From assembly GCA_035235625.1 (NCBI GenBank), contig CP141141.1:40261719-40325718 (forward strand): DNA of 64,000 nucleotides, read 5' to 3'. Positions 1 to 64,000 of this stretch are shown here, one piece after another. The translations under genes and the position numbers were made by a program. The notes beneath the pieces are model-generated. The model did not search any database and had not been told where the DNA came from. It saw only the letters and a program-made list of their open reading frames with translations. The stretch is from Saururus chinensis (lineage: Eukaryota > Streptophyta > Magnoliopsida > Piperales > Saururaceae). Position 1 is the first letter of the stretch; every line of letters starts with the position of its first letter.

Positions 1-1
1 G

Positions 2-178
2 CAGATGATTGTTTCTCTAGGAGCGGGCCCATGGGATGCTTTATTTGGAGGTGGAAACATTCCTGCTTTTGTTCTGGCCTCTGTATTTGCACTTGCGGCT
101 GGCATTGTTGCAATTCAGAAACTGCCAAACCTTTCAAGCAATTCCTACAAGTCTTCTGATTTTCATGGATTTGGATGA
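2..178 (+). CDS. SUT4: Sucrose transporter, SUT4/SUC4 clade, C-terminal end (partial)
   Basis: The first frame reads QMIVSLGAGPWDALFGGG, then a hydrophobic helix (about AFVLASVFALAAGIVAIQ), then a short hydrophilic tail ending in SDFHGFG and a stop at 176-178. This is the last loop, the twelfth membrane helix and the cytosolic tail of a plant sucrose/H+ symporter (GPH/MFS family). The MIVSLGAGPWDALFGGGN wording and the short KLPNLSS tail fit the SUT4 clade, whose members mainly work at the vacuolar membrane exporting sucrose. About 59 codons of a roughly 500-residue protein are visible; the rest lies left of the window. The GCAG at 1-4 could be an intron acceptor, so the exon may begin at base 5. 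A possible poly(A) signal (AATAAA) lies near 260-266. Confidence 0.88.
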   Translation, partial: QMIVSLGAGPWDALFGGGNIPAFVLASVFALAAGIVAIQKLPNLSSNSYKSSDFHGFG

Positions 179-750
179 TTGGCCTTCAGATAATTAAGGG
201 CAAAGTGCGTTTTCTTACTTTCAAATTCATTCTTCTTCCCTGTAGAGAGCTTTTTCGGGAATAAATATTGGTATACCCTGTAAAAATTTCATTGTTGCTG
301 TAAGAATAGAAACCAGCTCCCTCTGTTCAATTCACTTGTGAAATACCAAAGTATGATCATTAATGTAATGTCAACGTTGTTTTCTCAAGTCTGTATTTTA
401 CTAGTTGAAAAGCATTTGGGAGTGTCGCCTAATCTCAGATTTCTTGAGTCTTTTTTTCACCATCACACTTTTTTTTCCTTCCCTTTAGCAAGGTTGAAAC
501 ATGTAAAAGTTTATTTGACTTCCTTGAGATAAGACTAAAAGGAGTGTTAATCCTTTTGTGAAAGAAGTCAGGGTGATCGTACTCTTCACCGTGTAAAATA
601 TTTTATCCTTCCGTTTGTTATATGTCGCTGTGATCTCTATGTTGCCCACAAGCAAACCAATTACAAATGTTTCACTGTGAACGTTGTATGCAGGATCCTA
701 GTATAACTGGGCGGGTGAAATCTGTTTTGTTCCATTCATGCCATATGATA
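179..750 (+). other. 3' UTR and downstream flank of the sucrose transporter gene
   Basis: T-rich, AT-rich sequence with an AATAAA near 260, fitting a 3' UTR followed by spacer. Short ORFs here have no recognisable protein character. No RNA gene or repeat seen. Confidence 0.5.
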
Positions 751-949
751 GGAAGTGTTTTTTATGCTCCGCTCTAACAATGAGCTGAGCGTAAGAAATG
801 CTGGTGAAGTATCTATTTTTGAGATTGATAGTACACATGTTAGTACACGTTAGTGTAAGTAATATTTACATTAACACACGTTAGCACATGAACGGTCATA
901 TTCGTTCCGCTTGGTTCATGATGGGTATGGAGTATGAAAAACACTTCCC
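751..949. mobile_element. Palindromic MITE, family A, copy 1
   Basis: The left end reads GGAAGTGTTTTTTATGCTCC and the right end is its near-perfect reverse complement (TGAAAAACACTTCCC). After each end comes a conserved block around 'AATGAGC..AGCGTAAG'. The centre is itself a palindrome built on 'GTTAGTACACGTTAG'. About 200 bp, no coding capacity. The target duplication is not clear. At least seven more copies of the family lie in this window. Confidence 0.75.
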
Positions 950-2657
950 ATTAGATGCCCAACCAATTTTTATGTTGCTAATAGTCAAAATGAATTCTTT
1001 GCACAAGAAAGCAAGGGTACCGTCATCAATGCTATTCAAATATTTAGGTCACCGCAAAATGCAAAATTTTTTCAAATTGTCAGCACAAAATTTTGTGGTT
1101 CTACCTGTTCTCTCATTCTCATCATGTTTGGCGAATAAATTGACTTGGCAATTGGAATGGTCGCCCATACTGACCCAGGGAATCCATGGGGTCCCAACAA
1201 AATTTCATTTAATTTTGGTAGGTTAAAAAATTATTGATTTCTTATGGCGCTCCTGTTCTATGCAAGTGTGTTTGCTGGGGCATCCAACCTAGTAATTGTT
1301 CATTTTGAACTAATTTTAGTTCATTTTAAAAAATCAAGTTTAGGAATCTAAAGGGGCACTCGGTAACAAAACAAAAAAAAAGGAGAAAAAGAAAATTCTC
1401 AATATAATCCTATCTTGTATAGTGTTAGCTCCTTAACTCGACGGATGCGGAAAGTGGGCGGCTACCCCCATACTTGGCAACGGACAACCAAGTTTTGTTA
1501 GGCGACAGATTACCTAGGCAGCCCCTTAGGCACGGACGGATGCTGAGACAGTGTGGGAGGTGTTCCAGATGAGCTACTCGCCTTGCAGAGCAGGCTGAGT
1601 AGGAGTCCTTGCGTGGGCGGGACTCTTTCAACGAAGCTGGGTGCTACTTGGACTTAGGGGGGGACTCCTAAGGCAGACGTGATTCACCTATGCTGGTTTA
1701 TTGTACTCCTAGCTTGAGTAGGAGTCCGGGCAACAAGTTCCTAGAATAGACAGGACTCACACAAGCAAGCTAGTCATATTCCTAGGGCGGATGGGAGTCG
1801 GAGTGGTTGGTTTCCTTGGATGGGCTAACTCTTGGAGGTAGCATGACGATAGACTTCTAGCAGAGGAAGGACTCTTGCAGGTTTCCTAATCTATGCTAGG
1901 GGCGGAATGGCTATGGGCTGAGAGTTGGACAAGGTAAGGACTCTTGTATTGGGTGGGTTTTGTACTTCTAGTGGCATTAGGACAGCCAGCTTGAGGCTGA
2001 GTCTTTATAAAGGGAAAAGCAGGGCGACCATGGCTGATTATAATCTGATTTTCTTCTTGGACAGCGAACCAGGGAGTTGAGAGGAGAGCTCTCAGCTGAG
2101 TGGATCAGCCCTTGCCCTCTCCCTACTTTGTATTTCAGCAGACAAAAATATAACTTGGGTGGAGACCCTTGCACCAGGTCGGACTGTGTTGCTATTTTGC
2201 TTATGTTTCCCTCGCGCATATGAGTGGGAAGGGAAGAGAGTGGCTATTGGTCACACGACGCAGCCAGACCATCAAGAGTGCAGACACTAGGCAAAGCTTT
2301 GCGATCGTAACACATAGCAAGATACAAGGTCCAATTTGAAAACATAAAAGTAAATTTTTGGTGGACGTTTTTCTATTGTGAAGGCTTCCTGTGTAGACGT
2401 AAGGGAAACCAAAGCGAGAGGGAGATATATTTACTAAGACAGGATATATAGGTGTGTATTAGGCCAAAACATACACAAAATAATATAAGAACTACAAGCA
2501 CATAAAATAAATACACAACCCATAGCATAACACCTAATAGTTGAAGGAAGGCACATCTGTAGAGCCCTCCATTTTTAAATATCTTTGGAAAACACTTTTT
2601 AAGATTTCTCATGCCATGATTGTTGTTTTTTCCAAGTACAATACTAAAGAAATTATA
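950..2657. other. Intergenic spacer without a recognisable gene
   Basis: About 1.7 kb between two transposable elements. The part from roughly 1425 to 2230 is less AT-rich and contains many GAGTCC/GGACTC hexamers but no domain-bearing ORF. ORFs of 60-112 codons here are low-complexity or unrecognisable. Possibly a decayed repeat. Confidence 0.5.
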
Positions 2658-2668
2658 TACTTACAATC

Positions 2669-3517
2669 AATGTTTTAAAACCTGGCTTGGCCACTCACCC
2701 CGATTGGTTACCAAGTCAGTTTATCTGAAGTCAATTGGCGGTTAACTCGGGTTGACCCGGTTATTATAAAAACTCCTTAACCCCCCTCCTCCTCCTCTCC
2801 TAAGAGGCACTAGAAATCCTTTTTCCCCTTCCTTGGTCAATCCTTCCCCTCTACCTCTCCGGCCTCCACCATTGCTAGTCTGCCTTGGAGTCATCCCCTC
2901 TCCCCCTCGACCTCGATGGTTAGACCCCAACCACAACGGCGATCCCCGCCTTTTGCTCTCTCTCCTCCCTTATTGTCTACAATTGCCAAGTTGCCACCCT
3001 TACCATCTCCGGCACCTCTTTGCTGCAAGCTCTTCCACTCTTTGCCTCCAAGGTTGCAAGCCTACAATTGTCCTAGCTGACCTCACCCAACTCCATCTCA
3101 CTCACTCTGGCGGAAGTGGCAAAGATGATTTGTGTGTCGAGGAGGGTGCAACAACTAGCAGCGAAGTGGAGAGGCCCTGGACTGAGGAGGATGCGACAAT
3201 GATACAACATAAAGTCAGGATTTTTGGGTCATCACTGGCCCCATGAGGAGAAGGCCTTCTTCAGCTCCGTCACCATGGGCTCGCATGGGCAACTGCAAAG
3301 CAATTAGGAATTAGGTTTTTTCCCCCTCGTTTTGGCCAAACCAGATCGACTCAATCATCCAGGTCATCGGTTCAACCGAGCGGGCCAGAGTGACCCTCCT
3401 AGTAACCCAAACATGCAAGCGTGAACGCTCATTAACTTGAATGACCCAACCCAGATTTTTGACTGGCCCTAGTTGAACCCAGTCGAACCAACTAGGCTGG
3501 TTTGGGTTTTAAAACAT
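2669..3517. mobile_element. TIR element with 10-bp target duplication (Mutator-like, possibly carrying foreign sequence)
   Basis: The ends are inverted copies of ATGTTTTAAAACC (about 13-14 bp). The element is flanked by the direct repeat TACTTACAAT (2658-2667 and 3518-3527). A 9-11-bp target duplication is typical of Mutator-like elements. Inside the termini lie 'GTTGACCCGG'-type blocks in opposite orientations. The centre (about 2780-3250) is a C-rich, exon-like stretch unlike the flanks, with an open frame of 137 codons (2833-3246) rich in Pro, Leu and Ser that I do not recognise. A related end (ATTTTAAAACCAGCCTAG) recurs near 26,476. Confidence 0.7.
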
Positions 3518-3527
3518 TACTTACAAT

Positions 3528-4148
3528 TGTCATAGTAGTGTTGGGAGTTCACAAAATGCCCTAGTGAGGAGGTTCTCAAATTTACCAAAATTGAGGCATT
3601 CAATTGAATAGAATGGAATTTTTTACTTGGTTGAATATTTTTCATCCAAACATGATTTTAGTGGAAACCTACATAATTATGTTTAAATCCACATAATCAA
3701 GTGGCTAATTAGCTATAAAAAACCCTTTTGCCAATAAGAAATTCTACAATCCTTGCAGAACTCTAAGGTCATAAATATGTCAAATTTATTCATAGGCAAT
3801 GATCCTACCTCGAATTGGACCAACCTTGGAGCTTGTTCTCCACTTCCTAAGTCTTATGCTCCTCGAATTCATTGTTATCTCATGAAATTGGTGTAGAAGT
3901 TAGCTTATTTCTCCTGCAGAATACTTGAATCACCTCAAAAGAGCTCTAAGAATTGATCTCTAATCAAAGGAGAAACTTTATTTATAAAATTTTCAAATCC
4001 ACAATTGTCTATCAACTTGGACATGTCAAAGATTGTGTTAGTAGACTTCTTATTTTATTGATTTACAAATAATTTTCCCAGGTTTAAAATTTCTTAGGTG
4101 TCACGACCCATAGGAGATCTCAACTGGTCAGATAGATGCTGGTTAATA
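3528..4148. other. AT-rich spacer
   Basis: No ORF of interest, no RNA gene and no clear repeat seen between the TIR element and the next MITE. Confidence 0.5.
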
Positions 4149-4346
4149 TTCCCTCCATCCTATATTAATAGCTCAATTTAGTAAAAAAAAATGTTCCATA
4201 TTAATATCTCTATTTTGTTAAATTTAAGTGGTTGAGTACTTAAAAAAGAGTATCATAAGTTTATTTTTCCCTTTCTTAGATATGGGTATCACCATTCAAT
4301 AAAATTTGTTTTTCTAAATGTAATTATTAATATAGTATAGAGGGAC
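4149..4346. mobile_element. Stowaway-like MITE, diverged copy
   Basis: Begins with TTCCCTCCATCCTATATTAA and ends near 'TATAGAGGGAC', an imperfect inverted match. It contains the internal block 'TTAAATTTAAGTGGTTGAGTACTTAAAA' family-wide motif shared with the copies at 41,856 and 43,459. Ends are less certain than in those copies. Confidence 0.55.
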
Positions 4347-4523
4347 TAGTAAACTGCCTCTCGCAACAAGTTGGAGGCCACAATGAGAAAAAAAAGGATT
4401 AAATCCAGAATGAGCCGCCAACTGAACAGGTTGTCTCACTGTATCCAGATGCACGCCCAAAGAAGTAGGACATATTGGTCTCAAGACATGGCGGACTTCC
4501 CCCATTCCACTCGCTGAGTAGAT

Positions 4524-5803
4524 AGGGCTAGGGTTGGTCCTCGGCCAAATAGCCTGTGGACAACGCTTGTCCATGTCCGCTAACAGTTTGTTTGTTGGCA
4601 TTTTATATGGGCAAAGCCTCTTTTTTCAGCAGACATAACCATTGTCCATAGACATATCCTCTTAAGCAATTGGATGAGGGTTGAAGCGGTTGGAGAGAAC
4701 GAGAGAGGTGTTGACGACTTTAACTAAGTAGAGCAAGTAGAGTGAGGATCTCTCGATTAAGTAACTTAGCATATGGTAATAGTTTAAACTTATATATGTC
4801 ATCTTCTTTATTTGTAGTATTACTATTGGATAAATTAGTTCATTTTGAAAAGCCAAATAGAGCTATTAATGTGAGACAAAAGAAATATTTAATAATTAGG
4901 TTTAAAGAATAGTTCAAATATAACATTCACATGATTGTATTTAAATTGTTAAAGATTTAAGTACAAGAAAATGATGCTTAAGAATAATTATAGAGAAATA
5001 AAAATTGTCCTTTATATAAGAATGCACATTGTATTTAAAAGTTAACTGAACCTTGGACAAACTGCCGAACAAGGTCTTTGTCCATGGCCGTGCCAGAAAA
5101 TTGGCAGACAACATAATTTGGTGAGACAGGCCACAAACACCTCAGATATGGCCTAGACATCAAACGATGGATGTCCACGACCAACCCTAGATAGGGTACA
5201 CCCACACTTAGGGCTAGTCCTCGGCCAAATAGTTGGCGTACAAGGCTTGTCCATGTCTTTGTCCGCTAACAATTTATTCGTCGGCATTTTGTCCACGAAC
5301 AAAGCTTCTTTTTTGGCGGACACGGCCATTGTCTATGGACATAACCTCTTAGGTAATTGGATAAGGGTTGAAGTGATTGGAGAGAATGAGAGTGATGCTA
5401 ACAACTTTAACTAAGTAGGGCTTAGGTGAGGATCTCTAGATTAAGTAATTTAGCATATAATAATAATTTTTAAACTTATATATATATCATCTTCTTTATT
5501 TGTAGTATTACTATTAGACAAATTATTTCATTTTGAAAAACCAAAAGAGTTATTAATGTGGGAAAAGAAATATTTAATAACTAACTTTAAAGAAGAACTC
5601 AAATATAACATTAACATGATTGTATTTAAATTGTTAAAGATTTAAGTATAAGAAAATGATGTTTAAGAATAATTAGATGTCGGACGAAGTCTTTGTCCAT
5701 GGCCATGTCCAAAAATTGGTTGACAAAAGAATTCGGCCTGACATGGCCATAGACACCTCGGACGTCGGACGATGGACATCTACGACAAGCCCTACCCACA
5801 CTT
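4524..5803. repeat. Two-copy tandem duplication, about 686-bp unit
   Basis: The segment starting AGGGCTAGGGTTGGTCCTCG at 4524 is repeated in direct orientation from 5210 (AGGGCTAGTCCTCGGCCAAA). The two copies stay alignable by eye through 'CTTTGTCCATGGCC', 'GGATCTCT.GATTAAGTAA', 'TCTTCTTTATTTGTAGTATT' and 'CCCACACTT' at their ends, with many substitutions and a shorter second unit (about 594 bp). No coding sequence. Divergence suggests an old duplication. Confidence 0.75.
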
Positions 5804-6025
5804 GAAACCAAACTCTATCTCGAAAGTGGACCTCGATTGGGCACCAACACCAACACTAGAAATGGGACTTAAAGAGGTAGCCTTCAGCAAAACAGGGTGA
5901 AGAGGATGAGACCTGATGGATGGAGAGCGAGTGCGGGGTGGTGGGTGATGGCTGTGGAGGAAAAAGATGGGGAAGCGAGAATGGGGCCAGGAAGGTGCAA
6001 GGGAAAGAAGATGGTGTCACGTGGA

Positions 6026-6238
6026 GGGAAGAGTTTTTAATGCTCCTCACTCGCCATGAGCCTAACATAAGGAATGCTTGAGGGCCGTTCATCCATGAGA
6101 TTGATGACACATATGCTAGTGTATGTTAGTGTCAGTATCACCAACACTAACTTGAACTAGTGTGTACACTGTCAATTTTAAAAATAAATAATTTCTTACG
6201 CTGGGCTCATGGTGAGTATGGAGCATGAAAAACTCCCC
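6026..6238. mobile_element. Palindromic MITE, family A, copy 2
   Basis: Left GGGAAGAGTTTTTAATGCTC with 'CATGAGCCTAACATAAG'. Right 'CTTACGCTGGGCTCATGG..GAGCATGAAAAACTCCCC' is its inverse. The central 'TAGTGTATGTTAGTG' block is as in copy 1. About 213 bp. Confidence 0.78.
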
Positions 6239-6259
6239 ATGTGAGGGACAAGACCACCA

Positions 6260-6483
6260 AAGCATTTTTCATGCTCTTAACCGACAATGAGCCTAGCGCA
6301 AGCTGTGCATTGGAGCTCTTCATCCATTAGATTGACGGGGCACACGCTAGCACACATTTGTGTAAGTAACTCTAACACTAATATACGCTAGCATGTGTGC
6401 CATTGATCTTAAATATCAATGACTCTTATACGCAACTTATACTAGGCTCATTCTTAGTGCGGAGCATAAAAGATGTTTTCCAT
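6260..6483. mobile_element. Palindromic MITE, family A, copy 3
   Basis: Starts near GCATTTTTCATGCTCTTAAC and ends near 'GGAGCATAAAAGATGTTTTCC'. The arms carry AATGAGCCTAGCGCAAG and its inverse TTATACTAGGCTCATT. The core has 'GCTAGCACACATTTGTG' and 'ATATACGCTAGCATGTG'. It sits only about 20 bp after copy 2. Confidence 0.75.
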
Positions 6484-6530
6484 AAAACCTAGTTGAGAAA
6501 AGGAAAATAGTTTAGAGAAATAAACATGAG

Positions 6531-6756
6531 AGAAGAGTTATTCCTCTTCCTCACTAACAATGAGCCCAAAGTAAGCTAAGCATGAGAGCCCATTCATCCA
6601 CAAGATCAGTAGCGTACATGCTAGTGCACGTTACCGTTAATATCTACTGACACTATCATGTACTAGCGTGTGTGCCATCGATCTTAAATATCAATGACTC
6701 TCATGTGTAGCTTACATTGGGCTCTTTGTAAGAGAGAAACATGAAAACTCTTCCCA
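6531..6756. mobile_element. Palindromic MITE, family A, copy 4
   Basis: Arms AGAAGAGTTATTCCTCTTCC / 'ACATGAAAACTCTTCCC', with 'AACAATGAGCCCAAAGTAAG' and its inverse. The core contains 'GCTAGTGCACGTTA' and 'GTACTAGCGTGTG'. The third copy in a head-to-tail cluster. Confidence 0.75.
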
Positions 6757-6797
6757 TAATGAGACACAACATCTAGGCAAACTTGCGCTTTATCCAT

Positions 6798-6960
6798 GGG
6801 AAGAGTTTTCCATGCTCCCTTTGACAATAAGCCTAGCGTAATAAATGTATGTGAGCCTTTGATATTTGAAATTGTATACCATCTATCTAATAGGTGAAAG
6901 GCTTATGTGTGTTATTTACATTGGGCTCATTGTTAAAATAGAGCATTTAAAATCTTTTCT
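6798..6960. mobile_element. Palindromic MITE, family A, copy 5 (shorter)
   Basis: Begins GGGAAGAGTTTTCCATGCTC and contains AATAAGCCTAGCGTAATAAA. The right arm 'CATTGGGCTCATTGTTAAAA' ends near 'AATCTTTTCT'. The centre is shortened compared with copies 2-4. Confidence 0.7.
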
Positions 6961-7807
6961 TATCTGCCCGTATAAGTTTCACCTAGGCAAGCGTTCTTTC
7001 TATTTTTGCTATTTTTTATTGTTAAAATGGTACATTTTCCGATTGATGTGACGCCAACCTGTCCAACAAACTGGTGTTTTTTTAAAACAAATTTTTGCAC
7101 TAAAAACTAACGAAATGATGTGAGTTTTGACTAGAGGAAATTGCTATCCCTTGTATGATTTTGTTGTGTATGCGCCATGATGTACCAATCGGCAATTTTC
7201 TCATGCTTAGGTACATATAGACTAAGAGAGTTTCCTAACTGTCAAATCAACACCTATGGGTTTGTGACACTTTAGGTACAATCAGGGTTTTTTTTTTTGC
7301 TTCTAATGCTACTGAGATTATTAAGTATAATAGTTATTTTCTATAACACCCCTTGTTCTTTAGGGCATGGGACCATTATAAGGCTTTTCGTGGCAATCAC
7401 TTTAATTTGACTCTCAAGGAAAACTACTTTAGTTTTTAAAGTGGTTGTCAAACCTATAATAAAGAATCACTTAAAGAGTTTTTTATTTTAAAATGTTGTG
7501 GTGCACATTCGGGTCCACACGTTAGCCTTATGTACTAGCGAATGCGTTATTAATTTTTAAAACTGTTAATTCGCCCATAGTGCGTCTTGTCATAACATAG
7601 CATTAAAAATCCTGATGACGAAATGAAAACTATACTGCTAGTCAATTTAAAATTAACAAACCTATCTTTTCAACAAAGATATCTATTTACATGATTTAAA
7701 TGTAAGTTGAACACTAACCAAAAAAAAAAATTCGTATTAAGTTTTTTTCTTTTTTGTTAAGTTGAATCAAATATTGCCTTCTACATTTGTAATCATGATA
7801 TCAATGA
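6961..7807. other. AT-rich spacer
   Basis: No recognisable gene, RNA or repeat. Homopolymer A and T runs near 7290 and 7720. Confidence 0.5.
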
Positions 7808-7956
7808 AAATGTTTTAATACTTGATTGACAATGAGCACATAAGAACCCTTGATTCACGAGATCCACGGTGCACAGCTAACATAAGTGTGCACCCTAGAT
7901 CTTAGAAATTCCTTCAAATGAGCTCATTGTTAAGAGGAACATAAAAAACACTTGCC
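7808..7956. mobile_element. Palindromic MITE, family A, copy 6 (short)
   Basis: Arms 'ATGTTTTAATACTTGATTGA..AATGAGC' and 'GCTCATTGTTAAGAGGAACA..AACACTTGCC', with the core 'CAGCTAACATAAGTGTGCACC'. Internally deleted relative to the 200-bp copies. Confidence 0.65.
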
Positions 7957-8638
7957 ATATCAACAGATCTACGTGAAGCCTCCACTTCATTTTGGCGGCC
8001 CCGAGCGTGAGTAGGCCATCTGCCGTTCCTTCCTCATTTGACTCAGTTGAACAAGATTCCTAGAAAGTCATTTAAAGCGAACTTCCACCTTCAGCTCCCA
8101 AACTGTAACTAAACATACTTTAAAATGAAGAGCGGGTGGTGATGGGTACTGACAAATCATTTCAATAATCCAAGACACAAGCCAGCCTCGAATATAGAAG
8201 AAAATCAGAGAGCCAAGAGGACACTAGCCACAAGGTATATTATTCAACCTGTCACAGACGTTCACTCTTAAAAGGAAACACTAAACTGTTCATATGTTAT
8301 CCAAATGGCTCGTTGCCTTCCCAACTTCTTCTAAGAACTGCTTGCAAATCAGAAGAAACGATCATCTAACTACTTCCCTTGATTGAATTCTGAGACCAAC
8401 ATAACAATGAGCCACTGCTATGACCGCAAATTACTGACTCTAGTAAGAGAAAGAAAGAAACTAAGTGACTGAACTATGTTCACAAAATGAAAGAAAACTC
8501 AACTATTTCATTTCTCGTATAACCTTTTCTCCTCGTATCTTCTTCCTGTTTCTGTACATGCAATTGAATCGCTCAAAAGAGATTCGGGAGGCAGAAACCC
8601 ATCAAGAAGAAGTGGGCGTTAGCTTTTGGCATTGCCGC
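7957..8638 (-). other. Spacer and probable 3' UTR of the downstream (minus-strand) glutaredoxin-like gene
   Basis: AT-rich without a convincing ORF. The part close to 8638 is expected to be the 3' UTR of the minus-strand gene. A poly(A) site could not be fixed. Confidence 0.45.
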
Positions 8639-10345
8639 CTAGACACAGCAAACAGGGCATCTGACTATGCCGTTCTCGTTGCAGTCAGGGCAGCGCTCAA
8701 AAACGCCGACTCCATCTTCTTCACAGTAAACCTTGCAGCTCCCCGAACAGGTTTCACAGTTAATGAATCTGACGTCCCCACAGGCCTCACATGGCGCCGT
8801 TCCTTCCTCCACCATTGGGCATCCGTCCAGCATCTTCTCCAGCTCCCCTGTTTCGTGCAGCCGCCTCACCTCCTCTGCTCCACCCACGTGCTTGCCCCTC
8901 GCAAACAGCCTCGGCAGCGTCCACCCGCCCCCGCCGAATATCTCGTCCAATTCGCCACGGAATCTCTGGTGCATCGAGACGTCCCGGTCGTCGATTCGCA
9001 CACTGAAGCCCTTCAGGATCAGCCGAACTCTGCAGCAATCGTCGTAGGTCTTCCTCACCCCGCGCAGGCTCGTGAAGTAGAGCACTACCTTGTCTTCGCT
9101 GTCTGGCGGGCATTTGCCGGGCTTCAGCTGCTTCACCTTCTTCGCGTCGATCTTCTCCTGAAATTGGGTGACTCTGGCCTTGACGATTCCGGTTCCAGAG
9201 TTGATCCGATCTGATATCAATGGGGATTCGTTGGATTCCAATCTGGGTTTTTCTGATTCTGCTTCAGGTCTTTTCACTGTGTATTCTTCCAGTTTCTGTT
9301 CTGCAATTGGTTCTTCTAGCTTGAACAATTCAAATTCTGGCGGCACGAAAGGGGAGTCTCGACAAGGAGAAAACTTGTCAAATGCTTTTCTGAAATCGGA
9401 GATGATTTTAATGTCGAAATCAGAGGACAATGAATCCTCCAGCTTCATCTGGTGCCACAACGGCTCTAGCAAGTCCGATCTGTTTTCTGGTGACGGTGAA
9501 ACCACCGGCTTCCCCAGCTCGTCTGTACAATCTGGCTGTTCGACCTGTGGTTCCTCCGGGCTCCTCTGATGCGTCATAGGCTCCGGTGAGGCCGACCCAT
9601 TTTTAGGCGCCGGGAAAACCACCGACCCCGACTCGGCTTCTGACTCAGAATCCGAAAGAACTGAATCCTCCGGACTTATCTGATGCCAAGATGTCTGAGG
9701 CGAACGAGACCCAATTTCCACCTCCCGTAAACTCCCATTTTCCGACTCAGGCGAAGCGGCATGCCTTGTCAGCACCTCTACCATCCTGACGGTCTGGCAT
9801 GGGTCGGAAGGCCCACTGCATGAGAAGGACCGTTCAGAGCGTTCATTAGCACTGGGGATTACGAATAGGGACGAGTCTTCCAACCCCTCCATCAGTTCCC
9901 AGGCGTTGATGATCTCCGGCACCGCCATTTCCTCCTCCACCTCCGGCAGCCGCGGAAGGGGCGGCGGAGGCAGGAGGACTGGCGTCCGGGGTATTATGGG
10001 AATTTTGCCTTCCATCATGCTGGACCAAACCTTAGCCTGGAAGACCTCCAGGGACAAGTCCGAGTGCCGGCGTCTCAACGTCCTCCTCTTGAGCTCCTCG
10101 CCCTCCTTCAGCTCCTCCGACTCGTGGTGCCCTTTCTCCTCCCCCGGCTCGTCGTGGGTCCCATTGAGGTGGCGGTGGTGACGGTCGAGCTTGAGGGAGC
10201 CGAGGGTGGTGGAGGTGAGGGCTACGACATGGTAGTTGGCGTCGATCTTCTTCCGGGCCCGTCCGGGCATCGACCGGCTCCGCGCTAGCGGCGCCGGCTC
10301 CGACCACAGGTCCAGGCTGGTCCGCTTGGAGCTCGAGCAGCCCAT
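8639..10345 (-). CDS. Glutaredoxin-like domain protein with C-terminal CxxC zinc finger (THRUMIN1/At3g28850-like family)
   Basis: Single-exon gene of 568 codons. I chose the ATG at 10,345 because it gives MGCSSSKR, a classic N-myristoylation/palmitoylation signal of this family; an in-frame ATG 17 codons upstream would bury it. Residues 1-400 or so are low-complexity and acidic (SESE, PEEP, EELKEGEEL), probably disordered. A glutaredoxin-like fold follows at about 405-515 (VVLYFTSLRGVRKTYDDC, then TLPRLFARGKHVGGAEEV, the cis-Pro and GG glutathione-site region). The last 50 residues carry four CxxC pairs (CEAC, CETC, CPDC, CPVC), a DnaJ-like zinc finger. The usual CPYC redox site is replaced by an RGVRKTYDDCC stretch. 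Arabidopsis relatives include THRUMIN1, an actin-associated plasma-membrane protein in chloroplast movement. The N-terminal region looks longer than in the Arabidopsis homologues I remember. GC-rich coding, no break seen. Function by family only. Confidence 0.9.
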   Translation of the reverse strand: MGCSSSKRTSLDLWSEPAPLARSRSMPGRARKKIDANYHVVALTSTTLGSLKLDRHHRHLNGTHDEPGEEKGHHESEELKEGEELKRRTLRRRHSDLSLEVFQAKVWSSMMEGKIPIIPRTPVLLPPPPLPRLPEVEEEMAVPEIINAWELMEGLEDSSLFVIPSANERSERSFSCSGPSDPCQTVRMVEVLTRHAASPESENGSLREVEIGSRSPQTSWHQISPEDSVLSDSESEAESGSVVFPAPKNGSASPEPMTHQRSPEEPQVEQPDCTDELGKPVVSPSPENRSDLLEPLWHQMKLEDSLSSDFDIKIISDFRKAFDKFSPCRDSPFVPPEFELFKLEEPIAEQKLEEYTVKRPEAESEKPRLESNESPLISDRINSGTGIVKARVTQFQEKIDAKKVKQLKPGKCPPDSEDKVVLYFTSLRGVRKTYDDCCRVRLILKGFSVRIDDRDVSMHQRFRGELDEIFGGGGWTLPRLFARGKHVGGAEEVRRLHETGELEKMLDGCPMVEEGTAPCEACGDVRFINCETCSGSCKVYCEEDGVGVFERCPDCNENGIVRCPVCCV

Positions 10346-11115
10346 TTTTAACACTATACGAAAAATCGTAGCAGAAAACGGAAGGAAAGTTGCCAAAGGA
10401 TCGAGATGATCACACTAAGTAAATGAAAATAAAAATCAGACTTCGAATCAGAGAATCAAAAAAATTTAAGCAGAAAAGGCAAAATCTCAGAACAAGGGCT
10501 GCCGTCTCCCGGAAGCAGACCTTTTTAGATCCACAAATAACACGAATCTGGTCGGAAAATCATATAAACAAGAAGAAGAAGTACAGAGGAAATCAGAACG
10601 GTGATCGAATCCTTTCAAAAACATTCTTCTGGAAGACACAATCTGCCTTGCGGCCGCGGCGGCGGAGTCTGTTTCCGTACCGGGAGGGAGTCCGAGAAAT
10701 TCTCGGCGAAATTGTTGCTGAGGATCACGCTTTCTGCTCCGGCGGCCAAATCCGAATCCAACGAATCGCCGATAAATTCTACCGGAGAATCTTGCGTTCA
10801 AAATGGAAATTGGATTTCTAGTTTTCCTTCCGGGAAAAATTCGCGGCAAAATGGGAAGGGAAAGGACAGGGCCAATCGAAAGGCCCCGTTTACGCGCCTT
10901 CTCTGGGATCTTATAGTTGCATGGGGTTAGATTTGTAGGACACGCGGCCGTAGGTTATTGGAAGAAATTGGTCAATTGGCCTTTCTCTTCCTAATGGGGA
11001 TCTCTTTGCGATGCTTTGACTTTTGATGAGTACGAGATCGTTATGAGGACGGCCCGGCCCAAACGTGATGTCGCTTAAAACAGTACGGATTAAAATTCGA
11101 ATGAGCCGGTCTTAT
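10346..11115 (-). other. 5' UTR and promoter region of the glutaredoxin-like gene
   Basis: Relatively GC-rich up to about 10,930 (CCGGGAG, CGGCGG and similar), then abruptly AT-rich, as expected for a leader and core promoter read on the minus strand. ORFs here on both strands are by-products of the base composition. No intron was recognised in the leader. Confidence 0.45.
10909..10916 (-). promoter_or_regulatory. Candidate TATA box of the glutaredoxin-like gene
   Basis: The minus strand reads CTATAAGA about 565 bp upstream of the chosen ATG, with a CCAAT-type sequence (GCCAAT, + strand) about 40 bp away. If used, the leader would be roughly 530 bp. Placement is inference. Confidence 0.3.
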
Positions 11116-11324
11116 AAAGAGTTTTTGCTGCTCTCGCCAGCCCAACGAAAGTTACGTATGAGTCATTAATATTTTAAATCTACGATTCAAATATTAATAT
11201 ATATTATTATCAATATCACTTATGTTAATGTATATTAGTGTATACGCTCTCTCGGTCTAAAATATTAATAATTCCTATATATAATTTATATTAGGCTCAT
11301 TGTCGATCAAGCATAAAGAATTTT
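11116..11324. mobile_element. Palindromic MITE, family A, copy 7 (AT-enriched)
   Basis: Left 'AAAGAGTTTTTGCTGCTCTC', right 'TTAGGCTCATTGTCGATCAA..GCATAAAGAATTTT'. The middle is 'TTATGTTAATGTATATTAGTG'. More diverged and AT-richer than the 6-7 kb copies. Confidence 0.6.
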
Positions 11325-12357
11325 ATGAGCCCCTCTGGGCTGCAAAAAAGAAAATCGAAGCATATATCTACATGATATGTGACATATGATTATATAAACA
11401 ACGCATATCAAGCTTTTTTTTTGGCTGTTTTTAATCCAATCTTAGTGGGTCTAGTTGGATCTTTCTAAGTTATGTAAGGGTGAGCCAGTTTTACCTATAA
11501 TAACCTAATTTATTTTTCCTCTTTTATTTTTCTGTGATAGGTGCAAGTGGACTTAGAGAAAATATAATGTTTACAGAAGAATTGGGTTTTGGAATAAGAA
11601 AAAGCTAACAAGAGTTCAGGCTCACGCCTGGCATTGCGAGCACATTGCACATTAATAGACGAGGCCGGCTGGTAATTTAAACTTACCTTCCCCTGGTAAC
11701 ATGTGCCATCATATGATCAAAGTTCGAGGGCCAGATAATTACAAGCATTTGTTTCTTTGAGATCGGGTCAAAAATCATGTAGGGATTACCAAATTTTTTG
11801 TTTACAGGGATCAAGTGAATTTGAAACTTGGATTGCCGTGCCATTTCACTTTCATTTCTCTTTTATGACAAATCATGGTGGTTCCGAAGTTCTTATTTTT
11901 TCGACAAAAGACCAAAAGTATGCCTTTGCTTGTAGTTGTAGTTATGGTATGCAAGTGGATAGAAGCATTAATGGCAAAGTCTGAGGATGGATTCACGCCA
12001 TAATTATACATAAAATCATGTAACCAGTATATGTTACTGTCGTATACTCTTGACAGTGAGTAAGAACAGCCACAGCCAATGCCTACTGACTTTGTTGATA
12101 GCTTCTTTACCATGTCAGTACCCAAAGCAAAGCATGGCTAGATTGCGTTCCTTGTACGCCTTGAGCTTCATTTGATTAGTAATCCAAAAAAACGTGACTA
12201 CCATTCATGTCTGTCTATCCGCGTGTGTGAAGAGAATTGTGGTGCCCCAATCAACCATGAATGGGGCAAATGCGGCTCACTTATCATTTTTTTATATATA
12301 ATACTATTGATATAAGCGTATTCCATCTTATGATTAACTAATAAATGTAGATTAATA
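11325..12357. other. Spacer between MITEs
   Basis: AT-rich. ORFs at 11,757-11,984 (+) and 11,811-12,125 (-) overlap each other and show no domain. Nothing else seen. Confidence 0.45.
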
Positions 12358-12447
12358 TTCTATCTGTCTCACATTAATAGATTTATTTAAAATTTAAATT
12401 TATTTTAAAATAGCAAATAAAACTATTAGTGTGGGAAGAAGAGAGTA
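12358..12447. mobile_element. Short Stowaway-like palindromic MITE
   Basis: Arms 'CTATCTGTCTCACATTAATA' and 'TATTAGTGTGGGAAGAAGAGAG' are inverted repeats around an AAATTTAAATTTATTTT centre, about 90 bp. Related relics: 22,657-22,768 and 24,796-24,895. Confidence 0.5.
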
Positions 12448-12734
12448 CATATTGTCTCACTCATAGTAATATGCTAAATTTATATATTTGTAAAATCGAA
12501 CTGCTTCAGAGGAAATAAAGTTGTACCCAAGTGGTATAAAACTCTGTTTAGGGTAATAGTTTATACTAGATGCGAGAACCATCCTTGTAAATGATTTCAA
12601 ATAAATGAGCACATTGAGTTAGATAAATACATTAAATAACCATGGTTTCGTAATATAGCTTTAAGCTGCCCGGGAACACAAATGGTGAAAACTACTTGCC
12701 TTACCGGATTTGAACACAAGACCTTGGGAAAATG

Positions 12735-13082
12735 TGTTGCACGTGCGCGAAACATATGCAAATGAAAAAAAAATACTCTTCACGATTAAGAACTTGTCTA
12801 GCTAGACCAGTTTTTATGATCAAGGCTAGGTAACCAATAATGGCAGGCGGCCACATTACCTATAAATGGTGAGAGAGAACATGAGAACGGGATCCAACAC
12901 TTCCCATGTATCGCGCATGAAACACATGTAAATAGAAAAAAAAATTATTCTTCACAATTAAGGACTTGTCTAGCTTAATCAGTTTTCATAACTAAGGCTA
13001 AGTGACCAATAATGAAAGCTGCTATATCACCTACAAATAGTGAGAGACAACTTAAAAACTAGATCCAACACTTCCTTCCACA
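12735..13082. repeat. Tandem duplication, about 172-bp unit, two copies
   Basis: Unit 1 (about 12,735-12,906) and unit 2 (about 12,907-13,082) share 'GCGAAACATATGCAAAT / GCATGAAACACATGTAAAT', 'TAAG.ACTTGTCTAGCT', 'ACCAATAATG', 'GTGAGAGA.AAC' and 'GATCCAACACTTCC'. Non-coding. Confidence 0.7.
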
Positions 13083-15508
13083 TGTCATAATTCAATCTAG
13101 TCATGCGCGCAATCTTGCCAGGAAAGTTATTATTCCACGATTAATTTGGTACCATCATATCGTATTAAATAATTATCATTTTTGAGCTGTTAAGAATGAA
13201 GTAATTTGAATATTTATATTTTGACAATCCAAAGGCACTAAAATCATCCTTAAGCAAAGGAGATAATAGAGTTGTACATAAGCAGGCTTAGCCATTGGAA
13301 TCATAACTACAGTCAAGCTCAAGCCCGGGTTGGCTCGGCACAGTGTAACTCATTTATTGCAGTCTGTTGGATGAGCAATGACCATATGTCGTTGGGGCAC
13401 GCACTTAGGTGAAAGTCCATATCACCATGTAACTCATTACAGGCTTAGTAGCTGAGTTGGGCGGGGCAATGAATGCTCAACTGGATGATGTTTGGGCACA
13501 CATTTTTGTGCCACTCCAGTTGACTGCGAGGCCTCAATATCTCTCTTGCTCGTAAGTTTTATCCCTCATCTATAAAGACTGTAAGCAGTAGTTTAATCCC
13601 TTCGTTTCTACGACAACATTCTGCCATGATTACTGCAGGTGGGACATCCACACAAACTCACATGGCCCAGCTGCACCATAGTGGTTTCCTCGAATTAAGC
13701 TCTATAATAATCTCCTCCACTATGCATGTTTAAGTTGTTATAAGTACTACACCTACCGAGGGTAAGCGGATTTCGATGCACTCAAGAAAATTTCATGGGC
13801 TAGTGAAGGCAATCATGTCTGTAACGTTTCTATACTTCACATGTATATCGAGTTCTTTCTTGAATTTTTTTATGGGTGTGAACCCAGAAGCTTCACCTGA
13901 AAAGGTTTGAAGTTCGTTTAGATGCATATCATGCATTGCCAAAGCGTTCTGTCACGAAGATGCCAATTAATTTGGTTTCAGCAGAGTTTTCTTTAATTTA
14001 AACGATAAGGGAGATCATCAAATCATGCCACGGGATCTGCATTATAGACAAAGTAAAATATTCTAGTTTTAGTGATGACAAATGGAATGAGATAAAATAA
14101 TATTATTTGAAGTATAAACTAGTTGTCAACATTACATGTTGGGCATGTAACCGACAATTTTGCCGATAATTGTATAAATAAAATGTACATACGTAGTCAA
14201 TATCATGTCAAGAAGATGAAAGCAAGCAGAGATGTTGTTGGGTTCAACAGAAATTTCATAAATTAAAGACTTTAGGTGATAGTAGTTGCCGGCATATCTA
14301 CCGGGTGCATTCATATGATAACAAAACATTCTCCTTAATAAGCAATGATACTATAATATATTCAAACTCACAAGACATCTAAACTTTCTTCTTCTTTGAA
14401 GTTGTTCTTCCCTCCTACGCCTTTATTATATACTTTGCCTCGTCAAATTCATTAAAAAATGTGATGCCATCAAACCTTTTGACTATGGCCCACTCAGGAG
14501 TCCACTTAGACGTGCTTCTAACTCCTTGTTACATGAATTTCGTCATACAGAAAAGTTGTTTACAAAATTTCATTCTATAGGCAATTATATACACTTATAC
14601 GGGTATTAGCAGGTTAATTAAACCATATCAAACGTGACTGACACGAAGAGAACTCATGAATATTAATACATAACATGCTACCTACCTCATGTAACCAATT
14701 AAGTATTAATTAGAGCTGATGCTGCTAGTAGACGGTTGGTCACAAATTCAAAGCAATATCACATGAGCTGAGAGCCTGAGAAAAATTAAGAATCTCAAAT
14801 ATTTTTTAGTATTTTATACTATAGCATCATTTACATATATACATCCTTATAACATAATCTATAAACCAAAGTTATGGTTTCTTTTTATAAATACAATACA
14901 ATGCTTGCCAATATTGCCAATGCCACTTAAGATTTTGTACGAGCTTTGTATCCTGCTCCACTAGTGTAAATGAGTGGGATGAATGAGTAGTATTTTCCAT
15001 AAATACTAGCGCTTTAGAGCGTTCTGATTAAAATTTTGTCAGAAATTGATATTGATGGAGTATTAAACACACAAAGGAAAAAATACAAAAAGCAAGAAGC
15101 TGAATAAGTTATTAAAGTGATTGTGGTTTTAGTCCGACTTCTTGAGTGATGTAGCACATAAGGGATACTATTATAACACTAAAATTGGGGGATGAAGATT
15201 TTTGTCATAGAAGTTTTAAATTATTCTAATATGCCTAAATAATATTTATGGACAAGGTAAAATTGCTTAAACTTGAAGCTCAATTTACATATTGTAATAA
15301 GACTCTAAATATCTAGAATGTGCATTATGTAAGTGCACTTTTACTAATATACATAATTTAAACAGCCGTACCCAAAAATACATTGGTCTTCTTCGTCTAG
15401 GTACATTTGACTACTTGTTATATGCTATTGAAAATTACTAATGAAAATTCCGTATCTACTAAATTCGCAAGGACCTCATGAGGTCAAAAATCAAGTCATG
15501 GCCATCAC
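13083..15508. other. AT-rich intergenic region
   Basis: 2.4 kb with no domain-bearing ORF. The part 13,290-13,520 is slightly GC-richer and unrecognised. No RNA gene seen. Confidence 0.5.
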
Positions 15509-15799
15509 GTTTCACATAGGGCTGCAAGAAACACGGGCAGGCCCGAAGCCCGGCCCGACCCGGCCCGAAATTTGGTAGTATTGGGCTTTAAAATTTGGTA
15601 AATAAATTGGGCCGGGCCTAAAATTTTAAAGTTTATAAAATTTCGGGCCGGGCTCGGGCCTGGGTGAAAAATTCTGAAAAGCCCGGCCCGGCCCGGCCCG
15701 TTCCAGCCCGTTTAAGCCATATTGTCGTTTTAATCGTGCGGTCTTGCAGGGTTTGGAATGATCGTATAAAACATCCATTTGCAGCCAGCACATGTCTTG

Positions 15800-16140
15800 C
15801 TTCCGCCGCTCTGCAACCCTAGTTTCTCCTCCGCTCTCCTGCGTCGAACATCGTCTCCTTCTTCCGCCGCTCTACAGTCCTAAATTTCTCTGCCGCTCTC
15901 CTACAGTTCGTCCGTCGTCTCCTGCTTCTTCCACCGCTCTATAGCCCTAATTTCCCAGCACCTCTCCTGCTTCCGCCGCTCTGCAACCCTAGTTTCTCCT
16001 CCGCTCTCCTACTTCGTCCATCGTCTCCTTCTTCCGCCGCTCTACAGCCCTAAATTTCTCTGCTGCTCTCCTATAGTTCGTTCGTCGTCTCCTGCTTCTT
16101 CCGCCGCTCTATAGCCCTAATTTCTCAGCCGCTCTCCTGC
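15800..16140. repeat. Tandem C/T-rich repeat, about 170-bp higher-order unit
   Basis: Two higher-order copies (about 15,800-15,968 and 15,969-16,140), each built from about 55-bp subunits with 'TTCCGCCGCTCT', 'CCCTAATTTCT' and 'GTCGTCTCCT'. Lies in the hAT 5' region. Confidence 0.7.
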
Positions 16141-16164
16141 TTCTTTCGTCATCTCCTATTTCTT

Positions 16165-16460
16165 TCTGCTTTGACTGCTCTGGTTCTCTTCGTGGGACCG
16201 ACGAAAGTCATCGGCTTTGACTGCTTTGGTTCTCTTCGTGGGACCTGCGGAAGACCGTTCTTTTTGTGGGACCGACGGAAGACCTCTGCTTCGACTGCTC
16301 CGGTCTCTTCGTGGGACGGACGAAAGACCTCCTCTTCGACTGCTCTGGTTCTCTTCGTGGGACCGATGGAAGAGTGAAGACCTCAGCTTCGACTGCTCTG
16401 GTTCTCTTCGTGGGACTGACGGAAGAGTGACCTCCGCTTCGACTGCTCTGGTTCTCTTCT
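16165..16460. repeat. Tandem repeat, about 45-60-bp unit
   Basis: About six to seven copies of a unit around 'CTTCGACTGCTCTGGTTCTC' + 'TTCGTGGGACCGACGGAAG', with variable spacers. Open frames here are repeat-encoded and not believed. Confidence 0.7.
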
Positions 16461-16519
16461 CAATTTTTTTGCTTTTAGTTATATCATCTTATTTGTTTTG
16501 TTAATTAATCCATTCTATC

Positions 16520-17290
16520 ATCTAGTTTGTTCTGTACCAAATTTGTTCTCTTTGCATATGTTAGTTCATGTATTTAATTTGCCTCTGTTAGTTTCTTTAT
16601 TTGTTTGTTATCTAATTTGTTCTGTTAAATATAGTTCTATCACGTAATTTGTTATGTACTGAATTTGTTCTCTTTGCCTTTGTTAGTTCATGTATTTAAT
16701 TTGCCTCTGTTAGTTTCTTTATTTGTTTGTTATCTAATTTGTTATTTTAAATATAATTCTATCACGTAATTTGTTTTGTACTGAATTTGTTCTCTTTGCC
16801 TCTGTTAGTTCATGTATTTAATTTGCCTATGTTAGTTTCTTTATTTATTTGTTATCTAATTTGTTCTGTTAAATATAGTTCTATCACGTAATTTGTTTTG
16901 TACTGAATTTGTTCTCTTTGCCTCTATTACTTCGTGTATTTAATTTGCCTCTGTTAGTTTCTTTATTTGTTTGTTATCTAATTTGTTCTATTAAATATAG
17001 TTATATCACGTAATTTGTTACGTACTGAATTTGTTCTCTTTGCCTCTGTTAGTTCATGTATTTAATTTGCCTATGTTAGTTTCTTTATTTGTTTGTTATC
17101 TAATTTGTTCTGTTAAATATAGTTCTATCACGTAATTTGTTTTGTACTGAATTTGTTTTCTTTGCCTCTATTAATTCGTGTATTTAATTTGCCTCTATTA
17201 GTTTCTTTATTTGTTTGTTATCTAATTTGTTCTGTTAAATATAGTTCTATCATGCAATTTGTTCTGTACTGAATTTGTTAGTTCTTATCT
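16520..17290. repeat. Tandem array of about 122-bp units, six copies
   Basis: 'GTTCTCTTTGCCTCTGTTAG', 'CATGTATTTAATTTGCCT', 'TTTCTTTATTTGTTTGTTAT' and 'TATCACGTAATTTGTT' recur in the same order about every 122 bp from roughly 16,540 to 17,270, with few differences between neighbours. It lies in the leader of the hAT transposase. Confidence 0.85.
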
Positions 17291-17445
17291 TTACTACTGA
17301 ATGTGTAGTAATATTTAATTTGTCTTTGTTAGTTCCTATCTTTATTCTGTTATTTAATTTGTTCTTGTTTGTCTGTTTTTTAATTAATTCTTCTTTCTCT
17401 AGTAGTATTTAGTTTGTTCTGTTATCTACTAATAGAGAATTAGAG

Positions 17446-19556
17446 ATGGCCAGTTCTTCTACCCCGACCAATTCTTCCACCCCGACCAATTCTTCCTTCC
17501 CTCCTATTTCTTCCATTCCAGCCAGTTCTATCCCTCCTAGTTGTTCTTCCATCCCTCCAAGTTGTTCTACTCCTACCATTACACCTACTGTTCCCCTTGA
17601 CACTACACCTCCCCTTATCCATCCTATTCCGGAATCAGGAGCATCCAAGAGCCACGGTAGGAAAAACGGGTTCGAGGTGGGTCACAAGTGTGGCAACATT
17701 TTGAGAAAGTTCTTGATGAACATGGAGTACAAGAAGCAGCAATATGCAATTATTGCAAGTTCAGGTTCGTTGGAGAAAGTACAAACGGTACGACCCATCT
17801 AGCAAGACACATTAATAATGGTTCTTGTAGGATGGGACCAAATAGAGATCCTAGACAGCCACTTTTAAGTACTGCTTTTGGTAATGTATCCGCTTTTAAA
17901 TTTGATCAACAACGTAGTAGGGAAGCTCTTGCAAGAGCAATAATAGTACATGAGTACCCATTTAATATTGTTACTCATGAGGATTTTATTAATTTTACAC
18001 AAACTTTGCAACCTCTTTTTAAAATGATTTCAAGGACTACAATTAGGAATGATTGCCAAAAACTTTACATAAAAGAAAAGGCTGCATTGATGGATGTTCT
18101 TGGAAAGCTTTCCTCTAGGGTTAGTATTACTTCTGATTTATGGACTTCAAATCAGAATTTTGGATATATTTGTGTAACTGCTCATTATATTGATTCTAAT
18201 TGGCAATTACAAAAAAGAATTATTAGTTTTCATCGACTTTCATCGCCTCATACTGGATTGGCAATATATAATGCTATTAAAGCCATTTTAGTGAAGTGGA
18301 AAATTGATAACAAAGTATGTAGTGTTACTTTAGATAATGCATCAAGTAATGATGTGGCTCAAAGAAATCTTGTAAGGGACCTTGCTGAAAAGGGATCTCT
18401 TTTGTTGGAAGGTACCCTTGTCCATGTACGTTGTGCTGCCCATGTGCTAAACATTATTGTGCATGTTGGATTAAAAGATATTTCAGATATAATTCTTCGT
18501 GTTCGGGAGTCTGTGAAATATGTGAAAGCTTCGTCTTCCCGTTACCAAAAGTTTACTGAGTTGGTAGCTGAATTGGGAGTTAGTGTAGGGAAGGGTTTGA
18601 TTTTAGATGTTAGTACTCGATGGAATTCTACTTACCTAATGTTAGATTCTGTGTTGCCATATCGTGATGTTTTTAGAAGATTGGAGGAAGAAGATTTAAG
18701 TTATCGACATAGGCCTTCTGATGATGAATGGGAAAATGCTATGAAAGTGTGTACGTTCTTGAAACGGTTCTATGATACAACAAATTTATTTTGTAGAGTT
18801 GATTATCCTGCAATTCATTTGTTTCTCAAAGAAATATCAACAATAAGAAAGTTACTACTTGGAGGTGTAAGTTCTACAGAGTACTTTCTCAGATCAATGT
18901 CGAACAAAATGTTAAACAAGTATGAGGAATATTGGAGTGATGTACCTGTTACATATGACATTGCTTTGACTTTAGATCCTAGGTATAAGAGGAAATTATT
19001 GAGGTTTTATTTAACCCAACTACATGGGAAAGAGATTGGAGATCTACGTTTTGAAAGGAGTTTGGCTGTGATTCAAGTGCTATTTGATCAATACAAGAAC
19101 AAGTTGTGTCCTGTTGTGGATATGGTTACTAGTGAGGCAATACACCCTTCAAATGAAGAAGAAGAAATTCAACAATGGATGGAAGCACAAGGATGTGCTG
19201 AAGATAATGACATAGGTAAATCTGAGTTGGAGTTGTATTTTGAAGAGAACTTAGAAAATAGGGAGGCTAACTTGGACATTCTCTGTTGGTGGAAGATTAA
19301 CTCATCTAAGTTCCCAATCTTGGCAGTAATGGCTCAAGACATTCTAGCTATTCCGGTTACTACAATTGCTTCAGAGTCGGCCTTTAGCAGTAGTGGACGT
19401 GTTCTATCTCAATATAGGAGTTCTCTCTTGCCAGAGACGGTTGAATGGTTGATTTGTACACAGGATTGGTTGCGTGGTAAGAAGCCAATTGGGACCTTTT
19501 GTGACGTGGATGATGAGCTCAACAACTTTACTGAGACAATTGAAATCCCTAACTGA
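17446..19556 (+). CDS. hAT transposase (BED zinc finger, RICESLEEPER-like), one frame break near the N-terminus
   Basis: DNA-binding transposase of the hAT element. The main open frame (about 17,661-19,556, about 630 codons) has a BED finger (VWQHFEKV, CNYC, HLARH) and a DUF4413-like central RNase-H region with SITSDLWTS and VTLDNASSND, whose Asp residues fit the first two catalytic acids. It ends with the hAT dimerisation domain (ASESAFSSSGRVLSQYRSSL then CTQDWL) about 35 residues before the stop. A Ser/Pro/Thr-rich N-terminal piece starts at ATG 17,446 (MASSSTPTNSS repeats) in a different frame. A single-base change in the AAAAAC run near 17,662-17,667, or a small intron, separates the two; the downstream frame has a stop at 17,658. 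So this copy is probably just broken, or starts at a later codon. Relatives are annotated as 'zinc finger BED domain-containing protein RICESLEEPER'. Confidence 0.88.
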
Positions 19557-19559
19557 GGT

Positions 19560-21160
19560 ATCGGCCTATCAGGTATGTTTATTCTTTTCTTGTTTATTAT
19601 GTTTACTAATGAAAAAAAAAACATTTTTAACTCCGCCGTTGCCGGTCCCAAGCCCGGATGAGAAAGGAGGAGGGAAAATGCAAACAAATAGGATGAGCAA
19701 GGAGGATTATATATAATGCTCCAAGCTGTAAACATCTTCTCTTTTTCTGTTATTTCTTCATAACTAGATGAGCTTTTGTCTCATGCCATTTCTAAATCTC
19801 TAATTGACATCAATTCTTCATTGTTTACTGATCATAGAAAGAAATCTGTTTGATTAATCATGTTTATATTTACGTGTGTCTTTTGTATGGGATAATTTAG
19901 GGAAACTTATATGGTAACTGGATCTATAATTACTCTCATTGTTGGTGTGGAATGGCTTTTGCTAGGTGTGAATGAGCAGGTAATTGGTTAAAATTCTGAG
20001 ATTTCTTATTTGTCACGGCGTGCATTTTACTGTATTTGGTTTGTATGTTTTATCGAATGAATCCAATACTAAGGTGACCAAGGAGTACACAGATCAGTGT
20101 TGGGATTTTTTCCTGTATATCAATTTAGGATATGCACATTTATTGGTTGACGTGACTTGATTCTCCCAATATTTTTAGCCTGTTTACTTGTATCTTTGAT
20201 GATAGAATTGGAGTCTTCATTTTTTTTTGAAAAAACTGTTCTCTGTTTGGTGTGAGTTAGGAGTTTGAACCTGTGAAATTTGATCTGAAAGAGATGGCCA
20301 TGACTTCGAATTGGATAAACATATTTTGAAGTTCGTAACAGTTTTGCTGCTGTTGTTATGTATGCATCTTGAAATAGGTTTTATAGTTAGATTCATTTAA
20401 GAGATATACTAGTTGTTGCATTAGAGCTGCAGTGATAGCATTATCTCGCTTCTCAAGACTACATGTTTCTGATCCAATCTTCCTCTTTTGCGTTGTGATT
20501 GTTTTCATTTTTAAACCCTATCATTAACTAATGTTAACCACACGCTTGACTATTCTTAGTTGTTGAGAGTTTTTGTTTGTGATACCAATACTCATTGCAC
20601 ACTTGACTATTATTTTCTTTTGTTACTTTCTGCATGTGACTGTCTGGTATAGCCATTTATTTAGACATTCTTCTTGGATCATTTGTGGAACATAATGCGA
20701 TCATCTTATATTTTATTTGTTATTACACCATAAGGAGGACCCCCTTTAAGTTCATCTTATGTGGCAAACTAGCTCTTTATATATTTTGATGCCATGTCCA
20801 TTGATGAATATGGGACTTGATCTTTATTTTTTCTTGTATAATGTAATACATGAAGTGTACAATGACTGCTAGTCTTACAGATTTTAAGGAATTAACTGAG
20901 ATTTCTTTGTTCAAAATTAATTATTTTTTGTAAGATTTTACAGTTTGCTAAAATAGATGTTAGGATTGTCACACTGCTGAAATAATTTGAATTTCAATTT
21001 TTTTCTCCTATGCTATTTAGAAATCAACTGCATATGTGTTTATTTCTGGAATATAATAGGTATATACACTTTTAAATGTTGTAGTGAAGCATGTCTAACA
21101 ATGTACAAAGAAATGCACTTTTGAGGATTTATATTTTGAATTGTAACCTCTGTTATGCAG
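19560..21160 (+). other. Intron-like host sequence captured in the hAT element
   Basis: T-rich, non-coding, ending in a good acceptor (...TCTGTTATGCAG at 21,149-21,160) directly before the sucrase/ferredoxin-like exon. Most simply it is part of the last intron of the captured gene. The hAT transposase 3' UTR should occupy its left end. Confidence 0.5.
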
Positions 21161-21745
21161 GGGTCAGATGGGTATGTCCAGTGAGGATCAGAAAATAGCA
21201 CATGAAAAATGGCTTCAGGGGAGCCGGGAAGAGCTTTCATTAGATGACACCAGTGCATTGCAAAACGGAAAAGAGCGACTTTTGGATAGCAATAACAATG
21301 ATCTGGTTCAAGAAGGCACCGCAATTGAGAATAAGGAGAATGGAACTAGCTGCTGCCAAAGTGCCAACGGTTTCACTTGTTGCAGGGAACAGCCACTGGA
21401 AAATGATGTTGGGAGCATAGTGAATGCCAATGGGGATATCAGCCCAAAAATGGGGGAAGCTGCAAGGTGAAAACATGGCTGCAAGCATGGGACCAGAGTG
21501 ACACTCTCCTTGCCCTTGGTGTGATTGGGGTGGCTGCATCGATTCTTTGTTGCCTATACCCCAACCAACCCCATGACCGTCTATCCCAGAAAGCCTCAGC
21601 ACCATATGATCATCACATAGTTCCACACTTGCCCAACAAAGTAAAGTTTGAACACATGAAAAAAAAGGAGACGGTCAACAGGCAAAAGTTATGTTGGGCA
21701 GGAAGAATCTCAGCCTTCGTTTCTCAACCAGATCAGTCAAAATGA
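21161..21745 (+). pseudogene. Captured last exon of a sucrase/ferredoxin-like family gene
   Basis: After the acceptor AG the reading is GQMGMSSEDQKIAHEKWLQG, a Ser/Asn/Glu-rich linker, then CCQSANGFTCCREQPLE, and in the next frame KTWLQAWDQSDTLLALGVIG. This order (RGQMG, linker, CCQ..NG..CC, W..W..D plus a hydrophobic tail helix) is that of the C-terminus of plant sucrase/ferredoxin-like proteins (At5g55900/At4g26620 type, thioredoxin-like ferredoxin fold). One base appears missing where AAG.GTGAAAACATGG joins the two frames (about 21,467), so the copy is a pseudogene. The thioredoxin-like body of the protein is absent. It lies wholly inside the hAT element, in the same orientation as the transposase. 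Confidence 0.75.
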
Positions 21746-22108
21746 GAATAGAAAAGCCCCCGAGATAAGAATTATAGCTCCTTGTAATCCCCTAACAGAT
21801 CTATGTAATCAATCGTAAAAATATTTTACGATGATATAACATTTTGCAAGTATGTATAATTGTATATTGACATGAATTATTGTTCAAGAAATAGATTTAT
21901 CATCTGGAAGAAAAAAATTTATATCATGTTGATTTCGGCCCGAAAGCCCGTGGCCCGGCCCGAGCCCGTTGAAATTTCGGGCCGGGCCGAAATTTTAAAC
22001 TTAGTAACGGGCTTTGGGCCCAGTTTTGAAAAATAAAAAAATTATGGGCCGGGCTTGGGCTTACCTCAGCCCGTTAAGGCCCGGCCCGTTTGCAGCCCTA
22101 GTTTCACA

Positions 22109-23189
22109 GGGAGTTGTTGGGAAGTTTGTTTGTGTTTGGATCAGCAGTTTATGAAACCAGATTTTTAAAATTGTTCAAGGACATGAACCTTAGGACTAGG
22201 TAACAGTAACACCTCAGCCAATTTTCAAAAATTTCATAGGCCATTAGAATAATCATAGCAAGAATTTCATATTCGATTTGGGGGAGACTTCAAGCTGATT
22301 TCCTATTAGGTCAGGTTAGGGTTGGAGTAGCTGGACTGCTGAACAATAGGTTCCAATTTGCATTTGATTGCCATCATATATGGAGTGTTATGTGTGGTTA
22401 TGCACTTAGGTACTCTGAAACTCCATGTGCTTTGAGTATTTGCCGCAAACATTAACATCTAGACACAATATTTTCATTTTGAAGCACACCGAAATCTTGT
22501 ATGTGAAAATGTCCATATTTTAAGCGTACCATAGAGTATGTGTAGTTATTTAGTGTTTCCTTTTTATCTCCACGTTTCTTTTATCAAATATTAATTATTA
22601 CTTCCCTGATTATCTTTGACACTTCTTTTAACTCTATTTTAATAATTATCTTATATATTCTTTATGTCCTAAAATAATAGCACCATTTAGTTTTTTAAAA
22701 TGAATTAAACTTAGTTTACTTTGAAAAATCCAATGAAGCTATAAATATAAAATGGATGGAGTTTAAGGAAAAATTACTAATCCAGTCCCTCCTCTTCTTC
22801 CTCCTCCTTCTCCTATGGAGGGTAATACCAGGGAGGCGAGGGAAAATGGTTCATTTGAGCATGAAAGGAAATTAAAGATTTTTTATAAAAAAAATAGAAA
22901 AAGTCTGGGACTGGGCTCTACAAAGTGAAATTTGGGTTCCAAAAAGATTTATACCATTAAAAGCCCAAAATGCGGCTATTCATCCCCCCCAATACTTTAC
23001 ACACCCTATATTTTAATAATAAATTACTAAATACCCTCACCTCCACTATTCTTTTTAACTCTATTTTTTTTTCATTGCCCCATTCACAATCTTCCCCCTC
23101 CAGCGTGAGCTTTTCTATTTTCCTCGTAGCTTGTGGCTCCTCTTTCATGATTTTTTTCCTCTCCCCCTCGCCTTATTACTCATCTAGAA
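22109..23189. other. Intergenic spacer with a Stowaway-like relic
   Basis: No gene. About 22,657-22,768 reads 'TATGTCCTAAAATAATAGCA ... AAGCTATAAATATAAAATGG', a diverged Stowaway-type MITE. C-rich and T-rich tracts near 23,000-23,120 encode nothing recognisable. Confidence 0.45.
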
Positions 23190-23585
23190 AGCTTTTGGAT
23201 AGTTTATGGTGATCACCACCAAAATATACAAAATTTGACGAGAAACTAAGGTTTCTATCAAAATAGGATTTATTTGGCAGATGATATCCCGCGCCAAAAA
23301 ACCCCCATAAGTTTTTTAAACTTCTGGATGGTTTCTAATGGAGAGAGGTCACCACCATAATATGCAGACATTGACGAGGACTTTTGTTCGCTGTATAATG
23401 CAATTTTTTTTGTTGGGGAGTACCTCTCCCACGAAACTTCTAGGAGTTTTTTAAATTTTTTTTAAAAATTTGACGGGGGGTGGTCATCGCCACAATATGC
23501 AGAATTTGATGGGGACTTAAGGCTTCTGTCCAAATCAATTTTATTCAGCGGAGGGTACCACCTACCAAAAAATTTCCAAAAATTT
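23190..23585. repeat. Diverged tandem repeat, about 130-bp unit, three copies
   Basis: Three successive units contain 'GTGATCACCACCAAAATATA / GGTCACCACCATAATATGCA / GGTCATCGCCACAATATGCA', then 'TTGACGAG', and later 'GATATCCCGC / AGTACCTCTC / GGTACCACCT' followed by an AAAA(C/T)TTCC-type tract. Old and non-coding. Confidence 0.65.
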
Positions 23586-24529
23586 TAGGGTGTTGGGGTG
23601 GCATGAGTAAAATTATAGGGGGGTATAGTGGGTACTGAGTTGTTAAAAAATGCTAATTATTTTTTTGTGATGAGGGGCTTTAAGCATTTTTTAGGGAAAA
23701 AATAGACGCGTTCTTAAATTAGAAGACATTTTTTTGTGTATGCTTAAATAACTTGGACCCACACATCCCACACCAGCGGTGTTATTCCTCCTGTAGAAGT
23801 CCCACTGCAAAAACTATTGTATGCACCAGAGGTCCCACAAATCAAGTGCTATGGGGCATAGAGTGGGTTTGGCTGTGAGATTTTGGGAGTGGGGTTTAGC
23901 TTTTTTCCTTCCACATGGATTGCAACCAATTGAGCCTTTAAAATGCTCCAAGCGTTGGCTGTCAATGAGATGGACTCCGTCGCAAATAGTAAGAAACTGG
24001 TTAAACGTTTTTGCCCTTCGATTCAAACGCTAAATATGGGCTTCGATCTCTTTGGGCATTCCAATTGAACCATAAATGGGTCAACACATTGCTCAAATTG
24101 GGCCAAAAAGATGGACTTCTCTCGTCTGCATCAGATTGGCATAATTAATGGCCGGAAAATTAAGACGGATAAAGAGGGGCCGCAACGCTCAGCGTGAACG
24201 TTGCTGGATTTTGTGATGCTTGGGTGAAGGACGAACAAAGGCTGGCCTTTAAATGCTAGTAAAGAGAAGAGAGAGAACGGGATGCATGCCATTTAAGAAG
24301 TGAGTTATAAACTTGACCTTTTTTATGTTTAAAAAAGAAGAAGAAACTTGATCTTTATGGCCCTTGATTGCATGTGTCTCTTTATCTTCACACTGACCAA
24401 CATCAAAGCTGGGGCCGTAGCACTTCTAAAATGGCTGCATAGACTTTTGTTAGAGCAGAGGAGCTAAATGCAAAGAAAGCCAATACGAACCGGTTGTCCT
24501 TCTTGGCCATGAAGCTCGTGGCAATACGA
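23586..24529. other. Spacer
   Basis: Opposed 70-codon ORFs at 23,814-24,033 mirror each other on the two strands and are not believed. No domain, RNA or clear repeat found. Confidence 0.45.
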
Positions 24530-24752
24530 GAAGAGTTTTTCATGTTTCCTGTAACTATGAACCTAGTATAAAGAATATTTGAGGACCGTTCATATTTAAA
24601 ATTGATGGTGCACACATTAATACACGTTAACGTCTAAAACACTGACGTTAATGTACACTAGCATATGTGTATCTATATCACGGATAAACAACCTTCAGAG
24701 ATTCTTTATGCTCAGCTCATCATAATTAAGGAGCATATAAAAGAAACTCTTT
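24530..24752. mobile_element. Palindromic MITE, family A, copy 8
   Basis: Left 'GAAGAGTTTTTCATGTTTCC..ATGAACCTAGTATAAAG', right 'TTTATGCTCAGCTCATCATA..GGAGCATATAAAAGAAACTC'. Core 'TTAATACACGTTAACGTC' and 'GACGTTAATGTACACTAGCA' form an internal palindrome. The only copy outside the first 12 kb. Confidence 0.7.
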
Positions 24753-24795
24753 CGGTGGTAAAGGGGATGATAAAGAGTGTAACCTAATTTTATTA

Positions 24796-24895
24796 CTCCA
24801 TATGTCTCATATTAATAGTTTTATTTATTTTTTTAAAATAAATTAAAATAAATTTATTTTAATAAATTAAATAAAATTATTAATATAAAATAGTC
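24796..24895. mobile_element. Stowaway-like MITE relic
   Basis: 'TTACTCCATATGTCTCATATTAATAG' family start followed by inverted AT-rich arms (TTATTTATTTTTTTAAAATAA / TTATTTTAATAAATTAAATA) and 'ATTATTAATATAAAATAG'. Ends are approximate. Confidence 0.45.
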
Positions 24896-24934
24896 AAATA
24901 TGACCTTGATAATAGTATTAATGTAAGGATTTAG

Positions 24935-25118
24935 TTGATGTGAACCTCGGCTGCGTGAGCCCAGGCCCACCTGGCCATTGGATATAAATCCGACGTCCCA
25001 TGTAACTTAGGGGTAAAATGCCCCCTTAGTAGCGTGGGCCATTATATTTTAATCCGATGGCCAAGTGGGACTGGGCTCACGCAACCGTGCGTGAGCCCAA
25101 GCTCACCGGGACTCTTAA
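24935..25118. mobile_element. Fold-back MITE, family B, copy 1
   Basis: The left arm GTGAGCCCAGGCCCACCTGG..CCATTGGATATAAATC is mirrored by the right arm 'TTTTAATCCGATGGCCAAGT..GGGACTGGGCTCAC'. A terminal hairpin 'TCACGCAACCGTGCGTGAGC' follows. About 180 bp, non-coding. A second copy is at 45,838. Confidence 0.7.
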
Positions 25119-25135
25119 TGTAATATAATCAAGCA

Positions 25136-25282
25136 AAGCACCTTCCTACCTCTCAGCTGCTACTGACTCCGCCGTGGAAGATATTTTTGGTAAAGCTGCA
25201 AAAAACATAACAAGTTCAGACAATTCCTAAAAGAATAGCAATGAATATGAAAGCGCACATCTTTTCAACCTTTTCATCATGC
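25136..25282. repeat. Segment paralogous to 42,064-42,550 (uninterrupted copy)
   Basis: The order 'GCACCTTCCTACCTCTCAGC', 'TGACTCC', 'GGAAGATATTTTTGGTAAAGC', 'CATAACAAGTTCAGA', 'AATGAATATGAAA' and 'CTTTTCAACCTTTTCATCAT' is repeated near 42.07-42.55 kb, where extra DNA interrupts it. Here the site corresponding to the 42,145 MITE insertion is intact (AAGCTGCAAAAAACATAAC). Confidence 0.65.
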
Positions 25283-25919
25283 CATCTGCCACGCCCTATA
25301 TTTTAAAAAAATAAATTTTACTCATTTAGAGGTGTAAAGTTTAATATTTTTTATGATTATGAAGTTATAGCCAGTTTCTTTTTCCACTTGAATGAAAGAT
25401 CACTTTGCGTGCATTCCCAATCTACATTGAATTGCAATTGAATAATTATTAAAAATATAATCACATCATATATAAATAAAGTATGTTTCATTACCTTACA
25501 TCAACTATTTTGGAGAAAGGATTTATTACATAAAAAGATATCTAGTCAACATCATTATTGTTAAATGTTTATTATCAACGGCTCATAAAGATCCATGCTC
25601 CATAATCTAGCTACTAACTATCACCACCACCAAACAACAAAAAGAGAGGTGTGCAGTTGCATACAATAGAATATATACATTCCCTTTAATCATAGATAAG
25701 CACCACACAAAAAATAATTATAAAATAATTATTTTTTATATGTAAGATCACTTAAGAATCATTGTAATTCAGCTCTTATCAACTTAAACATTCCATTCAA
25801 ATATCAAAACTTATTCATCTTCTTTAGAGATTCTCTGCTGAATACCAAGGCAGTGCACTACATAATTTCGTGTTGCATCGAGAGGATAAATAATTTGGTC
25901 TATGAGAAAAGTCATTGAC
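25283..25919. other. AT-rich spacer
   Basis: No gene or recognisable element. Confidence 0.45.
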
Positions 25920-25927
25920 ATTAGGGT

Positions 25928-27669
25928 TAGGGATGCTAATGGAACGATACAATTACGGTTAACCTATTCTATAATCATAATTATTTTTAAAATTTTTATC
26001 TATAATCATTTCATTAAGTAAACAATATAAGTACTTTAATGACCGTTCATTCTATTAATAATCAGTAAGTTAATTGGATAATTATTATCTATTATATTTT
26101 TATAAATATACTCAAAAAGGAAAAAAATAAATATTTTTTTATTCACTTAATCAAATATTACTAAGATAAAAAATTAACATTATTACTAGTGTTATTTATA
26201 GTTGTTGCAAATAAATTGTAAGGATTAAACATGAAAAGTAAATGAACACACATATTAAGTATATACCTAATAAAATTACTTATTTTCTAATAATTCTTTC
26301 CTATCATATGAGTCTAACTCCAAAACATCTATCCACTGTTCATTTTAGAAGAATCTGAAATGTGAGAAGAATGATAATTCCCTTATCACAACCAGCTGTC
26401 TTCAAAGGTGTCTTACACGCAAGAATGAGATAACATGCAACAATGCACATCATTTATTAGTGTCTCTTTGAAGCATTATTTTAAAACCAGCCTAGATCCT
26501 AACCCAAATTAGTGTTTGGGCTGGGTCAACCAGGGTTGACTAAATGATGACATCATCACCTAAAAAAATTTAAAAGAGTCCTCCCATATTTTACAAAAAA
26601 AATTTACTTAAACCTTTTCAAAATTTTACTTAAACCTATTTGGTCATTTAAAGCTTGTTAATTCCAACCTATTTCAATAAGTAAGTCATCATTTCAAATT
26701 TTTTAATTTCATATACAAACATGATGTATAACATAATCATGATTCCAACCAACCTATACCAAATTTAAAAATAAACCACCTACACCATTCATTCAAAGTT
26801 AAGCCAACATAAACTCAAACTAAGCTAGTTCAAGATAGGCCAAATACGAGTTTGGTTCTAGTAGCCCAAGTTTGAGTTTTAATTTGAGCTAACTTGAGTC
26901 TAGCCTTGAGCAGAATAGAGCTGGCTCAACAATCCTATTCCAAACCCACTAATCATTTTCTTACACAAACAAACACTCCATAAGTTTAATTATCAAAAAC
27001 AAAAAAAACACTAATGTGTTTGAGTAATCAAAACAGAACCTAAACTAACATGAGAGTTACAAAAATATTTTGTACAAAGTATCTGTGTAGCTAGTTAAAG
27101 TTCTAGCACATATGGTTAAAGATGAACCTTGACTTAATGAGACCATAGAAATTAAACAAAACAACCAAATAGGAAATATCGAAGCAAAATGAGTTTAGAG
27201 AATATAAAATATAAATTATAAATGGATATTTTTTTTATAAAAAAATGAAGTTAACTATGAAATGCTAGACAAAGCAAATCATCTTCTAAGTAGGAGCTTG
27301 TAACAATTATAATGAATGATTGTAAGTAGTTAAATTAATTCAATAAAAGTTTGGGATTTGAATGATATCTTTCGTTGAGTAAATCATAGTAGTGAACCAG
27401 GGCATGAAAATTATTATAAAAAACCATAAATCAATCTCTTTTAAAACTAAACCACTTAAGACTAATGGGCATAATATATGTATAATTTTTAAATATGATA
27501 AATGGGTAACAGATAAACGAGTATGAAAGAACTTTATCAATTATTTTCCATTTAGATAATGATTTGATAAAATTATTCTTTTATTTACCTATCAAATAAA
27601 TTTAAATATATTATTTAACTTCTTAATAGTACAGTACAGACGGTATAATGGGTATCATTGGTAGCCCTA
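25928..27669. mobile_element. Non-autonomous hAT-type element
   Basis: The left end TAGGGATGCTAATGGAACGA and right end 'GGGTATCATTGGTAGCCCTA' are imperfect inverted repeats of about 28 bp. The flanks carry a perfect 8-bp direct repeat ATTAGGGT (25,920-25,927 and 27,670-27,677). The interior is about 1.74 kb, AT-rich, with no transposase frame. Near 26,476 it contains a block (ATTTTAAAACCAGCCTAG) resembling the terminus of the 2,669-3,517 element, maybe a nested fragment. Confidence 0.82.
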
Positions 27670-27677
27670 ATTAGGGT

Positions 27678-29166
27678 AGGATAGTGCAAGTTGAAGGTTC
27701 GTGGGTTGTACCCGTTACATGTGGCAATGGTCTAATACATGAAAGTGGGAGTCTTTATTCATTATTTGTTTATCGTAACTCTAGAGTACGCGTAACTAGA
27801 CTCTATATTCTGGGTGCCAAGCACACTAAGATGTAAGACAATTTAGATAATTTTAATATCCAAACTTTGACTAAGGTTTTATCTTAAAATGATACCCACC
27901 ATCTTGAAAGTTCTTATTGTAAATCATTCATAAAAAACAATATTCTTATCGTAAGAGCTTTATTCATATGGTAAAGTTATATTTAATTCTATTTCTGAAT
28001 TTGACAGATAATAAATTAAGTTATATGTTTTAAATCTTTTAATATCAATGCTTTGAATCTTTTGAACGGAAATTAAGAAAACCTATAACAAATCTTTCGT
28101 AGTCATCAATGAGGGACATTGACATAGTCTCCAATCATTCATAATAAACTTTATGTAATATAATAACCTTGACTAATTTAGGTTTAAATTAGTTGACATT
28201 AATGTTCTTAAGGCAATTATTGAAACTTTCTATTTTATTTATTTATTTAGTATATTTATAATTCACTTGATCACTATTGTCTTTTTGTCTAATCTTTTAT
28301 TTTCTTTTTACTAGATTGGGTGACCTAGTTTTGTTATACGTTCATTTCTTCTTAATGACCTAGTTTTCAAAACATTTCTTTAATTCTCAATGGGTTTTAG
28401 CCCAGATCTCTATTCTAGTGGTCCATAAACCAATGAAGTGTAGCATCTCCTATTGGATTGGGCTTATGCATAGTTTCTAAATTCGTTTTGTTTTTTTATT
28501 TGGGCCTTGTTTCATTATGGGATTGTATTTTCTTTTGTTTTTATTTCCTAATAACCTCCATGGCTTAAAACCAAAACGCGCCTCTGCATTCACTTCTGAT
28601 TTCACCTAATGGGCCGGGCCTAATGTTTTATGCACATGATCTTTTATTTTTTCTTGAAGCTCCCCTACTTGCTACTCTTTTAATGAGGTTCGGTTCTCTA
28701 CTCTGAACTTTCACTGAATGAGCCTAGTTCACTTGTGTTAACCTCATGATCCAGAGGCTATTTCTAATGTTCTTTTGTTTCCTTTGTGTTCTTTCTTTTT
28801 GGGTCATAGGATCCATTTTTTTTTCTTTTTCTTTTGGATGTCCAACTTTTTACATGTGTACATGTTTTTTATAAATCACCAAAAGGGGTATCTTCCCCAG
28901 TAGATCAAAAGACTTGAAATAGAAGTTTCAAGTTCTCATCATATGAGGAGTTGTAGTTAGCCAATGAATCCTGAAAAACACAATGGAGTTCTTCCACACA
29001 TTTTTTCCCAACAGATTAACAAAATCCAAAATAAGATATACATGTTGGTGTTTAAATGTACCGATATTATCATATAAATGTGGTTATTCAGACCCTAAAA
29101 TTTTCTTGTATCCTTTGTTATTTAGGCACCTTACGTTGAATTTACTCACCATTTTTTACCTTCCTC
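27678..29166. other. Spacer
   Basis: T-rich stretches and no coding signal. The short ORF at 28,983-29,315 (+) runs into the tandem repeat and is not believed. Confidence 0.45.
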
Positions 29167-29500
29167 AAAGTTACTATCTACATTTTGGTGGGCGTGGTGG
29201 GGTTCCCCCTACCAAAACCAAGACAATAATTTCAAAATTAAAGTCTGCGTGTTGGTGGGGTTGCCAACCATTGCACAAGCAGATGGGAAATCTAAGTTCT
29301 CGTCGAGTGCTTTAATATTGAGAGGGGTACCTCCCTGCCAAAACCCAGACAATTACTATTCAAAGTTACTATCTGTGTTTGCGGCGGGGGGGGGGGGGGG
29401 GGTATTGCACAAATAAACAGAAAATCCAAATCCTTGTCAAGTGCTTTAATATCTGGTACGGGTACCCCCGCTAAAACCCACATAGTAAACTCTTCAAAGT
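29167..29500. repeat. Tandem repeat, about 194-bp period, with a poly-G tract
   Basis: 'CAAAGTTACTATCT' recurs at about 29,167 and 29,361, followed each time by a GGTGG/GGCGGG-rich tract, 'TTGCACAA', 'CAAGTGCTTTAATAT' (also 'CGAGTGCTTTAATAT') and 'GGGGTACC / GGGTACCCCCGCTAAAACCC'. The second unit holds 17 consecutive G (29,386-29,402). Confidence 0.65.
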
Positions 29501-30205
29501 TATTGGTACAATCAGACTCGTTGCCACAACTACAGTACTCGTCGAAGCTACTGCCATATGCTATAAGAGGGATGGAGGAAAGGAGGAAGATGGAGGGTCG
29601 CCAAAGCTACAGTATTCACAAGAGCTTGTTGGAGCTACAATGTTAGTCGGCGGCTTTGATTTTGGCCTACAGAGAATGGGGAAGACAAGTGAATAATTTT
29701 TAGGTTAAGTCATGGGGGAAGGAAGAGTAAGTCAATGGGGGTTAGGTGTGGTATTGAAGTAAAAAAAAATTACTATTTTTTTGCTTTTGCTTACGGGACA
29801 TAGAAAAAATCGGGGTCTAAATATCCCCGTTTGTTAAACTTAATAAATTTTTTAACATACCATCCATTATGATAATTGAAAATCACATGTACATACCAAT
29901 AACTCAATAAATCCAAAGCATGGCTAAACTATAAGAACTAATTTACAAGATTCCTAATTTAGATTAGCAGAAAATGTCTCTCTACCTCAATGCGAGGAAA
30001 AGTTTGATGTAGATCTTCTGAGCTAAAGCTCTGGCTAGTTATTTTCTATTAATAAGGGGCTTTAACTCTTAATGTGGGAAGTTAAGGAGATGAGTTTAAT
30101 TTGACATTAAACGGGAAGTTAGAATAGGGCAAAAGACAAGTGAGCAAAGGACTCGTTGAGTTCCTAGAGTCAAAAGTGGAAACTAAAAATTATGAAATAT
30201 TATAG
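29501..30205. other. Spacer, right part probably 5' LTR of the following copia fossil
   Basis: No gene. The last few hundred bases directly precede a tRNA-Met-type primer binding site and so are likely LTR, but the LTR start could not be placed. Confidence 0.35.
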
Positions 30206-31780
30206 TATCAGAGCCACAAAAGATCACCATCGGCACCTTTTAATTTCCTTCCTATGGCCACTCCCTCTCTCCCTCTCTCATTCTTCTTTCTTTTGCTCCT
30301 CGTTTACTTGGTTTCTTAATTTGTCCTTCTTGCCCTCCCTTTTCTTTTTCATTGTTCCCATGACTACCACCATTAATCCAACATCAAATATATGATTTCC
30401 AACCTTATCTCCCTTATTCCCATCAAGATTGACTCAAACAACTTCCTATATTTGGTGAGCCTGGTTCAAAATTGTGCTACAAAATCATAACCTCTTTGGT
30501 TATATTAATGGTTCCATCCCTTGTCCTTCTCTAGAAACTCTTGATGAATCTGCACAGTTGGTCCTAAATTGTTCATTTGAATAATGGACAATCATTAACA
30601 CATACACAATTACCTATATCACTACTACTCTCTCTCCTAAGCTCCTTTCGTATGTGTTAGATTTATCTACTCTAATAGAGATATGACTTTCTCTTGAGAC
30701 TTGATTCACCTCCCTCCCCAAGTTTCATATTTATACTCTTCAACTTTAGCCTAAAAGACACACCCTCAACAACGTACCTCCATGACCATCTACCTTGGAA
30801 AACCTTAAGAGCACACAAATTAGTTAGCTGCTACAACTTTTCCCATTCATGATGATGGTATTTTCCTCCATACTCTAAATGGTATCCCCTCATCATACAA
30901 TGCCTTCAATACTTTTATTGGAACTAGTGCCTTCCTCCATCTTCATACATAAACTCTAGACCTTGCTCATGGCCGAGGAAGCATCTATGAATATCTTTGC
31001 TTCTGAAGATTCTTTGTATGTTTTTGCTATGTTTACTAAAACTCCACCAAATCCTCCTCCATCTTTTCAATTTTGTGTTTCATACAATCCTGCATTCACT
31101 AATAGCCTTAGCTATTTTAGAGGTCATGTCCCTTCCAACAGAGGTCATGGTGGCTATCAATACTCTGCATAACTTCTCCCCATGTCATATTTGTGGCCTC
31201 ATAGATCATTATGCCTATTGTTGCAATAATCATTACAATCTAGCTTATAATGACTCTGCACCAAAGGCCACCTACAATGTTACTTCCTTTGCCACCTACA
31301 ATGTTACTTCCTTTGCTTCCAATTATCACTATTGAATTCTTGATAGGGGTGACTGATCATATTGTAGTGGACATGTCTTAGCTCTCAGTTTAGTCTCCTT
31401 ATTCAGTTGTCAATCAAGTCTATATCACTTGTGGTCATACCCTTCCAATTTAGTAAATAGGTAGTACTTCTCTCTTCCTTTATCTTCTACTTTACCCTGT
31501 CTTTCTCTTAAAAACATTCTTCATGTTTCTTTTATTTTCATAAACTTAATTTCAATTCAAAGGCTTGCTTCTGATAATGTTTGTTCAATCATCTTTACTG
31601 CCTCTGGTGTGATTATTCAGGACAAGAAGTTCCAGAGGAACATTTAACACGAAGTTAGTAATCCCAGTCTTTATACAATTCATTCTTTGCAATCATCTAT
31701 TTCAACATCTCCAACACTGTACATCTGGTGATCTCCCAACCATCTTCAATTTGACATAAAAAACTTAGGCTTGTAAGATA
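30206..31780 (+). mobile_element. Broken Ty1/copia fossil, 5' part (PBS, gag, start of pol)
   Basis: 'TAGTATCAGAGCC' at about 30,206 matches the initiator-Met primer binding site used by plant copia elements. Downstream there is gag-like sequence of the UBN2 type (about 30,360-30,900), a CCHC zinc knuckle (about 31,175-31,230) and then protease-like sequence near 31,335. The reading is heavily interrupted, so the copy is old. The 3' part and second LTR were not found in order. Confidence 0.65.
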
Positions 31781-33406
31781 TGCAAATTTTAAAATTTTGT
31801 TTGCCTTTATTTTCTTGATGCTTTGGGGGTAATTTTAGATTTTTTTTAAATTAATTTGATTTTTAGTGGAGGAATTGGGTGGTCCTAGCCTATTAGGGGG
31901 TATGCCTGACGTGAGGCGAACTGGTTCACCTAACCATGAGGCGGGTGCCCTCTTAAAGCGCATTAGTGCTTAACATAAACCATGAATTTACTACAAATTT
32001 GATAAGATTTCACCAAATTTCCTTTGAGGGGTGGGCCTCACTTTGAGGCTCGCGACCTTCTCATTGTCGCCTGACAATTCCTTGGTCACTGCCTTTCATT
32101 GGCCATCAAGTGGGCTCAAGTTTAGTTATGTTTGTTTTAGCAAAATTGTAGAAAAGAATTCTATTGGCTCATGAGTGGGTCCATAGAGTCCAACGTGCCC
32201 AAAACTCTTTACCCTTTTCTCTTATGTTTGTATTGCTAAAATTTTCTCCAAAGGCTTGCCCTAGCCATCTTCCAAGGTGAGTTCATTAACTATTCTTAAA
32301 AAAAAACATTTTTTATTAATTCAAAGGACTATTTTTTCATATTCTCATATTTCATGCCTTTCCCACAAAAAATTCTAAAAATACTTCTAATTAATTCAAT
32401 TTATAGAACCTTAGATTGTTGTTTCTAATTCAATACCCTAAGATTGATGTTTTAAACGTCATTAAATACAAGGAATACATGATTTGCTTTGCTAAGTATA
32501 ATTTGAGTCTCAATTGACAGAAGAGTTGTGGTTTAGGGATTCCTTGATTCAAAAGAGGAGTGAAATTGTTTTGTTGTTGCTTAAAGGTAAGTTGTTTTGC
32601 TTGTTGAAGGATTAATTGCATTAGTACTTGGATTATGCTTGTTAATCATGTTTTGATAGTTAATGAGTAATTAGGTTAATCTTCCTTTTATGCAAGTTTT
32701 GATGTTGTTTTTGTGAGTTTTTGCACAAGTTTTCTAGGGTTATTCATATCTAAGGATTTGACATCATTTACATAAATATCTATGGAGTTTTGGTCATTAA
32801 TAATAATTATTATGTGTTAGAAACCATAGTTTTCAAAACTCCACTCTTGATAATCGAGAAAGTGTATAGATAGATCGCCAGGGTTATTTTTGTTTTTTGT
32901 TTGATTGATCGATCGACCACCCTGCTGTGCTGATTGATTGGTAATGTTAATATCATTTTTCATTTGATTGACTGATCGACTACTTTAGGGTGTCAATTAG
33001 TTGGTAATGATACTGTCGCTTTTTATTTAACTGACTGATCGACCGCCCAAGGTGCCGATTGATTAGTAATGTTATTGTTTCTATTTGGTTGACCAATCGA
33101 TCTCCAAAGGGCGCCTATCAATATGTAATATAGTTTTGACTAGTATGTCTTTGTTTACACCAGATTTAATTTTATGGATTAACATGTCATTTTCATTTAG
33201 TTAGCATAATATTATTATTATATAGAAGAATTACATATGCCTATATGCATATACATTATTCACCCATGAACTTATTCTACATGCATCATGATTTGGCCTT
33301 GTTGAATTCCAATTTCAAACCATGTCTACCGAGATTAGTCGTGGTTCTCAAAGTTTTAAATAATTTAAAGTATTGACAAATTTTGTCTTTACAGACACAT
33401 TGATTT
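31781..33406. other. Spacer between retroelement fossils
   Basis: AT-rich. The part 31,900-32,090 is slightly GC-richer ('GGGTATGCCTGACGTGAGGC') and unrecognised. It includes the 65-bp repeat listed separately. Confidence 0.4.
32868..33132. repeat. Diverged tandem repeat, about 65-bp unit, four copies
   Basis: Units share 'TTTGATTGA(T/C)(C/T)GATCGACC', 'GGTGCCGATTGATTGGTAAT' and a T-rich run. Best copies begin near 32,910, 32,965 and 33,030. Confidence 0.6.
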
Positions 33407-33655
33407 TGTTATGACCCAACTTTTAGATAAACTTGAAAGTCTGAATTTCGTCAATTCGTAATAAAAGAAATAGCCAAGATCAACCGTGTACGAACGAGTA
33501 AATTTATGAAAAAAAATTATAAATACAAAATTCAAAAATTTACATAATAAGGCTTAACGTGCCTAAAAAAAGCACAATGTACATAATTTGAACATAACAA
33601 AAGGACTTAATACAATTTCCAAATGCACCAATCCTGAATTCCTATAGGCTTTCTG
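33407..33655 (+). mobile_element. Fragment resembling the start of the TGTCACG-type LTR family
   Basis: Begins TGTTATGACCCAACTTTTAG, close to the start of the elements at 34,458 and 34,574, then decays into AT-rich sequence and abuts copia pol sequence. Truncated fossil. Confidence 0.4.
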
Positions 33656-34573
33656 GATTAAAATCCATTACTAAGAAGTTGTTAAACATTCGTTTGACAT
33701 GAAAGACCTAGGTGTTGTAGATGTAATACTAGGGATAGAAATTACTAGAGATATGATAAATACATTGTATCTCAATCTCATTACATTGAGAAAATACTTG
33801 AAAATGTAACAATGGTGATGGTCCTCTAACAAGAACACCTATAGATGTGAATTTGCATCTAACTAAATACAATTGAAGGTGAGGGCATGTCTCATTTGGA
33901 GTATTCTTAAATAATAGACAATCTCAATTATATTATGAATTTTAGAACATCGGTCATAGCCTACATGGTGAATAAATTGGCTAGATACATAAGTAACTTA
34001 GGGAGAGACAACTAGAAGATATTAGTTATGGTACTTAGATATCTAAGATACACCTTAAACTATAGACTATACTATATATGCTCAATATCTAATTGTACTT
34101 GAGGAATATAGTGATGCAAGCTGGATACTTCATACAAAAGAGCCCATGGTTATCCAACCAACTTTCATTCATGTGGAGATATTGTTAGATAATGGACTTA
34201 GGTTATATTGTGGCCTACTTTAGTTGAACCATTTACTTGTAATATAGGAATGTGAGGTTTTGACCCAAGCTTATTTCAGTGTGAATGAGAAGTTTCACCA
34301 CGTGAAGATTGGATGATTAAGTGGATAGTCCCACATCTAAAGTGAGAACGTACTTGGATGGGTATATGAGAGCCAAGCTTGTCCTTATGAGATAGGCACT
34401 TGTGCCACCCCATTTTTGTAGGGGGGAGACATCTTCAGCCTATGACCTTTGTGAACTTGTCACGACCCGGATTTTTAAAAGTATTTTTTAATAGCACGAA
34501 CGGTAAGTAGCGATAAATTTTTTTCTTTCTTAAATACAAAACAAACCATTCGATTAAATATCCAGGTCATGAT

Positions 34574-37500
34574 TGTCACGCCCCGGCACTGCCCGACTCG
34601 AGCTGAACCCGGTCCAGGGGCCGGTCAAACGCACGGGGGTGACAAGGAGATTGAAAAATGATTTAGCGGAAGACTTATGCCCTAATCATGGGCGATCTAA
34701 CAAAATTATGGTGTATACGCACCACTTTGAGCAAAAGTAAATAAGTAGAATCAAAAGAGTTACTTTAACTCTAAAATAAACGAAAATATCAAACCCACAC
34801 ACTAAATTAATCCATAGCCCACTCTAGGCTCCAAAATATGTCTCAAACAATCCAAATGTATAATGTAGCACAAATCCAAAATGAGGACTACACACATAGG
34901 TTCTAACATAATAGCAAAAACAAGGAAACAAGCCACATGAGAGGTCTCCATGTCTACTCCCAAGTCATCTCCGACCTTTCGTCATAGAGAGGATCATGTA
35001 CATCTGCGTGTCACGCCATACAGCCCCAAAGCAAAAGCACAAGAAAGAGGGGCGAGTTTAACAAACTCAACAATGGTTTTTGATATAACTATAGTCATTA
35101 GAAACACGACGGTATAGTAATATAACAATTCAGATCAATGGTTGACAAGATGTATCATTTTCTGATCACACATACACATCACCTAAACTTGCATCATAGT
35201 GTATAAATCGCATAGTGCAATTCAATATCATATAAACTTGCATGGGATGTATCTCTAACATACATTTCAGATCATGCATCAACATCATATAAACCTGCAT
35301 GAGATGTATCTCTGACATACATTTCAGATCATACATCAACATCATATAAACCTGCATGAGATGTATCTCTGACATACATTTCAGATCATACATCAATATC
35401 ATATAAACCTGCATGAGATGTATCTCTAACATACATTTCAGATCATGTATCAACATCATATAAAGAATGCCTCCATTAAGGAGTAAGCACAATTTAGTGT
35501 CACACATACGGGAACACAGACAAGGCCACAAAGGAGTGTCAAGGTCCAAATTCAACACAAGAATATAAGAAGATCGGGGTTGTCGGCCCCTAAAGCTGCT
35601 CAACCTGAATGATCCTGGACAAGGATGTCCCATTCTCACATAGAGAATCTAGAGTAGGGGTGTTCGCCCAGAGACATCTCCTGCGGTGGGGAAGAGCCCT
35701 AGTTTCCACACAGGAAACTCTAGAACACGTGGTAGCCAGTGAACCTAGTGTACCACACTGGATTCTTAGGGTCCAGAAGACAATCATAATAATCTCAATC
35801 CGCAAGACAAGTACATAACTCATCCCCACACAATTCCATTTAACTAGACTCAAACCGGGGAGTGCACATTGTTCCACAAAGGAACTCAAATCAAAACATG
35901 TCCCTTTGGACCAATCAAGTTTCGATTAAGCCACGACCAATTAATTCGGCACGCAATTTCACCACATTGCATCCAATCGATTAAATTCGATTAAACTCGA
36001 TAAAGCCTCAATTGGAAATTCATTTTCATGATGCACGGAACATGGTACATACGTGGGTAAGGCATACCTGAATCCTAATTCTTGATAAGTGCTCTCATCA
36101 ACCCCTCATGCATCATTCATAATCATAATATCAAGCCTCATCATAATCATTAACCCCACATGTGTATGTGTACATGCTAGAAACACCTCATTCGATGCAT
36201 ATCAACATGCTTTGTAATTTAACTCACCATCACACTACACATGCACATTAACATCTAATCATGGATTCTAGTGGAAATCATAGGTGAAGAATCATTAAAA
36301 TCATAACTCAAGTCAAAACCTACCCACATGCTAAACATATGTAAGCTCATTCACTTCATACTTAAGTCAAGACATAACACTAACATTCACACATTATTTA
36401 ACCATATCCTATAATGACATATCAGTCCATTAGCATGCTATAACTCTACTGAAAACATGCTTAAGCTATAGGGAATCAACCACTCATATCTCCAAGATAG
36501 CAATTCCAACAAATATATCCAACTACAAGCCATTTCACATAATTTTAAATATACACCACAACTTCTAAACATCAATAGTATGCACTTCCAGTAGTCTATC
36601 TTGGCTCAAAACACTCCACATAAACATAAAAATGATATTTCAGAGTAGAGACATCGAAATAAACAACATACAAACAATGGTAAATTCTGCTGTGTAGCCG
36701 TTCGAACGCCCTACAGGGTCGTTCGATCGGCTAAAAATGAATTATGCTGAAAATGCAGTGTTGTCGTTCGAATGCCAACAAGGCAGATTCGACCTTCTTC
36801 TTCATTTCAAATTTTCAAACCAAAACTTTATTGATGAAACTTAAAATCTCCATCTAACAACTCAAATGCCATTAAAATTCCATCATACATTCTAGAAAGC
36901 TAATCTACATCATAACAAGACAAAACCCTAAGAAATCGGAATAAGAAATTACCATTTACTAATCTCACCATTAAAGCACTAAATCAAGTAAATTCATTCC
37001 AAATAAACCATAAAATCAAGATTTTTACCATAGGAAGACTGAAATTTCGAAGACCCATAACCTTATCCCTTGATTAGGTTTGGATTTGACGGTCACCCTT
37101 CTTGAAAACCTTCCAAAGACATAGAGTTTAAGTTAAACTCCATTAAAATCGATTTAACATTGAAAACCTTAATGAAATCTTAGATTTGTTAAGCATAAAA
37201 AAATAAATTTTTAGATGTAGGGTTTGAAGTAAAGAAGCAAATCAGTGGTTTTGATGTTTAAAATCAAATTAAAACAAAGGGGAAATGATGGATTACGAAC
37301 GGATTAGGAGAAAATCTAGGATTTAGGCTTAATTAAAGAAAATATACCTTAATCTCCTTCTAATTCGGGCCTAATTGGGGAATTAGGCCTTAATCACCAT
37401 CTCTTAAGTCTATTCCCAAAATGGAAATGGCTCAACTCTTTTTATTTATAGTAGGGCTTGGGTTGTACATAATTAACTAATGGGGTACAATTAGAAATTT

Positions 37501-37872
37501 GGGCTAAAAATGGGTATTTTGACCATTTGAGCACTAATTAAATCTGAAAAAATTATGAATTTTTTTTATAAAAGCTTGTGTTGATGTTTGGGTTAATTTG
37601 ATCTAAAAACCTAAATTTCGCCGGTGGGGCCCACAAGGGGTCCTCCTAAACCCTAATTTTTGGGAAATTAGTGAAAAATCAGAAAAATTTCAAAAATTCA
37701 GATTTGACCCAAAAACACTTAAAAACCATAATTATAAAGTTTATTTTGATTAAAACCATAAGAAACACAATTTAATTTTGAAACCACCGAATTAATAAGA
37801 AAACGTGTTAACCACACAATAACCGATAATTAATATAAAATAAAAATCGGTTTAAAAATGAGAGTCCTTACA
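34574..37872 (+). mobile_element. Solo-LTR-like fossil, TGTCACG family (inner, younger)
   Basis: Starts TGTCACGCCCCGGCACTGCC and ends ...GAGTCCTTACA, flanked by a perfect 5-bp repeat ATGAT (34,569-34,573 and 37,873-37,877). 3,299 bp, no coding domains. It lies inside the outer element only 116 bp from its left end, so it is the younger insertion. Confidence 0.78.
35224..35463. repeat. 57-bp tandem repeat, about four copies
   Basis: 'CATCATATAAACCTGCATGA' + 'GATGTATCTCTGACATACAT' + 'TTCAGATCATACATCAA' repeats with period 57 and few differences, inside the inner LTR fossil. The repetitive 157-codon minus-strand ORF over it is an artefact of the repeat. Confidence 0.85.
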
Positions 37873-40800
37873 ATGATAACTGGGGTTCACAAATACAAAT
37901 ATCAAATCATATGATATAATTTAACGTCTAAAAATTCATAAAGAATAGCTCATCCATCTAAGTACAAGTCCGTCATCTGTCTGAAAATAAACAACTAAGT
38001 TGACTCTCACGCTAGTGAAACACTTACATATCAGAGTTGCAGAAACACAAAAACTTCATCTTGTGCTCGCTTGTCTTGGTCTCACTTGTCGTCGCCTGAG
38101 AATCTGCAGCCAACCTACCGAAACAACCACAACAACAATGGAATCTCTCCGCCTTCAAGAGAAGAGCTTCCAAAGGATAAAAGATTTAATTAATATTTTT
38201 CGGATCGGGCCAACATCACCCAATGTTAGTTGCCTACATACTCATCAGACAACATCTCCAATGTTTCCAACAAGATCGGATCTAGATGTAGTTTTGCCTA
38301 AAAGCTACTCTATCCTAAGAAGCATAACATCACACATGCAATGCTTAGGTATTTTCAATTAACCTACATTTTAGTAAGTCCTTTAATCGTTCCATTTGTC
38401 TAATTAACAAACAATATCAAACAATGTTATTAATTATCTCACATCCTTTGTTCGATAATTAATACTATCAAATCTGTAACTCAGAGATGACTAGCCCCTC
38501 GAGAAATCTCCAAACATAGTACTCCAACCTTGGAGTAGATTGCTTAATAATAGCTTGACCAAAATCCCTAGGGCTCTCAATAGTCTGCCACGAATTTGGA
38601 GAAGAACAAGCCTTCCATGATGCTCGTACAACTCCGCTTTTTGTATGTACTAAATAGTCCTGGGAAGACATGCGGGAGACCCACGGTAAAGACCCTCTGG
38701 TCAATACTTGTCTAATAGTTGTGGCAATGAAGAAGCATATCACAATCTCCACTATCCCAACTCTGGGAGAAGATGTCTTATAAGACATTACTAATGTATC
38801 CATAGAAGCCTCAGGTCTTTATGACCATTGACTCTCCCAAACATCTGAACTTAGAATAGATTATTTCCATCCAGTCAAGTATCCGCTCAACCATTTGGGT
38901 CCTCTTCACCTTGTAAATCGGCCCAATAAATAGCTCATCCACTGAGCTATGAATCAGAGAACATTCCAAAATCACCCTCGGTTCATTAACCAAGGTAAGA
39001 TTCTATGTTAGGGCCTCGTTCACTTCATGAACAGGTCCTAAACCCTATTGAGGGTATTTTAGTCTTTATCTTGATTAGATATTCTCCCCCAATCCAACGA
39101 CAACCCATGTCTCTTGATTAAACTTTATTAATCTTAAGTTACCGATATAAATCAAAGCATCAACAATAAAAGCATGCGCCAAAGTAAGCAACATAAATAA
39201 CATTAAGTCATACATGTTCATAACAATAAATAGAGGCCCATTGCACTCATTTGCAGGGCTAGGACTCAGTGAATTCAAGCCCGAGAGTGTAAAGAACTCT
39301 AACGCTTCCCGTGAGTTACATATATAACACTCTAGTCGATTGATGTACTCGATTGCAGACACGTGTAATACGTTGTCTTAAACCTTAAGAATTGGGGTTC
39401 TTCCCTTTGTTTCCCATGACACTGTGACCTGACAAGGTCTTCGTGTCACTTACTAGTCACACCCCTTCCTTTTGAAGCCATTTATAGGGTACCCTAACTC
39501 TTGATTAACTAGGTTATCCGTTTCGACATAAACAGAATATATTGCCCCTATGGGTGTTAGGGTAATTTTACTACCTAGGGTATGATATCCTCCCTTGGGT
39601 CATTTGGTCATCTCACTACCCTTTTATTTATTTTAAGTCATAATCTTCTCATGAGGCTCTACTCTCAAACTGACCTGCACTTCCATTTACACGAATGTGG
39701 GCGGGTCTATTCAAAGGGGTATTTCTGTTATTTGGTTTAAAGCTTTAATGACATCCAATGGGTCCAAAATTCAACTCAAGGGTACTACTTGACTTCATGA
39801 ACTCTGTATAATTTTCCTAGCATGTAACGGGGTCGTAAACCCCTTGAACCGACCCAGTTTGACTTAATGGTTCATGATTAACCATAGGGGTAAAAAAGTT
39901 AATTACCCACTCACTGGGATTTTTAATTACTAAGTGGTTTGACCTATAATTAGGTTACTCATTAAAATATCGCTAAGAATTTTCTCAATTTTTAGATCCA
40001 CTCATATGAACCAGAGCCTCAAACTAGGGTAAGTTAATATTATATGATAATTAACTAATAGGGGTAAAAAGGTCATTTCACAACCTCTGGGATTTTCTCC
40101 TAAACTTTGTTAGAATACTCCCACACCTCGTGGGGTCATTGAGTATTTTTCTATAATTATTTTGACATATTTATCCCCCTAAACCCGACCCGGTTCACTT
40201 CCCTTCTCTCTTGTTTTTTGGAACCGGTCCGGGTCTAGAATTAATTGGTTCAGGTCACCCGACCCAAACCGTCCCAGACGACCCTTGACGCGGGTCGTCT
40301 TCCCCGCATCTGGCTAGAGGCATTTCTGCCTCTAGCGGCGCAGCCCCTGGCCGCCATAGCGGGGCGACGGCCAGGGCCTACGAGATCACCATCACATGGC
40401 GATTCTGACCGCCCTGGCCTGGTCGCCGCCTGGTAGTCGGCCATGGCGGTAAAGTGCCACCCTTTATTTTTCGTTCTGTTGCAAATCAACGAAAACGACC
40501 GCCGGCCACTCGTCACGGCCTGGCAAGGATTGGATCAACCGGACCGCCGTCGTACGACGAGTCTGGATGCCTAGATCCCGTTGCAGGCCGTCGACGGCCA
40601 GGAAGCAGGGCCCCGACTATTCCCGGTTTTTTTTTAAACCTACTGTGACAACCCGGCGACATCCGACCCGCTGCTGCCAAAGCTGCCAGATCCAAGGCCT
40701 CCGCGGCCAGGGCCAGGGCCGGTGCGCCCCTTCCGCAATGGGTCTAGCCACTAGTGGCCGGTCGGTGACTCGCCCGTAGCCAGAAAACAACACATACAAT

Positions 40801-41437
40801 GAAAGTGAACAGTGATTGCAAAAATTACTATTCACATCATTTACAAAAACTATTTATATTTTAATAATGAAATATCTCTAATCTTGATTCAAAATCCTAC
40901 CTCGAAGGCCTAGTTGTCGTTGATCCATCATCGCCAACACTTCGCCTAAGTCTTGCCGGAAAATTCCCTCCTTTCCTTCACCGTCCCCAGCTCCCTTAAA
41001 AAGCCCTAATTATTTATCTTTTTATCCATAGAGATTAGGGTTTTCTAATCTCATTAAGAGTTGGGCTAATTGGGCTACTAAAGCCTATTTTTTATTAATT
41101 TCTGTCACAAAAATAATTGGACCCGTAAAGCGACTTAAACGGTCAATTTACGCATCCAATTCAGGTAAATGGGCCCCGTGCTTTATATATAACTTCGATC
41201 GGTCATAACTTCTTCATCTGAACTCCGATTTGCACGTTCTTAGTGGTGTTTCAAAGCTCTTTCTGTCTACTTTTCTTCCTTATAGAATTCAACTATCACT
41301 TCTAATTGATGATCAATTTATTCTCATGAGAAGGTTAAGGGGTCCAACACCCTAATTTCAATGTGATCAACTTCGGGAATTTAGAAAATTCCCGAACGTT
41401 ACAAAACTAACCCACACTTGCACTGCCGATTGGCTCT

Positions 41438-41608
41438 ATTTGGTTTGGTTTGCACAACCGGGGAGTTAAGGTTGGGTTGGATTGGTTCAAAAAGATTAAA
41501 TATTTTAGGACAAACGTAACAAGTTTGGTTTGATTTGCGCGACTGAGAAGTCAAGGTTGGTTGGATTGGTTCAAAAAGATTAAATATTTTAGGACAAATG
41601 TAACATGT
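41438..41608. repeat. Tandem repeat, about 83-bp unit, two copies
   Basis: 'TTTGGTTTGGTTTGCACAAC / TTTGGTTTGATTTGCGCGAC', 'TTGGATTGGTTCAAAAAGAT' and 'TAAATATTTTAGGACAAA' occur twice in order, inside the right half of the split copia LTR. Confidence 0.75.
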
Positions 41609-41855
41609 TTTAATCATTGTGTCATGAAAAGTAGATATACAAGTGATTCTAAGCACCATATAGAAGACATAATTCTATCTTAAGAATAGGGTGTTTAACA
41701 CTTGCCTTGATCTTTGTCATTTCTAACTTCTCTAATATTCTATGCAAGTACAAATAAAATCTGATAAAGGTAAGGTTTCTAACACTTTCTCTTTAAAGAG
41801 CAATCATATGGTTACATAGAGACTATGAGATGGAAGGGGCGATGTTAATGTAATA

Positions 41856-42055
41856 CTCCCTCCATCCTATATTAATATCTACATTTGAAAAATAGTAGTT
41901 TTTATTAAATAGTAAAATCCACATCTAAGAGAAGGAAAAATAACCTTAGAATACTATTTTTTAAGTACCCAACTATTTAAATTTAACAAAGTGGAGTTAT
42001 TAATATGGAACAAACTTTTTGGTCAAATGGAGCTATTAATTTAGGATAAAGGGAG
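41856..42055. mobile_element. Stowaway MITE
   Basis: TIR CTCCCTCCATCCTATATTAA / 'TTAATTTAGGATAAAGGGAG', TA target duplication on both sides (41,854-41,855 and 42,056-42,057), length 200 bp. Internal 'AAAAATAGTAGTTT' and 'TTTTTTAAGTACCCAACTA' are shared with the 43,459 copy. Confidence 0.85.
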
Positions 42056-42144
42056 TATAGCTAGGTAGGGCACCTTGCTCCCTCTTAGCTGCCATGACTC
42101 CACTATTCCCGTTTGCATAGGAAGATATTTTCCATGATGCTGCA

Positions 42145-42331
42145 GAGGGACGGAGACAAGGGGAGGCTAAGAGGGGCCATGGCCCCCCATAGCCAATAAA
42201 AATTTACTATTTTGTTATAGTTAGGATCATATGGTACATTAGTTTTTTTATTAAGATAAAACCATATGGCCCCCTAATCTTTTTACATAGCCTATTGGCC
42301 CCCTTGAATTCCTTCCCTAGCTCCGTCCCTC
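42145..42331. mobile_element. hAT-type MITE (GAGGGACGGAG family)
   Basis: TIR GAGGGACGGAGACAAGGGGA / 'CCTTCCCTAGCTCCGTCCCTC', flanked by ATGCTGCA and ATGCAGCA (8 bp, one difference). Length 187 bp. The paralogous segment at 25,136-25,282 lacks it, which independently supports the insertion. Confidence 0.8.
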
Positions 42332-43458
42332 ATGCAGCAAAAGCATAACAAATTCTGATATTGCCTGAATTATAAAATATTCCTTGTAGCAATCCGGTAA
42401 AGCCGCTAGAAGGTGTAAATGTAACCAGCAGATAATAGTACTCCATCTCATAATAAATGTATTATTTTAGTTTAGTTTAAAAACTAAATGGGACACTAAT
42501 TGTGGAACAGGAGTAATGAATATGAAACATCCTTTCAAGCTTTTCATGATCACAAGGAGATCTGTACGTCCCATGGGCCTCCCAAAAATTATGGTTAAAG
42601 TTGGTAATGGCCCAGTCTAGGCTAATGCACTCATGAGGCATGAGACGATTTCCGAACAAGACATTGAAGAATAAAGAGGAGCGAGAAAGGCTATGAGGTG
42701 AATTTGTCACTTGAAATAAGTTGATTCAGCTGTGAAGGCCTGAGTCGGACCGTCAAAAATGATTGCTGCTTCAAAAAAAGGGGCCTTCTTTCCTCTCTTT
42801 TTATCATAAAAATTTAATCCATATTGAAAGAAGTGAAATTACGCTTGAAACTTCACTAGAATCGTTCCTTTTAACAGTGGAGTTTTTTCCCTTCACGAGC
42901 AAGAGAACAGTACCTTGGAGAATGGGAAAAGCCCAGATGAAAACCTTAGCGATTGGAATTAGGTACATGTAAATGGGATAAGGCAGTACTACCTACCTAG
43001 CAATAAAAATAAAAAAAACGAAGCACTACTACTACTACTACTTGCATGGTGCATGTGGACTAGGTGTAAACCACCTGTTCAGACTCATTTCTCGTATATC
43101 ATGCCTTTCTGGCTATGCACTGAATGTGGGGGCATATGCTTCTCTGGAGCAGACAGGCGCGCACATGGGCATTGTCAAGTGCTTATGTAAGCATCAGAAG
43201 ATGAAAATACTTTCTATATTGGCGTACAGCTGCAGCAGTTTGTGTTTAGATATATATGCCAGCCTTTCTGCTTGGACTATTCCATTTTCTTGTTTTTATT
43301 TGCTAGAAAATTTACCATCAAATTGCAAGTAGATTACGATAGACGAAGAGCTCATTCCATATATGCTCAAGATATGTGTGTGAGAGAGAGAGAGTATAAT
43401 GGAATAAAATGCTGATAATCCATATCACTATTTGTAATTTCTTGGTAGTTTTTAAATA
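42332..43458. other. Spacer, left part the interrupted copy of the 25.1-kb segment
   Basis: 42,340-42,550 continues the paralogous segment (with extra DNA around 42,390-42,510). ORFs at 42,763-42,972 and 43,042-43,332 show no domain. Confidence 0.4.
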
Positions 43459-43657
43459 CTCCCTCTTATATTATATTAATATTTATATTTGAAAAAATAG
43501 TAGTTTCTATTGATGATGAAGCCCATTTCTAAAAGAAAGAAAAATAAGTTTATAATACTCTTTTTTAAGTACCTAACCACTTTAATTGAATAAATAAAGA
43601 TATTAATATAAAACAACTTTTTTATCAAATGGAATTATTAATTTAGGAAGGAGGGAG
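43459..43657. mobile_element. Stowaway MITE, second complete copy
   Basis: TIR CTCCCTCTTATATTATATTA / 'TTAATTTAGGAAGGAGGGAG', TA on both sides, 199 bp. Alignable with the 41,856 copy over its whole length. Confidence 0.83.
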
Positions 43658-44283
43658 TACTTAGAATACTTAGTCCATAGGACAAGTTTCTCTTTTAGAC
43701 TGAATGAAAGAGTGAGGAAGGAAATAAAAGAATTTGTTACACAGTTTTTAGAGTCCCATGACTACATCAAGCCAGGCTGGGTATCAAATTTTCAGCAACA
43801 ACTGACACTTCTTGACGTGAGAGATAATAATTTGCATTTCATTTGTTCTATGCATCCTTTCTTTCTTCCTTTAGATGTTCTTCCTTCTTGAATGACAGTA
43901 TTCCTTCCTCTATTAAGCTTAACCACAGATTGGTGAGTTATGCGTACCAACACAGGAACCTTTTTGTTGACTAATAATACACTTTGCAAGGATATTATTT
44001 CACAATGAAAGAGACGGTGAGATTCCTTCTGTTTATTCCATGACTATCGGTAGAGCCTGGAGAGAAACCAGCTTGCAAAAGCCTGTCCACGAATCTTCAT
44101 TCATCATTGAAGGGAAAAAAAAAGCTCTCAAACATGGGAAGTATAGTCAATTTTCATCTTTCATTTTTTTTTAAATATCCCCATCCTGATCACTTCAAGT
44201 AACCAATAAAAATTAAAAAAAAAAAAGCCATCATTCATTGGATGCATATTCCCTTTAAGTGTAACTGATTGAAATTGACAATA
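43658..44283. other. Spacer and probable 3' UTR of the HD-Zip gene (minus strand)
   Basis: AT-rich without coding signal. A-rich runs near 44,110 and 44,210. The part nearest 44,283 is expected 3' UTR. Confidence 0.4.
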
Positions 44284-45401
44284 TCATTGAAAATTGTGGT
44301 GCTCCGGCCATGGCCAGAACCCATGTTGATCTTCGAGGCTGCCACAGAACAGGTTACAGAAGTTCTCATCTTGCACCGGTTGCTCCACTTTGGGACTTTG
44401 GAGATCAGACCTTGAGGAGGTTTGGAGAAATTGGGTCAGGTAGGTAGGCCTGTTTGACGTCATAAAGGGCTTCATTAGATGGGGGGAGAGAGGGCTGTCA
44501 ACAGCTGATGTTCTAGAGATACCCAAGTGAACTTCAGAGCTGTTTTCACTTCTGTTGCTGGATGAACCTTCAGTTTCTTTATTCAGATTAATGGGCTCTG
44601 GCAGTCTTCTTTCTTTCAGGACCAAAATCTGCATATATTGGATCCCGAAAGTAAAATTCAACTGCATAAAGAGATGCTTAAAAAAGACGTTAGGGGAAAT
44701 TGTACCTCAGCTTGGAGTTTCTTATTTTGATTATGAAGAGCATCATTATCGGATTTAAGTGCTTCGAACTGTCTTTTGAGTTGATTGTAGTCTTTCTCCA
44801 ATTGCTTCGTCTTCCACCTAGCCCTCCTGTTCTGAAACCATATAGCAATCTGCCTAGGCTGCAAGCCAAGTGCTCTAGCTAATTGTATTTTCCTCTCAGG
44901 CTCTAACTTATTTCCCAGTTCAAAGTTCTTCTCAAGTGTCTTAACCTGTTCGATGTTCAGCCTTCTCTTCTTCTCCCCCAACTGCAAGCAATCGTCCGAT
45001 AGATCATCCTCTCCGTTCATGTCTTCACATGGATCCAGACCTGAAAATGACACGGATCTCTTGCCCATGAATGATGCTATACCTGTAAAAAAAAATCATT
45101 CTCACAAACGAAAAGAACTAAAATCGTTTATAAAAATTAGTCGAATATGCTCATATTCTTATTGCACCCATTTGAGAGTTGTCGTTAAGTAAAGTATGAT
45201 ACTACTGTTTCAAAACTCATAGGAAAAAGAAACAGAAGTGAAGAAGTTGATGAGAGAGAGAGAGAGAGAGAGAGTAGCTGAAAAACCTTGTGGTGTGTAG
45301 GAAGGAAGTGTTGGATTGAGAGAGGCTGGTAGATGTCCATCTTCATGCGGATTTTGCAACATGAAATTTGTGGGGATGAACGCCATCTCATTGCAAGGCA
45401 T
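44284..45401 (-). CDS. ATHB13: HD-Zip class I transcription factor (ATHB13/ATHB23 group), three exons
   Basis: Homeodomain-leucine zipper protein; class I members bind CAAT(A/T)ATTG-type pseudopalindromes as dimers in the nucleus. Model: exon 1 45,401-45,287, exon 2 45,082-44,706 (after TTTTACAG), exon 3 44,628-44,284 (after TATATGCAG), giving 278 residues. Exon 1 starts [16 protein letters not shown], the group's N-terminus, and runs into [10 protein letters not shown] across the first splice. Homeodomain about residues 76-135 ([33 protein letters not shown]), leucine zipper about 136-170. [19 protein letters not shown] and the C-terminal [12 protein letters not shown] also match ATHB13. Known roles of the group are cotyledon/leaf shape, stem growth and stress responses. 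No break seen. Intron 1 holds a (GA)n microsatellite. The symbol denotes the group; the exact orthologue is undecided. Confidence 0.93.
45253..45276. repeat. (GA)n microsatellite in intron 1 of the HD-Zip gene
   Basis: About 12 GA units 10-30 bp downstream of the exon 1 donor (read on the minus strand as CT repeats). Possibly a GAGA-type regulatory tract, otherwise a simple repeat. Confidence 0.8.
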
Positions 45402-45837
45402 GGCTTTGGAGGCTTTTGCTTGATCGTCCCTTTTGTATAAGCTGTATGAAACTTGACATGATGAGGAGAAGGCTGAGGGCTTAGGGAAAGAGGTGTGAAT
45501 ATATGTAAGGAGTCAGGAGGACTGGTGGAAAATAAGTTTAAACATGGAAAAGCCAGACAGGATACATCATAACAAAATGCAACGATTAGAAAAATGGTAA
45601 CAAGGAAGACTTCTCCCTTGGGTGCAGGTCCCACCGTAGGAAAATGACGTTCTGTTTAATCCCAGCATCGATTAAAGATTCTCTAATTTTGTTTAATTTT
45701 TATAATTAACATCCCAACAATTAGACATTATAATGTCAATCTTATATGCATATTCTTTCCCCAAAAAAGAAAAAATTAGATGCATATTGTGAATTGTGAT
45801 AATATTATACTTAGATATACATATTAGGAAAAGAATA
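45402..45837 (-). other. 5' leader and proximal promoter of the HD-Zip gene
   Basis: Sequence upstream of the minus-strand ATG. Pyrimidine-rich on the coding strand near the ATG. No certain TATA box could be assigned. Confidence 0.4.
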
Positions 45838-45995
45838 GTATGGGCCTAGGCATCATGGGCCTTCGGATCAAATTCTGATGGCGCAAAGGGGCAGAAATCT
45901 GTCTGCCCCTTAGTTATATGCGCCGTTGGATTGAAATCTAATTGCGTGTTATGCCTTAGCTCACGCAATCGTGCGTGAGCTTCGGCTCATATTGT
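45838..45995. mobile_element. Fold-back MITE, family B, copy 2
   Basis: 'TATGGGCCTAGGCATCATGG..GCCTTCGGATCAAATTCTGATGG' with the inverse 'CGCCGTTGGATTGAAATCTAATTG', ending in the same hairpin TCACGCAATCGTGCGTGAGC as the copy at 24,935. Arms more diverged. It lies about 440 bp upstream of the HD-Zip start codon. Confidence 0.6.
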
Positions 45996-48289
45996 GATCT
46001 TACAAAGTTTATATCATGTAATGAGTTGTAAGTCATGATATTTAATGTTTGATGAAAAAAAATTGTGCATGCTTTCTAATTTAACGTAAACATCTTTTTA
46101 ATTCAAAATCCCAAAGTAATTATTGATTAATCATTAGTTTAACTAATTTCGCTTTGTACGTAGTGAGTGCGAAGAGCCATGAAAGACACATCCTCGTTTC
46201 TAATGAAAACGAAGTGTCTGTTGTTCCGTCTCGTACGAATGTTGACGATGAAAGTGCTTTTTACACTACCTGTGTTGATTGGACTATACCTCCATTGTGT
46301 GATAAATAGATCATAGTCACTGATCGCAGCCAGTTTGTGAAGAGCAATCATTTCGCTCGTCAAATATGGCGCTGTCATACCAGGTTTTATCAGCAAAAAA
46401 CAGAATTTGTGGACCCAAACGACCCATTAATTGTGATATTTGATCATCACCAACATTCTAAATATTGCTATTGGATTTTCACGAATTTGAAAGAACAAGC
46501 TAGTACATAATTTGAACGTAATATATTTGTACAGAGAGAGAGAGAGATTTTTCACAGATACAATACAAGGGAGAGTGAAAGGAAGAGGCAGAAACAAGGG
46601 GGATGGGTCCTATGTTTTGCAGGGTGCTTCCTAACCTACCTACAGCTATCATGCATCAGGTTATATCTCATCGACCCGTCATCCTCAGCCATGGAAAAGT
46701 GGGGTTTTTCGTCTTGGTGTGGCACTGTTTCCAGCTTGATACCAATGCATCCTGTCACACCCCAAATGGCACTCGTCATGTCCTACCCCTTATAGTCTCA
46801 TTAAAAAGACCATCCAGTTTCTTTCAAATTGTTTATACCTTTTGTTCATGTGATCGAAACCCTCCTGCATATATAAGCCCCAAAGTATACTCGATAAAGT
46901 TTGTTCCAATTTTCTTTTTATGATATTTTGCTGTAGATACAAATGCATCTCCTGATTGTCTGTTTCCTCATGAACATTGAGTTCTTAAAGTGGTTACACC
47001 GATCTTTTATTTAAATAATGTTTACAAATGTCGAGCTAGTCATCCAGTTAAAAAAGTTACCCAAAAGAAATATTGTCAGTCGAATATGAGTAATCAGCTA
47101 ATAACAAATTGTTAAACTACGAAAAGATCCAACAGCGTTTTAATGAGAGGTTCAAAAGCTACATGCATGATTGAAATTGCCGACAAACTTTATCCCATCA
47201 TTCTAATCTCTTTTTGTAAAAGTCTCATCACTTTCTTCTTTAATTGTGAGTGGCACACGGGGAGGTTGGCCTATCTTTAATATTCCCTCTTTTTCATATT
47301 AAGTGCCTTATTTCTATTCATTTGTAAAAATATAAATTATAAAAAATGCCGTAAGTACCTTTGGACCACAAAGAACAAAAATCTAACTAACTTGGATTCT
47401 CATAACTCAGTCTAAACTTAAATTCTTATGCTTTTGTTACTATGGTAAAAAGTATATTAGGTATTTTTTACTTAGTAAGAGCATGGGAATTATAGGAAAC
47501 TTAATATGAGATTTTTTTCTTTTTGAGATTTTTTCATATTACATGGTTGAAGAAGTCAATATTTCATATTCCCTGGTTTTTAAACAAAAATGACACATTA
47601 CCTATTGTAGGATGAAACTGCCTTTAGGTTTTAAATAAACCCAATACCTATACATATTTTAATAAATGAACACTAGAACAACAAGATTCGATACAGGGGG
47701 GGGGGGGGGGGGGGGGGAATTGATCGGCGACAGTTAAAAGTTGCCGGCAGGAGGTGATCAGCACTCACCAGTGAGTTGCTGGAGATAGCAAAAACCCGAT
47801 TTTTTACATGCCAGAAACTGTTAAGGGTGAAAAAGGCTTTATTTTGGTAGATCCGATCACTCTTTAACCATAATAATGGATAGGATTGATATTTGCATAC
47901 ATTACAACATAGATGCATGCAATGATACCGTGTATATAGGTAGAAAGGCGCAGTTAATGAACATTGATTCGTCGGTGAGGTTTGGCGAGTTGCTGCTTCA
48001 AGTCAAAGAACAACTGTTGTCAATAGTAATGTGACTTTTAAGTATTTAATTTCATCTTTGCAATCACGATCAACACCCATGTGCAATCGGTGTATTTCAT
48101 TTATAAGAAGGCAAATAAAGAGGTATTATAATTATATGTCGAGATGAAAGAGCCCAACAATGGTGACAAATCACCATCAGTAGAAAGGAACAAGACATTC
48201 AATAGAGCTAAATCACCAGTGGTATCAGCTCACCCCAGCTCTAACTTCATATTGCAAGCCAGAGTCAATGATACATAATTCACTTTTGA
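45996..48289. other. Spacer between the HD-Zip promoter and the MULE
   Basis: AT-rich. A (GA)n tract near 46,535 and 22 consecutive G at 47,696-47,717. The ORF at 46,603-46,923 has no recognisable domain. The left end of the MULE may lie in here; no terminal repeat could be fixed. Confidence 0.4.
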
Positions 48290-48294
48290 AATTG

Positions 48295-48605
48295 TCAGGT
48301 AACAATGAATTTTAGATTATACGATAGTGTACTATATCATGTATTCAAACACAATATATCTAACTTATCACGTTTAGTACAAAGAATATCGTGTTAAGAA
48401 AAAATACAATATTTATAATATCACATAACTAATGATGAAAAATACAAAAGAGATATAACTAATTCTTTTTAAAGAAGATGTAATAACACGACCTGTTTAA
48501 GTATCATGTTAGAAATAACACAATATGATTTGTAAGCGTGTTACCGAATACGTGATGTCGAGTTATATCGCACAGTGATTAACACGTTAACATCCATTGC
48601 AAATT
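48295..48605. repeat. Palindromic-motif cluster 1 (5' of MULE transposase)
   Basis: Degenerate copies of CGTGTTATCGATAACACGAC, for example GCGTGTTACCGAATACGTGA at about 48,536-48,555 and ATCATGTTAGAAATAACACA near 48,503. Confidence 0.6.
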
Positions 48606-49384
48606 GGGAGAACCGGGAAATTTGAACTCAAAAAATCAATGTCATTCTTCTTACAACAATCCAATGCTTACATAGCATATGATAGAAGTCAATCAGACTG
48701 GATTATAAGAAATATATGTCGCCAACCATGAGTGCGATAAGGACTTCATTTGATAACTATGAACCCCCATATAACCCTGGTAATTGCGATGGCTATGAAT
48801 TTGAAGAAGTGTGGGGTGATGATCAATAGAATGAGAATGATATAATTGACATAGAAAATATGTATGACCACAAAGAATCCAGACACAACAAGGTACCAAG
48901 TATTTTTGATGTAAATGCCGAGGTAGAGTGGGAGACAGTCGATGATCTCAACATGTTGGAACCGAATATTAGTTAGGGCGAGCTAATGACTGGAAATTTG
49001 CAAGCAAAGGACTACCATATTCTACTCCAAATGGGGGCACGTTTCCTAAGCCTGCTACATTTCAAGAGGGTTTTGATCCACGTTGCAATAAAGAAAATTT
49101 TACATATCGTGTTGTGGATGAGAACATGAATACATATGTTGTAAAGTGCTCTAATCAGACTTGTAAGTGGTACATAAGAGCTTCAAACATAGGAGATCAT
49201 ATGACTGTGACGAGGTTAGTGCTCGACCATTCGTGTGGAATTCAAAGGAAGTCAACTAACCATCTTCTAGCATCACACCTTTGGATAGCGAGAAAATGTT
49301 ATTATAACGAACTTGAATTTTTGGTAAAGTTCTATATCAACTTTTAGTAATTTTGGATTATTTTTTAGAGATTTGTCTAGAGTT

Positions 49385-50981
49385 TGTAATAGAGCATTGA
49401 AAAACAAACGTAACGGTCCTTGAACCGCTTTAATCGGACACCGGGGCCGAAAGTAATCACCTCGAGAAATGTACCACATGGACGGGATCCACTTGAAAAG
49501 TGTGGGAAACCCCCCCTATGTGGGGTCTAGTTTTGTAGTGCTCGTTGATACAAGTCCATCGGTATGAAGAACTCGTGTAACGGAGTCCAGGAGAGAAAGT
49601 TACACACGTTTAAATATTTTAGAAATTTTGAAAATAAATAAATTAATAAAATAATATTTATTGTGTCAGCTGGCATCAGCATGGTGACGCTAGCAAACAC
49701 GCGTTGGCGCAATGTGCGGACAACTTGCGAATGGTGACTCGTGCGTGATGTGTGGCATTGTTGCGTGCAGGCGTTCCATCGGCACAGCGAAACCGCGTGA
49801 TGCAGTTTTGCCATGCGCAATGCGTGTATGACACGCGTCGCACGTTCTTCTTCCCCAATTCCACTAGTTCGGCTATAAATTCCAAACCCCGATCTCTTCC
49901 CTCAGTTATTTTTCCGCCTCTACCACTTCGTAAACTTCATTTCTTCCATTCTAAGCTGTTTTAACTCCAAATTAAGCCATTCAAAAGTTGTTTCTAGCTA
50001 ATTCGAGTGTGCCAGACACAATGATGGGGTCAGGTTTTCCATTGGAGGCTATTTTCAATTACAAAATTATATTCCAAGTTCAAGGTAGAGAGTCTTTAAG
50101 CTCTAAACTGATGCATTGTACGTAGAATTAATTTTTCTAAACTATTCTTGTTCTGTTATGCTTATTTGATTTATTTTCTAAAAAATGTTATATTTGTGAA
50201 ATGTTTTGCATACGTTGCTTTATGATATGTGCATGTACTTTCTAGGTAATTCTGGGATAAAATCTAGAATTTCATATTCTACCTGGATACCTATCAAGAA
50301 AAATAATCGGCATAGCGTGCACATGGGTGTGGAGCATCATGGGAAAGTTCCTCACTTTCTGAGCCTCTTGATACCCCATGAGTGCTGGGGGGAACGACAT
50401 TCGGTATTACTGCTTTTGGATTTATCGTCATCGGACAAATCTACGTTTTTCTATTCTATTTTTGAATATTTTTCTGAGATAAATGTGTTTTGGAAAAGAT
50501 AAAGTTTTAAATTATTTCATGAATTTTCTGCTTCGCATTACTTTAGATATTAACACGACTTACTGAGTATAAAAATACTCACCCACCCCTAGATTATGTA
50601 GGAATTACAACTAGAACGGAGGTAGAAGAGGAAGAGTTATCCAAACGATTTATTTGGTTGCTGCTTTAGATATAATCTTTGTAATTTTTGTGTGACTAGT
50701 ATATAAAGGCATGATATGCGTCAATTATGTATAACTATCCGCTCTACGTATAGTGATCTTAGGCATGGAATTAAAATTTACCATGCTTAGTGAATTTGAT
50801 ATTTATAATATATTGGCTATGCAGTTCCTCCGATGTTTTTTTTATATACATATGATGTCATGTTAAATTTTTGTGTGTTATATGCACCGGTGGTTGTCAC
50901 GTTTGGTCATATGGGTATACTTTACATGTGTCAGATGAAATAATGTTATTTATTCTATCATTTTAAAATGGCGGCTATCAC
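49385..50981 (-). mobile_element. TGTCACG-family LTR fossil, reversed, in intron 1 of the MULE transposase
   Basis: On the minus strand it starts near TGTGATAGCCGCCATTTTAA, comparable to the start of the 34,458 element. The + strand segment 49,440-49,570 (GGGATCCACTTGAAAAGTG, GGGGTCTAG, AAGTCCATCGGTAT) is the reverse complement of the right part of the copy at 60.1-60.2 kb. About 1.6 kb, non-coding, ends approximate, no clean target duplication seen. Confidence 0.55.
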
Positions 50982-51119
50982 ATTTATGGGTTATTTAAAG
51001 ATTCAATAAACACTATACCGAAAAGCATAACAAGTTATATTTCAAAGCACTGGGGTATAACTGTGAACTACAAGAAATGCTGGCGTGCAAGTAAAGCAAA
51101 CTTATGATATTCCTTGAAT

Positions 51120-51345
51120 TGTGTTTTCAAAAACATGACATTTTAATATGATGTGTTATCGGACACACGAGTCTCTTATAATCACATTTTCTTACAACAC
51201 GACCTAATTACCTATTGTGTTAACATGAACACAATGATTACACAGTTCAGGTTTACAAAAACACGACTACAAATTTTGTCATTTTATCGGGAATACTACG
51301 TATTAACTTGTTGTATAATCTATATTAGAATGTTAACAACTTAAT
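51120..51345. repeat. Palindromic-motif cluster 2 (intron 1 of MULE transposase)
   Basis: GATGTGTTATCGGACACACG at about 51,149 and TTGTGTTAACATGAACACAA at about 51,216, plus scattered ACACGAC halves. Directly precedes the exon 2 acceptor. Confidence 0.65.
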
Positions 51346-52359
51346 TAATATCTGATCGTGCAGATAAAGCACTAAGTGATTTAATAGATGGGGACCCAGA
51401 TGAATCCTATCGCATATTTCATTCATACAAAATTCAGATAGAAAAGATTAATCCAGGAAGTGCAGTAGTTCCAATTAGATCATGTGATATTCCTTGACCT
51501 ATATGGGGATACAATTTTGAAAGAGTCTTTTGGATGTTTGGGTTTAGGGTCAGTTTCAAGAGCCTTCAGAACAACATTGAGGCCATTGCTGACGGTAGAT
51601 GTGACTTTCTTGAAGGGAAAGTATCCTAGTTAGCTAATAATAGCAATTGCACTAAATGAGAACAATAATATGCTATGCATCACATTTGCAGTGGTTGAGA
51701 ATGAGTATGAGAAAACATGAAGCTATTTTCTTAAATTGCTTAGAAATAAATTATTTTCAGATCCTCTAGCAGAGTTGGATACAATTGTTTTTGATAGAAT
51801 ATAGAATGATGAAGAGCTTGGTAAATACTGTTAAACAATAATTTCCCCCTACACACCACAAATATTGCATTCGTCACATGGCAACAAATATGTTGGAAAT
51901 TCAAAGACAACTACCTAAAAAACCAGCTCCATGTGACAATTGAAAATTTCAGATAAAATGTGTATGATAAAATAATGAACAACATTAAAGAACATAATCC
52001 TAAAGCATTTGCTTGGCTAAATAAGATAGGTGTAGAGCATTGGGCCCATGTTGCATTTCCAGGCAAAAGATATGAAACACTAAGCTCAAATAGGTCTAAA
52101 AGTGCTAATGCAATGTTAAAAAAAGCTAGGTCTACTCGGTTAATTGAGCATATAAGGGAGCACACAACCGCACTCTTTGAGAAATGTCAGACAGGTGGAC
52201 AAACTATGACTGAAGAGTTAACCCCATTTGCTCGTAAACACATCGAAAGTAGAAAATAAGAACCAAGGAATGTGCATGTATTGCCAGTATTAATTTATGA
52301 ATTATAGGTTAACTCGCTGTATCACCAAGTAAAATGCAATTAATATTGTGTGTATGTTC

Positions 52360-52502
52360 ATGTGTTATCGTCAATCTCGTGTAAGTTTATCTGTTAAAAG
52401 AATACGATAGTTGTGAGGGTAAGGGTAGTGTTGATGGGTCGTGTTTTCGATAACACTATAATAACACTTATCATGTTCTCATTCACACGATATTCATTCA
52501 AC
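52360..52502. repeat. Palindromic-motif cluster 3 (intron 2 of MULE transposase)
   Basis: TCGTGTTTTCGATAACACT at 52,439-52,457 and CATGTGTTATCGTCAATCTC near 52,350-52,380. The cluster fills the short intron before the SWIM exon. Confidence 0.65.
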
Positions 52503-53034
52503 AGGATGTAGTGAATCTAGTTGAATGTCGCTGCACATGTAGAAAGTTTCAGCATCTGGGACTATCGTGTAAACATGCAATTGTAACAATAGATCACAAA
52601 CACTTCTATGTGTCTGACTAATGCGAAAAATTGTACTCCACAAAAATATATAAAATGACATATCGACAGCTATTATACCCAGTTATAGATAGGCACAAGT
52701 GGGCACCAACTGGAGTTTTACTTACATTTAACTCACCTATCCCACTCAAGCAGTGGGAGCGTCCACAGAAAAACTAAATAGAGTCACAACCAAAGGACAA
52801 AACCCCACACAAATGTAGAGCATGCGGGCAGTTGGGTCACAACTGCAAACACTACACCAGAGCACAAGAGGACCCTCCGAATGTGGCTGCTGGTCCAAGT
52901 ACAAGCCAAAAGAGGGCGAATAAAAGAGTAGAAAAATGATGTAAGAAAGGGGAACATCGATCGTAGTTGCCTTTTCCACCCTCTTTCTTTAGTTGATTGG
53001 AGGAAATGTCATTGTATAGTTATGTTCTTAGAAA

Positions 53035-53330
53035 CATGATTTTTGGAAAATGTCATGTTACACTATACGATTTTTCATATGCATCATGTTATCGCTAACA
53101 CGACCTTGTTAAAGATCGTGATTTCAATAACACAATATTTTTATTTTTTGTTTGCTAATATTTTATATTGTACACATATCATGTAATAAAAAACACGATC
53201 AAAGGACTTACGTGTTACCAATTACACGATAAGAAAAGACTTACAATGAATATCATAATTTTTTTGCACTACATGTCACCAATTACACGATATATTTACG
53301 TTGTGTTATTGATAACATGACAATAGCAAT
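53035..53330. repeat. Palindromic-motif cluster 4 (3' of MULE transposase)
   Basis: ATCATGTTATCGCTAACACG (53,083), ACGTGTTACCAATTACACGA (53,210), ACATGTCACCAATTACACGA (53,270) and TTGTGTTATTGATAACATGA (53,301). Confidence 0.75.
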
Positions 53331-53654
53331 AAATAAACAATCAATTTCCAAAAAGTCACTCCAATTTTTTGGCATCACGATTTACTGAAGAGTCAATCCA
53401 ATTTTTGGCGTAGCAAACATAAATCCGAATCACCAATTTGCGAGGAGTCATCACCAATTTCCGGTGCATCCGGTTTTGAATTGGCAATTATAAATCCGCA
53501 TCTCCTGTTAGATCAAGTAACTATTCGGCGCCCACTCCCAGGAGACTGTCGGGAGAATGCTCGCCCAAGGAACTTCATCACTGGGACGGATTGAACACCA
53601 TATGCCTCCATGAGCACAGTATGGTGTGCCATCTGGGCAAAATATGTGAGTCAT

Positions 53655-53839
53655 CGGGACATTGAAATAATGTCCAATTATGACTCATCACCCTTTGAGG
53701 TGGATGAGTAGACCGGTGCAGATGATTAACGGCGTGTAGTATCAAATGAATTTGCCAATTTGCCCCATTAATCGTTCGCACTAGTCTTATCATCAGCCTC
53801 GGAGGAGGATGAGTCATAATCTGACATTATTTTAATGTC
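53655..53839. repeat. Inverted repeat with 35-bp arms in the convergent spacer
   Basis: Arm 53,655-53,689 (CGGGACATTGAAATAATGTC...) and arm 53,805-53,839 (...GACATTATTTTAATGTCCCG) are reverse complements with about three differences, separated by 115 bp. It lies between the 3' ends of the transposase and protease genes. Confidence 0.75.
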
Positions 53840-54129
53840 CCGAATGTCTAATCACATTTTACCTTATGGCTCACCAGGCTGTGGTCTTAGAGGCAGATGG
53901 TGTGTGATCTTCTATTTTCATATTTGCAATCGGTGATAGGATAGTGTCTTGTGGTCTACTGATGTATTTTTTTTGTTTTTTTATGTTATGAAATGAATGT
54001 ATCCTTGTGAGAGATTGAGATCATTTTATTTATGTAATGGACTCATAAAGTAATATTAATGAAAAAAAGTGTTTTGCCTAAAAATTTGTCGTTCTGCTTT
54101 CCTATTTTGCAACACATGAAACTATTTCA

Positions 54130-54640
54130 AACCATAGCAAGTAACACTTTATCGGTGACACGACCTCATCAGGATGATCATCTTTATAGTAACACGATCT
54201 ATAACATATTATACACGACTTGTTTTTAATTCATGTTATCAGTGACACGATCAATTCATGGTCGTGTTTTTGGTGACACGATCAGCGCACTAATATTTCA
54301 CGACCTAACTATACTTTATGTGATCGGTTACATGACCAATTGGATGATCATCTTTTTGCTAACACGATCTGCAAAATATAATACACGACCTAACAAACAG
54401 TCGTATGATCGATTACACGACATACGTCTTGGCACGTTGTTGCTTACACGATCTATAACCTATCTTAGACAACTTAACATGTCTTCATGTTATTAGTGAA
54501 ACGACTTACGTACATGCATCTTGCTGATTACACGATATGTATCTTATATTAGACGACCTAACATGTGTTTGTGTTACCAGTGACACAATGGACGTAAAGT
54601 CATGTTGTTGATTACCATAGATTACACGATATTGAATGAA
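54130..54640. repeat. Palindromic-motif cluster 5 (convergent spacer, densest array)
   Basis: At least ten degenerate copies in 510 bp, including ACTTTATCGGTGACACGAC (54,145), TCATGTTATCAGTGACACGA (54,231), GTCGTGTTTTTGGTGACACG (54,261), GTCGTATGATCGATTACACG (54,400) and GTGTTACCAGTGACACAA (54,571). 'ACACGAC' and 'ACACGATC' halves recur every 25-40 bp. Confidence 0.8.
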
Positions 54641-55334
54641 ATTAAAACAGTTGGGTGAACTTTATAAATTGTGTACTGTAAAAGAGGCAAAAAAAACTAC
54701 TACAATTCTTCCAATTATGCATCGAATTCCTAATCAATTCCCCCATGAAGAATTGCAGCACATATCTAAGGCCTAACTAAACTTGTGACCTCCGCATGGG
54801 TAAAATCTAGTTGAATGACTCCTCCAGCCAGCTTCGCTACATAATACATCAGGAACACCCCACAGTCTTCGTTCGTCTCTTGATATGGGCATTTATTGAT
54901 CTTCGTCATTGGCCACTTTGTTGCACCCTCTATGTGAAGGACCCTCTCCATTTATGTGACAACACATTTTCTAATATGGTTGACCTTTGCAAAGTGGTGA
55001 TTGTGGTTACCCTTTAGCGGGTTATACCACCTAAACCATTTCTCCCTGCAGAGCAGAAGAAAATGGCCAGTGATGTAGATCGGAATGAAACCACTCTTAG
55101 GCGTCGTTTGGATGACGCTTTGTATTATCTGAAAAGCTGCTTTTAGTTAAAATCGCTTTTTAAAAAACAAATCAAAAGCACGTCATGTTTGGATGTATAT
55201 TATAAAAAATCAGTTTTTCAAACAAAGTTTCAGAAATCTTGTTTGGATGGCCATTATATTCCATACATCTGAGTTATGAGAAATACCCACTTTACCCCTC
55301 AATAAACATAATTTATAAGCTTATTAAAATGTAA

Positions 55335-55466
55335 TATAAAATAATAATTAATAATTAAATTAATAATTAATAATTAATAAAGTAAACTCCATCTCTACTT
55401 ATAAAATAAAATAATAATTAATAATTAAATTAATAAAGTAAACTCCATCTCTACTTATAAAATAAC
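55335..55466. repeat. Tandem duplication, about 66-bp unit
   Basis: 'ATAATAATTAATAATTAAAT' followed by 'AAGTAAACTCCATCTCTACT' occurs twice in direct order. Confidence 0.75.
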
Positions 55467-57859
55467 ATATGTAATCCTAAATTAAGATAATTACTGGGTA
55501 GGTGGGCCCCCATTGTCCTACTTCAAAAGATGGGTTAAACCCACAAGACATTCCCTGATTATAAGCCATTTCTAGAAAATCCAAATACATCTTATTAAAT
55601 AAGAGAAATGCACTAAGTATATCACAATTTATTGATCATACAAATATGAAAGGAACAAACTGGACAAGTGCATACTCTAAAAAAATTGACTACAATTAAG
55701 TTGACTCTTTATGTACACAATTTATGTCATATGCACAAGCAACAACTCCTTGTTACCAAACACATGTCAGGCATGATCTGCGATCTGCCCAGAGTCTCAG
55801 TCGCCAGTTTGCCAGTCCAATAATAAGATATAAAAAATAGATAATCATAAAATTATTAGGAATCCAATGATCACTTTTCCTTTAGTTCTCCTAGAAATGT
55901 GAATTATTGAATCAAATGTCACACTGACATAAAATCATGCACAGAGATCCATTTTTGAAGTCATTGCAATGATAGAAACAACAAGAGAAGCAAAACATGA
56001 TATATAACACACATTTTCAAGGATTAACAGACAATTCTAAATCACAATGTGAAAGCATAACTGTTTCTGTCCACTCTTACCCTCCAAAAGATATTTAAAG
56101 CATTAATTAAAAAAACTATCTGGATAACAAAATGAGGCTCCTTACATGAATCATAAATTCGTTTATATAAACTAAACATAAAAAAGTTTTGGCATATTCA
56201 TCATGATCCAACCTTAGAATTGAAATTTGAAAACTGCAGCAAAGTTATTGTACAATAATTATTGGGATATTTCATGTCCTACAATGCTAGTTAGTTTCCC
56301 TTTGTACCCTTCCAACATAAATGAACAGTTCAAGGAAAATTTGGAAGGTTCTATTCGGACTAAGAGTATCCTAATGCTGAAAATCTGAAATTGATTGTAT
56401 GGAAATGTGGTAAAATAACATTTCCACATATTAGGTTGCACAGCTGACATGTATATTCTTAAGAATTAGAGAAAAAGGAAAGGCCTCTACAATAAGCCAG
56501 ATAAGGACAAAAAAAACACAATTAAAATGTGACAATGGAGAAACGGCAGTCAGCCAAGTATTGCGTCCCTAACGTTTTCCAAAAATTGAAGGAAAAAAAG
56601 GCTCTTCAGATAATGAAATTTCAGTAATTAAAGCAATAGACTTTCCAGTTTTACCCAAGCCATTGATATAATCTTATTCAAAGTCAAACATAGACTTTCC
56701 AGTTTTACCCAAGCCATTGATATAATCTTATTCAAAGTCGAACATAGATCTACATAAATGTGTGAGCTGATCATGTACATACACATCATACAACAGTTCT
56801 CTCTATTGTTGATACTAATCCAACCACTTTCAACAAAGAGGTCAGCTAAGAAGGTTTAGGAGATTATATGACCTAATCAAATTAAGAAGGGGTTTACCAA
56901 AAAAGTAAAAGGTTAAGAAGTGACCATAACTGAAATTGCCAGGTGAAATGGAAAAAATGGGACCAGTATGGAGTCCTATTAACTAATTACGTGTTTTAGC
57001 TTAGAAAAACTAACAGAGCATGTAAAGTGAATCAGCAACAACCTAAGGCAGAAGTCTGAGACCGCAGGACATTATATATTGTCTTCCAGTGCTTACACTA
57101 AGCCAATGAACAAGCGAACAAATTTCCTCCCTGTGCTAGAAATGCTATTTTGACATCATCTGCTGAGACTCAGCCGGTTTTGTGAGGGAATGGGGAGGAG
57201 GGGAAAGAAGATGAAATGAGACTGGTTCAATTCAAAATCAATGGCATGTGGAAGTGTTTCAAAGGAGATAATGCCCAGAAAATTTTGGATGAACGAGTCT
57301 AGAAGGGGAAGCAGCTGAATAATTTTGAATGGGAAGAAAAAACATGGCTTGGACTGAACTTGTCTTTCTATCCAACGGCTCCCTCCCACCACCCCCCTTT
57401 CCCTAATCATTTTAAAATTTAATTGAAACATTCAATTAGTGAGGCAAATTGACCTTAGCCTCCGACCCAACTTTGCTATATCTACACCAGCCCACACTTA
57501 CCTTCTCTTCCGCCACCCAATTCTGTTCTACACTGCATGATCCTCCATCAGAGCAGCAAAAAGATACAAGATTTGCAAAGTTGAACGGACAATATAAGTC
57601 ATACTTTCTTCTTACGGTAAACCAACAATAAAAAGCACATAAAAGCTGAACAACATCAGGTCATGGAATAAAAATCACTAATCAAAAGAAAAACAAGATA
57701 ACGACAGTGGAGACATGATATCAATTCCAGGGATGTTAGCTCGGAAGACAGAATCGGAGTAAATAAAATAAGCGGAAAAATTAAAACCGACGGACCAGGA
57801 GCTGTAAACTCTGTGTGCAAGAGTTGAAACATTCTTCTACGCACTACGAGCTTTAGTGC
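55467..57859. other. Unassigned interior of the PIF-like element
   Basis: AT-rich, no domain-bearing ORF. It looks like intron or UTR of a captured gene rather than transposase sequence. Which gene is not known. Confidence 0.4.
56637..56744. repeat. 54-bp tandem duplication, nearly perfect
   Basis: 'TAGACTTTCCAGTTTTACCC' + 'AAGCCATTGATATAATCTTA' + 'TTCAAAGTC' occurs twice in a row with a single difference, so it is recent. Confidence 0.9.
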
Positions 57860-58439
57860 TTCGTTGCGCGTAGGTCAGAACAAACCTAATTTTATAACTA
57901 ATTTGGATCGGGCCAACATATTTTATCGTTGGTTGCCTACGTACATGTTAGATACCATCTCTGATGTTATTCCAATACGATCGGATTCGAACGTAGTTCT
58001 GCCTATTGGCTATTATATGCATCATGCATTAGAAAATTATATACGTTAAAATACGTATATTTATATATCCGAATAAATTATTCGGAATCAGACAAAGATC
58101 TCTTAAAACATCGGAGTCGAACGAAAGCTCATAAATCATCGAAAATACATCTCACACTCTATTGTAGAAGTGAGCAAAATATCATTAAAATCACATGTGT
58201 CTCTCTATCACATAGCAGTAACGAAACCCATAAGAGAGTAGATTGGATCATATCATATCATATCAAGGCATATCAAAACGCATCAAATCAGAGTATAGTA
58301 TATATCTTAAATAACACATATATTCATATAATCATATATCTTAATTAATATAATATTACTAATTTAGATACATATGCATATAAATCTAATAAAATTGAAA
58401 AGTCAGAAATGCTTACTCCCCTGTACTTCCGAAAGTTGC

Positions 58440-59760
58440 GATATTCCATATTACTCGTTTTCTTGGAGCATCCTCCCTATTAGGTCCAAAGATAGCGGCA
58501 CAATCTCCTCTAGCTCTGGAGAGTTCTTTTGCCCTTCTTTGTATCGGTGAACATAGAGTAAATATTTTTCATTACTTCCGATTTGCCAGAACTTCAAATA
58601 CCTTCCCGGCACATCCGCAACCAAATTTCCTTTTACACCTTATGTAGAAATCCTTTCTGACATTGACATAGACAAGAAAATTGGGCTTAAGGCCTCTGTT
58701 AATCATTTGCACGAGAACCTTATGCGCTTACTTCAACCTTCCTGATTTATAGAAAAACCTTGCAAGCAACTGTAATTCATGCACCTAGAGTATCTATCCG
58801 ACTCGCTCATATCAATGGCATATGCTTGTGCATCTACAAGCCTCCCATACCAAATATATCCCTTAATAAAAGCTGAATGGGTCGTCAGTCGAAGCTGAAT
58901 TCCCTCCTATAGCATATGATACAATAAATCTATATCATATTCAATCTTCCCTAGCCTACAAGCATGAACCATACCTTCCATTGTTTCTAGCCATTCGCAG
59001 CCTTCAGCTATACGTTCTCTCTTACAAAGACTATCCAATAAGTAGTTATAGGATTTCACATTTGGATCACAACCATAGTTCCTCATTTCATCAAACAATT
59101 TCAGGGCTGCTTTGAAGCTGCCCATCTTGCATTTAACGGCAATAAGAATGTTGTAATAAGAGGTCCTCCTTGACGCCTCTTCTATCACAAAAATGACAAA
59201 ATCAAAGTGGTTCAGATCACTGAGCACCTTGATTAAGCTATAATTTCTAGAACTACGACATGACCCTCTTGCTCCATTAAGCGTTTCTAGGAGTCTCTTG
59301 ACAGACTCTTCAAGCTGGACAGAGTTAGAACCAAATTATTAACCACGAAGGTATAAACTTCTGGCTTGGGATGAAAATGGTTTGCATTTTCCTGATCAAG
59401 TGATAAATGCAAAGCTGAAATCCGGCGCTCGCCCATAGACTACTACGCTTGCCACAAAATCAGGGAAAAATCCAAATCCAGCTGCCCCAAATGGACTTCA
59501 ATATCAGATGCATGCCTCTCAAACACATCTCGAACTTTTTCCACCTCTGTTGGGTTTCTGCAGCCACGGTTTGGCTCCCAGTCGTGAGGTAAAGCTTGGA
59601 ACTTTTTGCAATGGATTAGCGAGCTTGAAGGGGGCGGGTAGAGCTTACAATCCAGATCCGGAGGGACAGAGGAACAATAGTTGAAGGCGCCGAGATCAGA
59701 TAAATACCGGAAATTGAGGGCAGAAACAAGTTTCTCCGCCAAGCAAAGAAATTGAGAAGG
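58440..59760 (-). pseudogene. Pentatricopeptide-repeat (PPR) protein gene fragment
   Basis: On the minus strand 59,742-59,443 is an N-terminal-like piece (MAEKLVSALNFRYL ... EVEKVRDVFERHASDIEV). 59,227-58,907 reads PPR repeats: YYNILIAVKCKMGSFKAALK, LFDEMRNYGCDPN, KSYNYLLDSLCKRERIAEG, WLETMEG. More PPR-like sequence continues in other frames to about 58,440. Stops and frame changes separate the pieces, so it is not functional. PPR proteins usually act on organellar RNA. It lies between LTR-type sequences inside the PIF-like element, so it was probably captured or trapped there. Confidence 0.7.
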
Positions 59761-59820
59761 ACTGATTTTGAGGAGTACCCCCCCCCCCCCCCCCCGAAAG
59801 AACTAAGATTAGGGTTTGAA

Positions 59821-60118
59821 TAGGGAATCAGAAGTGATGCGTGTTTGACGCGTGTATGATACGAGACACGCGTCAGTCTTCTGACGTGCATGTCACACGT
59901 GTCAAATTTTTGACGCATTCCCACGCGCTGCCATGTGGCAATACACGATATCGTTTTATCCCCAAGTTGAATAGGGAACCAGAAGTGATGCGTGTTTGAC
60001 GCGTGTATGATACGAGACATGCGTCAGTCTTCCGACGTGCATGTCACACATGTCAAATTTTTGACGAGTTCCCACGCACTGCCACATGGCAATACACGAT
60101 ATCGTTTTATCCCGAAGT
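59821..60118. repeat. Tandem duplication, 151-bp unit
   Basis: 'TAGGGAATCAGAAGTGATGC / TAGGGAACCAGAAGTGATGC', 'GTTTGACGCGTGTATGATAC', 'GACGTGCATGTCACAC' and 'ATACACGATATCGTTTTATC' occur twice with few differences. GC-rich with many ACGCGT/CACGTG-like sites. A C18 tract lies just upstream (59,778-59,795). Confidence 0.85.
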
Positions 60119-61109
60119 CGGAATTGCAAATTCTCGGTACCGATGGACTCGTATCGATAAGCCCTTTGAAACTAGACCCTACATGGGTAGGTTCTCTCCC
60201 ACTTTCAAAGTGGGTCCCGCCCATATCACACGTTTCCCGATGTCGTAACTTTTGTTCCTGACATCAGATTCGCGTGTTCTTCGATTTGTTACGCTCGTTA
60301 CTTCGAGCTCTAATTAAATACGGGACTTTTATCCATTAAAGCCCCTTAAATTCTAACTAAAATTACATAATTACCCCTAACCCTCTTGGGTTAAGTGTAA
60401 TCAGAACATGAGGTGCTACAGGAAATGAAACAGGAACTAGCAAGGCAGCGAATAGGATCCACGAATGAAGAAAAAGATCGGCGAGCAAAGGGGATATAAG
60501 TGACAGTGGAAGGAGAAAGGGGAATGGGGAAGAAATACGACTAGAGAGGATATATAGATGGCGGGAGGAGGAAGGGGACGATGGCGGGAGGAAGACGGGG
60601 AAGATCATTACAGAAAAGGAAATGGCGCGGGACTCACGGGATTGAGTTATGCCACGATACGGGAGAAAGGCATAAATGTCTGGAAAAAAAAAAACCTTTT
60701 GTTGACACGATTTTTGCCTAACCCTCCTCTAGAGGAGAGTTAGACAAAAAGCGGGTAGAAATCAAAATTAAGCCAAAAGCGTGGTTAAAGGTGTTTTTTA
60801 AACAAAGTAAAACTTTTAATTTAAATTGTCCAACCAAACAAGATTTACTTGCAAAACTGCTAAAAGCGGGCAGAAAGCTGGTAGAAAGTGCCATCCAAAT
60901 GACACCTTAGTGTTAACATTCAACCTCCTCACCAAGTTGCCCATGATTTTGGGATGCTCCTCATCCTTGTCATGTTGCGTCCCAATGTTGTAGTAGTTCT
61001 GGATCAAAAATATGAAACAAACAGTTGGGATAAATGCCAGGATATCTAATATAGATATTGTGCTCTTCCAGAAGTTGGCTGAACACGTCTATGACCTAAA
61101 ATCATCAAC

Positions 61110-61410
61110 AAAATATTAGTGTTAGTGGTAACACGACATATGATATGTCGTGTCAATATAAACATGACATCGACATGTTAATTTATCGTGTAATCGATAA
61201 CATGACATATACTATATCGTGTAAGCACAAATACGCTAATTACACGATAATTTTGTTTTAAAATTATCATGTTATTGATACAATGATATGTGGATGTGTC
61301 GTGTTATCAATAATGCGAAAGACAAATGTGGCTAGAGCCTTATTTCATATATCGCGTTATTCGTAACAACCTATGTAATGAATCATGTGGTTAATAACAC
61401 GGAAGCAAAC
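61110..61410. repeat. Palindromic-motif cluster 6 (intron of the Ulp1 gene)
   Basis: TCGTGTAATCGATAACATGA (61,186), ATCATGTTATTGATACAATG (61,266), GTCGTGTTATCAATAATGCG (61,298), ATCGCGTTATTCGTAACAAC (61,351), CATGTGGTTAATAACACGG (61,384). Confidence 0.8.
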
Positions 61411-62309
61411 TATTCACTAATTATTACCTCCTCGTTATGCATTCCTGTCTAAATAGAGACACATAATAAGTGTGGAGAAGCATCACGATAGGTCATTCCT
61501 TGTGTGGGTTCACCAAAAAGTTATTGATGGTCTCCTGATCTTCACCCCATAAAATCTCCATGTGGAACAAGGTCTGTAGATCAAGGTAGTTGTGTGGCAC
61601 CATAGCGACCTCCTCCTTGTCCTTTTATTTCTCAGTGCGCTCTTCGATGTCTATCACATGCCAGATACTTTGTCGTAGTTCTTGATCAACTAGATTAGGA
61701 GTATCTGATATAGTGGCACTACTGGAAGCAACATTTGAGTACATGGTTTCCGGGTAGGAGACTTTGTAGAAAATGCTTCTGGGGCAGGGATAATATATGG
61801 GCTAGGAATGGATGCCAACAGAACTTCATCCCCTGGCTTTTCCTTTTGATCCTTTGCCGGCCGAGTCGTTTTTCCAATCTTTTCAGCAATGTAGCTGCTA
61901 TATCCCTTTGACTTCTCTGCGCCCACATTGGCCACCTTCTTAGTTGGTTCTTCCCCCTTTGATGCATGTGCCAGTGGATTAGCTACCGTGTACCTCGTCC
62001 TCCTAGGCACGGGGGGTAGTGGGGATGTGAAGGGGCCAATATATGAAGCTTTCTGTTTCTTTATCCTCAACTTTATTTGCTTCGGTGACACCTCTTCATC
62101 CTCTCAACCTTGCACTAATTTCTCCTCCTGGGATTGTACTTTTTCCTCTTCCCGAGATTGAATCACTTCCTCATTAATTTTCCCAAGGAATCTGGTGATT
62201 ACGATCCTTTCAACCTTCAGACCCTTCTTCTTCTTTGGGGAGCCAACTTTTAGCTTCATTTTCTCTGCATAGTACTTGTAACAAGTTGTATGAGTATATA
62301 CACGATAGT

Positions 62310-62515
62310 CAAACAATGCGTGTTATTGATGACATGACTTTTCTAACTATCGTATTGAAACTAATACGTTAATATAAACAGTCGTGTTAACGATCACATG
62401 ACTACTACCATATCATTTTCATATAAAATAATATTGTATGTTTGCGTGTTATCGATGACATGATGATCTAGCAACTAACATGATAATAGAAAAGGTTGTG
62501 TTATCCAATATATAC
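62310..62515. repeat. Palindromic-motif cluster 7 (intron of the Ulp1 gene)
   Basis: GCGTGTTATTGATGACATGA (62,319), GTCGTGTTAACGATCACATG (62,381), GCGTGTTATCGATGACATGA (62,444), plus CATGATAATAG..TTGTGTTATCC halves. Confidence 0.8.
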
Positions 62516-63314
62516 TTACACAAAATAAAATCCTCATCGATAGACTAAGGGACATATTTTCTTTACTCTTCATGAGCAGATTGATGAACAACTTCACTTG
62601 ATTTAGAAGCTCTAACTTTGACCCTAACTGACTTCTCTCCTTTTGTTGTTGGCAGAGGGTTGTTGCATGTCAGATCTCTGGTTGATGGGGTACATGCGGC
62701 TGCTCGGTACCGGTTTAGGAGTGGGATGCATCTATTTGATTAAGTTCTTTACCAGCTTCAGAGCATTTTTAACCCTTTGGAGATCAATTTGCACACTGTC
62801 AGTGCTCCAACCCCATTCCCCGTACAAAATGGCCTTTTCCAATATGACGTCAATTATACCAGTCATGACATATACTGGCATGATAAAGCTCTCAATGACG
62901 TCTTTGCCGGAATGAGATTGCCATGTCGTCTGGCCACAATGTGCTTGAACAGGAACCGTTTTCCTTTGTATCATGGTATGTGTGGTTGTCTTCTTTGCCC
63001 TCGGGGTTGGCCTTCGGCCATAGATCAAGTGGGCCTCCTCGGTAATTGGAGTTATTTGCATAAATTGTTCAGAATCTACCTTAAGCCGCATGAGTGTCTC
63101 CTCGTACCACTTCCTCATCCTGTAATGAGTCAACTTCTTCCTCGACTTTTCATTGGCCGGGTCAAGTTTAACAGCCTTCTCCATGTCCGTTATCAGTTGC
63201 ATAAACGCAGGCCACCTCTTGCACCTTGAGCTATATGGAGGAGAACTTGGAGCCCATATAGAAATATGCTAAAAAAACTACACCTACGTGGGCAAAACAA
63301 TCCTGTTTATAGTG

Positions 63315-63425
63315 ATCCATTGTCATGTATGTCGTGTCATGGATAACACGTTTATTAAACTAATCGTGTCATTGATTACATGAAATACTTACATCGTGTA
63401 ATTGAATATACATGATATAGTACGA
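63315..63425. repeat. Palindromic-motif cluster 8 (intron of the Ulp1 gene)
   Basis: GTCGTGTCATGGATAACACG (63,331), ATCGTGTCATTGATTACATG (63,363), ATCGTGTAATTGAATATACA (63,393). Confidence 0.75.
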
Positions 63426-64000
63426 AATATACCTATAGCACAAATGAAGCCCCAATGAGAATTTCGGAGGTGGTGGAGTGCTCATCTTCTCTACTTCTGA
63501 TGTTTTGGTGGCTGATGATATTCCTCGAAGCAACCTGTCAAGCACGGCTTCAGCCCAGTTGTACCTTCCCATAATTATCAAGTCATCTATGAAGTCACAC
63601 AGAGATGAGGAGACAAATCTATTGCTCTGTGTGAATAAAATGAGGATCCCCATGTATACGATGACCAATCATGTTAAGTCCTCGTTGGAGACAACCTGCC
63701 TGTTGTCTGCCACTTCCTTCAAAATTTCTTTAATAAGGTTCTTCTCCGGCCGCTTCCCTGCGAATTTTTTTTTGAAGAATTGCCCCTTGCCTTGCACAAC
63801 ATTCCCGTTACCACTATCCAACTTCAACGGGTTCCCTTTTGCACTCAAACCCGTGATCAGTGCAACTTCTTCCAGCGTAAGGGGTAGTATTTTGCCCTGA
63901 ATGTTGAACACCTTTTGTGAGTTATCCCAGCACTCACCTATTAGAACTTCTAAAAGCGGTCTGGAGATAATGATTGGCTCGCAATCGTATATTGTGTACA

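Follow-up and report, generated by a model that had tools for sequence, protein, structure and literature searches.

Why would a transposable element fill its introns and spacers with copies of one short palindrome? The question is raised by a Mutator-like element of Saururus chinensis in which a MuDR-type transposase gene and a DUF1985-Ulp1 gene converge (Table 1); the window referred to below is the whole 64,000-nucleotide stretch of DNA that was analyzed. A preliminary description of this DNA had counted more than 20 diverged copies of the palindrome, and at up to 5 mismatches we find 27, all between 48 and 63.5 kb within this one element. All eight clusters that it named are present, and a ninth lies beyond the window end. 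As it had also stated, none of the 27 falls in the transposase or protease exons (judged from open frames), in the insertion at 55100-60906, at 49290-51100, where it placed an LTR insertion whose borders we did not find, or in the rest of the window. When 6 mismatches are allowed, 42 of 46 matches still lie within 48-63.5 kb. The two controls suggested in that description came out in favor of its claim: at up to 3 mismatches the window holds 11 matches against a shuffle expectation of 0.03, with 0/100 shuffles reaching 11, and a scan of the 516-Mb genome at up to 2 mismatches returns 5,235 matches vs 4 for the reversed control. Our check of family confinement covered the window plus 18 exact-match clusters, out of 32 listed for contig C1, and these 18 loci are all kin to one another or to the window element. 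Within this sample, the palindrome is nearly confined to the element family, and we have here a short motif that is dense in non-coding parts and largely family-specific, as in VANC-type systems.

The element that carries the sites is bounded by the 9-bp duplication TTTCTTTTT at both ends, as expected of a Mutator-like element (MULE), and window frames match both MuDR-type transposase domains, PF03108 and SWIM. The frame with PF03108 continues into the presumed LTR insertion. For the transposase segment 51957-52259, there are 150 scored matches among 1,485 genome candidates. The second gene carries a Ulp1 protease domain, as in Ulp1-carrying MULEs of the KIU type, on the evidence of a partial PF02902 segment (54766-54951; 22.9 bits vs a cut-off of 20.7, covering only profile positions 151-200 of 217). 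The insertion that splits this gene contains a PPR-coding frame. No third gene besides the transposase and DUF1985-Ulp1 was recognized among the listed window frames, from which a decayed copy could escape.

Table 1. Features of the element and its palindrome clusters, in window numbering (position 1 is the first base of the window, which ends at 64000).
Feature	Position	Strand	Remarks
Target-site duplication, 9 bp	left 47516..47524; right 65078-65086, past window end		TTTCTTTTT; letters read at both ends
Mutator-like element	47525..65077		right end 1.1 kb beyond window; 9-bp target duplication and terminal inverted repeats
Terminal inverted repeat	left 47525..47587; right ~65016-65077, past window end	+ (left)	ends common to gene-less elements
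Palindrome cluster, 5' of transposase	48505..48554
Open frame with MuDR-type DNA-binding domain PF03108	48973..49347	+	E 5.8e-8, domain residues 21-75
Palindrome cluster, presumed intron 1 of transposase	51120..51169
Transposase middle part, stop-interrupted	51345..52259	+	frames
Palindrome cluster, presumed intron 2 of transposase	52440..52489
Transposase C-terminal part, SWIM zinc finger PF04434	52506..52939	+	E 1.1e-7; exon start estimated
Palindrome cluster, transposase 3' flank	53085..53319		spacings 32, 63, 31, 61, 30 bp
Palindrome cluster, convergent spacer	54145..54419
Convergent gene, C-terminal part, end of Ulp1/Peptidase_C48 domain	54766..55096	-	PF02902
Later insertion, splits protease gene	55100..60906		5.8 kb; inverted ends GGYGTCRTTTGGATG, TTA at each side
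Palindrome cluster, protease-gene intron	61118..61401
Palindrome cluster, protease-gene intron	62319..62462
Protease gene, middle exon	62732..63268	-	retained in relatives
Palindrome cluster, protease-gene intron	63333..63382
N-terminal DUF1985-type exon	63435..64000, runs past window end	-	left border estimated
Ninth palindrome cluster, the 5' array of the DUF1985-type exon	64297-64455, past window end

The consensus of the site is 20 bp long and two-fold symmetric, T-YR-TGTNAT-YR-ATNACA-YR-A. When identity is computed by a leave-two-out measure, core positions reach 0.93 (T3), 0.90 (A16), 0.88 (A14), 0.85 (T0), and 0.83 (A19), while the flank 3 to 9 bases outside the site stays at 0.56-0.66; identity climbs back to 0.69-0.77 where the compared stretch ends. 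The core exceeds the flank in every one of the 12 aligned columns of the site that have 5 or more rows, in keeping with the earlier suggestion that selection or copying acts on a two-fold site. This measure replaced our first one, which was set aside because its rows had been chosen for matching the motif. The preliminary description had the center as variable and an AC as often trailing the palindrome. The central CG steps do vary, as do the outer ones, but the AT steps next to the center are conserved, and of the trailing AC it is the A, position 19 of the site, that is conserved. Variation at CG steps is the pattern expected for methylated CpG; likewise, C-to-T or G-to-A changes make up 616 of the 775 deviations in the arrays of gene-less elements, as cytosine methylation would give. 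Deviations are similar in both half-sites and do not co-vary, the counts of sites with both halves changed being near or below expectation, though the mismatch limit depresses them somewhat.

Related loci carry the same arrangement. The 14 other best loci for the DUF1985-Ulp1 exon all have palindrome arrays, and when the window is included, arrays stand upstream of the exon in 15/15 loci, in the next intron in 15/15, and further on in 11/15 (within 3.3 kb of sequence per locus). None of the 136 matches at these 15 loci lies in mapped exons (14,654 bases); all 136 fall in the remaining 35,200 bases. An earlier exon count of 6/136 was dropped, as the untrimmed query had a tail reading into an intron. 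Three remoter relatives (61-66% identity) have a drifted site only: with up to 5 mismatches allowed, two of them give 0 matches and the third gives 3. The family also includes gene-less elements of about 2 kb that share the ends of the window element and bear palindrome arrays, and in these no pieces of the window genes were found. The gene-less set includes two loci that are not simple, L020 and L021, the latter also containing a stretch of an autonomous copy.

Among neighbor distances of up to 110 bp, 31 or 32 bp accounts for 204/298 in gene-less loci and 39/118 in autonomous loci, and distances of 30 or 33 bp number 2 and 2, respectively. Unit spacers are not alike in autonomous and gene-less elements, yet both kinds keep the palindrome and its 31-32 bp step. 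With all distances pooled, the sites fit a helical phasing of 10.5 bp (p 1.5e-4 and 1e-4); once the 31-32 and 60-66 bp classes are removed, this phasing is unsupported both in the window (n = 7, p 0.49) and in the relatives (n = 28, p 0.17, best period 10.8). This spacing is absent from the preliminary description, and the right end of the element and the gene-less copies lay outside its view.

We next consider the protein. The window exon scores E 0.031 against DUF1985 and three relatives score 2.8e-6, 5.2e-6, and 9e-4, all under the Pfam curated cut-off; an element-encoded DUF1985 protein of the kind that marks VANC-type systems is thus recognized through the three relatives, though below that cut-off. 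Certain loci that pass the cut-off share 63-66% identity with the exon in the window. Structure prediction for the DUF1985 part gave a mean pLDDT of 36 and was not used.

Other motifs go with other DUF1985 clades in this genome. A second clade has its own, different motif upstream of the gene: motif 2 occurs at 11/11 clade loci and at none of the 15 palindrome-family loci. Genome-wide, 19 of 42 motif 2 clusters lie upstream of, and on the same strand as, a scored DUF1985 hit where 0.07 would be expected, and the other 23/42 have no scored hit inside 3 kb, with 150 of 957 candidates scored. A 7-base word count in 9 of the 11 second-clade loci yields purine-rich words as well as motif 2; the former are taken to be derived from coding parts. 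A third clade probably has a motif of its own as well. Motif 3 was chosen by eye in one locus (L051, which itself has 2 matches when up to 2 mismatches are allowed) and afterwards tested on genome places, where 12/59 clusters lie upstream of third-clade DUF1985 hits (0.10 expected) and 47/59 have none. The clusters with a hit belong to distant clade members, ranks 67-136, and none of the matches listed is at the 66 closest members. Related elements with different motifs, another mark of VANC-type systems, are accordingly seen with motif 2 and more weakly with motif 3. A similar turnover is reportedly known from eudicot VANCs, for which Sasaki et al. (EMBO J, 2022) are said to describe gain and loss of DUF1985, DUF287, and Ulp1 together with changed target motifs, and specificity that comes from motif sequence, density, and helical periodicity and also serves non-autonomous copies.

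Taken with a probability of about 0.74, our reading is that the palindromes supply the cis half of an anti-silencing system that is sequence-specific and of the VANC type, with the DUF1985-Ulp1 protein as the predicted binder. The arrays would probably be docking sites for this element-encoded protein, which would guard the element against silencing. The protein may bind the 20-bp symmetric site, probably as a homodimer or as paired units, and the many sites, with a common step of 31-32 bp or three helical turns, would allow it to cover the promoter, the introns, and the intergenic spacer throughout its own family, gene-less copies with the shared ends included. Bound protein would remove or prevent DNA methylation at the arrays, and the lower methylation would keep the transposase and the DUF1985-Ulp1 protein expressed; the Ulp1 part might cleave SUMO off silencing proteins. 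A bolder version, which we regard as doubtful, is that three or more separate anti-silencing systems of the DUF1985 kind, each with a DNA code of its own, coexist in one genome, and that the DUF1985-Ulp1 protein of the window element's family sits as a homodimer on palindromes three turns apart and carries a SUMO protease to chromatin, where deSUMOylation of silencing factors removes the marks.

The explanations offered in the preliminary description included a silencing-related device, which our reading retains, as well as transposase binding, an intronic satellite, and splicing, which the data disfavor. Distributed transposase-binding sites, used for transposition or autoregulation, could account for gene-less elements that retain both arrays and terminal inverted repeats (TIRs) and are presumably served by one and the same transposase, but the sites lie inside the element, within its introns and spacers rather than in the TIRs, and we consider this explanation unlikely. 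That motifs in the two other clades stand upstream of DUF1985 genes adds little weight, as this was where those motifs had been sought, and neither clade has a mapped transposase. A device acting in RNA, as hairpins or in intron splicing, would suit sites that are self-complementary and common in introns; however, half-sites change independently, and arrays also occur 5' of the presumed coding start and in elements where no gene pieces were found, so that this explanation is very improbable indeed.

Symmetric, conserved, and regular sites upstream of a gene and in its introns would fit binding by any protein, and a host transcription factor acting on an enhancer or boundary of the element might be that protein. 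Against such a factor, the rest of the window is free of matches at up to 5 mismatches, the array loci fetched (18 of the 32 clusters listed for C1) are related mutually or to the element, and other DUF1985 clades have other motifs; we rate it slightly below transposase binding. A neutral intronic satellite spread via slippage and conversion seems less probable again. One gene-less copy (L009) does have 31-32 bp units in tandem, nested within larger repeats, but a neutral satellite is inadequate because the symmetric core is conserved above its flanks while CpG steps decay, and the palindrome and step persist across elements whose spacers differ.

If the anti-silencing reading is correct, defense by motif arrays extends to TIR-bearing MULEs with many gene-less passengers, and several families and codes in one genome would provide material on the DNA-reading part, the divergence of codes, and the role of Ulp1. 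The symmetric, regularly spaced site makes the dimer and helical-face model open to direct test.

The preliminary description took arrays like these to be unknown from the introns of ordinary MULEs. This does not stand: Arabidopsis VANDALs have family-specific short motifs in introns, intergenic regions, and terminal non-coding parts that are bound by the element-encoded VANC, which contains DUF1985, and related VANCs recognize other motifs (PMC5735166). Our system resembles those of VANDAL21/Hiun and VANDAL6 in combining a Mutator-like element, an element-encoded DUF1985 protein, a dense non-coding motif mostly confined to the family, and related elements that differ in motif (PMC5735166). 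It differs in the site, a 20-bp two-fold palindrome often in 31-32 bp steps, where theirs is the 9-base YAGTATTAY in one orientation (PMC5735166). It also differs in having TIRs of about 60 bp and DUF1985 joined to a Ulp1 end, and binding and demethylation are what we infer here. VANDAL21 has VANA, VANB, and VANC; in our element two genes are recognized among the listed frames. VANDALs are described as non-TIR, and because the window element has TIRs at both ends we do not class it as one. VANC genes with a Ulp1 domain occur in some VANDALs (PMC13317346). A second MULE gene with a Ulp1 domain is shared with the Ulp1-carrying MULEs (KIU/Kaonashi; melon, rice, grapevine), of which Arabidopsis KIU is described as non-TIR, unlike ours, and for which the available text of the review mentions no palindromic array (PMC13317346). 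The kind of system is thus already known from Arabidopsis VANDAL/VANC, and this member of it is set apart by the palindromic site and the terminal inverted repeats.

In the window, the palindrome is matched 11 times at ≤3 mismatches, against 0.03 expected from shuffles, and 27 times at ≤5 mismatches, spanning 48505 to 63382, with 0 matches at this threshold in the rest of the window. A scan of the genome (G000, 516 Mb, 11 contigs) at ≤2 mismatches returned 5,235 matches, compared with 4 for the reversed pattern used as a control. Topic searches of the open-licence literature, made without the motif's letters, found no paper on the motif.

Eighteen of the 32 exact-match palindrome clusters listed on contig C1 were taken as a sample of array loci, and these are mostly related elements with a central array and ends starting GAGTTTTTTCCATATTACCTGGC. 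At ≤5 mismatches, this end lies on both sides of the array in 10 of the 18 loci, on one side in 5, and on neither in 3; nine of the two-ended elements are 1.9–2.3 kb long and one is 4.1 kb. We term these 10 elements gene-less because neither the window's transposase nor its protease was detected within them, even in part. Genome-wide, the end sequence has 608 and 607 matches on the two strands at ≤2 mismatches (control, 0). The window element is bounded by the same ends and flanked on both sides by TTTCTTTTT; it contains a MuDR-type transposase with PF03108 and SWIM domains, while a second, convergent gene inside it ends in Ulp1 and weakly matches DUF1985. This copy is broken, with stops, an LTR insertion presumed in the preliminary description, whose borders were not found in the element, and a 5.8-kb insertion that we take to be PIF/Harbinger-like. 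The latter includes a PPR-coding frame, perhaps a captured gene, and a short internal duplication.

Positions of features in the window element and in other loci of the same genome
Feature	Position	Description
Window element, ends	47525 and 65077	
5.8-kb insertion	55100-60906	inverted ends GGYGTCRTTTGGATG, TTA on both sides
PPR-coding frame	58907-59335	within the 5.8-kb insertion
151-bp unit, twice	59816-60118	93% matches, inside the 5.8-kb insertion
Second-clade DUF1985 element near the window element	L007 3500-6700	~13 kb past window end
Repeated units around AGCGACGTATA and TACGTCGCT	L009 112-3208	beside long AG-rich tracts; unrelated to palindrome
Third-clade DUF1985 exon, four open copies	C2:398559, C8:21687901, C4:43137053, C6:17379135	99-100% identical

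Placement of the arrays was examined around the DUF1985-Ulp1 exon in 15 loci, that of the window plus 14 relatives, which are the top-ranked of 150 scored out of 1,889 candidates. Arrays are present in every locus (6 to 17 matches each, ≤5 mismatches), and in all 15 there are matches both upstream of the exon and in the intron next to it; matches beyond the next intron occur in 11 of 15, within the stretch examined. The upstream array sits 5' of the presumed coding start of the DUF1985-Ulp1 gene. With a trimmed query, 0 of 136 palindromes fall in mapped exons (14,654 bases) and all 136 fall elsewhere (35,200 bases); the untrimmed query gave an exon count of 6. Three lower-ranked relatives (61, 66, and 63% identity), sampled by 351–361 bases each, hold 0, 0, and 3 palindromes at ≤5 mismatches and 2, 2, and 3 at ≤6. 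By eye, the best-preserved parts are the outer CGTGT and ACACG; the site thus drifts within the family.

Site structure was analyzed in two sets: 325 sites from gene-less arrays at 17 loci, and 174 from 16 autonomous-type sequences. In these sites, the left and right halves deviate at similar rates at every paired position, and counts of sites with both halves changed are near or under the expectation for independence. C-to-T or G-to-A changes make up 616 of 775 deviations in the gene-less set and 338 of 660 in the autonomous set, a pattern that fits the decay of methylated cytosine. Identity over a 44-base stretch, with the two rows under comparison excluded when the motif columns were chosen, is 0.93 at T3, 0.76 at G4, 0.82 at T5, 0.88 at A14, 0.80 at C15, 0.90 at A16, 0.85 at T0 and 0.83 at A19, the two flanking positions, 0.47–0.58 at the outer CpG steps, and 0.54–0.64 at the central one. 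Outside the palindrome it is 0.56–0.66 at three to nine bases and 0.69–0.77 at the outer edges of the stretch. Of the site columns represented by five or more rows, all 12 show higher identity for the core than for the flank, by 0.19 on average, and the column conservation pattern gives the site consensus T-YR-TGTNAT-YR-ATNACA-YR-A.

Among neighbour distances up to 110 bp, steps of 31 or 32 bp account for 204 of 298 in gene-less and 39 of 118 in autonomous elements; steps of 30 or 33 bp are rare (2 and 2, respectively), and steps of 60–65 bp make up 27 of the 118 autonomous distances. A 10.5-bp period fits the pooled distances when set against uniform ones (p 1.5e-4 in the window, 1e-4 in relatives), and does not fit once the 31–32 and 60–66 bp classes are removed (p 0.49 and 0.17).

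The ten best Pfam DUF1985 loci hold no palindrome at ≤5 mismatches. Together with the L007 element, they carry motif 2, consisting of AAACTATAAAACTGGA units in a single orientation, with 95 matches spread over all 11 loci; the 20-base form of this motif has 700 and 785 matches genome-wide versus 18 and 11 in the control. With 42 clusters built from 100 exact places listed, and 150 DUF1985 hits scored of 957 candidates, 19 clusters lie ≤3 kb from a scored hit (0.07 expected), each of them upstream and on the same strand. In the L007 element, motif 2 lies both upstream and within a presumed intron; the middle part of this element is acidic and repeat-rich.

Motif 3, TTAGCATTATTGCTAA, was first noticed in one locus of a third DUF1985 clade and has 154 and 140 matches genome-wide versus 8 and 9 in the control. 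Among the places listed, 12 of 59 clusters are near one of 146 third-clade hits (0.10 expected), all 12 upstream, and the hits concerned, which rank from 67 to 136, are distant members of the clade. Several matches are paired 22 bp apart, about two helical turns (e.g., C2:12118556 and 12118578). Since the third-clade protein search also recovers the window exon (E 8.5e-4), the DUF1985 clades are probably related to one another. The near-identical third-clade exon copies suggest recent spread.

Motif 2 occurs 0 times in the 15 palindrome-family loci and once in the 18 array loci, and the palindrome at ≤3 mismatches occurs 0 times in the 11 motif 2 loci. Motif 3 at ≤2 mismatches was counted 0 times in these 15, 18, and 11 loci and once in the window. 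In locus L009, AGCGACG and its complement are present 32 times.

For eudicots, Sasaki et al. 2022 reportedly described helical periodicity, changes in Ulp1 and DUF1985, and an anti-silencing effect on non-autonomous copies. Passages of PMC5735166 and PMC10398659 state that VANC21 binds YAGTATTAY, a motif dense in VANDAL21 non-coding parts, that methylation is lost upon VANC21 expression, that the VANC6 motif differs from that of VANC21, and that DUF1985 is present in VANCs. An excerpt of PMC13317346 describes some VANDALs whose VANC genes have Ulp1 and are active on their own motifs, and portions of two meeting reports (PMC8756742, PMC12859917) touch on an unpublished structure of VANC21 and on target coevolution. 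The anatomy of the window element closely matches the VANC kind, and by analogy its DUF1985-Ulp1 protein would be a putative array-binding factor with putative demethylation. Relative to the VANC/VANDAL systems, the window element differs by its TIRs and by the palindromic nature of its site.
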